64,000 nt of DNA from Chitinophagales bacterium (GTDB lineage Bacteria > Bacteroidota > Bacteroidia > Chitinophagales > CAIODY01), in the NCBI GenBank assembly GCA_947452995.1, contig CANGEV010000001.1, positions 62,001 through 126,000 on the forward strand. Direction: 5' to 3'. This document shows, piece by piece, positions 1 to 64,000 of this stretch (positions within the stretch are counted from its first letter, which is position 1; each line of letters begins with the position of its first letter). A program made the translations under genes and the position numbers. The notes under the pieces were generated by a model. The model saw only the letters and a program-made list of their open reading frames with translations. It searched no databases and was not told where the DNA came from.

Positions 1-1
1 T

Positions 2-187
2 GAAGAGATATTGAAACTCACAGGAGCAAAAAGTAAGTTAATTTACAAACCATTGCCAATAGACGATCCGAAACAACGTCGTCCAGATATTTCCAAAGCT
101 AAAGCCATTTTAGGATGGGAGCCGAAAGTAAATCGCGCAGAAGGATTAAAGCTTACTTTGAGTTATTTTCAATCTTTGATTAATTAA
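2..187 (+). CDS. UDP-glucuronate decarboxylase (UDP-xylose synthase), C-terminal fragment
   Basis: Open frame running in from the left edge and ending at TAA 185-187; only the last 61 residues are present. It contains the KPLPIDDPKQRRPDISKA stretch followed by LGWEPKV and an EGL..T..YF ending. This is the hallmark C-terminus of the UDP-glucuronate decarboxylase (UXS) branch of the extended SDR/NAD-sugar epimerases, which convert UDP-glucuronate to UDP-xylose. The Rossmann and catalytic YxxxK parts lie outside the window. It is 3 nt from the next ORF and on the same strand, so it probably heads the sugar-nucleotide run that follows. Another NAD-dependent epimerase with the same tail cannot be excluded. 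Confidence 0.75.
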   Translation, partial: EEILKLTGAKSKLIYKPLPIDDPKQRRPDISKAKAILGWEPKVNRAEGLKLTLSYFQSLIN

Positions 188-190
188 ACC

Positions 191-775
191 ATGAATACTA
201 CAACAGATTTTTTCGTTCATGAGTCGGCCTATGTAGACCAGCCATGTCAAATTGGTAAAGGAACTAAAATTTGGCATTTTTGTCATGTTATGCAAAATAC
301 AGTCATTGGCGAAGGTTGTATATTCGGTCAGAATGTACTTGTTGCCAACGACGTAAAAATTGGCAATAATGTAAAAGTTCAAAACAATGTAGCCATATAT
401 ACCGGTGTAGAATGTGAAGACGATGTATTCTTAGGTCCATCAATGGTATTTACAAATGTTACCAACCCACGTAGTGCGGTAGTTAGAAGAGGGCAATACG
501 CTAAAACAGTTGTCAAAAAAGGAGCCTCTATCGGAGCGAACGCAACGATTGTATGTGGCCACGATATCGGTGAGTACGCATTTATCGGAGCTGGAGCTGT
601 AGTTACTAAAAACGTTCCTGCTTATGCATTGATGGTAGGCAACCCTGCTCGTCAGATTGGTTGGATGTCGCAATACGGACACCGTCTAAGCTTTGATGCT
701 GACGGAATAGCTACCTGTCCAGAAAGTAATCAACAGTATAAATTGACCAATGGTCAAGTAAACTTAATAGCATAA
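191..775 (+). CDS. WbpD/WlbB-type UDP-sugar N-acetyltransferase (left-handed beta-helix)
   Basis: A 194-residue protein built almost wholly of hexapeptide repeats (residues about 15-150, for example [36 protein letters not shown]), ending in [12 protein letters not shown] and a short C-terminal extension. Length and the segments [14 protein letters not shown] and GPSMVFTNV match the WbpD/WlbB family, trimeric acetyl-CoA enzymes that acetylate the 3-amino group of UDP-2-acetamido-3-amino-2,3-dideoxy-glucuronate during O-antigen or glycan synthesis. It lies between a UXS-type gene and a UDP-HexNAc dehydrogenase. The aminotransferase and 3-dehydrogenase of that pathway are not next to it in this window. 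Substrate assignment is by family only. Confidence 0.85.
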
Positions 776-799
776 AACACCTAACCCAATTCATTTTTT

Positions 800-2101
800 A
801 TGTCAAACATTTACGAAAGACTTCTTAGAAAAGAAACGAAATTAGCCGTAATCGGATTAGGTTATGTGGGCTTACCTCTTGCACTTGAATTAGCTAGAAA
901 AGTAAATGTTATTGGTTTTGATATCAATCAAAAACGAGTGGATATGATGCGTGCAGGTATCGACCCTTCTAAGGAATTAGAGTCATCTGCCTTTGATGGT
1001 TGTGATATTCATTTTACCGCAGATATTGAAGAATTAAAGGAAGCAAGTTTTTATATCGTTGCTGTTCCAACTCCGGTAGACGAACACCGTGTTCCAGATT
1101 TAAAACCGGTAGTAGGCGCTTCAACTACCATCGGTAAAGTAATCAAAAAGGGAGATTATGTTGTTTTTGAATCAACAGTTTACCCTGGATGTACAGAAGA
1201 AGATTGTCTTCCGGTAATTGAACAAGTATCTGGATTGTCTTTCGCAAATGATGATTTTAAATTAGGTTATTCCCCTGAACGTATCAACCCAGGCGACAAA
1301 GAACAAACTTTAACAAAAATTAAAAAAGTTGTTTCTGGTTCAGACGCTGAAGCACTTGATATTATCGCTAAAGTATATGAATTGGTGGTGATAGCAGGAG
1401 TACATCGTGCATCTTCAATCAAAGTAGCCGAAGCTGCGAAAATCATTGAAAATACACAACGCGATGTAAACATCGCCTTGATGAATGAATTATCAATGAT
1501 CTTTGAACGACTTCATATCAATACGTATGAAGTACTTGAAGCAGCAGGTACGAAATGGAACTTCTTAAAGTTTATGCCCGGTTTAGTTGGAGGGCACTGT
1601 ATCGGTGTCGATCCATATTATTTAACTTACAAAGCGCAAGCATTGGGTTACGAACCTCAAGTTATTTTGAGTGGTAGAAAAATTAATGACGATATGGGCC
1701 CTTATGTAGCAAAACGCTGCGTTCAATTAATGGCACATGAAGGCAAAAATACAGTAGGAAGCCGAGTTTTAGTTATGGGTGCTACTTTTAAAGAAAATGT
1801 AAGTGATATCCGAAATAGTAAAGTAGTTGATATCATTAACGAATTAAAAGAATACTCTGTTAATGTTGATGTAATCGATCCACACGCCGATTCACATGAA
1901 TTGATGGAAGAGTATGGTTTTGGATTAGTGAATGCACCAACAGGGAAATATGACGCTATTATAGTTGCTGTAAACCACCGCGAGTATGCTAGTATGACTG
2001 AACAAGAATTTACTGGCTTAGCTAATGACAAAGCAATTTTCTTAGATGTTAAGGGGATTTTTAGAAACAAAATCCAGCAATTAAAATATTGGTCTTTATA
2101 A
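800..2101 (+). CDS. tviB: UDP-N-acetylhexosamine 6-dehydrogenase, TviB/WbpO type
   Basis: A 433-residue UDP-glucose/GDP-mannose dehydrogenase family protein. The NAD motif GLGYVG is at 20-25, STVYPGCTEE at about 125-134, YSPERINPG at 157-165, and the catalytic cysteine is C267 in GGHCIGVDPYYL. The FESTVYPGCTEE and AAGTKWNFL segments resemble Vi-antigen TviB and WbpO, which oxidise C6 of UDP-GlcNAc or UDP-GalNAc to the uronate, using two NAD+. The product would fit the substrate class of the upstream acetyltransferase, so the two probably act in one envelope-polysaccharide precursor pathway. The 24-nt spacing suggests one transcript. GlcNAc versus GalNAc preference cannot be decided from sequence. 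Confidence 0.88.
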   Translation: MSNIYERLLRKETKLAVIGLGYVGLPLALELARKVNVIGFDINQKRVDMMRAGIDPSKELESSAFDGCDIHFTADIEELKEASFYIVAVPTPVDEHRVPDLKPVVGASTTIGKVIKKGDYVVFESTVYPGCTEEDCLPVIEQVSGLSFANDDFKLGYSPERINPGDKEQTLTKIKKVVSGSDAEALDIIAKVYELVVIAGVHRASSIKVAEAAKIIENTQRDVNIALMNELSMIFERLHINTYEVLEAAGTKWNFLKFMPGLVGGHCIGVDPYYLTYKAQALGYEPQVILSGRKINDDMGPYVAKRCVQLMAHEGKNTVGSRVLVMGATFKENVSDIRNSKVVDIINELKEYSVNVDVIDPHADSHELMEEYGFGLVNAPTGKYDAIIVAVNHREYASMTEQEFTGLANDKAIFLDVKGIFRNKIQQLKYWSL

Positions 2102-2117
2102 ATCAATCAACAATAGT

Positions 2118-2822
2118 ATGAACGGTAGGGCTTCTCGATTAATAATTGGTTTAACCATAGCAGTTTTTATTCCAATTGGATTTTGGTATTACTTTTTTCA
2201 ATACAAAGGTTTTCCTAAGCCGCTCAGAAAATGGTTTCCAACAGGGGAAGTTCGCACCTACAAATTTAGAGGAGCAACCAAAGTTGATTCCATTTATCAT
2301 ACCATCGCTGATTTTAAATTAATCGACCAAGAAGGAAAAATCATTACAAATGACAGCTTCAAAAATCATATCTATGTCGCTGATTTCTTCTTTTGTACAT
2401 GCCCTACTATTTGCCCTAAAATGACGCGTCAATTGGCACGTGTTCAGGAAGAATTTAAATATGTGAAATGGGTTAATATTATTTCACATACCGTAAACCC
2501 AGAGCATGATTCAGTAGCTGTACTAAAAAAATATGCACAGAAATATGGTGTGATGTCCGATAAATGGCATCTAGTTACAGGAAGTAAGCAAGAACTTTAT
2601 GATTTGTGCATGAAGAGTTACTTCTTAGCAGTGCAGGATGATGGAGGAATCGACAATTTCGACCACAGCGAAAAATTTGTGCTAGTAGATAACCATCGTG
2701 TAATTAGAGGTTACTACGATGGTACTGATAGTGCTGATGTGACACGTTTGATGGACGATATAGTCGTGTTGTTAAAAGAATTATCAAACGACGTGAATGA
2801 ACTCCGTCCCCCTAGAAACTAA
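2118..2822 (+). CDS. SCO1/SenC-type copper chaperone, membrane anchored
   Basis: A 234-residue protein with one N-terminal membrane segment (about residues 8-27) and a thioredoxin-like SCO domain from about 60. Copper ligands expected for the family are present: C95 and C99 in the CxxxC motif (CPTIC) and H183 in FDHSEKFVLVD. An extra Cys (C93) precedes the motif. SCO proteins deliver copper to, or reduce the cysteines of, the CuA site of cytochrome oxidase on the outer face of the cytoplasmic membrane. In many Bacteroidota they sit with cox genes; here the neighbours are polysaccharide genes and ruvB, so it is detached from any oxidase locus. It starts 16 nt after the dehydrogenase stop and may be cotranscribed. 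Confidence 0.88.
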   Translation: MNGRASRLIIGLTIAVFIPIGFWYYFFQYKGFPKPLRKWFPTGEVRTYKFRGATKVDSIYHTIADFKLIDQEGKIITNDSFKNHIYVADFFFCTCPTICPKMTRQLARVQEEFKYVKWVNIISHTVNPEHDSVAVLKKYAQKYGVMSDKWHLVTGSKQELYDLCMKSYFLAVQDDGGIDNFDHSEKFVLVDNHRVIRGYYDGTDSADVTRLMDDIVVLLKELSNDVNELRPPRN

Positions 2823-2825
2823 TCC

Positions 2826-3851
2826 TTAAAACAATTTTCCTGTCGAAGTGGGAGGTATTTTTCCCTGATGTCTATATGCCATTTCTGTGGCTTCGCGACC
2901 GCGAGCAGTTCGTACCAAGTAGCCTTCTTGAATTAAGTAGGGCTCATATACTTCTTCAATCGTACCACTCTCCTCTCCTACTGCGGTAGCCAAGGTATTT
3001 AATCCCACGGGGCCACCACTGAATTTATCAATTAAGGCCGCCAAAATACGGTTATCCATTTCATCCAAACCATGCTCATCAACATTGAGCGCATTTAGTC
3101 CGTAACGTGCAATTTCAAGGTCAATAACCCCATTTCCTTTAACTTGTGCGAAATCTCGTACACGACGAAGCAAGGAATTGGCGATTCGTGGCGTACCTCG
3201 ACTACGACGTGCAATTTCAAAAGCGCCTTCCTCTTGTATTTCAGTATTTAAAATAGCAGCAGAACGTTTAATAATTTTTTTCAGCACTTCCTTCGAATAA
3301 TAATCCATCCTCGACATGATACCAAATCGAGAACGCATAGGAGAAGAGAGTAAACCACTTCTGGTAGTAGCGCCAACTAGCGTAAAGGTGTTTAAGGCAA
3401 TTTGAATTGAACGAGCATTAGGCCCAGACTCAATCATAATATCAATTTTGAAATCCTCCATGGCACTATAGAGATATTCTTCTACAGTGATATTGATTCG
3501 ATGGATTTCATCAATAAAAAGAACATCGTTGGGCTCAAGTGAAGTTAATAATCCAGCTAAGTCTCCAGCTTTTTCAATAACAGGACCGCTAGTCATTCTT
3601 AAGTTTACGCCCATTTCATTGGCAATAATATGCGCTAAGGTTGTTTTACCTAAACCAGGAGGGCCATGTAATAGACAGTGATCGAGTGCTTCGCCACGCA
3701 TTTTGGCAGCTTTAATAAATACCAATAAATTCTCAATGATATTATCTTGTCCGGCAAAGTCATCAAAGGCTTGTGGCCGCAAAACCTTTTCAAGGTCGCG
3801 ATCCCCTTGATTCATGTTTTCCTTTTCTTTATTCAAAAAATCCTCACGCAT
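2826..3851 (-). CDS. ruvB: Holliday junction branch-migration helicase RuvB
   Basis: A 341-residue AAA+ motor with the full RuvB layout: Walker [10 protein letters not shown] at 63-71, Walker B FIDEIHR at 112-118, sensor region GATTRSG, then the small lid domain and C-terminal winged helix ([24 protein letters not shown]). It drives branch migration on RuvA-bound Holliday junctions; ruvA and ruvC are not in the window. The ATG at 3849-3851 gives the usual short N-terminal lead before [14 protein letters not shown] -7-like element (CATCTTTG on the minus strand) ends only 5 nt before this ATG. It converges with the SCO gene, with 3 nt between the stops and no hairpin visible. Confidence 0.96.
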
Positions 3852-3856
3852 GAAAG

Positions 3857-3864
3857 CAAAGATG
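3857..3864 (-). promoter_or_regulatory. Putative -7 element of ruvB
   Basis: The minus strand reads CATCTTTG, one mismatch from the Bacteroidota consensus TAnnTTTG, ending 5 nt before the ruvB ATG. No convincing -33 TTG was found at 19-21 nt. If used, transcription would start at or within a few nt of the start codon. Confidence 0.4.
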
Positions 3865-3942
3865 AGAAATTTAGGGCAAGATTGGTGCTATTGTACCTAA
3901 ATTTAGCACAGTGAATAAATGTATAATTTTCAGGTCAAATAA

Positions 3943-3974
3943 TTGTGAAATTTGAATTCTTTTTATTAGCTTTG
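3943..3974 (+). promoter_or_regulatory. Putative rpoB promoter and start of a long leader
   Basis: TAGCTTTG (3967-3974) matches TAnnTTTG, with a TTG at 3943-3945 placed 21 nt upstream. The 324-nt gene-free stretch 3852-4175 contains this promoter and about 200 nt of leader before the preferred rpoB start. The leader has two weak hairpins: ATGCC/GGCAT (4005-4021) and AATGA/TCATT (4087-4100). I see no tRNA, tuf, secE or nusG remnant and no small gene. Confidence 0.5.
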
Positions 3975-4175
3975 CAGGCCTTTCTCTAGAGAACTAACAA
4001 ATTAATGCCCAAAACTGGCATCCAACTTATTGAAAATTAAAACATTCCTGCTTGAAAAGACGAAGCAAAACAGTCTGTAAAGCATGAATGATTTTTCATT
4101 TAAATAAGCTAAATGCCTGGGATTAAGGAGTTAAAGTGCAAGGATCCCGTATTAATTAACGATCGTAACCTAATT

Positions 4176-7100
4176 ATGTCGACAAAAAAATCCAAAGAGC
4201 GTTTGAGTTTTGGTAAGATTAAAGCCTTACCCTATCCGGATTTATTAGCAATCCAATTGCAGTCGTTTAAGGACTTCTTCCAATTAGACACCACATCAGA
4301 AAACCGTCGTGACGAAGGTTTGTACAAGGTGTTTATGGAGAATTTCCCTATTACTGACGCCCGCAACATTTTCAATTTAGAATTCTTGGATTATTTCGTG
4401 GATCCGCCACGTTACTCCATGGACGAATGCGTTGAACGCGGTTTGACGTATAGCGTACCTTTGAAAGCTAAGCTTCGTTTGAGTTGTAACGATCCTGAAC
4501 ACATCGATTTCCAAACGATTGTTCAAGACGTTTTCTTGGGAAATATCCCTTACTTGACGCCGAAAGGAACCTTTATCATCAACGGTGCAGAACGTGTAGT
4601 TGTATCTCAATTACATCGTTCACCTGGTGTGTTCTTCGGTCAGTCAGTACACCCGAACGGTACAAAAATTTATTCAGCACGTATTATTCCTTTTAAAGGA
4701 GCGTGGATGGAATTTGCTACCGACATCAACAACGTGATGTCTGCTTATATCGATCGTAAAAAGAAGTTCCCTGTAACAACCCTTTTACGTGCAATGGGCT
4801 ACGAGTCTGATAAACAAATCTTGGAATTGTTCGGATTAGCTGAAGAAATCAAAGCAACGAAGCAAAACTTAAAGGATGCTGCTGGTCGTCGTTTGGCTGC
4901 TAGTGTATTACGTAGTTGGTTTGAAGATTTCGTGGATGAAGATACCGGAGAGGTTGTTTCTGTAGAACGTACAGAAGTTATCCTTGAGCGTGATACTGTG
5001 TTAACAGAAAATGCAATCGATACAATTTTAGAAACTGGCGTTAAATCAATCATCTTACAAAAAGATGAAATGACGAACGACTATTCTATCATCTATAATA
5101 CCTTACAAAAGGATACTTCTAATACAGAATTAGAAGCGGTTCAACATATCTATCGTCAATTACGTGGTGCTGATGCGCCGGATGACGAAACTGCACGTGG
5201 TATCATAGAAAAATTATTCTTCTCTGATAAACGTTATGATTTAGGTGATGTTGGTCGTTATAAGATCAATCAAAAATTAGGGTTGGATGCGAAGAACGAC
5301 AGTCGCGTATTGTCTAAAAACGATATCATCCTAATCGTTAAATATTTGGTACAATTATCGAATGGTAAAGCAGAGATTGATGATATCGATCACTTGTCAA
5401 ACCGTCGTGTTCGTACTGTAGGTGAACAGTTGTATTCTCAATTCGGTGTAGGTTTGGCACGTATGGCTCGTACAATTCGTGAACGTATGAACGTTCGTGA
5501 TAACGAGGTATTCACGCCTGTTGACTTGATCAACGCTCGTACATTGAGTTCTGTTATCAACTCATTCTTCGGAACGTCTCAGTTATCTCAGTTCCTTGAC
5601 CAAACAAATCCATTATCTGAAATTACGCACAAACGTCGTATTTCAGCTCTAGGGCCCGGCGGTTTGAGTCGTGAACGTGCAGGTTTCGAGGTTCGTGACG
5701 TACACTACTCGCACTATGGTCGTCTTTGTACAATCGAAACACCAGAAGGACCAAACATCGGTTTGATCTCTACTTTGTGTGTACATGCTAAAATTAACGA
5801 GAAAGGATTTATCGAAACTCCTTATCGTAAAGTTGATAGTAGTAAAGTAAATTTAAACGATCGTGCAGTTGAGTTCTTGAGCGCTGATGACGAGGATAAT
5901 AAAATCATCGCACAAAGTAACGTAGAAGTAGACGATAAAGGATCATTCTTAGAAAATCGTGTTAAGTGTCGTCAACATGGGGAATTCCCAGTATTGGCTC
6001 CAGAGGAAATTGAATACATGGACGTTGCACCTAACCAAATTGTTGGTGTATCCGCTTCATTGATTCCATTCCTAGAACATGATGATGCGAACCGTGCCTT
6101 GATGGGATCAAACATGCAACGTCAAGCAGTTCCGTTAATGCGTCCTCAAGCTCCTATCGTAGGTACTGGTCTTGAAGCTAAAGTTGCAATTGACTCTCGT
6201 ATGTTGATTAATGCTGAAGGTAAGGGAGTAGTTGAATACGTAGATGCTAATGAAATACATGTTCGCTACGAACGTACGGATGAAGATCGTATTATTTCTT
6301 TCGCAGACGATATTACTATTTATAATCTATTGAAATTCCGTAAAACGAACCAATCAACTTGTATCAACTTGAAACCAATCGTTAAGAAAGGTGAAAAAGT
6401 AGTTCCAGGTCAAGTATTGTGCGAAGGTTACGCAACTGAAAATGGTGAATTAGCATTGGGAACTAACTTGAAAGTGGCCTTCATGCCATGGAAAGGTTAT
6501 AATTTCGAGGATGCGATTGTAATCAGTGAACGTGTTTTACGCGAAGATCTATTCACATCAATTCACGTTGATGAATATGAGTTAGAAGTTCGTGACACAA
6601 AATTAGGTGAAGAAGAATTAACAAATGATATTCCTAACGTAGCTGAAGAAGCTACAAAAGATTTGGACGAGCATGGTATTATTCGTGTTGGTGCTGAAGT
6701 AAAAGAAGGAGATATCATGGTTGGTAAAATCACACCTAAAGGTGAAACTGATCCAACTCCGGAAGAAAAGTTATTACGTGCAATCTTCGGTGATAAAGCC
6801 GGTGACGTTAAAGATGCTTCAATGAAAGTATCTCCTTCTATCGAAGGTACGGTTATCGACACGAAATTATTCGCTCGTGCGCGTAAAGACAAAGCTTCAA
6901 AAGTTAAAGAAAAGGCTGCTCTAGAGAAATTAGAGACAGTTTACAACAAGAACTTACGTACTTTGAAAGATGTGTTAATCGAAAAATTAATGCAATTGTT
7001 GAAAGACAAAACTTCTAAAGGCGTTAAGAACTTATATAACGAAGAATTGATTGCTAAAGGTTCGAAGTTTACAGCTAAAAACCTTGATATCAACTACGAA

Positions 7101-7979
7101 CAGATTGATTCTAACAATTGGACGAATGATGATGAAACAAATATCTTAGTTAAGCGTTTGTTGCATAACTTCAGCATCCGTCACAACGAAGAAAGCGGTC
7201 GTTACAAACGTGAGAAATTCAACATCACTATCGGTGACGAATTACCTGCAGGTGTTATTAAATTAGCAAAAGTATACTTAGCTAAGAAACGTAAATTACG
7301 TGTTGGTGATAAGTTAGCGGGTCGTCACGGTAACAAAGGTATTGTTGCAAAAATAGTTCGTGATGAAGATATGCCTTTCTTGGAAGATGGAACTCCAGTA
7401 GATATCGTTTTGAATCCACTTGGTGTACCTTCCCGTATGAACCTTGGTCAGATTTATGAATCTGTATTAGGTTGGGCAGGCTTAGTAAGCGGTAAAAAAT
7501 TCGGTACTCCAATCTTTGACGGTGCTACCATCGAAGAAATTGAAGCAGAAATCGAAGCTTCTGGATTGCCTCACTTAGGACAAACCTATTTGTATGATGG
7601 TGAAACAGGAGAACGTTTCCACCAAAAAGGAACGGTGGGGGTTATCTACATGTTGAAATTGAATCACATGGTTGATGATAAGATGCACGCACGTTCTATC
7701 GGACCATACAGCTTAATTACGCAACAACCATTAGGTGGTAAAGCACAGTTTGGTGGTCAGCGTTTTGGTGAAATGGAGGTTTGGGCATTGGAAGCATATG
7801 GTGCATCTAATATCTTACAGGAATTATTGACTGTAAAATCAGATGATATCATTGGCCGTGCCAAAACATACGAAGCAATCGTTAAAGGAGACAATATCCC
7901 TAAACCGGGTATTCCAGAATCCTTCAATGTATTGATGCATGAATTGAGAGGTCTTGCTCTTGATCTAAAATTTGAATAA
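4176..7979 (+). CDS. rpoB: RNA polymerase beta subunit
   Basis: A 1,267-residue beta subunit from the ATG at 4176. This start gives [15 protein letters not shown], like other Bacteroidota beta N-termini; an in-frame ATG at 4113 would add 21 residues with no family resemblance. The rifampicin-pocket segment (about residues 464-500) has Q472, D475, H485, R488 and S490 at the positions of E. coli Q513, D516, H526, R529 and S531, that is, the usual drug-sensitive residues. [10 protein letters not shown]-like and late core motifs ([36 protein letters not shown]) are intact. It is followed by a terminator and minus-strand genes, so rpoC is not downstream, and rplL is not upstream. Arg codons are mostly CGT, as expected for a highly expressed gene. 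Confidence 0.98.
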
Positions 7980-7995
7980 GCTAATTCAGATAAAC

Positions 7996-8029
7996 AAAAA
8001 TCCCGCTTCGAAAGATGCGGGATTTTTTT
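7996..8029 (+). terminator. Intrinsic terminator of rpoB
   Basis: The arms AAAAATCCCGC and GCGGGATTTTT pair perfectly around a 10-nt loop, with a T7 tract on the plus strand and an A-run in front. It starts 16 nt after the rpoB stop and ends the transcript without rpoC. Confidence 0.92.
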
Positions 8030-8118
8030 ATGTTTAATAACTATCTGAAATATTAATGATCAACAAGTTAACCTAACATACCTTCATTAAAACTTTAAGT
8101 AATCAAATAAAATACAAA

Positions 8119-8150
8119 GAAAAAGCCCCCTTCTTTTCAGAAGAGGGCTC
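8119..8150 (-). terminator. Terminator of the bamD-rpoZ unit
   Basis: Hairpin AGCCC.CTTCT/AGAAG.GGGCT with a TTTC loop (about 8124-8149). It is followed on the minus strand by TTTTTCTTTG, lies downstream of the rpoZ stop, and is back to back with the rpoB terminator. Confidence 0.85.
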
Positions 8151-8171
8151 AATATAATTTAAGAATAAATC

Positions 8172-8498
8172 TTATTGTTCGCGTGTTGGGTTACGGCTAT
8201 ACACCTTACCATCTAAATACTCTTGTGTAGCAATTAAAGTCGGACTAGGCATTTTTTCATAATAACGACTGATTTCAATTTGCTCACGATTTTCATGAAT
8301 CTCTTCTAGGTTATCTGTCGAAGACGCAAATTCAGACAATTTGTTATGCAACTCTTCTTTCAATGAAGATGAGATTTGGTTAGAACGCTTTGCCAAAACT
8401 GCAACAGCTTCATAGATGTTTCCGGTTTTCTGTTTCAATGTAGCTAATGAACGTGCTTCAATTGAATTTGAAGTACCTGGAGCAATCTTTTTAGTCAT
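8172..8498 (-). CDS. rpoZ: RNA polymerase omega subunit, Bacteroidota type
   Basis: A 108-residue protein with the Rpb6/omega signature: RSLATLKQKTGNIYEAVAVLAKRSNQI early in the chain, then an acidic helical part and the EYLDGKVYSRNP ending typical of Bacteroidota omega. Omega binds the beta' subunit and stabilises core polymerase. It starts 3 nt after the bamD stop, so bamD-rpoZ form one minus-strand unit. The coaBC gene that often follows in this phylum is absent here. The gene converges on rpoB. Confidence 0.85.
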   Translation of the reverse strand: MTKKIAPGTSNSIEARSLATLKQKTGNIYEAVAVLAKRSNQISSSLKEELHNKLSEFASSTDNLEEIHENREQIEISRYYEKMPSPTLIATQEYLDGKVYSRNPTREQ

Positions 8499-8501
8499 AT
8501 A

Positions 8502-9323
8502 TCAGGATTTATTTGAGCTTTTAATTTTCTCCAATTCAGCCCTAGATTTTTCATAAATCTTCTGTGCTTGTGGAGCATACTTTGAACTTGCAAATCTATC
8601 AATAAAATTTGAATAATTAGCAATTGTTTCTTCTAAACGTTCATTTTTTTTAGTTGGAATACTTTGCATTGCCAACTCAAAATTAGATTTAACAATTAAA
8701 AACTGTACATAGTCAGCCTCTTTACTGTCGGGAAAATCTTTAAGTGTATTTTTGAGAGCCACCATTGCGGCTTTATAATCACCAATATTATAATATAATT
8801 CTGCTCCACGAACTGATTTCAATTCTAATTTAGCACGTAACTTATCAATAATTTCATTCGCCTCAGATACCCTTTCACTTTCAGGATGATTATTGATAAA
8901 TAATTGCATGGCATCAATCGCCTTATAGGTGTCCGTTTGATCTAATTCAAATTCTGGAGAAAGTAAATAATAACAATAGGCAGACATATACTCACATTCA
9001 GCGGCCTTTTCGAAGTTAGGATAATTGGATGAAATATAATTAAAATGGTAAGCAGCCATATAATAATTCTGATTACCGAATTGTGCATATGCATAATAAT
9101 AATAAAGTTCTTCGAAGTTCTTTGTACCTCTTAATGAGGCTAAAACTTCTTCAAAAAGAGTAATCGCTTTATCATATTCTTCTTTGTTATAGTATTCTTT
9201 TCCTTTGGTCATTTTATAATTTAAATCACTACTTTTTAAAACCTTCTGATAAGGATCACAAGCGGTAATTAGTACGACTAAAGCGAGTATAAAACCAATA
9301 AAAGATGCACGATTTCGAAGCAT
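8502..9323 (-). CDS. bamD: Outer-membrane assembly lipoprotein BamD
   Basis: A 273-residue lipoprotein. The start at 9323 gives a signal peptide ending in the lipobox LITAC (C22). The open frame extends to 9461, but that part overlaps the divergent murF-alr start and has no signal character. The mature part is made of TPR-like repeats (KGKEYYNKEEYDKAITLFEEVL, YYYYAYAQFGNQNYYMAAYHF) typical of BamD/YfiO, the periplasmic lipoprotein of the BAM beta-barrel insertion machine. It is rich in Tyr within the repeats, as in other Bacteroidota homologues. A TATCTTTG element lies 5 nt before the ATG. Confidence 0.9.
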   Translation of the reverse strand: MLRNRASFIGFILALVVLITACDPYQKVLKSSDLNYKMTKGKEYYNKEEYDKAITLFEEVLASLRGTKNFEELYYYYAYAQFGNQNYYMAAYHFNYISSNYPNFEKAAECEYMSAYCYYLLSPEFELDQTDTYKAIDAMQLFINNHPESERVSEANEIIDKLRAKLELKSVRGAELYYNIGDYKAAMVALKNTLKDFPDSKEADYVQFLIVKSNFELAMQSIPTKKNERLEETIANYSNFIDRFASSKYAPQAQKIYEKSRAELEKIKSSNKS

Positions 9324-9328
9324 AGAAG

Positions 9329-9336
9329 CAAAGATA
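9329..9336 (-). promoter_or_regulatory. -7 element of bamD-rpoZ
   Basis: The minus strand reads TATCTTTG, an exact TAnnTTTG match, followed by CTTCT and then the bamD ATG. No -33 TTG is seen at the usual spacing. The placement predicts a leader of zero to a few nt. Confidence 0.55.
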
Positions 9337-9386
9337 AATAATTCATCCAAATTATATTGAAAAAGCACAATCAACCCTTGAAATGC

Positions 9387-9400
9387 TGTACATTTGTACA
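9387..9400 (+). promoter_or_regulatory. murF-alr -7 element inside a TGTACA-TT-TGTACA palindrome
   Basis: TACATTTG (9389-9396) matches TAnnTTTG and lies 21 nt before the murF-alr ATG. The same bases form two copies of the self-complementary TGTACA separated by TT, so a dimeric regulator could cover the -7 element. No repressor is known for it. Confidence 0.45.
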
Positions 9401-9417
9401 CCTTGAAGAACAAATGA

Positions 9418-11943
9418 ATGGTGTACACGATTAACGAAATTTTTAGCATTACCCGCGGCACCCTCCTGAAAGTAAGTCATACAGGCGGGATTAGTAAGCT
9501 TTTATTAGATAGCAGAAAACTTAGTAATGCATATGAAACTTTATTCATAGCCATTAAAGGGAAGCGTAATGATGGACATGTATATATCGAAGAGTTATAT
9601 AAAAAAGGGGTGCGTAATTTTATAGTGGAACACTCCCCTAACCTTATTTCTTTTCCAGACGCCAACTTCATACAGGTAAAAGATAGTATAACTGCCTTAC
9701 AGCAAATAGCTGCATCTCATCGTCAGCGTTTTTCATATCCTGTAGTTGGAATAACAGGAAGTAATGGTAAGACAATTGTGAAAGAGTGGCTCTATCAATT
9801 GCTGCATACAACCTCTAATATTGTTAAAAGTCCTAAAAGCTATAATAGTCAAATCGGTGTTCCATTAAGTGTTTGGAACATGAGTGAAAGTAATGATTTA
9901 GCCATTTTTGAAGCGGGTATTTCGCAGCCGAATGAAATGGATAAGTTAGAACGTATTCTTAAGCCAAATGTTGGCATTTTCACGAATATAGGTCAGGCAC
10001 ATGACAGTGGATTCTTGAATATTCGTCAGAAGATTAATGAGAAGCTTCAACTATTTTCATTCGCAGAATTCGTAGTTTACTGTCATGACCATGCCGAATT
10101 AAATAATGCTATTCTAAACTTCAAAGCGAAGATCGTGAATGATGATTCCGAAAATCGTTTTAAGTTATTCTCATGGTCGATGCAAGAATCTTCAGAGGCA
10201 AACCTAAAGATTTCTAAGGTTCTTAGAAATAATGGTTTTACCCAGATTGAAGGCCATTATAAAGGTGAAAGCGCATGCATTGAAATCCCTTTTACAGACC
10301 AGGCTTCCATTGAAAATGCAATAAATTGCTGGGCTGCTTTAATTGTATTAAACAAGTCAAATGAGTCAACGATTCAACAATTCAAGCATCTTTCAGCAGT
10401 CAGTATGCGATTAGAATTGAAGGAAGGAAACAATAATTGTAGCTTGATTAATGACAGTTATAGTAGTGATATTTCTTCCTTAATTATAGCAATAGAGTTT
10501 CTGCAACAACAACAATTAAAACCTAAAAAAACACTTATTTTAAGTGATATTTTAGAAAGTGGTAAAAACGAGTTTGAGTTATACGAAGAGGTTGTATCAA
10601 TCATTAAACGTTTTAAATTATCGAAGCTTATTGGAATTGGAAAGTCGTTAAAAAGACAACAAAAGCAATTTGAATTATTAGAAGATATAGAATTGTTCTT
10701 TTATGATGACACTGCACAATTCCTTTCAACGCATCCATTCGATACGTTCCAAGATGAGGCAATTCTATTAAAGGGAGCGCGTGTATATGCATTTGAACGT
10801 ATCAGCGCCTTATTTGAAAAGAAGGCGCATGAAACGGTACTCGAAGTAAACCTGAATGCAATAACACATAATCTAAATACGTACCGCAAGCAATTGCCTA
10901 AGACAAGCAAAGTAATGGCGATGGTGAAGGCTTTTAGTTATGGCTCTGGTAGTTATGAAATAGCAAAGCATTTAGAAAACAATGAGGTTGATTATTTAGC
11001 AGTAGCGTATGCAGATGAAGGTGTAGAACTTCGTCAGGCAGGTATCAAAACGCCTATCATGGTGATGTGTCCCGAACGAAATAGCTTTGATACAATCATA
11101 AAAAACAATCTTGAGCCTGAGATTTATTCAATAGAAATACTACAAGAATTACTCCACCAAATTGAATTGTATTATGCAGAATCTATCCATTTACCAATTC
11201 GAATACATCTCGAATTAGAAACTGGAATGAATCGCCTAGGATTCGACGTACATCAATTAGAACAACTTACAGCCCTTTTGCAACAACATACTACTCAGAT
11301 AAAGGTAGCCTCAATTTTTTCCCATCTTGCTGCGTCAGAATCCCCTGAATTCGATTCATTTACAAAAGAGCAAATAGCACGTTTTGAAAGTATGAGTAGT
11401 TACTTGATGCAATTCTGCCCTTACCCTGTAATTAGACATATTTTGAATAGTGGCGGTATCATTCGACATCCGGAAGCGGCCTATGATATGGTTCGACTCG
11501 GCATTGGATTGTATGGTTCAGATAGCTCTAGTCGTATTCAAAACGAACTTGAAATTGTAAGCACCCTTAAATCAACCGTTTTACAAATCAAAGAAATCAG
11601 TCCAAATGAAACAGTTGGATATAGTCGCAGAGGACATTTAAAAACTGGTAGTAAAATAGCAACGATTGGTTTAGGCTATGCAGATGGATTACATCGTCGA
11701 TTAGGTAACGGCATTGGGAGAATGCAATTGCATGGTCAATTGGTCCCGATAGTCGGATCAATTTGCATGGATATGTGTATGCTCGATATTAGTGAGATTC
11801 CGAATGTAAAGGTAGGCGACGAGGTGATTGTATTTGGTAAAAATCCAAGCATACAACAGCTTGCAGAATGGGAAGGAACAATTCCTTACGAGATATTAAC
11901 CAATATCTCTAAACGCGTTAAACGCGTATATTTTGAGGAATAA
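9418..11943 (+). CDS. murF-alr: Bifunctional MurF ligase / alanine racemase fusion
   Basis: An 841-residue fusion. Residues 1-460 are a Mur ligase: ATP loop GITGSNGKT at 111-119, EAGISQPNEM, NIGQAHDSGFLN and NDSYSSDISS. It adds D-Ala-D-Ala to UDP-MurNAc-tripeptide. Residues about 470-841 are a fold-type III alanine racemase: PLP lysine K504 in MVKAFSYGSG, catalytic tyrosine region VGYSRR, GLGYADG and SICMDMCMLD. It makes the D-Ala used in the same branch of peptidoglycan synthesis. This fusion is characteristic of Bacteroidota. The chosen ATG overlaps no other gene once bamD is trimmed. It ends at a bidirectional terminator shared with hppA. Confidence 0.95.
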   Translation: MVYTINEIFSITRGTLLKVSHTGGISKLLLDSRKLSNAYETLFIAIKGKRNDGHVYIEELYKKGVRNFIVEHSPNLISFPDANFIQVKDSITALQQIAASHRQRFSYPVVGITGSNGKTIVKEWLYQLLHTTSNIVKSPKSYNSQIGVPLSVWNMSESNDLAIFEAGISQPNEMDKLERILKPNVGIFTNIGQAHDSGFLNIRQKINEKLQLFSFAEFVVYCHDHAELNNAILNFKAKIVNDDSENRFKLFSWSMQESSEANLKISKVLRNNGFTQIEGHYKGESACIEIPFTDQASIENAINCWAALIVLNKSNESTIQQFKHLSAVSMRLELKEGNNNCSLINDSYSSDISSLIIAIEFLQQQQLKPKKTLILSDILESGKNEFELYEEVVSIIKRFKLSKLIGIGKSLKRQQKQFELLEDIELFFYDDTAQFLSTHPFDTFQDEAILLKGARVYAFERISALFEKKAHETVLEVNLNAITHNLNTYRKQLPKTSKVMAMVKAFSYGSGSYEIAKHLENNEVDYLAVAYADEGVELRQAGIKTPIMVMCPERNSFDTIIKNNLEPEIYSIEILQELLHQIELYYAESIHLPIRIHLELETGMNRLGFDVHQLEQLTALLQQHTTQIKVASIFSHLAASESPEFDSFTKEQIARFESMSSYLMQFCPYPVIRHILNSGGIIRHPEAAYDMVRLGIGLYGSDSSSRIQNELEIVSTLKSTVLQIKEISPNETVGYSRRGHLKTGSKIATIGLGYADGLHRRLGNGIGRMQLHGQLVPIVGSICMDMCMLDISEIPNVKVGDEVIVFGKNPSIQQLAEWEGTIPYEILTNISKRVKRVYFEE

Positions 11944-11975
11944 TTTATTTCTCATTACTTTATAAGAAACCGCAT

Positions 11976-12006
11976 AAAAAAAGCTCTTCTAATGAAGAGC
12001 TTTTTC
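11976..12006. terminator. Bidirectional terminator between murF-alr and hppA
   Basis: Arms AAAAAGCTCTTC and GAAGAGCTTTTT around a TAAT loop, with A and T runs on both sides, in the convergent gap. Confidence 0.93.
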
Positions 12007-12021
12007 TTTTTAGTCAGTTTA

Positions 12022-14475
12022 TTAGTTACGACGTAACGTATCAATTTGGGTAGTCACCTTACCACCTTTATCCTTAGTGATCACCTTACGGATTTCAATC
12101 ACTTCTTTACCCTCCCCTTTAGGTAGACGACCTGGCTTGCAATATTTCTCTTCTTCCATATCAACCTCTTTACCTTCAGAGCAACATGCAGACTTTTCCA
12201 TTCCTTTGCATTCGCCATTATGACCTTTCATCATCATTTCATGACAATGTTCCATCATTACAGCACATGATGCACTATCCTTACATTCCATCATCATCTT
12301 ACATTCCATTTGCTTTCCTTCGCCAGGACAATTGGTTGTATGATGAATACTTGCCAATGTTGGAGCGATTACCAAAGAAACAATTGACATTAATTTGATT
12401 AGGATATTCATAGACGGTCCTGAAGTGTCCTTGAAAGGATCACCAACAGTATCACCTGTAACTGAAGCTTTATGTGGCTCAGACTTTTTATAGAAGGTCT
12501 CCCCATTAATTTCAACACCTTTTTCAAATGATTTCTTAGCGTTATCCCAAGCTCCACCTGCATTATTTTGGAACATCCCAATTAATACGCCGCTCACAGT
12601 TGCACCAGCTAACATACCTCCTAATACTTCTGGTCCGAATATGAAACCAACGATAATTGGAGCAAGGATTGCAACAGCACCCGGCAACATCATCTTCCTG
12701 ATAGAAGCTGCAGTAGAAATTTGAACACATTTATCATATTCAGGTTTAGCTGTACCTTCCAAGATACCTGGAATTTCACGGAACTGGCGACGTACCTCTT
12801 CAACCATTGCCATAGCAGCTTGACCAACTGCAGTAATAGCTAATGATGAGAAGATAAACGGAATCATTCCTCCTACGAACAAACCTGCTAAAACATCCGC
12901 TTTATAAATATCAATACCGTCAATTTTTGCGATTCCAACAAACGCAGCAAACAAGGCAAGTGCAGTTAAAGCTGCAGAAGCGATTGCAAATCCTTTACCA
13001 GTAGCCGCAGTTGTATTACCAACAGCATCCAAGATATCAGTACGCTCACGCACTTCTTTTGGTAATTCAGACATTTCGGCGATACCACCTGCATTGTCGG
13101 CAATTGGACCGAAGGCGTCAATTGCTAATTGCATTGCAGTAGTAGCCATCATACCTGCAGCAGCGATTGCTACACCGTATAAACCAGCAAATTTATAAGC
13201 ACCCATGATACCACCAGCCAAAACAATAATTGGTAAGAAAGTAGATTCCATACCGATAGCTAAACCACCGATGATATTTGTAGCGTGACCAGTTGATGAT
13301 TGACGAACTATGTTTAATACAGGACGCTTACCCATTGCAGTATAATATTCCGTAATAATAGACATCAAAGTACCTACTGCAAGTCCTACGCAAATAGCTC
13401 CAAAAACACCCATATTAGTGAAAGCAGTCCCGCGTAATTCCATTTGCTCTGGCAAAATGAATTTAACCATGAAATAAGAGGCAATGGCAGTCAAAACGAT
13501 ACTACCCCAGTTCCCCATATTTAAAGCTCTTTGAACCTTTTCTGCTGTTCCTTTACCATCATCGCTGATACGTACAAAGAAAGTTCCGATAATTGAGAAG
13601 ATAATTCCCATACCTGCAATCAACATTGGGAATAAGATCGGAGCTAGTCCGTCAAATTTATCTACACCGACAGTTATTGTTTCGCGACCTAAAACCATGG
13701 TGGCCAAAACAGTTGCAACATAAGAACCAAACAAATCGGCACCCATACCAGCAACATCACCTACGTTATCACCTACGTTATCTGCAATTGTTGCAGGGTT
13801 ACGTGGATCATCTTCAGGAATACCTGCTTCTACTTTACCTACAAGGTCTGCTCCTACGTCAGCAGCTTTGGTATAAATACCACCACCTACGCGTGCAAAT
13901 AATGCGATTGATTCAGCACCCAAAGAAAATCCTGTAAGCACTTCAATAGTACGTTCCATTTCAACAGAAGAAACGCCTGTAGCACCAAAATAAGCTTTTA
14001 AAACAAGAAATAAGCCACCTAATCCTAATACAGCAAGACCAGCAACACCCATTCCCATAACGGATCCACCAGTGAAAGAAACTTTCAATGCTTGTGCAAG
14101 GCTTGTGCGCGCTGCTTGAGCAGTGCGAACATTTGATTTTGTAGCAATACGCATACCGATAAATCCTGCTAAAGCAGAAAATACAGCACCAAGTACAAAA
14201 GCTAATGCAATAGTCCAATGACTGTTCTCATTACGAGACCCCATAAAGCCTAAAGCTAATGCTGCTATCACCACGAAATAGCCTAGAATCTTGTATTCCG
14301 CCTTCAAAAATGCCATAGCACCCTCAGCAATATACGTGCTGATTTCTTTCATGCGAGCATCGCCGGCATCTTGGCGGCTTACCCAGCTACTTTTTAAAGC
14401 AGTGAAAATCAAGGCTAAAACGCCGAAAAGAGGAACTAAAACTAACAATTGGGCTGATGTAATCTGTAGTAACAT
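12022..14475 (-). CDS. hppA: K+-dependent membrane pyrophosphatase (ion pump) with Cys/Met/His-rich C-terminal tail
   Basis: An 817-residue protein. Residues 1-710 form a complete membrane-bound pyrophosphatase with many membrane helices and the PPi-binding signature [20 protein letters not shown] at 221-240. E188 sits in the gate region, and [10 protein letters not shown] at 486-495 has Ala/Gly where K+-independent enzymes carry Lys/Thr, so it should be K+-stimulated. It couples PPi hydrolysis to H+ and/or Na+ export; the ion cannot be decided by reading. The family normally ends near residue 705-710. Here a 107-residue tail follows (711-817) with 9 Cys, 11 Met and 5 His in its first 70 residues, then a charged Lys-rich end. 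The C-terminus of these pumps faces outside the cytoplasm. A TATTTTTG element lies 35 nt upstream. Confidence 0.95.
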
Positions 14476-14510
14476 AATGTTAAGTTCGATAAATCGTTTT
14501 TTGTGGACGG

Positions 14511-14518
14511 CAAAAATA
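14511..14518 (-). promoter_or_regulatory. -7 element of hppA
   Basis: The minus strand reads TATTTTTG (TAnnTTTG), 35 nt before the hppA ATG. No clear -33 TTG at the expected distance. Confidence 0.45.
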
Positions 14519-14581
14519 GCATTTTAACACGAAAATTCGAAGCCTTCGTCTTGATTTATCCACAATTAAATAAAATAAGTA

Positions 14582-15529
14582 TTATTTCGGCAGACGAAAG
14601 CGTTTCATAACTTGACAAGCAAGCATGCCATAGCCATTATTTACATTTGATACAATCTGTGCAGGCTCCGCAAAAGGATTTCCGTTAGAGTTATTGTAAC
14701 TATCCACGGATTGTAAGTATAAATAATATTCTTTTGATATTGCAAGAACTTCTAAATAGTAGATATCCCCAGCAAAACTTCCCCAGCCACTTTTATCATA
14801 AACAACGAAATGTATTTCGCCCAGGAATTGCCCGTTTGAAAACAAATCATCATTTAAGTAAAGCACATCTGCAGATTCAGTAGTCCCTTGTAAACCATTT
14901 AAATCTTGCAAAGACAAATCATTCGTTCCAATACCCGTATTAATTCGACCAGCGAAGGACGAGTCAAACTGTCTAACGCGTAATAAAAAATAATTTTTAG
15001 TTGAAGGATCTTGATCAGTTATTTTAAATTGAACACTTTTCCCTGGATTAGTCTGACTTCCTCCAAAACCACCAGGAATGCTTAAAACAACCTCTTTCAC
15101 TGCAATAGTATCGCAGATTAACGGCAAAGGCATATTAATTGTTGCAGTAACGTCAGCAAATCCGGACTTAATGGCTTTTACTTCATAGTTGTGTCCTGGG
15201 ATAATTGTAAAACTAGAATCTAAATAATTACCTTCAATAGGTGTTGACCAAGGATTTAGAAAGAGATTTTTTCTATACTTTAAGGTTTTTAACAGCGTAC
15301 CATTCTCATAAATCTGTACAGTTGCATCATTAACATAAGTGGGTAAATTTCCCGACTTGGCGGAAACAGAACTAGAAAGATTGAGAATAAAAATGCTGTC
15401 AGGCTCCATAAGCCCATTCATTACAAGCTTAGGCGTAGTTTCAGGAATAGGAAGATCAATATCCTTTGTACATGCATTCAAGCAAATCATAATAATTAGA
15501 AGCAAGAAATTGTATAAAATCGTACGCAT
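14582..15529 (-). CDS. DUF4249-family lipoprotein, TonB-receptor partner
   Basis: A 315-residue lipoprotein with signal peptide and lipobox LNAC (C20), followed by TKDIDLPIPETTPKLVMNGLMEPDS. This beginning and the VLNDDLFSNGQ/HFVVYDKSGWGS-type middle match DUF4249 proteins of Bacteroidota, which are regularly encoded directly behind a TonB-dependent receptor. The function of DUF4249 is not established; a surface or periplasmic accessory role in uptake by the receptor is inferred from the pairing. The ATG lies 3 nt after the receptor stop, so the two are one operon. No clear terminator follows before hppA. Confidence 0.8.
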   Translation of the reverse strand: MRTILYNFLLLIIMICLNACTKDIDLPIPETTPKLVMNGLMEPDSIFILNLSSSVSAKSGNLPTYVNDATVQIYENGTLLKTLKYRKNLFLNPWSTPIEGNYLDSSFTIIPGHNYEVKAIKSGFADVTATINMPLPLICDTIAVKEVVLSIPGGFGGSQTNPGKSVQFKITDQDPSTKNYFLLRVRQFDSSFAGRINTGIGTNDLSLQDLNGLQGTTESADVLYLNDDLFSNGQFLGEIHFVVYDKSGWGSFAGDIYYLEVLAISKEYYLYLQSVDSYNNSNGNPFAEPAQIVSNVNNGYGMLACQVMKRFRLPK

Positions 15530-15532
15530 GAC

Positions 15533-17917
15533 TTAGAATTTAAAATTTAAAGTAAATGAAGGGAGAATTGGGAATATGGTTACTTTACGCAAAACAGGCT
15601 TTCCTAAATCATCAATAGTTTTATAAACAAAGAATGCATTCAACTTATTATATGCATTATACACCGAAACATTATAAGTCAATTCGAATTTCTTGTAATA
15701 CTTATGAAAATTTGCTCCAAGATCAAGACGATGATAAGCAGGCATTCTAAATTCGTTCACACCTGCAGCATTATCAATTAGCATATTATAGGCAGATTGA
15801 GGTCCATAATTTGTATTTACCATGCCGTAATAACGATCTGTAGCTAATGTCAACGCATTCCCTGTACTATATACCCAAGTAGCACTCACGTCAATTTTTT
15901 TAGAAAACTCATGGGACACAACAACCCCAATATCATGACGACGATCGTATTTGTAGAAATAGGGCTTACCATTATTTTTATCATCAAACTGTCTGAAGGC
16001 CCAAGATAAAGTATACCCTATCCATCCTGTGGTTTTTCCGAATTTACGCTGCAAAAACAATTCACCTCCATAGCTCCAAGCTTTACCGCTTGTCACTTTG
16101 CTTTGCCAATCTTGACCTCCTAATAAAAAGCTGGAACCATTTTTATACTCAATTACATTGGACATAGTTTTGTAATATCCTTCAATTGAAATCTCGTAAT
16201 TTTCTTTTAAGGTATAGGCAAGACCAGCAGCATATTGAATAGATTGTTGCGGAGCAACCTTCTTCGTTGCCGGAACCCAGAAATCAGTTGGCAAGCCAAT
16301 ACCGCTATTGGTTAACAAGTGTAGATACTGCGTCATTTTCGAAGCAGACATTTTGAAACTTAAATCAGACGTGATCAAAAAACGCGCTGAAATTCTAGGT
16401 TGTAATGACTTATACGTTGTGTCTTTTAATTTAAACGCCGATCCATGTAAGCCATAATTAACCTTTAAGCGTTTAGTTATATTCCAATCATCTTCGACAT
16501 AAATAAAACCTTCATGAGCGTAAATATTGCTACTTCCAAACGTGGTATCCATAGATGTTCCACTAACATTTAGCTTAAAAGCGGTTACTCCTGGTTTAAA
16601 CGTGTGATAAATATAATTTGTCCCAAAGCGAATGTGATGCGCAACATTTGGTAAATAATCAAAGTCAATTTTTAGCCCATTGTCATAAATTCCTGAAAGA
16701 TACCCTATACCAAAAGCGGTCGACGTAGTGTTCCCTGTAGTCAGATCGCGCGTAGTAGATGTATTCTCGGCTCCGATATTAAAGTTGTATCTACTGTAGG
16801 TGGCTGTTAAGTTCATAAACAACTTTGGATTTACAATATGATTCCATCGCAAGGCAGTTGTTATATTACCCCAATTTAAGGTTGAACTTAACTTGTCGGT
16901 ATATACTGTTTGAATATCTGAAAAACTCGTTGTAGCCTTCAATCCAAAGACATCTTTTCCCAAATAACTACTCAAAAACAGTCGATCCTTATCTGAAAAT
17001 CTATGATTGATTTTTGCATTTAAATCATAGAAATAATACCCTAAGGAACCCGCTCTTTGAGACAATAAGTATGAAATGGGACGCATGAATAAATCCGCAT
17101 AGGTTCGGCGACCCGAAATTAAAAAGGTCGTGTTCTTATTTTTTATTGGCCCCTCTACTGTTAATCTAGAAGAAATAATACCTACCCCACCTTCAACTTT
17201 TAACTTTTTATTGTTTCCATCCTTCATGTTGATATCGATAACAGAAGAAAGCCGACCTCCATATCGAGCAGGAAAACCTCCTTTAACAAGGGAAACGTTA
17301 TTAACCGCGTCTCCGTTAAATACTGAGAAAAAACCAAAGAGGTGATTAACATTATATACCTGCACCCCATCTAAAAGAATGAGATTTTGATCTGGTCCAC
17401 CTCCGCGCACATATATACCACTTGCACCTTCAGTTCCTTTGGCGACGCCGGGTAAAAGTTGAATCACCTTTAAAACGTCTACTTCACCAAACAAAGCAGG
17501 GATTTTTTTAATTTGCGCAACAGGAATCTGAATAGTAGACATTTCAGATTTTTCCTGAATACGGTTTCCAGGACTACGTTCCGCATCAATTTTCACCTCT
17601 TTAGAATTGATTATGGCTAATTCAATATTGGCTGTCTGCGCTTTACGACCGATGAATGTACGTTTAACAGGCTGGCAACCAACATAACTAAACGTTAGTT
17701 GCACGGTGTCTTTATCAAAACTAATACTATAAAACCCAAACTCATTGGTAATGGTACCTACAGTATGGGTTTTATCATAAACGAATGCTCCAAACAATTT
17801 TTCCCCGGAAGTACTATCCGTAACGAAGCCCGAGATTGTCATTTTTTGGGCTTGACTTATTGTTGGAAACAAGAAAAAGGATAATTGTAGGACTAAAAAA
17901 AGCGTAAATCTTTGCAT
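15533..17917 (-). CDS. TonB-dependent outer-membrane receptor with N-terminal carboxypeptidase-like domain
   Basis: A 794-residue receptor. Signal peptide about 1-23, CarboxypepD_reg-like beta-sandwich about 27-105 (ISGFVTDSTSGEKLFGAFVY), TonB plug about 120-240 (LPGVAKGTEGASGIYVRGGGPDQNLILLDGVQVYN split across the plug, PARYGGRLSSVIDI), then a beta-barrel ending in aromatic ILPSFTLNFKF. It lacks the SusC length and has no SusD-like partner; the partner is a DUF4249 lipoprotein 3 nt downstream. The substrate is unknown: no metal, siderophore or glycan genes are nearby. A weak -7-like TAGTCTTG lies upstream. Confidence 0.92.
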   Translation of the reverse strand: MQRFTLFLVLQLSFFLFPTISQAQKMTISGFVTDSTSGEKLFGAFVYDKTHTVGTITNEFGFYSISFDKDTVQLTFSYVGCQPVKRTFIGRKAQTANIELAIINSKEVKIDAERSPGNRIQEKSEMSTIQIPVAQIKKIPALFGEVDVLKVIQLLPGVAKGTEGASGIYVRGGGPDQNLILLDGVQVYNVNHLFGFFSVFNGDAVNNVSLVKGGFPARYGGRLSSVIDINMKDGNNKKLKVEGGVGIISSRLTVEGPIKNKNTTFLISGRRTYADLFMRPISYLLSQRAGSLGYYFYDLNAKINHRFSDKDRLFLSSYLGKDVFGLKATTSFSDIQTVYTDKLSSTLNWGNITTALRWNHIVNPKLFMNLTATYSRYNFNIGAENTSTTRDLTTGNTTSTAFGIGYLSGIYDNGLKIDFDYLPNVAHHIRFGTNYIYHTFKPGVTAFKLNVSGTSMDTTFGSSNIYAHEGFIYVEDDWNITKRLKVNYGLHGSAFKLKDTTYKSLQPRISARFLITSDLSFKMSASKMTQYLHLLTNSGIGLPTDFWVPATKKVAPQQSIQYAAGLAYTLKENYEISIEGYYKTMSNVIEYKNGSSFLLGGQDWQSKVTSGKAWSYGGELFLQRKFGKTTGWIGYTLSWAFRQFDDKNNGKPYFYKYDRRHDIGVVVSHEFSKKIDVSATWVYSTGNALTLATDRYYGMVNTNYGPQSAYNMLIDNAAGVNEFRMPAYHRLDLGANFHKYYKKFELTYNVSVYNAYNKLNAFFVYKTIDDLGKPVLRKVTIFPILPSFTLNFKF

Positions 17918-18072
17918 GAAAACAAGTTAATTGGCAACAAGACTAATAAAATGGCCTTATGTTTAATTTGACTTTACAAATAACGCGTATGTCAAGTTAA
18001 ATAGTGTATGAAGGATAAAATTTCTTCAAAAAGTTTTCAAATCTAAAAAAAACATCGATATTAGCAGGTCCG

Positions 18073-19095
18073 ATGCAAGACCTATCGAACTACATACAGC
18101 AGTTAATGACCAGCAATGATTGCGTGGTTCTACCTAATTTTGGTGCTATCCTTGGCACTGAAATACCTGCTTCATTTTCGATGCTAGACAAATGCATCAT
18201 ACCTCCTTCGAAACGATTAATTTTCAATGCCAGCATTCAGCAAAATGATGGTTTATTACAAACTCATATTGCGTTTAGCGAAGGTATTTCTTTTGAACAG
18301 GCTGGTAGTTTAATGCAAACTGCCATTGCCTTGATTAATTCCCGTTTAATCAATCGTGAGATTGTCCATCTGAAGGAAATTGGCCGTTTTAGACTAGATT
18401 TAGATGGTTGCATTCAATTTGAACACGTAAGTGAGTTGAATTTTTCTGCGCAATCGTTTGGTCTACCTTCCTTAACAATGGAACCTATCTTGCGTGAGGA
18501 TAGAAAAGAGGAGCAAATAAAAGATTTCGTTGCACATCAAGAAAAGCCAATACATGAAACTTTAAAAGTAACGGTACAATCTGAATCTCAAGATTCAAAT
18601 AAGAAAATCAGCTGGAAGATCGCAGCTTCGACCATTCTGGTTGTTGGTTTAGCAGTTGGCTTATTAATTTGGCAAAATAAAATTGCAAGTAAAGGTTCAA
18701 ATTTTCAAGGTCAGTCAAGCTATGAATCATCACTTGCGTTACACGATTCTCCGAATATCCCTACTCAAGCGGTAATTCCATCCCCGACCAAATCTGCAAC
18801 CGCTAACTTGCAAAAGCAAGAAATGCAAAAAAACATTGCAGCGAATTACACTTCCTATATTAACGATGCCCAACAATCCTTTTACCTCTCTTTTCACACA
18901 ACCAATAATTTGAAAGAAGCTGAAAAAGTAAAGACAGGCTATCGTCAGGAAGGCATGGACGCGCGCATCATGGAAAAGGATGGTATTTATCATATTTGTC
19001 TTTACTATTTTGTTCGCAGTTCTCAAATAGATTCAATTCAGGCTGAATTAGAGAGTGAAACTCAATTGATTACTACTGTAATCAGTACTAATTAA
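18073..19095 (+). CDS. HU-like (CCDC81-type) / SPOR-domain single-pass membrane protein
   Basis: A 340-residue protein. The N-terminus (about 1-135) resembles the bacterial HU-CCDC81 repeats found in Bacteroidota membrane proteins (VVLPNFGAIL near 17-26, then a second repeat with INREIVHLKEIGRFRL). A membrane helix at about 181-198 is followed by a Ser/Gln-rich linker and a C-terminal SPOR-like domain (YLSFHTTNNLKEAEKVKTGYRQEGMDARI). SPOR domains bind denuded peptidoglycan at division sites. The topology therefore puts the HU part in the cytoplasm and the SPOR part in the periplasm; whether the HU part still binds DNA is unknown. It lies just upstream of the ribosomal-protein operon, with its own stop 49 nt before that operon's -7 element. 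Confidence 0.75.
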   Translation: MQDLSNYIQQLMTSNDCVVLPNFGAILGTEIPASFSMLDKCIIPPSKRLIFNASIQQNDGLLQTHIAFSEGISFEQAGSLMQTAIALINSRLINREIVHLKEIGRFRLDLDGCIQFEHVSELNFSAQSFGLPSLTMEPILREDRKEEQIKDFVAHQEKPIHETLKVTVQSESQDSNKKISWKIAASTILVVGLAVGLLIWQNKIASKGSNFQGQSSYESSLALHDSPNIPTQAVIPSPTKSATANLQKQEMQKNIAANYTSYINDAQQSFYLSFHTTNNLKEAEKVKTGYRQEGMDARIMEKDGIYHICLYYFVRSSQIDSIQAELESETQLITTVISTN

Positions 19096-19144
19096 TAAAA
19101 AAGCGAATTTTTTGCTTAATATTTCATTATTCATTAAAAAAATG

Positions 19145-19152
19145 TATCTTTG
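19145..19152 (+). promoter_or_regulatory. -7 element of the rplKAJL operon
   Basis: TATCTTTG, an exact TAnnTTTG match, 90 nt before rplK. TTTG at 19111-19114 is too far (30 nt) to be a normal -33 partner. The 90-nt leader is a candidate site for ribosomal-protein feedback, but no L1 mimic could be folded convincingly by eye. Confidence 0.55.
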
Positions 19153-19242
19153 CGGTCCCGAAAAGTGGGCTTGTGTAAAGTTTTGGCTTCCACAAAACAA
19201 CAAAGTGTATTTTTTAGGGGATAAGCATTAAAAAAATAAACA

Positions 19243-19680
19243 ATGGCTAAAGAAATTGCAACGTATGTAAAACTGCAGTGCAAAGGCGGACAGGCTAACC
19301 CTGCACCTCCTATTGGTCCTGCTTTGGGTTCTAAGGGTATTAATATCATGGAATTCTGTAAGCAGTTCAATGCACGTACGCAGGATAAAATGGGGAAAGT
19401 ATTGCCTGTATTAATTACAGTTTATACAGATAAGTCATTTGACTTCATCATCAAAACTCCTCCAGCAGCAGTACAAATCATGGAAGCTGCAAAATTGCAA
19501 GGTGGTTCTAAAGAGCCTAACCGTAACAAGGTTGGTAAAATCACTTGGGAACAAGTTAAGGCGATCGCAGAAGATAAAATGCCTGATCTTAACTGTTCAA
19601 AAGTAGAATCAGCAATGACTATGGTTTCCGGTACTGCGCGCAGTATGGGTGTAACTGTAGAAGGTACACGTCCTTTCTAA
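19243..19680 (+). CDS. rplK: 50S ribosomal protein L11
   Basis: A 145-residue L11 with the diagnostic N-terminus [28 protein letters not shown] and the C-terminal rRNA-binding domain ([25 protein letters not shown]). It forms the GTPase-associated centre and is a substrate of PrmA, encoded near the far end of this window. First gene of rplK-rplA-rplJ-rplL. nusG and secE, which usually precede it, are absent; an HU/SPOR gene lies upstream instead. Confidence 0.98.
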
Positions 19681-19701
19681 TTTTAAATAACAACATTAAC
19701 C

Positions 19702-20403
19702 ATGGCATTAACGAAAAAAAGAAAAAGCGTAGCTAACTTGGTTAACAAGGATGCTGCTTATTCAATTAAGCAAGCAACTGAGTTAATTAAGAAGCTAAAC
19801 ACCACCAAGTTTGATGCGTCTGTAGACGTTCATATTCGCTTGGGAGTTGATCCAAAGAAAGCCGACCAGGCTGTTCGCGGTGTTGTTACCCTTCCTCACG
19901 GAACAGGTAAAGACAAGCGAGTTTTGGTATTATGTACACCTGATAAAGAAGCAGAAGCAACTGCAGCAGGTGCTGACCACGTAGGTTTAGATGATTTTAT
20001 CAGCAAAATCGAAAAAGGTTGGGTAGACATCGACGTTATCATTGCAACTCCGGCAGTAATGCCTAAGTTAGGTAAATTAGGTAAAGTATTAGGTCCTCGT
20101 AACTTAATGCCAAACCCTAAAACCGGCACTGTAACTACCGACGTAGCTTCAGCTGTTAAAGAAGTGAAATTAGGTAAGATTGCTTTCAAATTAGATAAGC
20201 AAGCTATCATCCACACTTCAATCGGTCGTGTATCTTTCTCTCCTGAGAAGTTACAAGAAAACGCGATGGAATTAATCAATACTATCATCAAAATGAAGCC
20301 TCAAAGTGCTAAAGGTACTTACCTTAAGAGCATCTTCATGGCTACTACGATGAGTCCATCCGTACAAATCGATACGAAATTACTTACTTCATCTGTAAAC
20401 TAA
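19702..20403 (+). CDS. rplA: 50S ribosomal protein L1
   Basis: A 233-residue L1 of normal length. It shows the family core [19 protein letters not shown], the domain II segment [31 protein letters not shown], and a C-terminus ending [18 protein letters not shown]1 binds 23S rRNA at the mobile stalk near the E site and is the classical autoregulator of L11-L1 synthesis. It starts 21 nt after rplK. Confidence 0.98.
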
Positions 20404-20412
20404 TCAACGGTC

Positions 20413-20913
20413 ATGAATAAACAAGAAAAAACGCAATTGATTGAAGAGTTGAAAGCAAAATTTGCTGAAGCAACCTTCTTCTACATTGCCGATACAACAA
20501 GTTTGACCGTAGAACAGGTCAACAAACTCCGCAAAATGTGTTATGCAAAAGGCGTTGAAATGCAAGTAGCTAAAAACTCCTTGATTCAAAAAGCCCTTGA
20601 AGCTAACAACCAAGCAACACCGGAAATAATCACCGCTTTAAAAGGTCAATCTTCAATTTTGTTCGCTGAACAAAGTTCTACTCCTGCGAAAATCATTAAA
20701 GAATTTCGTGGCGATGCAGGTAAATTGCCTTTATTAAAGTTGGCGAACATCGAAAATGAGATTTATATCGGAAACGACCAATTGGCTGCATTAGCTGCCT
20801 TAAAGTCGCGCAACGAACTCATTGCAGATGTTATCCTACTCTTGCAGTCACCTTCGAAAGCTATCGCTGGTGCGCTTGAGACGCTTGCTAAAAAGAAAGC
20901 GGAACAAGAATAA
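20413..20913 (+). CDS. rplJ: 50S ribosomal protein L10
   Basis: A 166-residue L10: KTQLIEELKAKFAEATFFYIADTTSLTVEQVNKLRKM at the N-terminus, KNSLIQKALE, and a C-terminal helix (SKAIAGALETLAKKKAEQE) that binds L7/L12 dimers. It anchors the stalk to L11-bound 23S rRNA. It starts 9 nt after rplA; 90 nt separate it from rplL. Confidence 0.97.
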   Translation: MNKQEKTQLIEELKAKFAEATFFYIADTTSLTVEQVNKLRKMCYAKGVEMQVAKNSLIQKALEANNQATPEIITALKGQSSILFAEQSSTPAKIIKEFRGDAGKLPLLKLANIENEIYIGNDQLAALAALKSRNELIADVILLLQSPSKAIAGALETLAKKKAEQE

Positions 20914-21003
20914 GGCTTCCAAGCAACTCAATACAAAATCTAAATTTTTAAACCCGTCTACTTTCTTCGTTACATTAGAAATAGGCACAACTTAATTAAA
21001 ACA

Positions 21004-21369
21004 ATGGCTGACTTAAAAGCTTTTGCTGAACAACTAGTTAATCTCACTGTTAAAGAAGTGAACGAATTAGCTGAAATTTTGAAAAATGATTACGGTATCG
21101 AGCCTGCAGTTGCTGCTGTAGCAGTTGCTGGAGGTGGTGCTGTTGCTGCTGCTGAAAAAACATCATTCGACGTTATCTTGAAGTCTGGTGGTGCTAATAA
21201 ATTGGCTGTAGTTAAAATCGTTAAAGATTTGACTGGTCTTGGTTTGAAAGAAGCTAAAGACTTAGTAGATGGCGCTCCAAAACCTATTAAAGAAGGTGTT
21301 GATAAAGCTACCGCTGAAGATTTGAAAGCTAAATTGACTGAAGCTGGTGCTGATGTTGAAATCGCTTAA
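21004..21369 (+). CDS. rplL: 50S ribosomal protein L7/L12
   Basis: A 121-residue L7/L12. N-terminal dimerisation part ([23 protein letters not shown]), Ala/Val/Gly-rich hinge about 35-50, and C-terminal factor-binding domain ([42 protein letters not shown]). In most bacteria rpoB follows directly; here an intrinsic terminator follows and then an unrelated SDR gene. Confidence 0.98.
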
Positions 21370-21390
21370 TTCATTCTTCTGAATGTATAA

Positions 21391-21418
21391 AAATCCCGCT
21401 TCGGCGGGATTTTTTTTT
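21391..21418 (+). terminator. Intrinsic terminator of rplKAJL with a UUCG tetraloop
   Basis: AAATCCCGC/GCGGGATTT stem closed by a C(UUCG)G tetraloop, then nine T residues. It shares AAAAATCCCGCTTCG and GCGGGATTTTTTT with the rpoB terminator at 7996-8029. Confidence 0.96.
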
Positions 21419-21460
21419 GCCTTCTTGCAAACACATTGTCGTTTTCATTGTTTAATAAAG

Positions 21461-22165
21461 ATGGGAAATATACTTATCATAGGCGCCTCAGGTGGAATAG
21501 GTTTGGCTACTGCTTTACAACTTCAAAATGAAGGTCATAACGTATATGGCACCTATTTTAAAAACGAACAAGTCGTAAGTGAATACCCATTAATCAATTG
21601 GTTACCATTAGATCTGTCCAACTTAGATTCACTCCATTGGATTGAAAAGCTACCAGAACAACTTGATGGGTTATTTTATGCCGTAGGAAAAGTAACATTG
21701 AAACCTTTCAACCGAATTTCATTACAAGATTTTTTGGAAGATTATAAACTTCAAACACTCGGCGCAATACACGTTGTACAACAAGTATTAAGCCATCTTA
21801 AAAAAAGTAATCAAGCCTCCGTGGTGTTTTGCTCTAGTGTAGCCTCGCAAATAGGATTTCCATTTCACGCACTTATTGGCTCCTCAAAAGGCGCAATTGA
21901 AGGAGTTACAAAAAGCTTGGCTGCCGAATATGCTCCAACAATTCGTTTTAACGCTATTGCCCCCTCCATAACTGCAACCAAATTAACTGCACAATTTATT
22001 AATAGCCCGGAAAAACGAGCAATACAAGACTCCAAGCATCCAATGAAACGCATTGGAGAAACTGAAGATGTCGCACAACTTGCAAGCTTTTTATTAAGCA
22101 ATAAATCCGCTTGGATGACGGGACAAATAATTCCCATGGATGGAGGGATAAGTGCAATCAAATAA
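21461..22165 (+). CDS. Short-chain dehydrogenase/reductase lacking the catalytic Tyr, paired with photolyase
   Basis: A 234-residue SDR from the ATG at 21461 (MGNILIIGASGGIG). The longer frame from 21383 merely reads through the rplL terminator. The Rossmann motif GASGGIG is at 8-14; a catalytic Ser is available in CSSVAS and Lys in SSKG. The YxxxK tyrosine is replaced by Ile (sequence HALIGSSK). The C-terminus RIGETEDVAQLASFLLSNKSAWMTGQIIPMDGG is normal for the family. The replaced Tyr means classical carbonyl reduction is doubtful; a changed mechanism or a non-enzymatic NAD(P)-binding role is possible. The stop TAA overlaps the photolyase ATG (TAATG), so the two are translationally coupled. 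Substrate unknown. Confidence 0.82.
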   Translation: MGNILIIGASGGIGLATALQLQNEGHNVYGTYFKNEQVVSEYPLINWLPLDLSNLDSLHWIEKLPEQLDGLFYAVGKVTLKPFNRISLQDFLEDYKLQTLGAIHVVQQVLSHLKKSNQASVVFCSSVASQIGFPFHALIGSSKGAIEGVTKSLAAEYAPTIRFNAIAPSITATKLTAQFINSPEKRAIQDSKHPMKRIGETEDVAQLASFLLSNKSAWMTGQIIPMDGGISAIK

Positions 22166-23652
22166 TGAAGCATCTTATAGTATTTCCTCATCAACTTTTC
22201 GATGAGCTATCTTTCCTTAAAGAGTTTGATAAAATATCATTGGTAGAAGAATCACTCTTCTTTAAACAATTCCCATTTCATAAAGCCAAGCTTGCCTTCC
22301 ATCGGGCAACCATGAAGAATTATGAAGCATGGCTTTTATCGAATGGAATAATAGTTGAATATATCAATTGCACTTCATCAGAAAGTGATATTAGAATATT
22401 GATAGAACATTTAACTGTGGATGTCCTACATTTTTGGGAGTCACATGATGACTGGCTACAACAACGTATTGAAAATACTTCACAGGTTTTTAAGAAGAAA
22501 ACATTCTATCATCAAAGTCCCTATTTCATAAATAGTGAAAAAGAAATTAGAGACTATTTCAACACTAAAAAACGCTATCTACAGAACGATTTTTACATCG
22601 CACAACGTAAAAAACGTTCTATATTAATGGATGGTGTAGCGCCTGCCGGAGGACAATGGAACTTCGATAAAGACAATCGATTAAAATACCCTAAAAATAA
22701 AATTGCTCCTTCACTGAATGCATGTGATTCAGAAGAAGAAATCCGATATAAAGAAGAAGCTAAAAGATACATAGAAACGAATTTCCCAACTAATCCTGGT
22801 GAAATTACGAATAGACTACCCTATCCGATTTCTACATCGGCTGCGAGAAAATGGCTTGTACAATTTATCCAAAGCAGATTCTCAGAATTTGGTCCTTACG
22901 AAGATGCCATGGTGAGTAATGAAATTGTATTACATCATTCTGTTTTAACGCCGATGCTAAACATAGGACTATTAACAACGGAAGAAATAATAGAAGCTAT
23001 TCTAAAACAAGCGCCAAACACTGCTTTGCCTACCCTAGAAGGATTTATAAGGCAGCTTATAGGATGGCGTGAATTTATTCGCGGTATTTACTTGATTAAA
23101 GGAAGAAAAGAACGTACCTGTAACTATTGGAAATTTAAAAGAAAAATCCCTAAAAGCTTTTGGGAAGGACATACAGGAATTCCCCCAATTGATATCACCA
23201 TCAAGAAAATTCTAGAAACAGGGTATTGTCATCATATAGAACGATTAATGCTTTTAGGCAACTTTATGCTTTTGTGTGAATTCGATCCAGACGAAGTCTA
23301 TCATTGGTTTATGAGTCTTTTTATTGATGCTTATGATTGGGTGATGGTACCAAATGTTTATGGCATGAGTCAATTCGCAGATGGCGGCATAATGGCTACC
23401 AAGCCCTATATATCAGGTAGTAACTATGTTCGTAAAATGAGTGATTTTCAAAGTGGTGAATGGACAGAAATTTGGGATGCGTTGTTTTGGAATTTCATGG
23501 ATAAACAACGGAGTTTCTTTGCCAGTAATCCGCGTTTAAGTATGCTATTAGGCACCTTAGATAAAATGTCAACCGAAAAGAGAGAAGGCCACCTTGTTAA
23601 AGCAGAAAACTATTTAAATTCACTTGATTCACAAGAGAAATATAGGCTATAA
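22165..23652 (+). CDS. Cryptochrome/photolyase-related protein (PhrB/CryB-like family) without Fe-S cysteines
   Basis: A 495-residue protein from the ATG overlapping the SDR stop. N-terminal DPRP domain (HLIVFPHQLFDEL), the conserved GGQWNFDKDNR segment, and the FAD-binding helical domain (IGWREFIRGIY, HHIERLMLLGNF, YDWVMVPNVYGMSQFADGG, TKPYISGSNY). This is the prokaryotic (6-4) photolyase/CryB lineage, whose best-known members carry a [4Fe-4S] cluster. Here the positions that I align to its four cysteines are not cysteine: Pro in GIPPID, and the whole Cys-containing loop after KMSDF is replaced by QSGEWTEIWD. FAD binding looks intact. Role: light-driven repair or light sensing, not separable by reading. 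A 6-bp inverted repeat follows at about 23691-23705. Confidence 0.85.
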   Translation: MKHLIVFPHQLFDELSFLKEFDKISLVEESLFFKQFPFHKAKLAFHRATMKNYEAWLLSNGIIVEYINCTSSESDIRILIEHLTVDVLHFWESHDDWLQQRIENTSQVFKKKTFYHQSPYFINSEKEIRDYFNTKKRYLQNDFYIAQRKKRSILMDGVAPAGGQWNFDKDNRLKYPKNKIAPSLNACDSEEEIRYKEEAKRYIETNFPTNPGEITNRLPYPISTSAARKWLVQFIQSRFSEFGPYEDAMVSNEIVLHHSVLTPMLNIGLLTTEEIIEAILKQAPNTALPTLEGFIRQLIGWREFIRGIYLIKGRKERTCNYWKFKRKIPKSFWEGHTGIPPIDITIKKILETGYCHHIERLMLLGNFMLLCEFDPDEVYHWFMSLFIDAYDWVMVPNVYGMSQFADGGIMATKPYISGSNYVRKMSDFQSGEWTEIWDALFWNFMDKQRSFFASNPRLSMLLGTLDKMSTEKREGHLVKAENYLNSLDSQEKYRL

Positions 23653-23784
23653 TTGTACACAATGGTGTGAATAACTTAGCGATCGAAAAGCATAAGAATC
23701 TTATGTTTTATGAGTATTTTTAAGAGTAGAATAAAAAAGCACAAAACCCTTTATTTAAGGGCCTTTGACTTTGATTATTTTTAA

Positions 23785-25755
<1,971 letters not shown>

Positions 25756-25758
25756 GAT

Positions 25759-26697
25759 ATGTCGGAACATGTTATTAAAACGACCTCACTTGTTAAAGAA
25801 TACAAGAATTTTCGAGCTGTTGACGGCTTAAATCTAGAAGTATTTAAAGGTGACGTATTTGGCTTTCTAGGACCTAACGGTGCCGGGAAAAGTACTAGTA
25901 TTCGAATGTTACTAGGACTAATTGCTCCTACGTCTGGAACTATTGAACTTTTTGGAAAATCATTTTCGCAAAACAGAGAAGACTCCTTGCGTAAAATCGG
26001 TGCGATAGTAGAGAAGCCCGACTTTTACATGTACTTATCCGCATACAAAAATTTAGAGCTACTTGGTAAACTCAGTGGCGCAGATACTTCATCAAAACAT
26101 ATTCATTCACTATTAGACTTAGTGGGATTAGGTACGCGCGCGAACAGTAAAGTTGAAACCTTTTCGCATGGGATGAAACAACGCCTTGGACTTGCGCAAG
26201 CACTAATTCATAATCCAGAGTTGATCATATTAGATGAACCCACAACGGGCCTGGATCCGCAAGGAATCAAGGAAATGCGTGAGCTGATTCTACATCTATC
26301 GAAAGATAAAGGGATCACCATTTTCCATTCTTCACATTTATTGCATGAAGTGGAAATGACATGCAATCGAATGATGATTATGTACAAAGGTAAGGCTATT
26401 CAAAATGGCTTGGTAAGTGAGTTGTTGAATGCCAATAATCTTAGAGTTACCTTTGAAATCGATCAGATTGAAAAAACACAACAATTACTGAATGATCGTG
26501 GATTAGTTGACAGAAACCTCTTTATTGAAGGGAATAAGCTGACTTTAGATTTAACACAAGAAGAAATAGCTCCGATAAATAATTTTCTAATTCAAAATAA
26601 CATAGCTGTTTCAGCGGTAATTCCTGTAAGGTCCTTGGAAGAATACTTTTTACGTATCACCTCCGAAGCATCGAATGAAATTATAGGAAAGAAATAA
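25759..26697 (+). CDS. ABC-2 type transporter ATP-binding protein
   Basis: A 312-residue ATPase: Walker A GPNGAGKST at 38-46, signature SHGMKQR, Walker B LIILDEPTTGLDP, H-loop SSHLLHE, then a C-terminal extension of about 90 residues typical of drug/lipid-exporter ATPases (BcrA/DrrA type). It probably powers an ABC-2 permease, but none is encoded next to it: the next gene is convergent ettA. It starts 3 nt after gyrB, so it is likely cotranscribed with it. The function of that coupling is unknown. Confidence 0.85.
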   Translation: MSEHVIKTTSLVKEYKNFRAVDGLNLEVFKGDVFGFLGPNGAGKSTSIRMLLGLIAPTSGTIELFGKSFSQNREDSLRKIGAIVEKPDFYMYLSAYKNLELLGKLSGADTSSKHIHSLLDLVGLGTRANSKVETFSHGMKQRLGLAQALIHNPELIILDEPTTGLDPQGIKEMRELILHLSKDKGITIFHSSHLLHEVEMTCNRMMIMYKGKAIQNGLVSELLNANNLRVTFEIDQIEKTQQLLNDRGLVDRNLFIEGNKLTLDLTQEEIAPINNFLIQNNIAVSAVIPVRSLEEYFLRITSEASNEIIGKK

Positions 26698-26769
26698 ATA
26701 CTTAGCCTAATAAATTCGGCAATTTTGAAAAGCATTTAGTAAAGAAGTGAAAATGCACTTCGATATAAA

Positions 26770-26803
26770 TTAAAAAGGTAGGAATTAATTCCTACCTTTT
26801 TAA
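26770..26803. terminator. Perfect 34-nt palindromic bidirectional terminator
   Basis: TTAAAAAGGTAGGAATT followed by its exact reverse complement, giving a 17-bp dyad with A/T tracts at both ends, in the convergent gap between the ABC ATPase and ettA. A second hairpin, GAAGTG/CACTTC (26744-26761), lies just before it. Confidence 0.9.
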
Positions 26804-26869
26804 TAAACGCAAAAAGTTATATTTTCATATGCTTTGTCGAACAAATAATTCAACAAATTCTACAAACAA

Positions 26870-28555
26870 TTACTCAACCAACTTTTTATATCTGAATTTA
26901 CGATTCGAATGCTCCCCAAGACGTTGTTTCTTGTTCTCCTCATAGTCTGAGAAACTACCTTCGTAAAAATATACACTACCTTCGCCTTCGAATGCTAAGA
27001 TATGTGTACATACGCGATCTAAGAACCAGCGATCGTGGGAAATAACTACCACGCAACCCGCATAGTTTTCTAATGCTTCCTCAATAGCACGCATGGTATT
27101 AACGTCGATATCATTGGTAGGCTCATCCAGTAACAATACATTCGCTTCTTGTTTCATCGTCATTGCTAAGTGCAGACGATTTCTCTCACCACCTGACAAA
27201 ACACCTACTTTCTTTTGTTGATCCGTACCTGAGAAGTTGAACTTCGATACATAAGCACGTGCATTGATACGATGCTTACCAACTTCAATGAATTCTAATC
27301 CGTCAGAAATCGTTTCGAAAACAGTCTTTTCACTGTCCATATCAGAGTGCGCCTGATCTACGTAAGCAATCTTAACTGTATCACCTACTTCAAAACTACC
27401 ACTAACGGGCTTCAATTCATCCATGATCAAACGGAATAAAGTGGTTTTACCCGCACCATTCGGTCCGATAATCCCTACAATTCCATTTTGAGGTAAAGTA
27501 AAGTTTAAATTTTCATATAAAACACGATCTCCGAATGCCATTGTAACGTCATGCGCCTCAATAACTTTCGTACCTAAACGTGGTCCTGGTGGGATGTATA
27601 ACTCCAGTTTATCTTCCCGCTCTTTTGTTTCTTCACCAACCATTTTTTCATAGTTTGAGATACGCGCTTTGGACTTAGCTTGACGTGCTTTAGGTGCCAT
27701 TCGTACCCATTCCAACTCACGTTGCAATGTCTTTTGACGCTTTGATTCCATTTTCTCCTCCTGAGCAAGGCGAACAGATTTTTGTTCTAACCATGAAGTA
27801 TAGTTTCCTTTATATGGAATACCTTCTCCGCGATCGAGTTCAAGAATCCAGCCGGCCACATTATCCAAGAAATAACGATCGTGGGTAATACATATAACAG
27901 TTCCTTTATATTGATGTAAATGCTGTTCTAACCATAGAATAGATTCAGCATCCAAGTGGTTGGTAGGTTCATCCAACAACAAAACATCTGGTTCTTGTAA
28001 CAACAATCGGCATAAGGCTACACGACGTTTTTCACCACCTGACAAATATTTGATTTGAGCGTCAGGATCAGGACATTGAAGTGCATCCATGGCGCGATTC
28101 AAGACAGTATCGATTTCCCAACCATTTGCAGCTTCGATTTGGTCTTGTAAATTACCTTGACGATTCAATAATTTTTCCATTTCATCATCGCTCATTGGAT
28201 CAGCGAATTTGTTCGAAATGTCTTCATATTCCTTCAGCAAATTAAAGATCTCTTGTTTTCCTTCGCGAATAATTTCAATTACTGTTTTTTCATCATCCAA
28301 TAAAGGCTCTTGTTCAAGATAACCAACAGAATAATTGTTTCTTTTAAACTCGATAGAACCTTGATAATTTGTATCAATACCAGCAATTAATTTAAGCAAA
28401 GTAGATTTACCTGAACCGTTTAAACCGATGATACCAATTTTTGCACCATAGAAAAACGAAAGATAAATATCCTTAAGGATAGTACGATTCGGAGGAATGA
28501 TTTTACTCACACCTACCATCGAAAAGATAATCTGTTGAGAATTTTGTTCTGACAT
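26870..28555 (-). CDS. ettA: ABC-F translation factor EttA (energy-dependent translational throttle)
   Basis: A 561-residue soluble tandem ABC protein: first Walker A GLNGSGKST at 44-52, signature LSGGEKRRVALCR, Walker B LLLDEPTNHLD, an interdomain linker at about 245-310 (basic, ELEWVRMAPKARQAKSKARI), second Walker A GPNGAGKTT and LSGGERNRLHLA. The RMAPKARQAKSKARI linker and overall length are those of EttA, which binds the ribosomal E site and gates the first elongation step according to ATP/ADP ratio. A TATCTTTG element lies 17 nt upstream of the ATG. Confidence 0.94.
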   Translation of the reverse strand: MSEQNSQQIIFSMVGVSKIIPPNRTILKDIYLSFFYGAKIGIIGLNGSGKSTLLKLIAGIDTNYQGSIEFKRNNYSVGYLEQEPLLDDEKTVIEIIREGKQEIFNLLKEYEDISNKFADPMSDDEMEKLLNRQGNLQDQIEAANGWEIDTVLNRAMDALQCPDPDAQIKYLSGGEKRRVALCRLLLQEPDVLLLDEPTNHLDAESILWLEQHLHQYKGTVICITHDRYFLDNVAGWILELDRGEGIPYKGNYTSWLEQKSVRLAQEEKMESKRQKTLQRELEWVRMAPKARQAKSKARISNYEKMVGEETKEREDKLELYIPPGPRLGTKVIEAHDVTMAFGDRVLYENLNFTLPQNGIVGIIGPNGAGKTTLFRLIMDELKPVSGSFEVGDTVKIAYVDQAHSDMDSEKTVFETISDGLEFIEVGKHRINARAYVSKFNFSGTDQQKKVGVLSGGERNRLHLAMTMKQEANVLLLDEPTNDIDVNTMRAIEEALENYAGCVVVISHDRWFLDRVCTHILAFEGEGSVYFYEGSFSDYEENKKQRLGEHSNRKFRYKKLVE

Positions 28556-28572
28556 ATAGAAGAATTAGGACG

Positions 28573-28580
28573 CAAAGATA
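28573..28580 (-). promoter_or_regulatory. -7 element of ettA
   Basis: The minus strand reads TATCTTTG (exact TAnnTTTG), 17 nt before the ATG; no clear -33 partner. Confidence 0.5.
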
Positions 28581-28623
28581 CGAACTAAAACGCGGTTCAG
28601 AACCTTAAAACAGTAAATTTTAC

Positions 28624-29343
28624 TTAAAGTAAATCAAATACATTTGCTATTCCTGGAGGGTTCGCAGAAATATAGGCTTCACCATATTGTACATTGATTA
28701 GTTTACCATGTGCAGAAGCTCGAGCCACGATTCCTTCCAAAAAATAAGGTGTAGAGATATAGGTTTTAGGTCCTGTAAAATTAGGTGTATAAAACTGGGT
28801 AGCATAAGCTTGAATAGCTTGCAACTTCGTTTCCATCACATCTGTAATATCTATAACAAAAGTTGGTGTTAACCAACGATCTTGAATATAATGAAACACA
28901 TGCTTTGGTCGAAAAGCCTCTTGCGGATGGCCATTTGCATCTACAGTTTTAATTTGAGAGAGCCCACTTAAAAAGCAAGCTTCTTTTACTAATTGCGCTG
29001 CCCTTCCGTGATCCGGATGTCTGTCATCTATAGCATTCGTCAGAATGATTGTAGGTCTTGTTTTACGTATTTCTGCGATTACTTTTAAGGTAGTTTCTTC
29101 ATCAATTTTAAAGAAGCCATCACGTAATTTTAGGTTTTTGCGATACTGAGTACCCATGATTTCGGATGCTGACGCTGATTCTGCATAACGAGTTTCTACG
29201 GTACCACGTGTTCCTAACTCGCCTTGCGTTAAATCACAAATCCCAACCAATTTACCTTGATGAACAGACTTCACCAATAGGCCACTGCAAGATAATTCTG
29301 CATCATCAGGATGTGCATTAATAGCTAATAAATCGAGTTTCAT
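28624..29343 (-). CDS. bshB1: Bacillithiol biosynthesis deacetylase BshB1
   Basis: A 239-residue LmbE-family zinc deacetylase. The ATG at 29343 gives MKLDLLAINAHPDDAELSC, the usual start of BshB1; upstream ATGs at 29349 and 29364 add only a few residues. The zinc motif AHPDD and the downstream HPDH (DDRHPDHGRAA) are present, and GELGTRGT is typical of this branch. BshB1 removes acetate from GlcNAc-malate in bacillithiol synthesis. bshA and bshC are not in the window. A TATTTTTG element lies 18 nt upstream. Confidence 0.88.
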   Translation of the reverse strand: MKLDLLAINAHPDDAELSCSGLLVKSVHQGKLVGICDLTQGELGTRGTVETRYAESASASEIMGTQYRKNLKLRDGFFKIDEETTLKVIAEIRKTRPTIILTNAIDDRHPDHGRAAQLVKEACFLSGLSQIKTVDANGHPQEAFRPKHVFHYIQDRWLTPTFVIDITDVMETKLQAIQAYATQFYTPNFTGPKTYISTPYFLEGIVARASAHGKLINVQYGEAYISANPPGIANVFDLL

Positions 29344-29361
29344 TACCATATATTTAAGGTG

Positions 29362-29369
29362 CAAAAATA
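29362..29369 (-). promoter_or_regulatory. -7 element of bshB1
   Basis: The minus strand reads TATTTTTG (TAnnTTTG), 18 nt before the chosen ATG. Confidence 0.45.
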
Positions 29370-29447
29370 CGTATTTTAAGGACAGATTTATCTTGCCTTA
29401 CATCAATAAACTAAAATGATTTATTATCTTCGAACTTGTTCGTAAAC

Positions 29448-30329
29448 ATGAAAAAAATACTCGTAACTGGTAGCAATGGGCAATTAGGCAACGAACTAAA
29501 GTCGTTGCAAAACATTTTCCCTCATTTCGAATTTATATTCACTGATCGCAGCCTCCTTGACATGAGCAATATAGCTTCTATACGTCAATTTTGCGAGGTA
29601 AATGATTTTGATTACTGCATAAATACCGCAGCTTATACAAAAGTTGATCTAGCAGAGCAAGAAAGCGTATTATGCAACTCCATCAATATTACAGCTGTGG
29701 AAACACTCGCTGAGATTTGTTTCAAAAAAAACATTCCGTTTATCCATTTTTCGAGCGACTATGTTTTTAATGGAAAGGCTACACAACCTTATACAGAAAA
29801 TGATTTAACAGATCCAAACGGCGTTTATGCGAAATCAAAACAGGGAGGAGAAAAAGCCTTAATTCAATTAGGCACTAAATATAAAGACGCTAAATTTTGT
29901 ATTATCAGAACCTCTTGGGTTTATAGTACTTTTGGACATAACTTCGTTAAAACTATGCTAAGGTTAATGAATGAGCGTCCCGAAATAAATGTAGTGAACG
30001 ATCAAATAGGAAGTCCAACCTATGCCAAAGACTTAGCCATTACTGCCCTAAAAGCGATAAATAGGTGGGAAGCTGGCAAAAAACTGTCAACCATTTATAA
30101 CTTCAGTAATGAAGGCGTTTGTTCGTGGTTTGACTTTGCTTCTGCAATTGCTGAATTTATAGATTATAAAGGGAACGTAAACCCAATTAAAACCTCACAA
30201 TACCCTACCCCAGCACCTCGACCAGCTTACTCTGTTTTAGACAAATTGAAAATCAAAAAAGAATTAGAAATTGAAATTCGCTCTTGGGAGGAAGCTTTAG
30301 ATGAATGTTTACAAAACGTATTAAAGTAA
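29448..30329 (+). CDS. rfbD: dTDP-4-dehydrorhamnose reductase
   Basis: A 293-residue extended-SDR from the ATG at 29448. NADPH motif TGSNGQLGNEL at the N-terminus, INTAAYTKVDLAE, FSSDYVFNG, and catalytic YAKSK. The C-terminus (YNFSNEGVCSWFDFA, PAPRPAYSVLD) is RmlD-specific. It makes dTDP-L-rhamnose, the last step of the rhamnose precursor pathway; rfbA, rfbB and rfbC are not in this window. Its TAA overlaps the ATG of the next gene (TAATG). A near-consensus -7 (TATCTTCG, 29425-29432) lies upstream. Confidence 0.92.
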   Translation: MKKILVTGSNGQLGNELKSLQNIFPHFEFIFTDRSLLDMSNIASIRQFCEVNDFDYCINTAAYTKVDLAEQESVLCNSINITAVETLAEICFKKNIPFIHFSSDYVFNGKATQPYTENDLTDPNGVYAKSKQGGEKALIQLGTKYKDAKFCIIRTSWVYSTFGHNFVKTMLRLMNERPEINVVNDQIGSPTYAKDLAITALKAINRWEAGKKLSTIYNFSNEGVCSWFDFASAIAEFIDYKGNVNPIKTSQYPTPAPRPAYSVLDKLKIKKELEIEIRSWEEALDECLQNVLK

Positions 30330-31327
30330 TGAAAATAAAAGTAGGTATAATTGGCCTAGGACATATTGGTAATAGACATTTCGATATTCTTACTGAATTA
30401 GAAAAGCAATATAAAATTGTCGCGGTATGTGATTCAAATGCAATGAATCTTCGAAATATTGACAAACGTATTGCGATTTATAAAGATTACAAAGAACTAC
30501 TTTCTAGTAAAATTGATTTAGTTCATATTTGTACTCCGCATCATCTACATGCAGAAATGGCGATTGAAGCCTTATCTAAAGGAAAGCATGTACTTGTAGA
30601 AAAACCAATGTGCTTAAGTTCTGAGGAGGCTAAATCCATGATCAATGCTTCGAAAAAATACAAGCGTAAATTACTCGTTGTAAAGCAAAACAGATTTAAT
30701 GAACCTGTGGTAAAGGTCCAGGAATTAATCGAAAAGGGGAAATTGGGTAAAATTTACGATGTGCAATGTAATGTATGGTGGAACCGTAATGAAAAATACT
30801 ACCTACAAAGTGAATGGAGAGGTAAAAAGAAAACTGAAGGCGGAGCCTTATTTACGCAAGCCAGTCATTTTATCGATCTTTTAGTTTGGTGGTTCGGCCC
30901 CATTGAAAAAGCGAAGACTATGATAGCTACAAAGGCTCACAAAATTCAAATTGAAGACTGCGGTCATGCAGCAGTACAATTCAAGTCAGGAGTGATTGGA
31001 AGCATCAATTGGAATAATAATTTATTCGACAAAAACTACGAAGGAAGTGTTACAATCATTGCAGAGAAAGGTACAGTTAAAATCGGAGGAGCCTACCTTA
31101 ATGAAATTGAATATTGGAATGTAAAAGGCGTTAAAACGCCTTTAATAAATTCACAGATTCAACCAAATCTATATAAAGGCAATTATCAAGGGAGTGGTAG
31201 CAACCATTCACATGTTTTCCTGGCTGTCGCAAAATCATTGCATAAACAAACAAGTAATAATTTAGTCGAAGGAATAGAAGCAAAAGAAGGTATAGATAGT
31301 ATCGTAAGAATCTACGAATCTATTTAA
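30329..31327 (+). CDS. Gfo/Idh/MocA-family oxidoreductase, probably sugar-nucleotide related
   Basis: A 332-residue protein: N-terminal Rossmann fold (GLGHIGNRH), CTPHHLHAEMA and EKPM in the usual places, then the C-terminal alpha/beta domain with GGALFTQASHFIDLLVWWFG. The VKQNRFNEPV and CNVWWNRNEKYY segments are seen in members from polysaccharide clusters. Coupling to rfbD by a TAATG overlap supports a role in envelope sugar metabolism. It would oxidise or reduce a ring hydroxyl with NAD(P); substrate unknown. Its stop shares TTAA with the convergent amidohydrolase stop. Confidence 0.82.
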   Translation: MKIKVGIIGLGHIGNRHFDILTELEKQYKIVAVCDSNAMNLRNIDKRIAIYKDYKELLSSKIDLVHICTPHHLHAEMAIEALSKGKHVLVEKPMCLSSEEAKSMINASKKYKRKLLVVKQNRFNEPVVKVQELIEKGKLGKIYDVQCNVWWNRNEKYYLQSEWRGKKKTEGGALFTQASHFIDLLVWWFGPIEKAKTMIATKAHKIQIEDCGHAAVQFKSGVIGSINWNNNLFDKNYEGSVTIIAEKGTVKIGGAYLNEIEYWNVKGVKTPLINSQIQPNLYKGNYQGSGSNHSHVFLAVAKSLHKQTSNNLVEGIEAKEGIDSIVRIYESI

Positions 31328-34300
31328 TGTGTCTCTTCTTCTCCTCCACAGGAATAATAAATCGATTCACCACTCGCGCTTGCGTTAGTGATTGGTTCAC
31401 CTGCCGTTTTCGCATCTTGCATGAGCTGCCATAAACGTTGCTTATCTCGTTTTATAAATTCACTTTTTTGATTTGCATCTTGCAAGCTATAATAACAAAT
31501 TCCATCAACATACGTTGCTGTAGCAACAGCATAAATACTTAAAGGCGAATTGGTCCAAATAACGAAATCAGCATCTTTGCCTTCCTCCAAAGCACCTACA
31601 TACTGATCAACATGCAACATTTTAGCAGGATTTAAGGTACACATTTTCATAGCATCCAACTCATTCACGCCACCATACTTGACAGATTTCGCAGCTTCTT
31701 GATTTAATCGCCGACCCATTTCTGCATCATCACTATTTATACCGACAGGGATATTCCAACGACTCATCAAACTAGCATTTTGTGGAATAGCTTCCATTAC
31801 TTCAAATTTATAAGCCCACCAATCAGAAAAGGTAGAAGCTCCACTCACACCATGTTTAGCCATTTTATCAGCCACTTTATACCCTTCCAAAATATGCGTG
31901 AATGTATTTACTTTAAAACCGAATGTATCTGCCACATGCATTAACATATTGATTTCACTTTGCACATAACTATGGCATGTAATAAATCTTTGGTGCTGCA
32001 TAATTTCAACCAAGGCTTCTAACTCTAAATCAGTATGAAAGGTGCCAGGTGCAGCCTTTGCTTTCTTTTGCTTATAAACAGAGGCGCGACTGAATGCGTC
32101 CATCAAAACTTGCTCAACGCCCATTCTAGTTTGAGGAAAACGTGTAACTGCATTTTCTCCCCAATTCGCTTGCTTGACATTTTCACCTAAAGCAAACTTA
32201 ATGAAGCCTGGTGCGTTCCTAAATTTCATTTCCTCTGGACTAACCCCCCATCTTAGCTTTATAAGTTGTGTTTGACCGCCAATTGGATTGGCAGAACCAT
32301 GTAATATATGAGAGGTGGTCACACCGCCAGATAATTGACGATAAATATTAATATCATCATTATTAATAACATCCCCTAAACGCACTTCACTGGTAACAGA
32401 TTGAGTTCCTTCATTTACGTCACCACTTGCTGCTATATGAGAATGTTCATCTATTATACCTGGAGAAATATACATACCTCCGAAATCCGCTGATTTAACA
32501 GAATCTGGAAAACTTAAATTCGCTCCAATCTTATAAATTTTACCATTGCAAATCCATAGATCAGCCTTCACATTTCCTTGCGTTGTATTTGTACATAGCG
32601 TAGCATTTTTAAAAACGAAATTCACAGGCTTAGGCGCTTTTACATTTCCAAAAGGATTAAATGGAAAACGAAGCTCCGGCAATTCAGGGATCATTACATT
32701 TTTTTTCACCTGTGCTGAATCATCCTTACGCTCAAGTGTGGCAGTCCATGATTTTAATGTCATATCAATCGGACTTAAGAAAACGCCTTCTAATCCGCTC
32801 GCTGAAATTTCACCTATTAATTGCAATTCAATTATAGAATCCTTAGGAGAGACTTCATTTAGGTAATACTTTTTAGGATAATTAAGGTTAATTCTTACCT
32901 GTTGCCTATTGACAGCCACATTAACTTTAAGTTTATTCTTTGGGTCTGTTGCATTCACTAAACTCCATTCATAATCATTTAAAGTACCTTTACAAATGAG
33001 GTGAAAAGGAAAATTCAATGATTCAGTTTTTAAGGTATAATCTCCTCTTAAATCAAGTGCATAATTTTCTTTCAAAATGAATGGATTACCTTCAATCCAA
33101 TTTTGCATAATTGTAGTCTTTTCTTCAAATAACGGACCATTACATAAAATAAAATTAGCATGCTTTCCAATTTCAATACTTCCGTATTCTTTTTGAATGC
33201 CTAACCATCTTGCTGGTTTTATGGTTAAGGCTTCAAGAGTTAATTTAGGGTCCAAACCATATTTAACAGACTTCCGAAGGTTCTTTAAAAATTCATCCGC
33301 ATTTTTACAACCAGCAGCAGTTAAAACAAAATCGATTTTATTATCAGCGAGATATCGAAGGTTATAAGGTGCGCATTCCCAGGCTTTCATTTCCGACCAA
33401 GAAACGTGCTGCGCATCTAATGGATTATTGGCTATAATTGCTTTAGGGAAGGTCAAAGGAACTATTAAATGTAGGTTATTACCCACATAATCCTTTAAAT
33501 GTTTGAAGTCGTTGCCATTCGTTTTTATCCAAAAAACCTGATTAAATTCTTTTGATAATTGAAATGCGCGTAAGACATTGAGCGGATCTTCGCTTTGAAA
33601 TAGAACCGGTAATTTACTCGAACGTTGATAAGCTTCCACTGATAAATTCTTTTCAGGAATGCCTGTTTGACCGTCATAATACAACTGACGCAAAAGAGCG
33701 ATACTCCCCATCAAGGAAGATGGATAATCTTGGGAACTAGAACCTTTGCTAAATGAAAAACAGCTAGTCACATTAGTTTTCATCAAAGAAAGTTGATCCC
33801 CATTATCTGCATAATTAACTAAACAAGAGGTGCCGCGAGCAATCCCATCTGTTTGATGTACTAAGGCAATACCGAAGCCGAAAGCCCTATTGGATGCGGC
33901 TTGAGTATTATCTTGCGAAAAAATTAATGACGCATCTGTTTCTGGGTGCACAGCTTGATTCCAATAATATGCTCCTTTTTTCTTCGACAAATTTTGTTCC
34001 CCAGCACCACTTTTATCAATACGAGCCAATTTAGCCACCCCATAATCACTGTATAGATCAATAAAGGAAGGATACATATAAAGTCCTTTGCAATAGACAC
34101 TTTGAGCCGCAGCATATTCTGCATTATTCAACATTCCAGCTGTCTTGTTATCAGCAATGGCAACAATAATTCCTTTTTTTACAATAACAGTGGCATCCAT
34201 TTTAATGACGCCATCAGTACCATAATATACATTGACATGTTCTAATTTATAGATATTACCTCGCTCATCCTGCGTACCATTCACCGGCCGATTTATAGGC

Positions 34301-34359
34301 TGAGCCATAGATGCTACTACGAAAAGAAAAGTCAAAAGAAAAGATGCTAACAATTTCAT
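31324..34359 (-). CDS. Secreted two-domain amidohydrolase, N-terminal domain degenerate
   Basis: A 1,011-residue protein with a signal peptide (about 1-19). The first amidohydrolase-like domain (about 25-425) has YPSFIDLYSDYG where active enzymes have HxH, so its metal site looks lost. The second (about 595-990) is intact: H639/H641 in DEHSHIA, ITCHSY, FTHILEGYK and GINSDDAEMG. Both end with the composite-fold strand motif IGKHANFIL or EGKDADFVIW. It is exported; the best general label is imidazolonepropionase-like or adenine-deaminase-like hydrolase, and its substrate is unknown. A TATTTTTG element ends 4 nt before the ATG. It overlaps the upstream convergent gene by 4 nt. Confidence 0.85.
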   Translation of the reverse strand: MKLLASFLLTFLFVVASMAQPINRPVNGTQDERGNIYKLEHVNVYYGTDGVIKMDATVIVKKGIIVAIADNKTAGMLNNAEYAAAQSVYCKGLYMYPSFIDLYSDYGVAKLARIDKSGAGEQNLSKKKGAYYWNQAVHPETDASLIFSQDNTQAASNRAFGFGIALVHQTDGIARGTSCLVNYADNGDQLSLMKTNVTSCFSFSKGSSSQDYPSSLMGSIALLRQLYYDGQTGIPEKNLSVEAYQRSSKLPVLFQSEDPLNVLRAFQLSKEFNQVFWIKTNGNDFKHLKDYVGNNLHLIVPLTFPKAIIANNPLDAQHVSWSEMKAWECAPYNLRYLADNKIDFVLTAAGCKNADEFLKNLRKSVKYGLDPKLTLEALTIKPARWLGIQKEYGSIEIGKHANFILCNGPLFEEKTTIMQNWIEGNPFILKENYALDLRGDYTLKTESLNFPFHLICKGTLNDYEWSLVNATDPKNKLKVNVAVNRQQVRINLNYPKKYYLNEVSPKDSIIELQLIGEISASGLEGVFLSPIDMTLKSWTATLERKDDSAQVKKNVMIPELPELRFPFNPFGNVKAPKPVNFVFKNATLCTNTTQGNVKADLWICNGKIYKIGANLSFPDSVKSADFGGMYISPGIIDEHSHIAASGDVNEGTQSVTSEVRLGDVINNDDINIYRQLSGGVTTSHILHGSANPIGGQTQLIKLRWGVSPEEMKFRNAPGFIKFALGENVKQANWGENAVTRFPQTRMGVEQVLMDAFSRASVYKQKKAKAAPGTFHTDLELEALVEIMQHQRFITCHSYVQSEINMLMHVADTFGFKVNTFTHILEGYKVADKMAKHGVSGASTFSDWWAYKFEVMEAIPQNASLMSRWNIPVGINSDDAEMGRRLNQEAAKSVKYGGVNELDAMKMCTLNPAKMLHVDQYVGALEEGKDADFVIWTNSPLSIYAVATATYVDGICYYSLQDANQKSEFIKRDKQRLWQLMQDAKTAGEPITNASASGESIYYSCGGEEETH

Positions 34360-34363
34360 TATA

Positions 34364-34371
34364 CAAAAATA
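34364..34371 (-). promoter_or_regulatory. -7 element of the amidohydrolase gene
   Basis: The minus strand reads TATTTTTG, then TATA, then ATG: only 4 nt between the element and the start codon. Confidence 0.45.
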
Positions 34372-34425
34372 AAGTTTCAGCTTTTAAGATAGAATAAATT
34401 AGCTAAAAAGCGTAATTTTAACATA

Positions 34426-35040
34426 ATGAAATCGGGTATTATTTTGATTGGAATGGGTGGTCATTCTTTCGTTGTTACGGAAGCGATTCTTCAGTGTAAA
34501 AAAAATATAGTTGGTTATATGGACCAACACAAAAAAAACATAAACCCATTCTCATTAGTTTACTTAGGTTCAGAACAAAACAATTTACTGTTTGAAGAAT
34601 TACGAGCCAATACCTTTCATTTATCTATAGGTGATAATAGCTTGCGTAAAAAAATTGCATTGCAACTAAATAATCATGAAATCAGCTTCAGTTCAGTCAT
34701 TCATCCATCAAGTATCGTTGCATCCAACGCAATAATAGGTTTTGGAAGCTTTTGTTCTGCCAATTCTGTAATCCAGCCCTTGGCCCAAATTGGCCATCAT
34801 TGTATTATTAATACCGGGGCGATAATAGAACATGAATGTGTAATTGGAGATTTTTCGCACATTGCTCCAGGAGCCGTGTTGTGTGGGAATGTACAAATTG
34901 GAGAAGGAACTTTGGTGGGGGCAAGAACAGTAATACGACCAGGAATTCATATCGGTAAAAACTGTGTTATCGGTGCAGGATCTGTTGTCGTGAAAGATAT
35001 TCCAGACAATAGTATGGTATATGGAAATCCTGCTAAATAG
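34426..35040 (+). CDS. NeuD/PglD-type sugar acetyltransferase
   Basis: A 204-residue protein with an N-terminal nucleotide-sugar-binding Rossmann-like part (IILIGMGGHSFVVTEAI, residues about 5-20) and a C-terminal left-handed beta-helix (about 90-200). H136 in INTGAIIEHECVIGD occupies the position of the catalytic base of PglD-type enzymes; the end VYGNPAK is standard. These enzymes N-acetylate UDP-4-amino sugars or sialic/legionaminic-type precursors. It is 7 nt upstream of a CBS-nucleotidyltransferase, so the two probably serve one glycan precursor pathway. No sialic-acid synthase (NeuB type) is nearby. Confidence 0.85.
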   Translation: MKSGIILIGMGGHSFVVTEAILQCKKNIVGYMDQHKKNINPFSLVYLGSEQNNLLFEELRANTFHLSIGDNSLRKKIALQLNNHEISFSSVIHPSSIVASNAIIGFGSFCSANSVIQPLAQIGHHCIINTGAIIEHECVIGDFSHIAPGAVLCGNVQIGEGTLVGARTVIRPGIHIGKNCVIGAGSVVVKDIPDNSMVYGNPAK

Positions 35041-35047
35041 AAATTAA

Positions 35048-36103
35048 ATGAAACACTTGAATTCGCTTATATCTCATAAAAGCAGCATAAAAGAGGCTTT
35101 AGCTAAATTTAATCAATTAGCTCCAGAAGCCTTAGCGCAAACTACCTTATTTGTATTTGGCGCAAAAAAAAATATTGTAGGCGTAGTCACTGAAGGTGAT
35201 ATCCGTCGAGCAATGCTTGCAGGTATCAATCTAGAAGAAAGTATTGAAAATGCGATGAATAAGCAGTTTCAATATTTTGACGAGAAGAATTATTGCGAAG
35301 AAAAGCTTGAACAATTCAAGAAGAAAAAAATACGTTTTATCCCCTATCTTTTGAAGGATAAAACACTAGGTCATATAATCGACTTAAATGATTTACATGC
35401 CGTTTTACCTATCGAAGCCGTAATAATGGCTGGTGGTAAGGGAGAACGTCTTCGTCCACTAACCTTAGACATGCCTAAACCAATGTTAAAGGTAGGTTCA
35501 AAACCAATTTTAGAACACACTATTACAAGACTTAAAAAATTCGGTGTTTCTAAATTTCATTTGAGTGTGAATTATCAAAAGGAGAAGATTCAATCTTATT
35601 TTGAAGACGGTAAAAATTATGGCTGCTCTATTCATTATTTAATAGAAAAGGAACCTTTAGGCACAATCGGCAGTGTAGGTCTAGCAAAAAACATTAAATC
35701 GGACTATCTTTTAGTTATGAATGGTGACTTACTCACCAATATCGATTTTAAAGCGTTTCATCAAATGGCCTTAAAGTCTAAAGCTGCCATTTGTATTGCA
35801 ACAATAGAACATTATGTAGATATTCCCTATGCCGTATTAGAGCAAACAGGCCATAAAGTTAAAGGCTTGATGGAAAAACCCAAAATGGCCTACCCCGTTA
35901 ATGCAGGTATATACATGATACGTAAGGACCTTTTAAAATGGATTCCGTCAAAAAAGGTATTTCATGCTACAGACCTTATACAAACGGCTCTTGACAAAGG
36001 AGAGAAGGTACATTCCTTCCCTATTAACGGGTATTGGACAGATATTGGCCGCTTAGAGGATTACCATAAAGTACAGCTTGATATTCTGCATTTAAATTGG
36101 TAA
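35048..36103 (+). CDS. CBS-domain sugar-1-phosphate nucleotidyltransferase
   Basis: A 351-residue fusion. Residues about 1-118 are a CBS pair (VFGAKKNIVGVVTEGDIRRAML, IRFIPYLLKDKTLGHI); residues about 122-350 are a nucleotidyltransferase with MAGGKGERLRPLT.DMPKPML, the sugar-binding FHLSVNYQ, GDLL and NGYWTDIGRLEDY. This layout is that of PtmE-type glucosamine-1-phosphate guanylyltransferase of the Campylobacter legionaminic pathway and of similar NDP-sugar pyrophosphorylases. GDP versus other nucleotide is not certain. CBS domains would let adenylate ligands control activity. Coupled to the NeuD-like gene. Confidence 0.82.
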   Translation: MKHLNSLISHKSSIKEALAKFNQLAPEALAQTTLFVFGAKKNIVGVVTEGDIRRAMLAGINLEESIENAMNKQFQYFDEKNYCEEKLEQFKKKKIRFIPYLLKDKTLGHIIDLNDLHAVLPIEAVIMAGGKGERLRPLTLDMPKPMLKVGSKPILEHTITRLKKFGVSKFHLSVNYQKEKIQSYFEDGKNYGCSIHYLIEKEPLGTIGSVGLAKNIKSDYLLVMNGDLLTNIDFKAFHQMALKSKAAICIATIEHYVDIPYAVLEQTGHKVKGLMEKPKMAYPVNAGIYMIRKDLLKWIPSKKVFHATDLIQTALDKGEKVHSFPINGYWTDIGRLEDYHKVQLDILHLNW

Positions 36104-36123
36104 GCATTTCATAATGGTAAATC

Positions 36124-36154
36124 TTGATTTTTAGGGCTTTTATGTTTATATTTG
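36124..36154 (+). promoter_or_regulatory. Promoter of the T9SS cargo gene 36176-38587
   Basis: TTG (36124-36126), 20 nt spacer, TATATTTG (36147-36154): full -33/-7 architecture, 21 nt before the ATG. Confidence 0.7.
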
Positions 36155-36175
36155 TTCTCCTAAAAAACGGATTTC

Positions 36176-38587
36176 ATGAAAAAATTTGCCTTAGCTCTCT
36201 TTATAGGGCTTTTGTCAATTACTATGGGTGCTAAATCCCAAGTAATCACAGCTATTGACTCAGTTCAATACATCAATTCAAATGACCTATCTATTGGAAA
36301 CGATTTATCCTATCACAATGGTGACACTGTTTGGATACAAGGTGTATGTACCTTTCAACCGTGTTTGTATGCTCAATCAGGAAGCACAGGCTATCCTCAA
36401 CGTGTAGCTAGTTTCTTGCAAAATCCAAGCAGCACTGCATTTGGTGGTATTCAAGTTTTTATTGATCCTGCAGCAATTGGAATGACGAATGCGAGCGATT
36501 CAGTTCATGCTTTGGATAACTATACAAACTTTGTAAATAATTTCCAGCCAGGTACTTTAGTTAAGTGTAAAGGGATTGTTTCAAATTTCAGCGGAAACAC
36601 TCAGTTTTTACTAATTAAAACACCTTCTGTAGCATTAGGAGCAGCGGCAATGCCTTCTCCAATTGTTATAACTGTAGATTCACTATCAAAATTAAATACG
36701 CAAACTGCGTCGCAAACGATTCAGTATTTGTCGGGTGAAAAATATGAAGGAATGTATGTTCAAATCAATAATCCAATTGTAACGAACGTTAGCACAACAA
36801 CTGCTAATCGTTATCGCTGGTCAATCACTGATGGTGCAGGTAACATTATTTCTATTCAAGACAACCTATCCGGTAATTTCACGAATACTAATTACGACCA
36901 ATTCTGCACAACTGGTGGAGCTAGTTATACGCCAAATGCATATACAGGTTATCCAAATGGTACAGCATTAAGTTATGTACGTGGAATTCTTGTACAGAAC
37001 ACTAATACAACTACGGGCGAAAAATATTATTCATTGGCACCTGTGTTATTATCAGATGTGGGAGGTCCAACATTTGCTCCTCCAGTTATTTCTAATGTTC
37101 ATATCAATCCTTTCTGCCCAACCTCAACACAAAGTGTGAATGTCTATGCAGACGCAACAGATGATTCTTCTGTAGTTTCTGTAAAAGTTCATTATGCATT
37201 CGGTCTAAGCAATAACACTTTCACAGCTGTAAATGCTACTTTGAGCGCTGGATCAACTTATGTTGGTGTAATTCCTGCAACAACTACTGATAGCACATGG
37301 GTTAAATATTATATCGAAGCTGTAGATAATGGCGGACACTCTAAATTTTATCCGGATGCAGTTGCAACAAACTCTTATTACCTAGCTATTGATAAAGGAA
37401 TTAATTCAATTGCGGCTATACAAGGACGTACATTTACTAGCGGTTCTTCTATCTATGTAAACGACTCATTAACTGGTTTAAGTATTGAAGGTGTAGTGAC
37501 ATCGAGTTCTCAAACCGACGATTTAGGCTTGGTTGCGATTCAAGATGGCACAAACTTGTATAGTGGTATTTTTATCGCAGGTGGCAATGTAAGTAATTTA
37601 CACCGTGGCGAACGCATTCGTATTAGTTCTGCCAAAGTTGTAGAAAGTTTCTATGTAACTACACTTAATAACCCAAGCTTCACAATTCTTTCGAGTGGCA
37701 ATACATTGCCGGCTCCGATTACAAATTTCCCGATTGATTCATTTATTGCTAACCGTCACCCAATCGCTGAACCTTATGAAGCAATGCTATTGGGCGTTAC
37801 TAACGTAGCAGTTATAGACACAAACCCAGATTTTTCTGCAGGTAAAAATTATGGTGAATTTAGTGTTCATCCAAGTTCTTCAGCAGCAAAAGGTTTGCGT
37901 TGCGATGATCAATCAAATGATATTTGGTTTGGATTTAATACAGATTCAGTTGCAATTGGACAAAACCTTTGTTTTGTGAATGGCATCTGCACCTACTCTT
38001 TTGGTAACTGGAAATTATTACCTCGTAACTTAAGTGATATCTGCGGATTTACAACTAATTACAGTAAGCAAATCACTAATTTCAGTATCAACTCAATTCC
38101 TGCCTTTATTAACCAAAGTGCGAAAACGATCGCAATTACGTTGGCTACAGGAACAAATGTTACCGCACTAAGTCCTGCAGTTAATTTCTTAGGTCAAACT
38201 CTTTCTCCAAATAGTGGTGTAGCTACTGATTTCACAAACCCAGTAAATTATGTGGTTACTGCAGCCGATAACACTACAGTTACCTACGTTGTAACAGTAA
38301 CAGTATTAAGTGGTATTGAAGAAATTGGCTTAAATTCAGTTTCATTATACCCTAACCCAAGTACAAGTCAAATGAATATTCAATTGAATGCAGCACAAAG
38401 TAATGCACTTCAATTGGAAGTTGTAAATAGCCTTGGACAAGTAGTATATAACAACAAAACACGTGTGAGTGCTGGTAACAACCAGTACACATTAGATGTA
38501 ACTAATTATAAAAATGGTGCTTACTATTTACAAATTAGTGCTTCGAATGGTATGAAGTCGACACATCGCTTCACGGTAGCGCACTAA
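36176..38587 (+). CDS. Secreted T9SS cargo protein with type A C-terminal sorting domain
   Basis: An 803-residue exported protein: signal peptide about 1-22. Three long beta-rich regions follow, including an OB-fold/DUF5689-like part near 400-500 (GLSIEGVVTSSSQTDDLGLVAIQDG) and a cell-surface Ig-like repeat near 650-710 (FSINSIPAFINQSAKTIAITL). The C-terminal sorting domain covers about 720-803 (GLNSVSLYPNPSTSQMNI, NGAYYLQISASNGMKSTHRFTV). That domain directs export through the type IX system and attachment or release by the sortase. No catalytic motif was recognised; an adhesive or binding role is possible. Asn, Thr and Ser are abundant, as in many surface proteins. A strong promoter precedes it and a terminator follows. 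Confidence 0.82.
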   Translation: MKKFALALFIGLLSITMGAKSQVITAIDSVQYINSNDLSIGNDLSYHNGDTVWIQGVCTFQPCLYAQSGSTGYPQRVASFLQNPSSTAFGGIQVFIDPAAIGMTNASDSVHALDNYTNFVNNFQPGTLVKCKGIVSNFSGNTQFLLIKTPSVALGAAAMPSPIVITVDSLSKLNTQTASQTIQYLSGEKYEGMYVQINNPIVTNVSTTTANRYRWSITDGAGNIISIQDNLSGNFTNTNYDQFCTTGGASYTPNAYTGYPNGTALSYVRGILVQNTNTTTGEKYYSLAPVLLSDVGGPTFAPPVISNVHINPFCPTSTQSVNVYADATDDSSVVSVKVHYAFGLSNNTFTAVNATLSAGSTYVGVIPATTTDSTWVKYYIEAVDNGGHSKFYPDAVATNSYYLAIDKGINSIAAIQGRTFTSGSSIYVNDSLTGLSIEGVVTSSSQTDDLGLVAIQDGTNLYSGIFIAGGNVSNLHRGERIRISSAKVVESFYVTTLNNPSFTILSSGNTLPAPITNFPIDSFIANRHPIAEPYEAMLLGVTNVAVIDTNPDFSAGKNYGEFSVHPSSSAAKGLRCDDQSNDIWFGFNTDSVAIGQNLCFVNGICTYSFGNWKLLPRNLSDICGFTTNYSKQITNFSINSIPAFINQSAKTIAITLATGTNVTALSPAVNFLGQTLSPNSGVATDFTNPVNYVVTAADNTTVTYVVTVTVLSGIEEIGLNSVSLYPNPSTSQMNIQLNAAQSNALQLEVVNSLGQVVYNNKTRVSAGNNQYTLDVTNYKNGAYYLQISASNGMKSTHRFTVAH

Positions 38588-38603
38588 AATTATTGCTAAT
38601 TAA

Positions 38604-38637
38604 TAAAAGCCCTTCTGAATATTCAGAGGGGCTTTTT
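38604..38637 (+). terminator. Intrinsic terminator after the T9SS cargo gene
   Basis: AAAAGCCC..CTGAAT/ATTCAG..GGGCTTTT hairpin with one pair of internal mismatches and a T5 tract. Confidence 0.88.
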
Positions 38638-38648
38638 ATTTAAACATA

Positions 38649-38680
38649 TTTGGGCATTAGAAGCCATTTTGATAAATTTG
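38649..38680 (+). promoter_or_regulatory. Promoter of the cysteine desulfurase, 4 nt from its ATG
   Basis: TTTG (38649-38652), 20-nt spacer, TAAATTTG (38673-38680), then CAAC and ATG. Both elements match the Bacteroidota consensus, so the mRNA is predicted to be leaderless. Confidence 0.7.
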
Positions 38681-38684
38681 CAAC

Positions 38685-39830
38685 ATGAGTACAAATACTA
38701 GAATTTACTTTGACAATGCAGCAACTACGGATATTGACCCATTGGTTGCCGAAGCAATGATACCATTAATTAAAGAAGGCTTTGGCAATCCTTCGTCTAT
38801 TTATTCTTATGGAAGAGAAATTAAATCAGTTCTGGAAGGTGCTCGTAAATCCGTCGCACAACTAATAGGCGCAAACCCTGGTGAAATTTTCTTCACCTCA
38901 GGAGGAACGGAAAGTGCAAACATGATTATTCGTCGCTCGGTTTATGACCTAGGTGTGAAACATATCATCTCTTCGCCAATTGAACATCATTGTGTTACAC
39001 ATACAGTTGAAGATATCGACCGATTAGGTCATGCAAAGGCCCATTGGGTTGCACTTTTAGAAGATGGCTCGATTGACCTTGTCGACTTAGAAAACAAATT
39101 AAAAGGATTAAAGGGTGAAAAGACCATTGTAACTTTAATGCATGCCAATAATGAAATTGGCAATTTATTAGATATTGAAAAAGTAGGCGCTTTAGTTCAT
39201 TCTTATGATGCGCTTTTTCACTCCGACACTGTACAAACAATTGCGCATTACAAGTTTAATTTAAAAGAAATGCCTGTGGATTTTATCACAGGATCTGGAC
39301 ATAAATTTCATGGCCCCAAAGGTGTTGGAATTGTTTATATAAGTGATAAGGTGAAAATCAATCCTTTCATTACAGGAGGCGGGCAAGAACGCAATATGCG
39401 CGCTGGTACAGAGAATGTTTACGGAATCGTGGGCTTCGCAAAAGCAATGGAAATTGCATATGCAAAATTTGAAGAAGAGAAAGCCCATATTGTTTCAATA
39501 AAAGAATATATGCGTGATCAATTGAAGCAAAATTTTCCAGAAATAAGCTTTAATGGTAATCAAGGTGAATGGTCGCTATATACCGTATTAAGTACAGCTT
39601 TTCCTAAAAATGAAAAAAGTGAAATGCTACTCTATACGTTAGATATGGCCGGTATTTGTGTAAGTGGTGGCTCTGCTTGCAGCAGTGGAGCTTCAGCAGG
39701 AAGTCATGTGATACAGGCCTTGTACAAAGGACAAGCAAATCAAAGCACAATTCGTTTTTCATTTTCTAAAAACAACACGAAGGAACAGGTGGATATTGTG
39801 ATTACCAAACTAAAAGAATTGTTAGCATAA
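38685..39830 (+). CDS. Cysteine desulfurase (NifS/IscS family)
   Basis: A 381-residue class V PLP enzyme: YFDNAATT at the N-terminus, SGGTESAN, HANNEIGN, PLP lysine K207 in GSGHKFHGPKG, and catalytic C332 in SGGSACSSG with the flexible loop around it. It mobilises sulfur from cysteine as persulfide for Fe-S clusters or tRNA thiolation. No iscU, sufB or tRNA thiolase is adjacent, so the acceptor is unknown. It is monocistronic, between a terminator-bounded cargo gene and a convergent terminator. Confidence 0.93.
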   Translation: MSTNTRIYFDNAATTDIDPLVAEAMIPLIKEGFGNPSSIYSYGREIKSVLEGARKSVAQLIGANPGEIFFTSGGTESANMIIRRSVYDLGVKHIISSPIEHHCVTHTVEDIDRLGHAKAHWVALLEDGSIDLVDLENKLKGLKGEKTIVTLMHANNEIGNLLDIEKVGALVHSYDALFHSDTVQTIAHYKFNLKEMPVDFITGSGHKFHGPKGVGIVYISDKVKINPFITGGGQERNMRAGTENVYGIVGFAKAMEIAYAKFEEEKAHIVSIKEYMRDQLKQNFPEISFNGNQGEWSLYTVLSTAFPKNEKSEMLLYTLDMAGICVSGGSACSSGASAGSHVIQALYKGQANQSTIRFSFSKNNTKEQVDIVITKLKELLA

Positions 39831-39850
39831 GAATCAAAAGCCAAGTCAAT

Positions 39851-39884
39851 AAAAAAAGGGATAACTTTTGTTATCCCTTTTTTT
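39851..39884. terminator. Bidirectional terminator between cysteine desulfurase and carboxylase genes
   Basis: A7-GGGATAAC / GTTATCCC-T7 perfect hairpin with a TTTT loop in the convergent gap. Confidence 0.95.
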
Positions 39885-39899
39885 ATAAAATTCGTGAAA

Positions 39900-41444
39900 C
39901 TACAATGGGATATTACCATGCTTTTTACGCGGATTATTCACTACTTTATTTTCTAACATAGCATAAGCGCGAATCAACTTTAAGCGCGTAGTTGCAGGCT
40001 CGATCACTTCATCAATAAATCCTCTAGCTGCAGCACCATAAGGATTAGCAAACTTTTCTGCGTACAAATCCGTTTTTTCTTTCAATGCCTGTTCCGGGTT
40101 CTCTGATTTTTCTATTTCCTTTTTGAAAATAATTTCAACGGCACCTTTGGCACCCATCACAGCAATTTCTGCGGTTGGCCAAGCATAGTTCATATCTGCA
40201 CCAATATGTTTGCTATTCATCACATCATAAGCGCCACCATATGCTTTACGTGTGATGACAGTTACCTTAGGTACTGTTGCTTCACTGAGAGCATACAACA
40301 ATTTCGCTCCGTTAGTGATAATACCATGCCATTCCTGATCAGTACCTGGCAAGAATCCTGGAACATCTACTAATACCAATAATGGAATATTAAAACAATC
40401 ACAAAAACGAACAAAGCGTGCGCCTTTCCTGCTTGAATTAATATCCAAAACACCAGCTAAAACAGCGGGTTGATTCGCAACAATTCCAATACTTTTACCT
40501 CCTAAACGCGCAAAACCTACCACAATATTATCAGCCCAATCTTTATGAACTTCGGCAAAACTATCTTCGTCAATCAAACCTTCTATCACCTCACGAATAT
40601 CATAAGGTTGGTTAGGATTTTCTGGTATCAATTTATTTAGGGCATCCCTGCGTTCATCTCCAACTACAGTATAAGGAATAGATTTAGGTTTCTCTTCACA
40701 GTTCTGTGGCATATAACTCAAAAGACGTTTCAGCAACTGAATTGCTTCCACTTCATTGCCACAGGTAAAATGAGTAACGCCACTTTTGGATGCATGGGTA
40801 TTAGCCCCGCCTAAGTCTTCACTTGTAACCTCTTCATGTGTTACAGTTTTAACAACATTGGGACCAGTCACAAACATATAGCTCGACTTCTCAACCATCA
40901 TAATAAAGTCGGTGATTGCTGGAGAATAAACAGCTCCTCCGGCGCAAGGCCCCATGATAGCGGATAATTGCGGAATAACCCCAGATGCTATTGTATTACG
41001 ATAAAAAATATCGGCATAGCCACCTAACGACACAACACCTTCTTGAATTCGAGCACCACCACTATCATTCAAGCCTATCACAGGAGCACCGTTCTTCATG
41101 GCTAGGTCCATCAGCTTACATATTTTTTCGGCGTGTGTTTCACTTAAGGAGCCGCCAAAAACTGTGAAGTCTTGTGAAAAAACATAGGTTAAACGACCAT
41201 TTATGGTTCCATAACCAGTAACGACACCATCTCCCAAAAAAATTTCCTTCTCCATTCCGAAGTCGGTGGAACGATGCGTTACCATCATTCCAATTTCTTC
41301 GAATGTACCTTCATCCATCAACAAATCTATTCTTTCGCGAGCTGTAAGCTTTCCTTTTTTATGTTGCGAAGCAATTCGTTCAACCCCACCGCCTAATTTG
41401 GCTTTTTCGATCTTTTCGTTTAATAAGTTTAAATGCTTTTCCAT
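39900..41444 (-). CDS. Acyl-CoA carboxylase beta (carboxyltransferase) subunit, propionyl/methylmalonyl type
   Basis: A 514-residue carboxyltransferase: [69 protein letters not shown] and a C-terminal RKHGNIPL. Length and sequence fit PccB and the alpha subunit of methylmalonyl-CoA decarboxylase. It transfers CO2 from biotin to propionyl-CoA, or the reverse. The biotin carboxylase and carrier proteins are elsewhere. A TAATTTTG -7 element lies 16 nt upstream of the ATG (41461-41468). Confidence 0.9.
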
Positions 41445-41460
41445 AATATTTTTTCGTTCT

Positions 41461-41468
41461 CAAAATTA
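41461..41468 (-). promoter_or_regulatory. -7 element of the acyl-CoA carboxylase gene
   Basis: The minus strand reads TAATTTTG (TAnnTTTG), 16 nt before the ATG, in the 45-nt gap after porU2. No -33 TTG at the usual distance. Confidence 0.4.
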
Positions 41469-41489
41469 CATAAAACAAGACAAAATTTC

Positions 41490-44400
41490 TTATCGCATTA
41501 AATACATCTTTCCAAAACCACTTTTAAAATAGGCATCCGCACCAGAGCTTAAAATATCCATATTTAAACCATCTTTTTTAGTAACAACACGATAAAAGTA
41601 TACTCCGTTAGCCAATAAATCACCATACTGATCAGTTCCGTCCCATGCATACGAACTTATATTTCTTCCTATATGTAGATTTAAACCTAATTCATTCAAC
41701 GTGAGTTCACGTACCATTTTGCCGCTCACATTAAAGATCTGTATTTTGAAATAATCAGGAAGTACGCTACCTGTCAATGTAAAAACAAATCTAGTATTCG
41801 TAGTAAATGGATTCGGATAATTCATCACTTGGGTTATACTAGTATTTGTAATAACATTAAAACTAATTTCATAACTCAAATCACCTGCCAAATTGCCACT
41901 CCGGTCGACTCCTTGTACCTTAAGCTTATACTCCCCGTCTTGATTTAAATTCGGATTTAACCTCAAGCGAGCTGAATTAGTTTTGGAACCCTTTTGTGCA
42001 GGATAAAAAATCAAACCAGAATTGGACACATTTTGTTGAACATAAACAGTGCTGTTCGGTGTCTTTAACCAGGCATTTAACACATTGATACTATCCAACA
42101 TTAGAAACAAATTTTCATCTTTCAATTTAACTTCAATTTCAGGGTGTGGACTTACTATATCCCCATCTAAAATGCGTTGATGATCAAAAGTGACATCAAG
42201 AATTGGATTGATATTATCCTTGGTCACTAAAAAATTCAACTTCGCTAAATTATTAAAATGATGTTGCTCAGGCTTCGCTAAATAATTACTAGAATTTAAT
42301 TCTATTAGTAGGGTGTTCAAGCCAACTAAATTCATCGTATTCAATTTAAGATAGGTCCACAATGTATCTGCACTAGGCATTTTACGATAAACTTGATAAA
42401 AAACATCTTGTTGATTATTCGCTTTTATAAGCGTATATTTTACTCTTAAAGTATCAAAATTAGCTGCACTAACATTACGCACTAGCCATTTCATTATAAA
42501 CGGATCACCACGTTGTAAAGTATCTTTATGAACTAGTTGACCACCATTTTTGTCCAATGCAACATCAGGCAACGGCGTATAATTGACTCGCCAATATTGT
42601 AGCTGTGTTGGTGTACGATGAACCGTATCTTTACTTGTTAAACGCAATTTTAACTGAGGATATTGACTAGCACTAATAAACCCTAGATTAATATCTGCGG
42701 TGCTTGCAGTGGTATTGGTATAAACTACAGTTTCCAAGCCAAAAGTATCAACACCAATAACCTCCAACAAATCTTCATCAGTATTAGGTGTTTCATAGGT
42801 GGTATAACGCCAATGCAAACTCGACCAATTTTGAGCTGGTCCGATTAAGGTAGAGGTCACTGCACCTTGATACCAGTTACCATAAAACTGAAACGAAGTA
42901 TCCACTAATCCACCAGGCATACCTGCTTGAACTTCATGAACAGGAAAGCCGTGCCCCCCTTTTCTTCCAAAATAAACATAGGTACGAGAAGCGGTCATGG
43001 TGTCTAAGACAGTGGTACCAAGCAAAGAATGTAGCGTACTTCTCAAACTTGGATCAAAACCAGAAGGGTTAAACGCATTAATACTATAGAGCAAAACGTA
43101 CGCTCCATCAGGTACATAGTTGCTAATAAAGTTACTTAAGTAGGATTGCTGCTGTGTTACAGAGGTTGCGGTATTGTTAGGAGGTGAAGCTCCCCACGTG
43201 TTAGCAGTCAAATAACCGTTTGTTAAATACTGAAAAACATTTAATGTTTGACTTCCAGAACAATTGTAATCGCCTTGTTGAATATTAGGATAGTTGCTTA
43301 AAAATGGAGTCCCATTCAATGAATCTAAAACCGCAATATTAAATCCCCCATACGTTGTAGACGGGCCACCATAAACACCATATGGAATACATGAACCTCC
43401 ATTATTCATTTTCTGATAATCTAAATACGCTACAACCTGATCACTGGTGCCATTTCCAAAATCACGCACCTTTATGGTACGTACGTTATTAGCGTAGTGA
43501 AATACTCTATCCGCCTCTAAGCTCTCTGTAGAAAATACATCATTCTTAAATTCAAAATAATGCGACTGATCCCATCCGGTAGAGGACCCTTTGATGTAAG
43601 TGAAGGAGCTAATGTGCCAATTTAATTGATGATTACCATAAAGCGTATCTACTGCCACACGCCAATAATAAACGGTACTATCCATCCACTTTTTAATCCC
43701 TCCTTTCCATTGTAGCACACCACCTACTTGTCGTATATAATTGCTTTGCCGTAATGAACTATTAAACAAAGCTGTTGTATCTGATTCAATTCTATAATAA
43801 CGTGCAGGGGCATTAGCTTCCACTGTGCTAGCTTTTAAATAAAAATTAGTGGTATCTCCTACTATCGCGTATGGATAAGGGAATACAGGTAATACATCTA
43901 GGGATGAAACAGAGAAACGTATAGAAGCTTGATTGTTATTTTTATCAATCTCACTAAGCTTATTCTGAGGATCGATAATTACTGTAATCTTATTTAATCC
44001 GAGAGCACGATCAGGTTCAGTGTTAATTGGAATATCAAACGACTGATTATATGCTGGTGTTGCAATTCGAACTTGTTGAATTAAAGTAGGAACCGAGCCA
44101 GGGCTCATATCAGCTTTGGGAAAATAACGAAGGATAAGAATATCAACGGAATCTTTTTTAAACCTCCCTATGTTACGAACATCAAACAATAAATGAAATT
44201 GTCCTCCTTGTTCAAACGTAATGTTTCTTGGATTTAATCGCATTAAGGTAGAGTCTATCGTATAATCAGCATCTATATGGGGATTAATTCTAATTGCAGG
44301 ATCCCCATTTAACAACATTTGTTCTGCTGCGATAATGATATCTTGGGAATTAATATTTTGATTGCGTAATAATGAATCGCGTGTTAAACGAATACTTTCG

Positions 44401-46679
44401 CCAATTGTACCACCATAATGCTTACGTGATATTTCCTGATACAAAGTATTGGTAAAATAATTCAACCCAGTCGAAATACCTAAATCACTAGTAGACAAAT
44501 AAGCTATTGCACCTATACTAGGGTTGTCATTAGTATCAGGAACAACGAATCTTTCACTTAATCCCCGCAACTTATTGGGATCATTAGCCGGATCCTCAAA
44601 TAGATTACCTGTAAAGCATCCATTCGAAATAATAAAAGGAAATTTACCATAGTTTTTATAAGAACCAGGATTATCTATTGCAAATTCTAAAGTAGAAAAA
44701 GCTGAATGCCCAAAAAAGTTAATAATCGACACACCATTATTTATCAATGAATCAAGTTTAGCAGAAGAAGACAATTGTACAGGAGCGGAACTTGATTTCT
44801 TAAAAATATGCACATTCGCGCCAAATGCAGTATCTTCTATAATTACCTTCATCGGTTCTGCCAATGGATTTGAATACATCGTATTTAAATAACCGTCAAA
44901 TAGTTGTTGTTGGTAAATGTCACTTCCTCCCGATAGATGAATTACCTGTTTCATCCAATCTTTGTTTAAAACATTTTGCTCACCTGTCCCCGAGCTTTCT
45001 CTTTGTTGACGTTCATACCATTGTAGCTTGTCAAGGTAAACCTTAATTTCCCTTGGTGTATAGACTGACAATCTACTAATAGCAATATGGCTATATTTAT
45101 CATGTTGCCAAGCAGTCAATAACTCATCTGAACCAGGACTTCCGAAAGTTGGAATTGAATTTATTTTGTACCGCGCTGGATATTTTCGAGCCATGGAATA
45201 AAGCTGCCCTTTACCCATCAACAAAATATAATATGGACGAGGTTTACTGCCATAGGTTTCTAAGAAATTTGCAAAATTTCGAATGGCTAGTGAATGCTTG
45301 CTGATTCCATATGCAAATTGCTCATATAACTGCTCCACATCAACAGTTAATGTATCATAAGACCCGCCTGTAATATCACTTCGATATGCAGCATATTCAG
45401 CAACCATATCCCTACCCTGATACTTTGTGCGAAGTCCTTTGTGTGAAATAATAATAAAATTGCCTTGATTAGCATTATTAGAGTAGTCAATAAATCTAAC
45501 GGGTTGAAAAATTGTAATATTATTAATTTGAGGAGCTGCGCAAACCAACAAACGACGATTACTCAAAGTGGAGGAAGGTAGCTCTATATCAAAGCCTTGC
45601 ATTCCACTCACATAATTTTGCTTAATTAAAATATTCGCGTCAAAATCCCACAAATAAACATCTGCGTTCATATTATCAAACCCAGTGCTAACCAACCGTT
45701 TGTTTGCAAAAGGACTTCCATTTAATGGAACATCAAATTGAACAGTGTTCAAGTTTGAAAAACTAAAATTCCTCGGATAACGCAATTTGATTATACTTAC
45801 GCCATTATAAGAACCGCCTGCATTGACAATAAAATTAAAAGTATTACTTCCATTGTTCAGATTTGTAATCGGAATATTGTTGCTATAAAATTTATTCACC
45901 TGTACAGTATTAAAGTTAATTTGACCTTGAGGAAATGGATAAATACCATTTATGTCAACTCCTAAATTATTCGGCATCACACGTGTACTAGCAGTGTAAA
46001 TTAAAGAACTTGCATTCAACAAACTATTTACAGAATATAAATCAGGGGTACTTAAAGAATAGGAATAGTTAGAATTAAAATACAACCCAAAATAACCCTC
46101 ACCCGCATCAAATGTACTTGGACTTACTTTTGAAGAACTAGTAAACGGAACTGATAAGCCCCCAGAATAACTAGAATGATCTTCATAAACCGATTCATAC
46201 CAACAATATGATTCCGCTAACTGAGTACTATTATTGTTATTAAAAAGTGTAATGCGTTTATGAACACCGGGAATAGCGGCAATATAATATGCTGCGGTAT
46301 CACTAAACATACTATACATGGGGTTGAAATGATCTTTAGACGGATTATCAAATAGTAGGCTATCAAACCAACCGTCGTTACGCTTCGCGTAAAAAAGTAA
46401 ATAATCCGAATTCGTTAGTACTCCCGTTGTAGAGACAAAAAGTGGAACTTCTTCGCCTCTTCCATAAACGACTAATTGATTCCCTAATGATGTGTTCAAT
46501 CCAATCGATTGCAATGCAGGATAATCTATTTTATAAAGCCCGTCCTTAGTTATTTTAATTTTATAGTACGTTGTATTAAAATCACTGATCCATTCATTGC
46601 CAAAAAGATGTTGCGCAAGGGTTGATTCTACCTTAAAGGTGAGTAACAGAAATAAAAAAACTAATAATCTCAAACGCAT
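41490..46679 (-). CDS. porU2: T9SS sortase-like C25 peptidase, PorU2 type
   Basis: A 1,729-residue exported protein with signal peptide (about 1-22). A beta-rich N-terminal part is followed by a gingipain-type (C25) peptidase with the catalytic pair H658 (FFGHS) and C688 (SNGCFTG). Then come CARDB/Ig-like repeats and a C-terminal FlgD-like Ig domain (NYPNPFTTNTRF, YAWDGTDQYGDLLANGVYFYRV). The classical PorU sortase of Porphyromonas is much shorter; this long form matches proteins labelled PorU2 in Bacteroidota genomes. It should act at the cell surface, cleaving sorting domains or attaching cargo. The preceding gene is a PorV-like barrel 5 nt away, so they form an operon. Confidence 0.85.
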   Translation of the reverse strand: MRLRLLVFLFLLLTFKVESTLAQHLFGNEWISDFNTTYYKIKITKDGLYKIDYPALQSIGLNTSLGNQLVVYGRGEEVPLFVSTTGVLTNSDYLLFYAKRNDGWFDSLLFDNPSKDHFNPMYSMFSDTAAYYIAAIPGVHKRITLFNNNNSTQLAESYCWYESVYEDHSSYSGGLSVPFTSSSKVSPSTFDAGEGYFGLYFNSNYSYSLSTPDLYSVNSLLNASSLIYTASTRVMPNNLGVDINGIYPFPQGQINFNTVQVNKFYSNNIPITNLNNGSNTFNFIVNAGGSYNGVSIIKLRYPRNFSFSNLNTVQFDVPLNGSPFANKRLVSTGFDNMNADVYLWDFDANILIKQNYVSGMQGFDIELPSSTLSNRRLLVCAAPQINNITIFQPVRFIDYSNNANQGNFIIISHKGLRTKYQGRDMVAEYAAYRSDITGGSYDTLTVDVEQLYEQFAYGISKHSLAIRNFANFLETYGSKPRPYYILLMGKGQLYSMARKYPARYKINSIPTFGSPGSDELLTAWQHDKYSHIAISRLSVYTPREIKVYLDKLQWYERQQRESSGTGEQNVLNKDWMKQVIHLSGGSDIYQQQLFDGYLNTMYSNPLAEPMKVIIEDTAFGANVHIFKKSSSAPVQLSSSAKLDSLINNGVSIINFFGHSAFSTLEFAIDNPGSYKNYGKFPFIISNGCFTGNLFEDPANDPNKLRGLSERFVVPDTNDNPSIGAIAYLSTSDLGISTGLNYFTNTLYQEISRKHYGGTIGESIRLTRDSLLRNQNINSQDIIIAAEQMLLNGDPAIRINPHIDADYTIDSTLMRLNPRNITFEQGGQFHLLFDVRNIGRFKKDSVDILILRYFPKADMSPGSVPTLIQQVRIATPAYNQSFDIPINTEPDRALGLNKITVIIDPQNKLSEIDKNNNQASIRFSVSSLDVLPVFPYPYAIVGDTTNFYLKASTVEANAPARYYRIESDTTALFNSSLRQSNYIRQVGGVLQWKGGIKKWMDSTVYYWRVAVDTLYGNHQLNWHISSFTYIKGSSTGWDQSHYFEFKNDVFSTESLEADRVFHYANNVRTIKVRDFGNGTSDQVVAYLDYQKMNNGGSCIPYGVYGGPSTTYGGFNIAVLDSLNGTPFLSNYPNIQQGDYNCSGSQTLNVFQYLTNGYLTANTWGASPPNNTATSVTQQQSYLSNFISNYVPDGAYVLLYSINAFNPSGFDPSLRSTLHSLLGTTVLDTMTASRTYVYFGRKGGHGFPVHEVQAGMPGGLVDTSFQFYGNWYQGAVTSTLIGPAQNWSSLHWRYTTYETPNTDEDLLEVIGVDTFGLETVVYTNTTASTADINLGFISASQYPQLKLRLTSKDTVHRTPTQLQYWRVNYTPLPDVALDKNGGQLVHKDTLQRGDPFIMKWLVRNVSAANFDTLRVKYTLIKANNQQDVFYQVYRKMPSADTLWTYLKLNTMNLVGLNTLLIELNSSNYLAKPEQHHFNNLAKLNFLVTKDNINPILDVTFDHQRILDGDIVSPHPEIEVKLKDENLFLMLDSINVLNAWLKTPNSTVYVQQNVSNSGLIFYPAQKGSKTNSARLRLNPNLNQDGEYKLKVQGVDRSGNLAGDLSYEISFNVITNTSITQVMNYPNPFTTNTRFVFTLTGSVLPDYFKIQIFNVSGKMVRELTLNELGLNLHIGRNISSYAWDGTDQYGDLLANGVYFYRVVTKKDGLNMDILSSGADAYFKSGFGKMYLMR

Positions 46680-46684
46680 TCTGT

Positions 46685-47794
46685 TTACTTTTTAGGCATA
46701 TTAATTTGCAAACTAACCACATTTGAATAAAGCACCTGCGATACATTTCCAACGTTTGTCAATGCATAATCAACATAAAAATTTTTCAGATGCAAACCTA
46801 CTCCAATATTAGGTTGAATGGAAGTATTGATAATCCCATTATCATCTGTTAACTTTTGAATATTACCTACCCCACCTCTTAAATAAAAGCGCTGTTTATA
46901 GCCAAAAGATAAACCAAATCGAGGATCAATACTAAATGGATTGGCACTTATTAAAACATTTCTTTGACCATCAGTTGTAATTGCCAAATCTAAGACAGGA
47001 TTAAAACTCCATTCATTTGCAAAACTGATTGGATACGCTACACCAAAATTTAATTGAGGTAAGGTTAACTCAGTAGAGGTTTTAGGAATCAAATTTCCCG
47101 TGAGTGCTAAGGCTTGCTTATCTAAGTCAGTAAAGGTAAAATTCCATACATTAAACGTAGTGCTTGCGTCATGTAAGCATGCCCCCAAAAGCCAACGATT
47201 GTACTTCATTTTAACTCCTAAATCGAATCCAAATCCCCAGGCATTCGCAAAACTACCTACCGTTCTTCGAATAACTTTTACATTTCCTCCTAACTTCAAA
47301 TAACCCTTGCGTTGAAAAGTAGTATTCATATTTTTTGCATAAGAACCAATAAAAGCATAATCAGCTGCAGAGAAACTACTTACATTATTATAATTAATAC
47401 TTCCATCAGGTTCTATCAATTGCAAAGTATTCGGTATATCATCTACTGCAAATCGTATCAAAGAAATACCTGCCCAAGAATTAACTTCACCCATTGAATT
47501 AGATTCCATTGGAATTACCACACTACCGAAATCATACTTTGCTAAGCCTGCAAAATATTCACTATGCATTAATGCAATTGGAACTTTGGATTCAGGCGCC
47601 TCAATACCTGCAGGATTCCAATAACTCGCCCAAGGTCCTGTAGCTATTGCTGTTTGCGCACCGCCTAAAGCCAATGCTTCTGCACCCACCCCTATCTTTA
47701 AAAACTCATTACTATATTTTCTAACAAGCTGAGCATTTGACAAAAATGCAAATTGCCCTGACAAGAAAAATATAAAAAAATACAACTTCTTCAT
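46685..47794 (-). CDS. porV2: PorV/PorQ-family outer-membrane barrel, PorV2 type
   Basis: A 369-residue protein from the ATG at 47794 (the longer frame starts at a TTG). Signal peptide MKKLYFFIFFLSGQFAFLSNAQ, then LKIGVGAEALALGGAQTAIATGPWASYWNPAGI, the N-terminal signature of the PorV/PorQ branch of the FadL-like barrels. PorV shuttles cargo from the SprA translocon to the sortase complex. Pairing with a PorU-like peptidase 5 nt downstream supports the same role here. Main T9SS genes (sprA, gldKLMN) are not in the window. Confidence 0.85.
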   Translation of the reverse strand: MKKLYFFIFFLSGQFAFLSNAQLVRKYSNEFLKIGVGAEALALGGAQTAIATGPWASYWNPAGIEAPESKVPIALMHSEYFAGLAKYDFGSVVIPMESNSMGEVNSWAGISLIRFAVDDIPNTLQLIEPDGSINYNNVSSFSAADYAFIGSYAKNMNTTFQRKGYLKLGGNVKVIRRTVGSFANAWGFGFDLGVKMKYNRWLLGACLHDASTTFNVWNFTFTDLDKQALALTGNLIPKTSTELTLPQLNFGVAYPISFANEWSFNPVLDLAITTDGQRNVLISANPFSIDPRFGLSFGYKQRFYLRGGVGNIQKLTDDNGIINTSIQPNIGVGLHLKNFYVDYALTNVGNVSQVLYSNVVSLQINMPKK

Positions 47795-47823
47795 TAAAAG
47801 AATTTTCTTCAAAATACGGAATT

Positions 47824-47847
47824 AAAAAGGCCTTTGAAAGCCTTTTT
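47824..47847 (-). terminator. Terminator after the GT39 gene
   Basis: AAAAAGGC/GCCTTTTT with an internal CTTT/GAAA extension; T/A tracts on both sides. It lies 30 nt before the porV2 ATG. Confidence 0.8.
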
Positions 47848-47883
47848 TTAAACATTAACATTAAAGTGTCTAATCTTTTATTT

Positions 47884-49278
47884 CTACTTCTTTTGCAACA
47901 ATCTCACCCCACTTTTACTCGTATAAAGTGTATCATAATCAGTAGGTAACAACATCCCTCCTGGCGCATCTAAATAATATCTCCTTGATGGATCATTACT
48001 GATAATACTTATACCATGATAACGCATGAGTGACGTTTGAAAAGTCCAATTATCCCATAAAATTGCATCCGCCCCTACTAGCTCCCCTTTCGGTATCAAT
48101 GGCCCAAATTCCTTTTCTAAACACATTGCATCCCTCTCCCTCCAAATTTTACCGTAGTTAAAGTAAGAAGCAACTACACTTATTATGAAAATTAACAAGA
48201 CAAGTCCCCATTGCATCTGAAGCGACCACAACTTTAAAAAATTCGTTTTCATAAGTAAAGGACACAGTAGCATAGCAAAAGCAATAGCAAAAAAAGGAAA
48301 CGCAGGTACCATATAAAATCCGCGTTGAACTAGGGTTAACAACATAGGTACGACTCCACAAAATCCAAAACTTATCCAAAGCCAAAAGTCTGCATGCAAT
48401 AATTTATTACTTGAAATCTCTTTACGTTTAAAGATTAAAACCAAGCTAACGAAAGCTATAACTATTGAGAAATCCTGAAGCCATTTCCATAAAATATAAA
48501 AGCGAGAAGTAACTACCGGATCTTGCGTTATACGATGTAGAACTCGTTCGAAAAAATAAGCTCCTAAACTTAATTTTGCTTCAGGTAGCAAAAGTAATAA
48601 ACCTATAAAAAAAACAAACAATATTATCATAAAACCACTTGCTAATAAGCCTTTTGCAATAGATTTACGTTCATTTAGAACAACCCATAAAAATGGAAAC
48701 GCAAGCGGAAACAAACCCGGTAAGCCTTTACATAAAAAAGCTGCCATCACAAATAAGGCCCCAAAAAATAGACCCCAAAATTTATTAGAACACAAATAGG
48801 AATATACACTCAACAACACAAAAACACCCATAGTATTCTCTTGCATATTGTTTTGAAAACTCCACGAAACTTCTATAACTAATATCCAAAGTAGCATTGG
48901 TAAATAGCTCATATCTTGCCATTCTTTAGGACAAGCTTTTCGCCAAATTGCGCGTATTAATAATAGTGTAATAAGCCCTACCAATGCTGTATAAAAACGT
49001 TCTGTAAAAATACCAGGGCCTAAAAGTTTAAAAAATAAGGATTCAATGCCAAATACCAAAGGAGGATGTTCATGAAAGGCTTTCAAACCGCCTATACTAC
49101 AATAACTTAACTGGGGAAACCAGAAAGTACCAAAGCCTTCAGATAAATTCTTTGCGACAGCTGTATACTGTATCGCATCCATAAACATACCATCTCGAAA
49201 TAGAATAGGCCATGTAAGTAACGTAAAAAGCGCATAGACAAGCCACTCCAAAGGGTTTAACTTAGCTATACGCTTCAT
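47884..49278 (-). CDS. GT39/ArnT-like polyprenyl-phosphate glycosyltransferase
   Basis: A 464-residue polytopic membrane protein with about 10-12 hydrophobic helices. The first outer loop carries the conserved acidic site (RDGMFMDAIQYTAVAKNLSEG) and HEHPPLVFGIESLFFKLLG follows, as in dolichyl/undecaprenyl-phosphate-mannosyltransferase-like (PMT_2) proteins. These transfer a sugar from a lipid carrier to protein or lipid A on the outer face of the inner membrane. The acceptor is unknown. It sits 16 nt downstream of the CoA-transferase beta gene but is functionally unrelated to it. Confidence 0.85.
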   Translation of the reverse strand: MKRIAKLNPLEWLVYALFTLLTWPILFRDGMFMDAIQYTAVAKNLSEGFGTFWFPQLSYCSIGGLKAFHEHPPLVFGIESLFFKLLGPGIFTERFYTALVGLITLLLIRAIWRKACPKEWQDMSYLPMLLWILVIEVSWSFQNNMQENTMGVFVLLSVYSYLCSNKFWGLFFGALFVMAAFLCKGLPGLFPLAFPFLWVVLNERKSIAKGLLASGFMIILFVFFIGLLLLLPEAKLSLGAYFFERVLHRITQDPVVTSRFYILWKWLQDFSIVIAFVSLVLIFKRKEISSNKLLHADFWLWISFGFCGVVPMLLTLVQRGFYMVPAFPFFAIAFAMLLCPLLMKTNFLKLWSLQMQWGLVLLIFIISVVASYFNYGKIWRERDAMCLEKEFGPLIPKGELVGADAILWDNWTFQTSLMRYHGISIISNDPSRRYYLDAPGGMLLPTDYDTLYTSKSGVRLLQKK

Positions 49279-49294
49279 AGAAATCTAATTTCGT

Positions 49295-49954
49295 TTATTC
49301 AAATGTCATTTCCGGTACATGAGCCGGAATAATTAATTTACCTGCTGTCTTTGCTTGTATTTCTTCAACACTTACACCAGGCGCTCTTTCTAACAAAACA
49401 AAACCGTCCTTCGTTACATCCAATACAGCTAAATCAGTTACAATACGCTTTACGCAAGCAACACCTGTCAGCGGTAGGTCACATTTAGGCAAAAGCTTGC
49501 TCTCCCCTTTTGGATTGGTATGCATCATAGCCACTATGATATGCTTCGCGGAAGCAACTAAATCCATTGCGCCTCCCATCCCTTTAACCATTTTGCCAGG
49601 AATTTTCCAATTAGCAATATCACCTTGTTCACTTACTTCCATTGCACCTAAAACAGTAAGATCAATTTTACCCGCACGAATCATTCCAAAGCTCTCTGCA
49701 GAATCGAAAAATGCTCCACCAGGGACAACCGTAACAGTCTCCTTCCCGGCATTGATTAAATCTGCATCTATTGCATCTTCTGTAGGATAAGGACCCATAC
49801 CCAAAATTCCATTCTCACTTTGAAACATAACGAAAATATCCTTTGGAATATAATTAGCAACTAATGTAGGAATGCCAATCCCTAAATTAACATAATATCC
49901 GTCTTTGAGCTCTTGCGCAATACGTTGCGCTATCTGATATTTATCTAAAGCCAT
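49295..49954 (-). CDS. scoB: 3-oxoacid CoA-transferase subunit B
   Basis: A 219-residue subunit with the catalytic glutamate E47 in [22 protein letters not shown], and [30 protein letters not shown]. It moves CoA between succinyl-CoA (or acetyl-CoA) and acetoacetate. It starts 2 nt after scoA. Confidence 0.93.
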
Positions 49955-49956
49955 TA

Positions 49957-50655
49957 TTAAGATTTTAATTGTACTGTTCTACGTTCGATTCGTTTTTCAT
50001 ATTTCTCACCTTGAAAAATACGATGTACATACACACCAGCAACATCGACCTCATCTGGGCTTATCTGTCCAGGTTCTACTAAATGTTCCACTTCCGCTAT
50101 AGTAATCGTACCTGCTTTAGCCATTGATGTAGAAAAATTACGAGTTGCTTGTCTGAAAACTAAATTCCCAAACCGGTCCCCTTTCCAAGCCTTAACGATG
50201 GCGAAATCCGCATGCATAGCCATTTCCATCAAATGCATTTTTCCGTTGAATTCTCTTACCTCCTTTCCTGCTGCAATCTCCGTTCCATAACCTGCCGGCG
50301 TAAAAAAAGCAGGAATTCCCATTGCTGCCATTTCAATACGCGTAGCCAAAGTTCCTTGTGGGACAAGGTCGACCTCTAATTCACCACTTAACATTTGACG
50401 TTCGAATTCGGCATTTTCACCTACATAGGAACTAACCATTTTCTTTACCTGACGAGATTGCAATAATATGCCTAGTCCGAAATCATCAACGCCCGCATTA
50501 TTACTAATACACGTCAAATTATTTACGCCTAACTCTCGTAATGCAGCAATACAATTTTCAGGTATGCCATTCAGCCCAAAGCCTCCAAGCATTAGTGTTT
50601 GACCACTTTGTATATCCTTCACAGCTTCCGCTGCATTAGAAACAACTTTATTCAT
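49957..50655 (-). CDS. scoA: 3-oxoacid CoA-transferase subunit A
   Basis: A 232-residue subunit: [15 protein letters not shown] at about 22-36, [12 protein letters not shown], and [11 protein letters not shown]. It forms the heterotetramer with scoB for ketone-body/acetoacetate activation. It starts only 16 nt beyond the trxA hairpin (50672-50699), leaving no room for a separate promoter, so expression probably needs read-through. Confidence 0.93.
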
Positions 50656-50671
50656 AATTTGCGTTTAAGAA

Positions 50672-50699
50672 AAAACTCCTTACCGAGGTAAGGAGTTTT
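50672..50699 (-). terminator. Terminator or attenuator hairpin between trxA and scoA
   Basis: AAAACTCCTTACC/GGTAAGGAGTTTT, a 13-bp perfect stem, followed on the minus strand by TTTTTTC. It terminates trxA; it also lies just before the scoA start. Confidence 0.85.
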
Positions 50700-50713
50700 A
50701 ATTTGATAAAGGC

Positions 50714-51031
50714 TTAAAGATTAGCTTTAATTTTTGCTTCTAAAGTAGTTTTAGGTGCCGCGCCAATTTGCTTATCTACGACTTGTCCATTCTTAAAGAA
50801 AAGAACTGCAGGAATATTTCGAATTCCAAACTGCATAGAAATTTGAGGATTCTCATCCACGTTCAATTTTCCAATAACTGCCTGTCCTTCATATTCAGCA
50901 GATAATGCTTCAATGCTAGGACCAATCATACGGCAAGGACCGCACCATTCTGCCCAAAAATCTACTACTGCTAATTTGTCTGATTTCAAAACTACGCTTT
51001 CAAAGTTTGCGTCTGTAAAAGTATGTGCCAT
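50714..51031 (-). CDS. trxA: Thioredoxin
   Basis: A 105-residue thioredoxin from the ATG at 51031 (the open frame extends 20 residues further with no family similarity). Active site WCGPC with C30 and C33, DFWAEWCGPCRM, cis-Pro motif RNIPAVLFF. General protein disulfide reductant. Promoter: TTG (51079-51081), 21-nt spacer, TAAATTTG (51050-51057). Divergent from a Cys-rich Crp/Fnr regulator. Confidence 0.95.
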   Translation of the reverse strand: MAHTFTDANFESVVLKSDKLAVVDFWAEWCGPCRMIGPSIEALSAEYEGQAVIGKLNVDENPQISMQFGIRNIPAVLFFKNGQVVDKQIGAAPKTTLEAKIKANL

Positions 51032-51049
51032 TGTTTTTATTTTATAAAA

Positions 51050-51081
51050 CAAATTTACACAAATTTCGAATACCCTATCAA
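51050..51081 (-). promoter_or_regulatory. Promoter of trxA
   Basis: On the minus strand, TTG at 51081-51079, 21-nt spacer, then TAAATTTG at 51057-51050. An inverted repeat TTGTTTT-N8-AAAACAA (51031-51052) overlaps the transcription start region. Confidence 0.6.
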
Positions 51082-51135
51082 CGAAAAACAAGACTCTTAC
51101 GCATTTTAACTAAACTTTTGTAATTTAGCGTTGCA

Positions 51136-51840
51136 ATGGTGAACATAGAGACGATATCGACAAGCTGTGACAACTGCTCTTCTAAAAGCAAATCTCTTTT
51201 TTGCGATATGCGTCAATTCACTATTGAGCAAATTAATAATGCTAAAGCACATCATCAATTTAAAAAAGGTGATTATATCTTTAAAGAAGGAGAAGTCCCT
51301 ACAGGACTTTATTGTATTAGTTCGGGTAAAATTAAATTGGTTAAAAAGGGTTCAAACGGAAAAGAACAAATTGTTCGTTTGAGTAAAAGTGGCGATACCC
51401 TCGGCTACCGTAGTTTAATTGCGCAAGACACCTATGCCGCCTCCGCTATAGCATTAGAACCCTGCGATGTTTGCTTCGTTCCAAAAGACGACTTCTTAAC
51501 TTTACTATGTAATAACCCGCAACTCAATCAGCAAGTATTGCGTTTATTGACCATGGATTTAGGAAGGGCGGAAAGACACTTAACGCATATCGCCCAGCAT
51601 AGTCTTCGCGAGAGAGTCGCAGATAGTTTATTAATGTTGCATGAATTATATGGCGAAGACGAAAATGGCTGCATTTCCGTTTCTATGTCACGTGAAGATT
51701 TAGCCAACTTTGTTGGAACAGCTACCGAGTCGGTAATACGTCTACTTTCCGAATTCAAACAGGAAGGTAATATTGAGCTGAATGGTAAAAAAATAAAGCT
51801 TTTAAACTTGGAAAAGCTTACACAAGTAGCTAGTAGATAA
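51136..51840 (+). CDS. Crp/Fnr-family transcription regulator with N- and mid-region cysteine pairs
   Basis: A 234-residue regulator: cNMP-binding-like beta barrel about 40-130 (FKKGDYIFKEGEVPTGLYCI, GDTLGYRSLI), dimer helix, and C-terminal winged helix-turn-helix (MSREDLANFVGTATESVIRLLSEFKQEG). Cysteines C11, C14 and C23 at the N-terminus and C110 and C113 before the helix could bind an Fe-S cluster as in FNR, but the spacing differs. The recognition helix TESVIR has Glu and Arg as in FNR and Ile in place of the FNR serine. The divergent neighbour is trxA, so it may sense redox state. No clear terminator follows. Confidence 0.82.
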   Translation: MVNIETISTSCDNCSSKSKSLFCDMRQFTIEQINNAKAHHQFKKGDYIFKEGEVPTGLYCISSGKIKLVKKGSNGKEQIVRLSKSGDTLGYRSLIAQDTYAASAIALEPCDVCFVPKDDFLTLLCNNPQLNQQVLRLLTMDLGRAERHLTHIAQHSLRERVADSLLMLHELYGEDENGCISVSMSREDLANFVGTATESVIRLLSEFKQEGNIELNGKKIKLLNLEKLTQVASR

Positions 51841-51842
51841 TA

Positions 51843-52787
51843 TTAATTATTCATACCCTGCAATATCGGCAGATAAAGGTTCTTGGTCTTTTCAATCTGA
51901 TCTTGAATCGTTAAAAAATTGCTTGTATTTTCATCGTTTAAAAAGGATTTAGTTTGTTGATACAAACCTGGCTTGAATTGTAAATCCAGTTCATTCTCTA
52001 ATTCCACACTTTCGACCTGAACTGAACCAATTTTTTGAATTTGCAATAGTTCTAATGGGCGAAAAATAAGACGATGTTTTGCTGTTGATAATTCGACACC
52101 CCATCGACCCGGCGCCTCCCAATCGGCTGAATATGCAAAGTTTGCGCCCGCAAAAGTTATTCCTGCTCCCGTAAATTTAGACGGCCCTTTATGCCAGTCT
52201 AAATAGCCATCGACGTAGCTAGAGAATTTGGCTGGTGAAGAATTGGCAAGATAAAAAGCCAAATCAATGACGTGAGATGAATTTGCAAGCAACCATGCCT
52301 CCTTTACCCCAGGAGCCTTAACTAAAGGACGAATTATATGCGACCATTCTGTAAATTCAAATTGAAAGGATCGAACGCCTCCATCTCCTTCAATAATCGA
52401 CTTCGCTTTTTGTACAGAGGCATAAAAACGGCGATTGTAAGCAATACAAATCTGTGCATTTGCTTTTGAACATGCCGAATCAAGAACAAGCATTTCATCT
52501 AGGTTTAATGCCCCAGGCTTTTCTAGCAATATTTTCTTTGCCCCTCTACTTAATAATTGAAAAGATACATCTGCTAAAGACTCAACCCCTACGGCTACGA
52601 TACAATAATCTTCAGCTGAAAATGATATGGGCAATTCTAAAGAAACAGCAAGTCCTGTGTTTTGTGTAAAACGATTGGCAGAGTCGGATCCACGACCAAT
52701 CACGGAGAAATTAACACCTAAAGCCAGAAGCACTTTCGCATAAGCCTCGGCCATCGGACCAGCACCGATTAAATAAACCATTTTCAT
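51843..52787 (-). CDS. Gfo/Idh/MocA-like oxidoreductase
   Basis: A 314-residue protein from 52787 (MKMVYLIGAGPMAEAYAKVL). N-terminal NAD-binding fold (GAGPMAEAY), LLEKPGALNLDEM corresponding to the EKP motif, YNRRFYAS, then HVIDLAFYL in the C-terminal domain. It is shorter and more divergent than the protein at 30329, and no sugar genes surround it. Substrate unknown. It is divergent from the LysM gene with 56 nt between starts. Confidence 0.72.
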   Translation of the reverse strand: MKMVYLIGAGPMAEAYAKVLLALGVNFSVIGRGSDSANRFTQNTGLAVSLELPISFSAEDYCIVAVGVESLADVSFQLLSRGAKKILLEKPGALNLDEMLVLDSACSKANAQICIAYNRRFYASVQKAKSIIEGDGGVRSFQFEFTEWSHIIRPLVKAPGVKEAWLLANSSHVIDLAFYLANSSPAKFSSYVDGYLDWHKGPSKFTGAGITFAGANFAYSADWEAPGRWGVELSTAKHRLIFRPLELLQIQKIGSVQVESVELENELDLQFKPGLYQQTKSFLNDENTSNFLTIQDQIEKTKNLYLPILQGMNN

Positions 52788-52823
52788 TCTTGCAAAGTAG
52801 CAAATTTTAGAATGATTTTTCAC

Positions 52824-52831
52824 TACATTTG
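52824..52831 (+). promoter_or_regulatory. -7 element of the LysM gene
   Basis: TACATTTG (TAnnTTTG), 12 nt before the ATG at 52844; no -33 TTG at the right place. Confidence 0.4.
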
Positions 52832-52843
52832 TATTATAATCCT

Positions 52844-53854
52844 ATGTATAAATTCATACTCCTTCTACTAAGTGTTACATTAGCTATTAAAGCAAATGGA
52901 GCTGTAAATGATTCGCTTATTCTGAAAAAAGAAAAAGGAGTTAATTTGTTTTATCATCAAGTAGAGCCTCGTCAAAACATATATCGCATTGCAAAGCATT
53001 ATAATGTGGCGCAAATTGATTTAAAAAATGCGAATAAACTTATAGCTGATACTTTATCAAAAGGGCAATTATTAAAAATTCCTATTACCAAAAGAAATTG
53101 GATTAATAAAATAGATCAATTAAGCGATTATAAAAACGGACAACTGGACAATTTCAAACCAGAAGAACTAGCCAAAGACAGTATTCAGCAATTGTACTAT
53201 ATAACCAAAGGAACATGGAAAATAATTGATTTAGCCGAATACCTTCAAATACCTGAAAGTGCCTTGCGCAAATGGAATCACATAAGTCAAAAAACCTTAA
53301 GTATCGAAGCAAATACTATTTTAAAAATTGGCTTTATTCTCATCAACAAACAGCCGATAACGCCTGCGCCTGCTCAAGTAAAAAGTAATAACCCTGCCCC
53401 ATTAGCCTCCATCCAGCCTACCCCTACCATCGAGCCAATAAAGCATGATAGCGTAATAATAAGCAAGGATAGTTCCAAAACAAGAACATTACAGCCAGAG
53501 ACGCAAAATACTAAAATCCAAAAGCTATATACAAGTATGTATAAGCCCAAAGATGCTATCGATGAAGATGAATTAAAGCAACACGGTCCAGCTTTGGGAT
53601 TTATTGCAGATAGTGCACATGTTAATACATTAAAATCTTATTATGCGTTAAGCAATACTATTCAAGTAGGTAGGGTTGTAAAAGTGATAAACCCTATGAA
53701 CCAACAACTGATTTTTGTTAAAATTCTCGGAAAAATTCCCGATCTTGCAGAAAATCAACATTGTATTATTAAAATATCTCCGGAAGCAGCTAATGAACTA
53801 GGTGCTATTGATGAACGCTTTCTGGTAGACCTCTTTTACTATCCTAAAAAATGA
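52844..53854 (+). CDS. Exported LysM-domain protein
   Basis: A 336-residue protein: signal peptide about 1-19 (MYKFILLLLSVTLAIKANG). Two LysM modules (HQVEPRQNIYRIAKHYNVA at about 36-80, YYITKGTWKIIDLAEYL at about 120-165), a Pro/Ser-rich linker, and a C-terminal domain with VGRVVKVINPMNQQLIFVKILGKIPD that resembles the RlpA-like/double-psi domain found in other Bacteroidota LysM proteins. It should bind peptidoglycan in the periplasm. No catalytic residues were recognised. The stop overlaps the next start (ATGA). Confidence 0.8.
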   Translation: MYKFILLLLSVTLAIKANGAVNDSLILKKEKGVNLFYHQVEPRQNIYRIAKHYNVAQIDLKNANKLIADTLSKGQLLKIPITKRNWINKIDQLSDYKNGQLDNFKPEELAKDSIQQLYYITKGTWKIIDLAEYLQIPESALRKWNHISQKTLSIEANTILKIGFILINKQPITPAPAQVKSNNPAPLASIQPTPTIEPIKHDSVIISKDSSKTRTLQPETQNTKIQKLYTSMYKPKDAIDEDELKQHGPALGFIADSAHVNTLKSYYALSNTIQVGRVVKVINPMNQQLIFVKILGKIPDLAENQHCIIKISPEAANELGAIDERFLVDLFYYPKK

Positions 53855-54573
53855 ACCTCCTTCTAGCTCCTCAGTATTTAATTCCATTTGGCTCAAGTGA
53901 ATGGTTTAAAGCCTCTGGTACAACTTTCTTATTGATTGCTATAATTGTGGGTGCAGGCTATATTTTGACACATTCCAAAAAACATACCTTAGGCCGTTTT
54001 ATTGGTTTTTTCTTGTTGGCTGTTGCAATTTCCGCACACCTCTATCTTGCATGGGTAAATCGTTGGACTTTTCAAGATTCATTGCCATTGCATTTATGCG
54101 GTATTTCAGGACTTCTGAGTGGATATATCTTATTAACTAGAAATCAAATACTATACGAATGCGTTTTATATTGGGGTTTAGCAGGTGCAACACATTCCTT
54201 ATTAACACCTGATATGCCTCAAGGCGGAGAAGGCTATATGTATTATGAATACTACTTACAACATGGGGGAATAATTCTTGCTGCCTTATATGCAACTATT
54301 GCAATGGGCATGCGCCCCAGAAAGAATTCTTGGTTGGTAGTGTTTGGTTTTTCACAAGTATTAATGCTTGTGGTAGGCATTACTAACTACCTTATCGGCA
54401 GCAATTATATGTTTTTATGTGAAAGGCCACTAGTCGACAACCCTTTGATTATCGGCCAATGGCCTTGGTACATTATTTCTTTTGAAGTGGCAGCTATAGT
54501 GCATTTCCTTTTAATTTACGCACCATTTTGGTGGATCAATAAAAAAGAAAAAACTACTACAGCTAAAGTTTAA
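53851..54573 (+). CDS. YwaF/TIGR02206-family integral membrane protein
   Basis: A 240-residue polytopic protein with about 6-7 membrane helices. It carries the family marks SLPLHLCGISG, YWGLAGATHSLLTPD and YLQHGGIILAALY. The function of the family is not known. It is translationally coupled (ATGA overlap) to the LysM protein, suggesting an envelope role. Its stop codon abuts the stop of the convergent cyclophilin with no space between. Confidence 0.8.
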   Translation: MNLLLAPQYLIPFGSSEWFKASGTTFLLIAIIVGAGYILTHSKKHTLGRFIGFFLLAVAISAHLYLAWVNRWTFQDSLPLHLCGISGLLSGYILLTRNQILYECVLYWGLAGATHSLLTPDMPQGGEGYMYYEYYLQHGGIILAALYATIAMGMRPRKNSWLVVFGFSQVLMLVVGITNYLIGSNYMFLCERPLVDNPLIIGQWPWYIISFEVAAIVHFLLIYAPFWWINKKEKTTTAKV

Positions 54574-55005
54574 TTATTCTGTCACTTCGATACTGTTAAT
54601 AGTATCTCCTTGACGAATAGTACCTATAATTTCTAAGCCTTCGACAACCTTACCGAAACAGGTATGATTACGATCAAGATGCTGGGTGTTTTGTCTGTTT
54701 AGGCAGATGAAAAATTGAGACCCGCCTGTATTACGACCTCTGTGTGCCATACTTAATACACCGAGATCATGATATTGATTTTCGCCTTCTAATTCACAAG
54801 GAATACTGTAACCAGGTCCTCCGGCACCAGTTCCATCCGGACAGCCTCCTTGTACTACGAAATCAGAAATAACTCTGTGAAAACTTAAGCCATTATAATA
54901 CCCTGACTTAGCCAATTTTACAAAGTTAGCAACTGTGCCAGGTGCGTCCTTTTCAAAAAATTCAATTTGTAAATCACCTTTAGAGGTGTGTATTGTAGCC
55001 TTCAT
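54574..55005 (-). CDS. Peptidyl-prolyl cis-trans isomerase, cyclophilin type
   Basis: A 143-residue cyclophilin: active-site Arg, Phe and Gln in FHRVISDFVVQGG, GGSQFFICL and HTCFGKVVEG. It has no signal peptide, so it is cytoplasmic. It lies 9 nt after folD and is likely in its transcript. Confidence 0.93.
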   Translation of the reverse strand: MKATIHTSKGDLQIEFFEKDAPGTVANFVKLAKSGYYNGLSFHRVISDFVVQGGCPDGTGAGGPGYSIPCELEGENQYHDLGVLSMAHRGRNTGGSQFFICLNRQNTQHLDRNHTCFGKVVEGLEIIGTIRQGDTINSIEVTE

Positions 55006-55014
55006 ACGTAAAAT

Positions 55015-55875
55015 TTATGATTGTTTTAATTTGTAACTTTTTAATGTGTTCTGTAGTAAGGAAGTTATTGTTAGTAACCCAACTCCTCCAGGAACAGGTG
55101 TAATAGCAGAACATTTTGCTGCGACATTTTCAAAATCGACATCGCCATAAATTTTACCATCAACTCTGTTAATACCTACATCTATTATTACAGCACCTTC
55201 CTTAACCATATCTGCAGTAACAAAATCCTTCTTACCGATGGCGGCAATAATGATATCTGAATCCAAACAAACTTCCTTAACATGATTACTTTTTGAATGC
55301 AACAAGGTAACTGTTGCATTTCCAGGCTCCGTATTTCTTGACATAAGGATGCTTATAGGAGTTCCCACGATTAAACTTCTTCCAATCACAGCAACTTTTT
55401 TACCTGTAGTGGAAATGGAATAGCGTCGAAAAATTTCCAAGATCCCAAAAGGTGTGGCTGGGATAAACGCATTTTGATTTCCTGCTACCATTAAACCTAA
55501 GTTAACAGGATGAAAACCATCCACATCTTTGTGCGGTGCAATTGCCTCAATAATTTTTGATTCATCGAGATGTTTAGGCAAAGGTAATTGAACAATATAT
55601 CCATCAACAGAATCATCCTGGTTTAAGGACCATATCAATTCAATAAGTTGAGCTTGAGTGGTGGAAGCATCTAATTCATATACACTAGAGCGTATTCCGA
55701 CAGCCTCCGCATGTTTAGCTTTCGACTTTACATAAGTCTGACTAGCCGGATCAGAACCTATAAGAACAGCCACCAAGTGAGGAGCTCGTTTGCCTTCAGA
55801 CAAAATAAGGTCCACCTCACTTTTTATTTCTGCTTTTATCTGTGCAGCTAAAAATTTACCATCTAAAATTTGCAT
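55015..55875 (-). CDS. folD: Methylenetetrahydrofolate dehydrogenase/cyclohydrolase FolD
   Basis: A 286-residue FolD: catalytic Lys in YVKSKAKHAEAVGI, VDGYIVQLPLP, GRSLIVGTP, and PVPGGVGLLTITSLLQNT. It interconverts methylene-, methenyl- and formyl-tetrahydrofolate. The ATG at 55875 lies 3 nt after a TATCTTTG element (55886-55879). Confidence 0.95.
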   Translation of the reverse strand: MQILDGKFLAAQIKAEIKSEVDLILSEGKRAPHLVAVLIGSDPASQTYVKSKAKHAEAVGIRSSVYELDASTTQAQLIELIWSLNQDDSVDGYIVQLPLPKHLDESKIIEAIAPHKDVDGFHPVNLGLMVAGNQNAFIPATPFGILEIFRRYSISTTGKKVAVIGRSLIVGTPISILMSRNTEPGNATVTLLHSKSNHVKEVCLDSDIIIAAIGKKDFVTADMVKEGAVIIDVGINRVDGKIYGDVDFENVAAKCSAITPVPGGVGLLTITSLLQNTLKSYKLKQS

Positions 55876-55878
55876 AAA

Positions 55879-55886
55879 CAAAGATA
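55879..55886 (-). promoter_or_regulatory. -7 element of folD, 3 nt from its ATG
   Basis: The minus strand reads TATCTTTG, then TTT, then ATG. Exact -7 match; no -33 TTG at 19-21 nt. Confidence 0.5.
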
Positions 55887-55908
55887 AGAAAGGACAGACG
55901 TATGAAGC

Positions 55909-56916
55909 TTACTTTTTTAAATTAAAGGACGCAAAAACGGCCATATGATCACTATAACCACCTAAATATTTCTTTCCTACATAAGTACGTAATGGAGCCC
56001 CCTTATATTTACCTTCTGGCTCCAATACATATGCAGGCTTAAAAATTGCTGCACTATTTGTAACATAAACGATCGGATTAGCTTCGCTTTGAAGAGATGG
56101 AGAATATAATATCTGATCAAAAAGATCCCATTGATTATTAAAATAAATAGAGCCTTCACCTTTTGCTTGAATCTCTGAAAAAGGATTTACAAAACCAACT
56201 TTTGAATTGTTCATTAAAAGCTGAGTCATAGATTTATCACTTGGTTCATCATTAAAATCACCCATGGCAATGACAGCTGCCGTAGGATATAAATTTTCTA
56301 AAGAGTCTGCAATTGATTTTAACTGCTGACCTACATAAATTCGCTTCATTTCACTTTCAGCTGTCCCTCCTCTTCTAGACGGAAAATGATTCACTATAAA
56401 AAATGCCTTAGCGTTATTATAATTCAACTTTACCTCCACTACTAAAATATCACGAGTACGTGTTATTGTGTCAAAAGGAAAACGAATACCATAAACCTTT
56501 GAAGAGATTACATTCATTGCCGACTTTTTATATAAGAAGCCTACATCAATTCCACGCTTATCCGGACTATTATAATGCACAACATTGTACTGCTCTTTTT
56601 TAATAGCTGGCTCCACAACCAATTGATCTAATACAAATCGATTTTCAATTTCAGAAAGTCCAATAACATCTGGATTAATGTCGTGCATGACTTGAGCAAG
56701 GTGCTGCTTCTTGACTACAAAACGACTAGAATTCCAGTTTGAATTTGCACTTGGCAAAAACTCTTCGTCGTCAATGGTTGGATCATTAATCGTATCGTAA
56801 TAATTTTCACAATTGTAAAAAGCTACCTTCAACAATTTAGACGATTTTTTAGTCGATGAAAAACTTAAGGTAAAAACACTTAAAAATGCGAACGTCAAAC
56901 AAATGATTCTAGACAT
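55909..56916 (-). CDS. Exported endonuclease/exonuclease/phosphatase-family protein
   Basis: A 335-residue protein with signal peptide (about 1-20). EEP fold: VAFYNCENYYDT (metal Asn), IGLSEIENR (Glu), VNHFPSR (His), GDFNDEP (Asp/Asn) and SDHMAVFA (catalytic Asp-His). All metal and catalytic residues of the DNase I-like superfamily are present. It should hydrolyse a phosphodiester outside the cytoplasm: nucleic acid or a phospholipid or sugar phosphate. A near-consensus -7 (TATCTTTA, 56939-56932) lies 15 nt upstream. Confidence 0.85.
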   Translation of the reverse strand: MSRIICLTFAFLSVFTLSFSSTKKSSKLLKVAFYNCENYYDTINDPTIDDEEFLPSANSNWNSSRFVVKKQHLAQVMHDINPDVIGLSEIENRFVLDQLVVEPAIKKEQYNVVHYNSPDKRGIDVGFLYKKSAMNVISSKVYGIRFPFDTITRTRDILVVEVKLNYNNAKAFFIVNHFPSRRGGTAESEMKRIYVGQQLKSIADSLENLYPTAAVIAMGDFNDEPSDKSMTQLLMNNSKVGFVNPFSEIQAKGEGSIYFNNQWDLFDQILYSPSLQSEANPIVYVTNSAAIFKPAYVLEPEGKYKGAPLRTYVGKKYLGGYSDHMAVFASFNLKK

Positions 56917-56998
56917 ATTTTATATTTCCTGTAAAGATAGAATTTCAAAAGTAAAATGCTAAATTGCTTTATAATTAATACGTTAATAAATAGGAAAT

Positions 56999-59900
56999 TT
57001 GAAGCATAGCCAACTTATATGGAAAAGCCTAAAATGGTGGTATTGGCCTTTAGCACTTTGTTGCTTTATTTTTCTCAATCGATTTCAAGCACCTAAATCG
57101 ATTTCAACAATAGGCCAAGATATTGAAAATGAAATCCAAGTACGTTTAGATACGATCGAGAACCAATTCCATTTAAATTCAAGTACTTTAACTTATAATA
57201 GCACTTTATTTTATGGCGCCTTATATAACAACGACAGTTTAATCGCATGGAATAACAACATTTTCATACCCAATATAGTAGAAGTAAAAGAAAACACGGT
57301 TTATAAGCAAGGTAATTCCTGGTTTTACACTTTCAAAAGAACATCAAAGGATCATACAAAGACACTGGTCGGCGCTATCCCAATCAAGGAAAAACCATTG
57401 ATAAATAATAGAAATTTAAGCACAAAATGGCTTTTGAAATACTTAAACAATAGTGGTATTGAAATTGCTGAAACGAGTAAAGTATCAACACATCCTGAAT
57501 CTACTATCCTTAAAATACACAACAAAGAAATAGGTCAATTATTCTTTGACATTAACGAAGATAAATCAACTCATGAAAGTGAAAGTAGTAGTACAAATTG
57601 GGCTATTATTTTATTAACGATTATATCTATTTTAATCTACGAAATCCCCCTATTTGCTTTATGTAAAAGGATAAAAATAATGTACGGAAATTGGATTGGT
57701 CTTATTGTATTTGTCTTACTTCAATTTCTAAGTACTTACCTTTTCTTTTTGTTTCAATTTCCAAAAACGTGGTTTACTAGCATCTTCTTCAATTCTACCA
57801 TATATGCGTCCTCAACCTGGCTACCTAACCTTGGTCACTATTTTGCTTTACTATTAAACATTAACTTCTTAATACTTTTTATTTTCTATCATCTCCGTCA
57901 TTGGATTCGCGCCCAGACGGCGTTATTTACCCCATATACGCTATTAATAATAGCCTTACAAATGTTATTCATATGGCTAGTACAAAGTGTTTTTACAGAT
58001 GCGAACTTTAACATTTTAAACCCTAACATAGCGTTGTGGGATAAAGTCTCATTGGCAACGCTCTGCCTATTATTATTTAGCGCGGTCATTATATTTATTA
58101 TACTACCTATTAGTTGTTTTCCTCGGGGAGCTTGGGATAAAAAAAGAAGAAAAAATCAGTTCGTTTACTTAGGGATTATCATTTTTTGCGTTCTGACAAT
58201 CCTCATTCAAAAGGATTTTTCTTATCAAAATCTTTTTATCCATTGTATACTTCAAAACATACTTTTGCTTGTTGCAAGCGAATTATACGGCAGATTAAAA
58301 AAAGATAAGCTTCAGATCTTTTACGTGCTTTACTTAAGTCTTTTTAGTGCTTATTTCTTTAGCATATTAAATTATCAAAAAAACATAAAAGAGACGAAAC
58401 ACCGTGAATACATTGCGCGACAATTAATAAAGGAGGCTGATCCAACATTTAAATTTTTAATTCCAGAAATCATCTCAAATATTGAATCAGATGCACTTCT
58501 CTCCGAACGATTCCATCATATCTTAGAACGAAAAGGAGAAAAGGCGAGTTTATTACCCTATTTAATTCAATCCTATTTCCAAGGTTATTTCAATAGATAT
58601 CAAATAAAATTCGCATTAAGCACCCCCGACTACAAAGGAATTTTAGGCACCTTAAAAACAAATGAATTAATTGCGCTTGACACATTGATAAAAAATGGTT
58701 TTCCATTACCTACCACTGACAAAGTCTATGAAGTCAGAAACAATCAGACATTTAATGGTTTTATAGCACGTATACCAATCATTGATAAGAACTACCAAGC
58801 AGATGTTCTATACATAACATTTACGCAACCAGTTCGATTAAATAGAAGGCTTTTTCCTGAATTACTTCAAAATGAAAAATGGACAGAAAGCCTTAATTCG
58901 ATGGACTTGTCCTACGGCATTTATGATAAAAAACTACTTACACAACAATACGGTAATTTAAGTTTCCCTATTACCTTCAACGACTCTATCCCTAAATCTA
59001 TTATTGATGCAGAAAATAAGAATGAAAATTTTAAAACACTATCCTATTTCCCTAATGGTACAGAAAATAAAGGAATAGTCCTAGCATCGCATATGGGGGA
59101 TCTCATGAATAGTTTATTTCTTTTCATAATATTCTATACCATGTGCATGCTAATCCTATTGTTACTGCTAAACCCAGTACCAATGACGCACAAATATTTC
59201 CCACTTAGTAGTCGTTCCTTAGGTAATCGTATCTTTTTCGCCAATAGTCTTCTCCTACTTACTTTATTAATTGCCATTGGAATTTTTGGTTATTACTATT
59301 TTAATAGGCAGGCGGAAATTAATGCCAAAGAGAATATTCTCGCAACATCAGACAACATTATTAAGGGACTTCAAAATTCATTGCTTACAGAAAAGTCTAC
59401 ACTTTCCAGCAATGAGTTGAATGATAAAATTCAAAAGCTATCCTCGCTATTTGAAACAGATATATGCCTATACAAAGCAGATGGAAAACTTATTTGTAGC
59501 TCACAGCCAAACATATATGAATTAGGTATCATAGCTCCTATTATTAATCCAGAAGCAAAACGTGAATTAGAAAGAAACCCAGGTGTAAACCGAATCATTG
59601 ACGAACAAATAGGCAGATTACACTTTTCAAGTTATTATGCAAGTCTAATGATACCTTCCTATAAAGAAGGAAAAAACGTAATTATTGGAATCCCGTACTA
59701 TAATAGACAAAGGGAAAAACAGGAGAATAACTCAGGAATTCTTTTCAAATTGATAGGAATCTTCGCACTATTTTTTGTCTTGACAACACTCTTTAACTAT
59801 TACCTAAGCAGTCGAATTAGTTCATCATTAAAAGTCTTAGGAAACCGCTTGAAAGGTATTAATTTGAACAATGCGAATACGCCAATAGAATGGAAAGAGA

Positions 59901-60661
59901 AAGATGAAGTTGGCTTATTAATAGAACAATATAATATAATGCTTGAACAATTGGCAGTATCCGCTAATGCTTTAGCAAAGTCAGAAAGAGAGACTGCCTG
60001 GAGAGAAATGGCACGCCAGGTTGCGCATGAAATCAAAAACCCACTAACGCCAATGAAATTGAGTATTCAATTTTTACAAAGGGCTATTTATGATCAGCGC
60101 GGTGATTTAGGAGAATTAACACAAAAGACTGCTCAGACACTTATAGAACAAATTGACAACCTTTCTTTAATAGCAAATCAATTTGGTCAGTTTGCCCAAA
60201 TCAGCTCGAATCAATTAGAAAGCATTGATATAATTGCAGTCATTCATAATTCTTGCAACCTCTATCGTAGAAATGAACAATGTGTGAACATACAAGAAAG
60301 ACATCAAAAGGAAAATGTTACGGTACTTGGCAACAAAACGCAATTACTCAGTGTATTTAACAATATCTTACTCAATGCAATTCAAGCTATTCCTGAAGAT
60401 AAAGAAGGATGGATTGATGTGGTTACAACAATTAGTAAAGGCAGTATAAATATAAAAATAATCGATAATGGATCTGGCATTGAAGCAGATAAATTAAGTA
60501 AAATATTTGAGCCTAATTTCACTACAAAAAGCTCTGGAACAGGCCTAGGACTCGCAATTGCAAAAACTATCATACAAGCATCCGGTGGTGATATATTTGC
60601 GACAAGCACAAAAAACAAAGGGAGTGAATTTGTCATTTCACTCCCTCTACCTATAATTTGA
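56999..60661 (+). CDS. Very large NtrY-like membrane sensor histidine kinase
   Basis: A 1,220-residue protein. The TTG at 56999, preceded by AGGAAA, is the best start; no early in-frame ATG exists. One N-terminal membrane helix (about 14-30), an external part, a cluster of about six to eight helices (about 200-465), a second external part (about 470-700), helices near 704-725 and 744-768, a third external sensor part, a last helix (about 916-937), HAMP, then the kinase: H1010 in AHEIKNPLTPMK, N-box NILLNAIQAI, DNGSGIE and GTGLGLAIAK. The HEIKNPLTP box is that of NtrY/NtrB kinases. No response regulator is adjacent, so it is an orphan kinase. The signal is unknown. Confidence 0.88.
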   Translation: MKHSQLIWKSLKWWYWPLALCCFIFLNRFQAPKSISTIGQDIENEIQVRLDTIENQFHLNSSTLTYNSTLFYGALYNNDSLIAWNNNIFIPNIVEVKENTVYKQGNSWFYTFKRTSKDHTKTLVGAIPIKEKPLINNRNLSTKWLLKYLNNSGIEIAETSKVSTHPESTILKIHNKEIGQLFFDINEDKSTHESESSSTNWAIILLTIISILIYEIPLFALCKRIKIMYGNWIGLIVFVLLQFLSTYLFFLFQFPKTWFTSIFFNSTIYASSTWLPNLGHYFALLLNINFLILFIFYHLRHWIRAQTALFTPYTLLIIALQMLFIWLVQSVFTDANFNILNPNIALWDKVSLATLCLLLFSAVIIFIILPISCFPRGAWDKKRRKNQFVYLGIIIFCVLTILIQKDFSYQNLFIHCILQNILLLVASELYGRLKKDKLQIFYVLYLSLFSAYFFSILNYQKNIKETKHREYIARQLIKEADPTFKFLIPEIISNIESDALLSERFHHILERKGEKASLLPYLIQSYFQGYFNRYQIKFALSTPDYKGILGTLKTNELIALDTLIKNGFPLPTTDKVYEVRNNQTFNGFIARIPIIDKNYQADVLYITFTQPVRLNRRLFPELLQNEKWTESLNSMDLSYGIYDKKLLTQQYGNLSFPITFNDSIPKSIIDAENKNENFKTLSYFPNGTENKGIVLASHMGDLMNSLFLFIIFYTMCMLILLLLLNPVPMTHKYFPLSSRSLGNRIFFANSLLLLTLLIAIGIFGYYYFNRQAEINAKENILATSDNIIKGLQNSLLTEKSTLSSNELNDKIQKLSSLFETDICLYKADGKLICSSQPNIYELGIIAPIINPEAKRELERNPGVNRIIDEQIGRLHFSSYYASLMIPSYKEGKNVIIGIPYYNRQREKQENNSGILFKLIGIFALFFVLTTLFNYYLSSRISSSLKVLGNRLKGINLNNANTPIEWKEKDEVGLLIEQYNIMLEQLAVSANALAKSERETAWREMARQVAHEIKNPLTPMKLSIQFLQRAIYDQRGDLGELTQKTAQTLIEQIDNLSLIANQFGQFAQISSNQLESIDIIAVIHNSCNLYRRNEQCVNIQERHQKENVTVLGNKTQLLSVFNNILLNAIQAIPEDKEGWIDVVTTISKGSINIKIIDNGSGIEADKLSKIFEPNFTTKSSGTGLGLAIAKTIIQASGGDIFATSTKNKGSEFVISLPLPII

Positions 60662-60674
60662 TTAGCTTAAAACA

Positions 60675-61166
60675 TTAGCTTTTCATATTCACATATTGTA
60701 AAGGCATACCAAAGTCTTCTCCCTTACATGCAGTTATCACGCTTTGAAGATCATCAATCTTTTTACCATTAACTCGAATGATATCATCCATAATTTGTGG
60801 CTGAACTTTTAGTCCAGCATCCTTGATATACTTCACAATTTTTTTGGCAGTATCGCGATCTAAACCCTGTTTTATCAGGATATCTTTTTTTACCATATTG
60901 CCTGAAGCATAATGCTCTTTACCAAAATCAAGACATTTCGGATCGATACCTTGCTTCATTAATTTTGAAATCAATACGTCTTGAATTTGACGCATACGCA
61001 TGTCATCTTCTGTAACGACATGCAAATTTTTATCCTTCATTTTCAAGTCGATTTCTGTTTTCGAACCTTGAAAATCATAACGATTTAAAATCTCTTTTTT
61101 TAAGTTGTTGATGGCATTATCCAAAGATTGTGCTTCAACTTCACTAACAATATCAAATGATGGCAT
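60675..61166 (-). CDS. yajQ: YajQ-family nucleotide/c-di-GMP-binding protein
   Basis: A 163-residue protein: PSFDIVSEVEAQSLDNAINNLKKEI at the N-terminus, NRYDFQGSK, and RVNGKKIDDLQSVI near the end, all hallmarks of YajQ. Homologues bind cyclic di-GMP or tRNA-like RNA; the role in this phylum is not established. It lies after a terminator hairpin with 14 nt to its ATG. Confidence 0.92.
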   Translation of the reverse strand: MPSFDIVSEVEAQSLDNAINNLKKEILNRYDFQGSKTEIDLKMKDKNLHVVTEDDMRMRQIQDVLISKLMKQGIDPKCLDFGKEHYASGNMVKKDILIKQGLDRDTAKKIVKYIKDAGLKVQPQIMDDIIRVNGKKIDDLQSVITACKGEDFGMPLQYVNMKS

Positions 61167-61180
61167 AGCATTAAAATTAA

Positions 61181-61213
61181 AAAATCCCGGCTCCGTTATG
61201 GAACCGGGATCTG
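61181..61213 (-). terminator. Terminator of the small T9SS cargo gene
   Basis: ATCCCGGNTCC/GGANCCGGGAT-type hairpin (61184-61210), followed on the minus strand by TTTTTT. Confidence 0.88.
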
Positions 61214-61226
61214 ATATAACATTAAA

Positions 61227-62312
61227 TTATTTTACAAATTGAAATTTACGACTCACAACAACTTCACCTGCAGCATTACGTACACTAGCAACGTAAGTAC
61301 CAGTCGATAGATTGCTATCATGCAAATTCATAGCAACTACTCCATTAGCAGCCACCAATGACAATTGATTTACCAATTGACCATTTACGGTATAAATTTC
61401 ACCGGTATAGTTACCAGCTGTCAAGCCACTTGTTAAGATAACAGAAGCTGAATTTGCAGGAGAAGGAAATACGTTCATGTTAATAGAACTTTCATTAACC
61501 GCAGCAACACCATTCACAGTACCTAATTCACGGTAGCGAGCACCAGTTACAGTTCCGAAAGAATCAACATCAATTCCAACTACTTCTAAAGCACTTGTAT
61601 TATCTAAGAACAAATAAGTACCGCTAGCAGAAGAGTCTACTTGAACGCCCAACTGCCAACCAATGAATGGTAATTTAACATCTATTACTTGCGTAGTTAC
61701 ATTAAGCGAGTTATTACGCAAACAGTTATATGTACCAGTGGCTGTAGTTACAGTACCCCAAGCGTCGAAATTATTATAAATGCGTTGCACAAAATTTATA
61801 CGCACCGAGTCAAAAGTTGGCTGACCAACAGCAGAACCAGGCAATGTGAAAGCAAAGCCAGAAGTATTCGTATAGGTACTACCGAACGTCATACCTGCTT
61901 TTGCAACAATCTGTGCAGGATTTAAACGAATAGCCATCGGCGTACCCGTACCCATCAAATCGCCAGAATATCCTAACAATTCTAAATTAGTTGTCCCTGC
62001 TTTCATATAACCATAATTACCACCACCTTGGTTAATTGCGATAGTAGCTCCAGGATAGCTAGAAGACAAAGGAGCATTAGCAAGGCTAACCGCTGTGTTT
62101 GTATCTTGAAAGCCAGTTAATATAGTAGAAGTAAAATTCCAAGTTTGATTAGCTCCTGCAGCACCTGGTGTCAATGCGCTATTGATTAACGAATCATTGT
62201 GCATGATAATGCGATCACCTACTTTAGGAAATGAAGAATTTGAAATGGTGATTTGTGCTTTACTTGCGAAAGCGGCACCCATTAAAATAGAAGCGAGTAT
62301 TATTTTTTTCAT
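61227..62312 (-). CDS. T9SS type A sorting-domain secreted protein
   Basis: A 361-residue protein from the ATG at 62312: signal peptide MKKIILASILMGAAFASKAQ, a beta-rich Thr/Ser/Asn-rich mature part, then the sorting domain (about 280-361: NVFPSPANSASVIL, GNYTGEIYTVNGQLV, LSTGTYVASVRNAAGEVVVSRKFQFVK). No enzyme motif. It may be a surface or extracellular binding protein. Confidence 0.82.
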   Translation of the reverse strand: MKKIILASILMGAAFASKAQITISNSSFPKVGDRIIMHNDSLINSALTPGAAGANQTWNFTSTILTGFQDTNTAVSLANAPLSSSYPGATIAINQGGGNYGYMKAGTTNLELLGYSGDLMGTGTPMAIRLNPAQIVAKAGMTFGSTYTNTSGFAFTLPGSAVGQPTFDSVRINFVQRIYNNFDAWGTVTTATGTYNCLRNNSLNVTTQVIDVKLPFIGWQLGVQVDSSASGTYLFLDNTSALEVVGIDVDSFGTVTGARYRELGTVNGVAAVNESSINMNVFPSPANSASVILTSGLTAGNYTGEIYTVNGQLVNQLSLVAANGVVAMNLHDSNLSTGTYVASVRNAAGEVVVSRKFQFVK

Positions 62313-62348
62313 ATTTATAAATTTAGAGCTCAAATGTAAGACTTTCCT

Positions 62349-63179
62349 TTAGTTTTTTTTACATATTAACACACCCCATCGATTATTCTCATGTAAATGA
62401 ACTATTTCGAAATCTTGTTGGTAAACTTGAATCAACTTTTCTGCGTCCTCAGCATAAAATCCACTTAACAATAAATAGCTCTCTTTTTTACATAATCCAA
62501 CATACATTGGATAATTATCAAGGTTATAATTTAAAGTGATATTTGACAAAATGACATCGAATTGACTATACGCTGACGGTACCGTGGTTCCAAGAAAAAC
62601 TGAAATATCGCTAAATGCATTATTAAGTACATTTTCTTTTGCATTCTCAACGGCCCATTCGTCATTGTCTATTGCAATAGTACTTGCAGCGCCTAATTTT
62701 TTAGCGAGAATCGCAAGAATACCCGTTCCAGTTCCCATATCCAATACCGACTTACCCGACCAATCCATGTCCAACATCATTTCCATCATACCTGTAGTCG
62801 TACCATGATGCCCTGTTCCGAAGCTCATTTTAGGCGTTACTTCAATTTGAATTGGAAGGTTTGTTCGTTTAGAATGAAACCCTGCATGTATATAGATTTT
62901 ATCTGCAACAACTAAAGGTTGAAAGGAATCTTCCCATTGTTGGTTCCAATTTTCTTTTTGAACTATTTGCCATTGAAAGGTCGCATCAGCAGCATAGGAG
63001 CGAATCGCTAGCTCAATTAGGGATTTTTCTTGTGCTGTGAGTGTTTGGCATTCAGGGAACGATACTGTGACTTGCGTATCTTCTTGCCAAAAAGATTCAG
63101 CATTCATTTCTGCTAAAACGGCTATCAACAGCTCTTGCTGTTCCTCCGTGGATTGAATTATTATTACGTCGTATTGCAT
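62349..63179 (-). CDS. prmA: Ribosomal protein L11 methyltransferase PrmA
   Basis: A 276-residue SAM methyltransferase: ENWNQQWEDSFQPLVV, PKMSFGTGHHGTT, SAM loop VLDMGTGTGILAILAKKLGA, and SNITLNYNL (the NxT/NxxL active-site motif). It methylates L11 (rplK at 19243). A strong hairpin (63194-63229) with a T tract ends 4 nt before its ATG. Confidence 0.93.
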   Translation of the reverse strand: MQYDVIIIQSTEEQQELLIAVLAEMNAESFWQEDTQVTVSFPECQTLTAQEKSLIELAIRSYAADATFQWQIVQKENWNQQWEDSFQPLVVADKIYIHAGFHSKRTNLPIQIEVTPKMSFGTGHHGTTTGMMEMMLDMDWSGKSVLDMGTGTGILAILAKKLGAASTIAIDNDEWAVENAKENVLNNAFSDISVFLGTTVPSAYSQFDVILSNITLNYNLDNYPMYVGLCKKESYLLLSGFYAEDAEKLIQVYQQDFEIVHLHENNRWGVLICKKN

Positions 63180-63182
63180 TTC

Positions 63183-63229
63183 TAAAAAAGGAAAAGGTGG
63201 AGACAGTAACCATACAACTGCTCCACCTT
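63183..63229 (-). terminator. Terminator-like hairpin abutting the prmA start
   Basis: Arms AAGGTGGAG-A-CAGT and ACTG-CTCCACCTT (63194-63229), 13 bp with one bulge, then TTTTCCTTTTTT on the minus strand, 4 nt before the prmA ATG. It would end the upstream DUF6580 transcript. Confidence 0.8.
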
Positions 63230-63279
63230 AATTCACACTTTAACCAAAAAAACCAAGTGTTTTTGCCGAAGCAAATATC

Positions 63280-63831
63280 TTATTGCTTTTCAGCTTGCAT
63301 TAATGTACGTGTGAAAACATTATATGCGCCGAAAAGAACGGTAGTAAATAATAAATCGCCAAGAATTGTCCATTGGAAGAATGGTAATCCCATTACGTAA
63401 CAATCTATAAGACCTTGAAAGCTTCTAGCATAACCACTTTGAACATCAAACCAAACACCGAAGTTACTTACAAGAAAGAACACAACTGAAGCGGCTAAAC
63501 TCATGCCGAACATTTTAGCTGTGCCAAAATTTTTCTTTGCAAAAATACCAAATACATTCACCAACATAAAGGCACCATAAACAAACGCAGTATAATGATG
63601 AATAACACTAAGCCCGTTGATTTGAGCGATAATTACATCAGAGATGAACATTAAAGAAATGGGTAAAACCAAAGACATCCAACGTTTCTCAAATGTAACC
63701 GCACCAAACAGAGCAATTGCAGTAACAGGGGCAAAATTACCTAGAAAAGGCACATAGGCGTTTAAAACACGCGATGCCAATGCCAAGATAATTAGGCCAA
63801 GGATGAATCCGAATTGTTTTGTTTTGCTCAT
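63280..63831 (-). CDS. DUF6580-family integral membrane protein
   Basis: A 183-residue protein from the ATG at 63831 (MSKTKQFGFILGLIILALASRVLN). Five or so membrane helices; NFAPVTAIALFGAV and LPISLMFISDVI match the DUF6580 type, which resembles small-molecule-binding S components of ECF transporters. Function unknown. A TATATTTG element lies 30 nt upstream of the ATG. Confidence 0.78.
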   Translation of the reverse strand: MSKTKQFGFILGLIILALASRVLNAYVPFLGNFAPVTAIALFGAVTFEKRWMSLVLPISLMFISDVIIAQINGLSVIHHYTAFVYGAFMLVNVFGIFAKKNFGTAKMFGMSLAASVVFFLVSNFGVWFDVQSGYARSFQGLIDCYVMGLPFFQWTILGDLLFTTVLFGAYNVFTRTLMQAEKQ

Positions 63832-63861
63832 TTGGTTTAAAAATTGGTTGCTTTCGAATAG

Positions 63862-63869
63862 CAAATATA
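63862..63869 (-). promoter_or_regulatory. -7 element of the DUF6580 gene
   Basis: The minus strand reads TATATTTG (TAnnTTTG), 30 nt before the ATG. The stretch 63870-64000 is very AT-rich and shows no gene. Confidence 0.5.
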
Positions 63870-64000
63870 CGTCGCAAATCTAAATCTAGAAAAAATTAAC
63901 ATCAATTTTAGGTAAAAAAGTAATCAACACTTATTTAAAGTATTGAAAATCAAACAATTAGAACATAAAATTAAAGTAAAACTTTAGAACAAAAATCAAG

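Follow-up and report, generated by a model that had tools for sequence, protein, structure and literature searches.

A PhrB-lineage photolyase gene of a Chitinophagales bacterium that lacks the [4Fe-4S] cysteines, and its cluster-free relatives

The window, that is, the whole stretch of 64,000 nucleotides of Chitinophagales DNA analysed here, carries an open photolyase reading frame of 495 codons (495 amino acids) on the forward strand, which begins with the ATG at 22165. The gene, its upstream neighbour and the sites discussed below are listed by window position. Roles of PhrB residues, and published work in general, are given as in the passages of the cited papers drawn on here.

21461-22165, + strand: short-chain dehydrogenase/reductase (SDR) gene upstream; its frame was listed from 21383, and the ATG at 21461 is the likelier start
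22165-23652, + strand: cluster-free PhrB-lineage (prokaryotic 6-4) photolyase, from the PhrB match, the Pfam domains and the AlphaFold2 model
22666-22668, + strand: Asp168, aligned to PhrB Asp179, predicted Mg2+ site (PMC12082625)
22903-22905, + strand: Asp247, aligned to PhrB Asp254, predicted Mg2+ site (PMC12082625)
23161-23163, + strand: Trp333, aligned to PhrB Trp342, electron chain (PMC4619345)
23173-23193, + strand: TGIPPID, residues 337-343, with Pro341 at the position of PhrB C350, from alignments and conservation in the clade
23233-23235, + strand: His357, aligned to PhrB His366, which PhrB needs for 6-4 repair (PMC4619345)
23305-23307, + strand: Trp381, aligned to PhrB Trp390, electron chain (PMC4619345)
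23407-23427, + strand: Tyr415 to Tyr421, the ends aligned to PhrB Tyr424 and Tyr430, lesion binding and repair (PMC4619345)
23449-23478, + strand: QSGEWTEIWD, residues 429-438, a short turn replacing the CxxC...C loop of PhrB (C438, C441, C454), from alignments

The window protein matched PhrB (4DJA) over residues 21-489 with an E value of 3e-75. Both domains that mark the PhrB/CryB lineage were found above the Pfam cut-off, namely the N-terminal DPRP domain (PF04244, 1.8e-46) and the FAD-binding domain (FAD_binding_7, PF03441, 2.2e-07). A structure prediction, which the original prediction had proposed as a check, gave a PhrB-type fold: the best AlphaFold2 model, built without ligands, had a mean pLDDT of 90.7, and its closest solved fold was PhrB 4DJA (Z 43.8, rmsd 2.0 over 486 residues). 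The next closest were the Caulobacter, Synechococcus and Vibrio enzymes and CryB (Z 40.0-42.7), and the first photolyase of another class appeared at Z 26. The window protein is a full-length photolyase of the PhrB lineage.

In PhrB the [4Fe-4S] cluster is held by C350, C438, C441 and C454. The original prediction stated that the Fe-S cysteines are missing from the window protein, that a Pro of GIPPID stands opposite one ligand site and that the loop is replaced by QSGEWTEIWD, and all three statements were borne out by HMMER and MAFFT alignments. None of the four ligands is present. Pro341 of TGIPPID aligns to C350 in both alignments, and the loop of C438 and C441 is about 10 residues shorter, so that these two positions fall within the shortened part (gapped in one alignment, with Q429 opposite C438 in the other); C454 corresponds to Glu435 in the MAFFT alignment. 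In the model, residues 426-431 form a turn joining the helices 419-425 and 432-447, with a mean pLDDT of 90 at residues 421-430 and 97 at 431-440. Since it has none of the four Cys ligands that define the FeS-BCP proteins, we do not file the window protein among them. In having no Fe-S cysteines, it agrees with subgroup M of the prokaryotic 6-4 photolyases.

The distribution of the ligands was then counted in proteins from three sources: 80 named loci (the best 80 of 283), 395 Bacteroidota genomes, that is, of the phylum of the window, and 244 genomes from the phylum of a Nodosilinea genome (the cyanobacterial sample). Matches occurred in 132 of the 395 and 74 of the 244 genomes; 30 of the latter 74 were fetched and gave 21 cluster-free and 9 four-Cys proteins. 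Among the 180 aligned rows, which include PhrB and the window protein, keep some partial rows and omit the duplicates L001, L034 and L125, 102 lack every ligand Cys and 78 carry the full set of four; no row is intermediate. In PhrB numbering, the cluster-free rows have G347 (101/102), P350 (101/102) and D352 (100/102), with L124 as the divergent exception. The nearest relative, L035 from a Chitinophagales MAG (69% identical), has the same ligand state as the window protein. The absence of the ligands is thus not a matter of chance, because the Pro and the Asp are nearly invariant and L035 shares the ligand state. In the Bacteroidota sample, 40 of 133 matches scored at least 357 bits, every one of them cluster-free in type (L123, one of the 40, ends before the loop and shows the Pro only), while the next best match scored 304 bits. 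From the 93 lower-scoring matches 30 were fetched, all with four Cys, and the other 63 were not fetched. Judged from these sequences, the cluster-free state is a sharp all-or-none trait consisting of the TGIxPxD motif and the deletion. Moreover, exactly one form was found in 131 of the 132 matching Bacteroidota genomes and in all 74 of the cyanobacterial sample; the exceptional genome, which is 13% contaminated, has two equal matches. The two forms were never found together in one genome, as would be expected if both do the same job.

A phylogeny with ligand mapping, also proposed at the outset, indicates that the cluster-free branch is real and that the window protein lies inside it. When 91 of the 180 rows, selected by us, were placed in a tree with the ligand columns removed, a single branch separated 54 cluster-free from 37 four-Cys rows (SH-aLRT 99, no bootstrap). 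The cluster-free side holds Bacteroidota, SAR86 and cyanobacteria. The Bacteroidota rows group together (support 85), as do the SAR86 rows, and the cyanobacterial rows stand beside them at two or more places; the row nearest to the window protein is L035. Eight cyanobacterial cluster-free rows of this clade (L155-L158, L160, L161, L164, L168) come from genomes of 1.6-1.7 Mb. The Bacteroidota group includes L057, a protein from a MAG labelled Methylococcaceae, which points to misbinning or transfer.

Was the cluster lost, or was it originally absent? In a first, quick tree with an outgroup, the outgroup fell inside the cluster-free rows and the four-Cys rows formed one group (99), with outgroup branches of 8-10 changes per column. 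In a second, careful tree with 18 outgroup rows and the motif columns removed, the cluster-free clade (99/94) fell inside the four-Cys rows, with an outgroup branch of 8.3; the outgroup branches are saturated in both trees. An AU test rejected neither the topology holding the four-Cys rows together (p-AU 0.059) nor the complementary set (0.074). We lean towards a single loss of the cluster, because the second tree nests the cluster-free clade among the four-Cys rows. Visual inspection of 29 other photolyase-family proteins showed TGxxxxD at the place of TGIxPxD in 27 (the exceptions are L197 and L214), whereas the four-Cys proteins have TxMxC there. Since TGIxPxD resembles the TGxPxxD of other photolyase families, we also consider that the cluster-free clade may bridge the Fe-S enzymes and the other photolyases, in which case the cluster would be a gain, or would have disappeared a single time before the origin of all the cluster-free families. 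This bridging position is rather unlikely, as the outgroup-rich tree speaks against it.

As for the active site, the original prediction that the FAD-domain motifs are intact was right in the main. H366, L370, Y424, Y430, D179, D254, W342 and W390 of PhrB are all kept, but E403 is replaced by Met and Y391 and Y460 by Phe. All four residues of the 6-4 site (H366, L370, Y424, Y430) and both Mg2+ aspartates, here Asp168 and Asp247, are identical in 102/102 cluster-free and 78/78 four-Cys rows. The H366A mutation abolished repair by PhrB, which also depends on Y424 to bind the lesion and on Y430 to repair it efficiently (PMC4619345); in the Caulobacter enzyme, the Mg2+ aspartates correspond to D178 and D253 (PMC12082625). 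Y391 is Phe in the window protein and in 102/102 cluster-free rows, and the Y391F mutant of PhrB repairs as the wild type (PMC5887102). E403, near FAD N5, is Met in 102/102 cluster-free and 17/78 four-Cys rows, and W342, which is Trp in the window protein, is Tyr in 82/102 cluster-free rows. According to PMC4619345, the homologues without the cysteines lack a Tyr at 437; contrary to this, 77/102 cluster-free rows have it in our alignment, and the disagreement may reflect an alignment shift beside the deletion.

We next consider the neighbouring genes. The stop codon TAA of the SDR gene overlaps the ATG of the photolyase gene by one base (TAATG), so that translation of the two is probably coupled. 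The SDR frame as listed (21383-22165) opens within a strong hairpin of the terminator type (21389-21414) that follows rplL. An SDR-photolyase pair also occurs in the sole other member of the genus with a photolyase gene, and in L030 the SDR gene lies downstream. Under a looser clustering, SDR-type genes lie within 3 kb at 13 cluster-free loci (the window and both copies, L034 and L035, of one relative counted) and at 3 four-Cys loci. We rejected the SDR as a fixed operon partner and regard it as a loose neighbour only, the TAATG pair having been found only in the window and L034/L035.

Of the 93 cluster-free loci with at least 600 bases on a side, 31 have genes of the photolyase family within 3 kb, in 30 cases on the same strand; under the looser clustering, this holds for 13 of 48 four-Cys loci. 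A small protein family, of which the one member scanned is TIGR03643, neighbours the photolyase at 23 cluster-free loci and at 2 four-Cys loci. In the genome of the window, a TIGR03643 gene (L217) and a gene for a short FAD-domain protein (L004) are separated by about 1 kb on a different contig, C10. L004 is photolyase-like, with a frame of 365 residues in which no N-terminal antenna domain was seen, and proteins related to it are encoded next to cluster-free photolyases in other Bacteroidota. On contig C33 the same genome encodes L003, a photolyase/cryptochrome-family protein of 493 residues (best NCBIfam score 146 bits against a cut-off of 506), relatives of which adjoin cluster-free photolyases in L005, L014, L021, L022 and L037. 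At nine marine Bacteroidota-type loci (L040, L044, L045, L046, L052, L054, L058, L059, L060), a protein of about 140 residues is encoded directly downstream of the photolyase, on the same strand and touching or overlapping it; the one member scanned had no NCBIfam match.

We therefore think it probable, with good though not full confidence, that the window gene encodes a light-driven (6-4) photolyase that needs no Fe-S cluster. The substrate, the Mg2+ use, the electron path and the structural substitute for the cluster would then be as follows. Blue light would be absorbed by an antenna pigment and FAD, and the reduced FAD would pass an electron to the (6-4) photoproduct. His357 would donate a proton, and Mg2+ at Asp168 and Asp247 would steady the charge until the bases are restored, while Trp333 and Trp381 would keep FAD reduced. 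The roof subdomain, which the [4Fe-4S] cluster pins in PhrB, would be closed by the short turn of residues 426-431 and TGIxPxD, so that no cluster would be needed. Cys-ligand mutants of PhrB were insoluble or unexpressed (PMC4619345), and a cluster-free fold would therefore presumably require such compensation. The substitutions at Y391, E403 and Y460, and the Tyr at W342 in most cluster-free rows, count against the 6-4 reading.

The antenna seems to differ from that of PhrB. At the residues of the DMRL-type pocket, the E37-R108 salt bridge and H43, the window protein has Phe32, Trp97 and Phe38, respectively; E33 and K47 are kept, and the genome of the window encodes lumazine synthase (for DMRL). 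In a search of this genome for the FO synthase of 8-HDF, the matches to the CofH model scored 291 and 286 bits, short of the cut-off of 374; we take them to be relatives from the menaquinone pathway. For this reason, an 8-HDF antenna is unlikely.

It has been suggested that the marine picocyanobacterial Phr2, which is cluster-free, repairs cyclobutane dimers (CPDs), and the window protein might do the same. The survival data tend to favour this, in that E. coli was protected by Phr2 of Synechococcus RS9916 from UV-B, which makes few 6-4 products (PMC9426592, 2022). However, Phr2 was protective against UV-C too (PMC9426592), a full-length class I-like CPD photolyase (L002) is encoded separately in the genome of the window, and H366 and its neighbours, which are 6-4-specific in the PhrB work, are invariant in the cluster-free rows. 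This invariant site speaks against the published CPD proposal for cluster-free forms, and we regard CPD repair by the window protein as improbable.

Equally little credence is given to a cryptochrome-like blue-light sensor without repair, as was once argued for CryB. E403M and Y391F near FAD, the altered antenna pocket and the gene-regulation roles of RsCryB (PMC9178010) would suit a sensor. Against this, the lesion-binding Y424, the catalytic H366 and both Mg2+ aspartates are kept, photolyase-family genes are frequent neighbours of the cluster-free loci, and no regulator was noted adjoining the window gene.

It is very improbable that a cluster is bound through other ligands or between subunits. 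The window protein does have five Cys, and Cys is found at C371 in 82/102 and at C355 in 35/102 cluster-free rows, but its remaining Cys are not common in the clade, the other frequent Cys column (61/102) is Thr in the window protein, and 4/102 rows, some rows being partial, have a single Cys. When the Cys columns of the 102 cluster-free rows were counted, no conserved four-Cys replacement site was found. A decayed or chimeric gene, conceivable in a draft genome of 36 contigs, is refuted by the conservation, as the ligand state is common to the nearest relative, the 102 rows and 40 of 133 Bacteroidota matches, and the active site is invariant.

Our preferred reading, a (6-4) photolyase without a cluster, is not without precedent. 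Mg2+-stimulated repair by PromaPL was reportedly described by Ma et al. in 2019. The premise that the lineage is described with an Fe-S cluster is out of date if the cluster is taken as the sole form (PMC4619345, 2015; PMC9178010, 2022): the cysteines were absent in 7% of 464 homologues in the former, and the latter placed 20 of 110 proteins without the four Cys in subgroup M. PromaPL is cited as a cluster-free prokaryotic (6-4) photolyase (PMC9178010, PMC9426592). The discussion of PMC9426592 also mentions a V. cholerae Phr2-like protein without Fe-S cysteines, with which the legend of its own Figure 2, as well as the naming of the Vibrio structure 8a1h/7ykn as FeS-BCP, disagrees. That is, cluster-free PhrB-type photolyases are already published, and the window protein is a further, well-placed example. 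What is added here to the published branch is the all-or-none trait, the spread in Bacteroidota, the frequent photolyase neighbours and the invariant 6-4 active site.

What the [4Fe-4S] cluster does in prokaryotic (6-4) photolyases is described as still unclear (PMC12082625). The idea that a cluster-free branch could clarify this role is sound, although it is not new. Natural cluster-free enzymes with all the lesion-site residues and a short turn at the place of the cluster loop are the best controls, and comparison with PhrB could separate a structural from an electronic role where the PhrB Cys mutants failed through insolubility. The Bacteroidota members widen the choice of such enzymes beyond picocyanobacteria, and the invariant His bears on the disagreement between 6-4 and CPD repair.

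Compared with known systems, the window protein resembles subgroup M (Prochlorococcus PromaPL and picocyanobacterial Phr2; PromaPL was compared by its description) in having PhrB-type N-terminal and FAD domains without Fe-S cysteines, and proteins of its clade from picocyanobacterium-sized genomes in the cyanobacterial sample have the same deletion and a TGIxPxD motif. It differs from the cyanobacterial and SAR86 members compared in its sequence (about 34-48% identical) and its phylum. With PhrB of Agrobacterium (FeS-BCP, 4DJA) it shares the fold, 31% identity and the active-site residues; unlike PhrB, it lacks the four cysteines and has a shorter loop, Y391F, E403M and Y460F, and an antenna pocket changed by E37F, H43F and R108W. 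CryB of Rhodobacter (3ZXS) and the Caulobacter, Synechococcus elongatus and Vibrio enzymes are of the same family and fold, but they bear the cluster.
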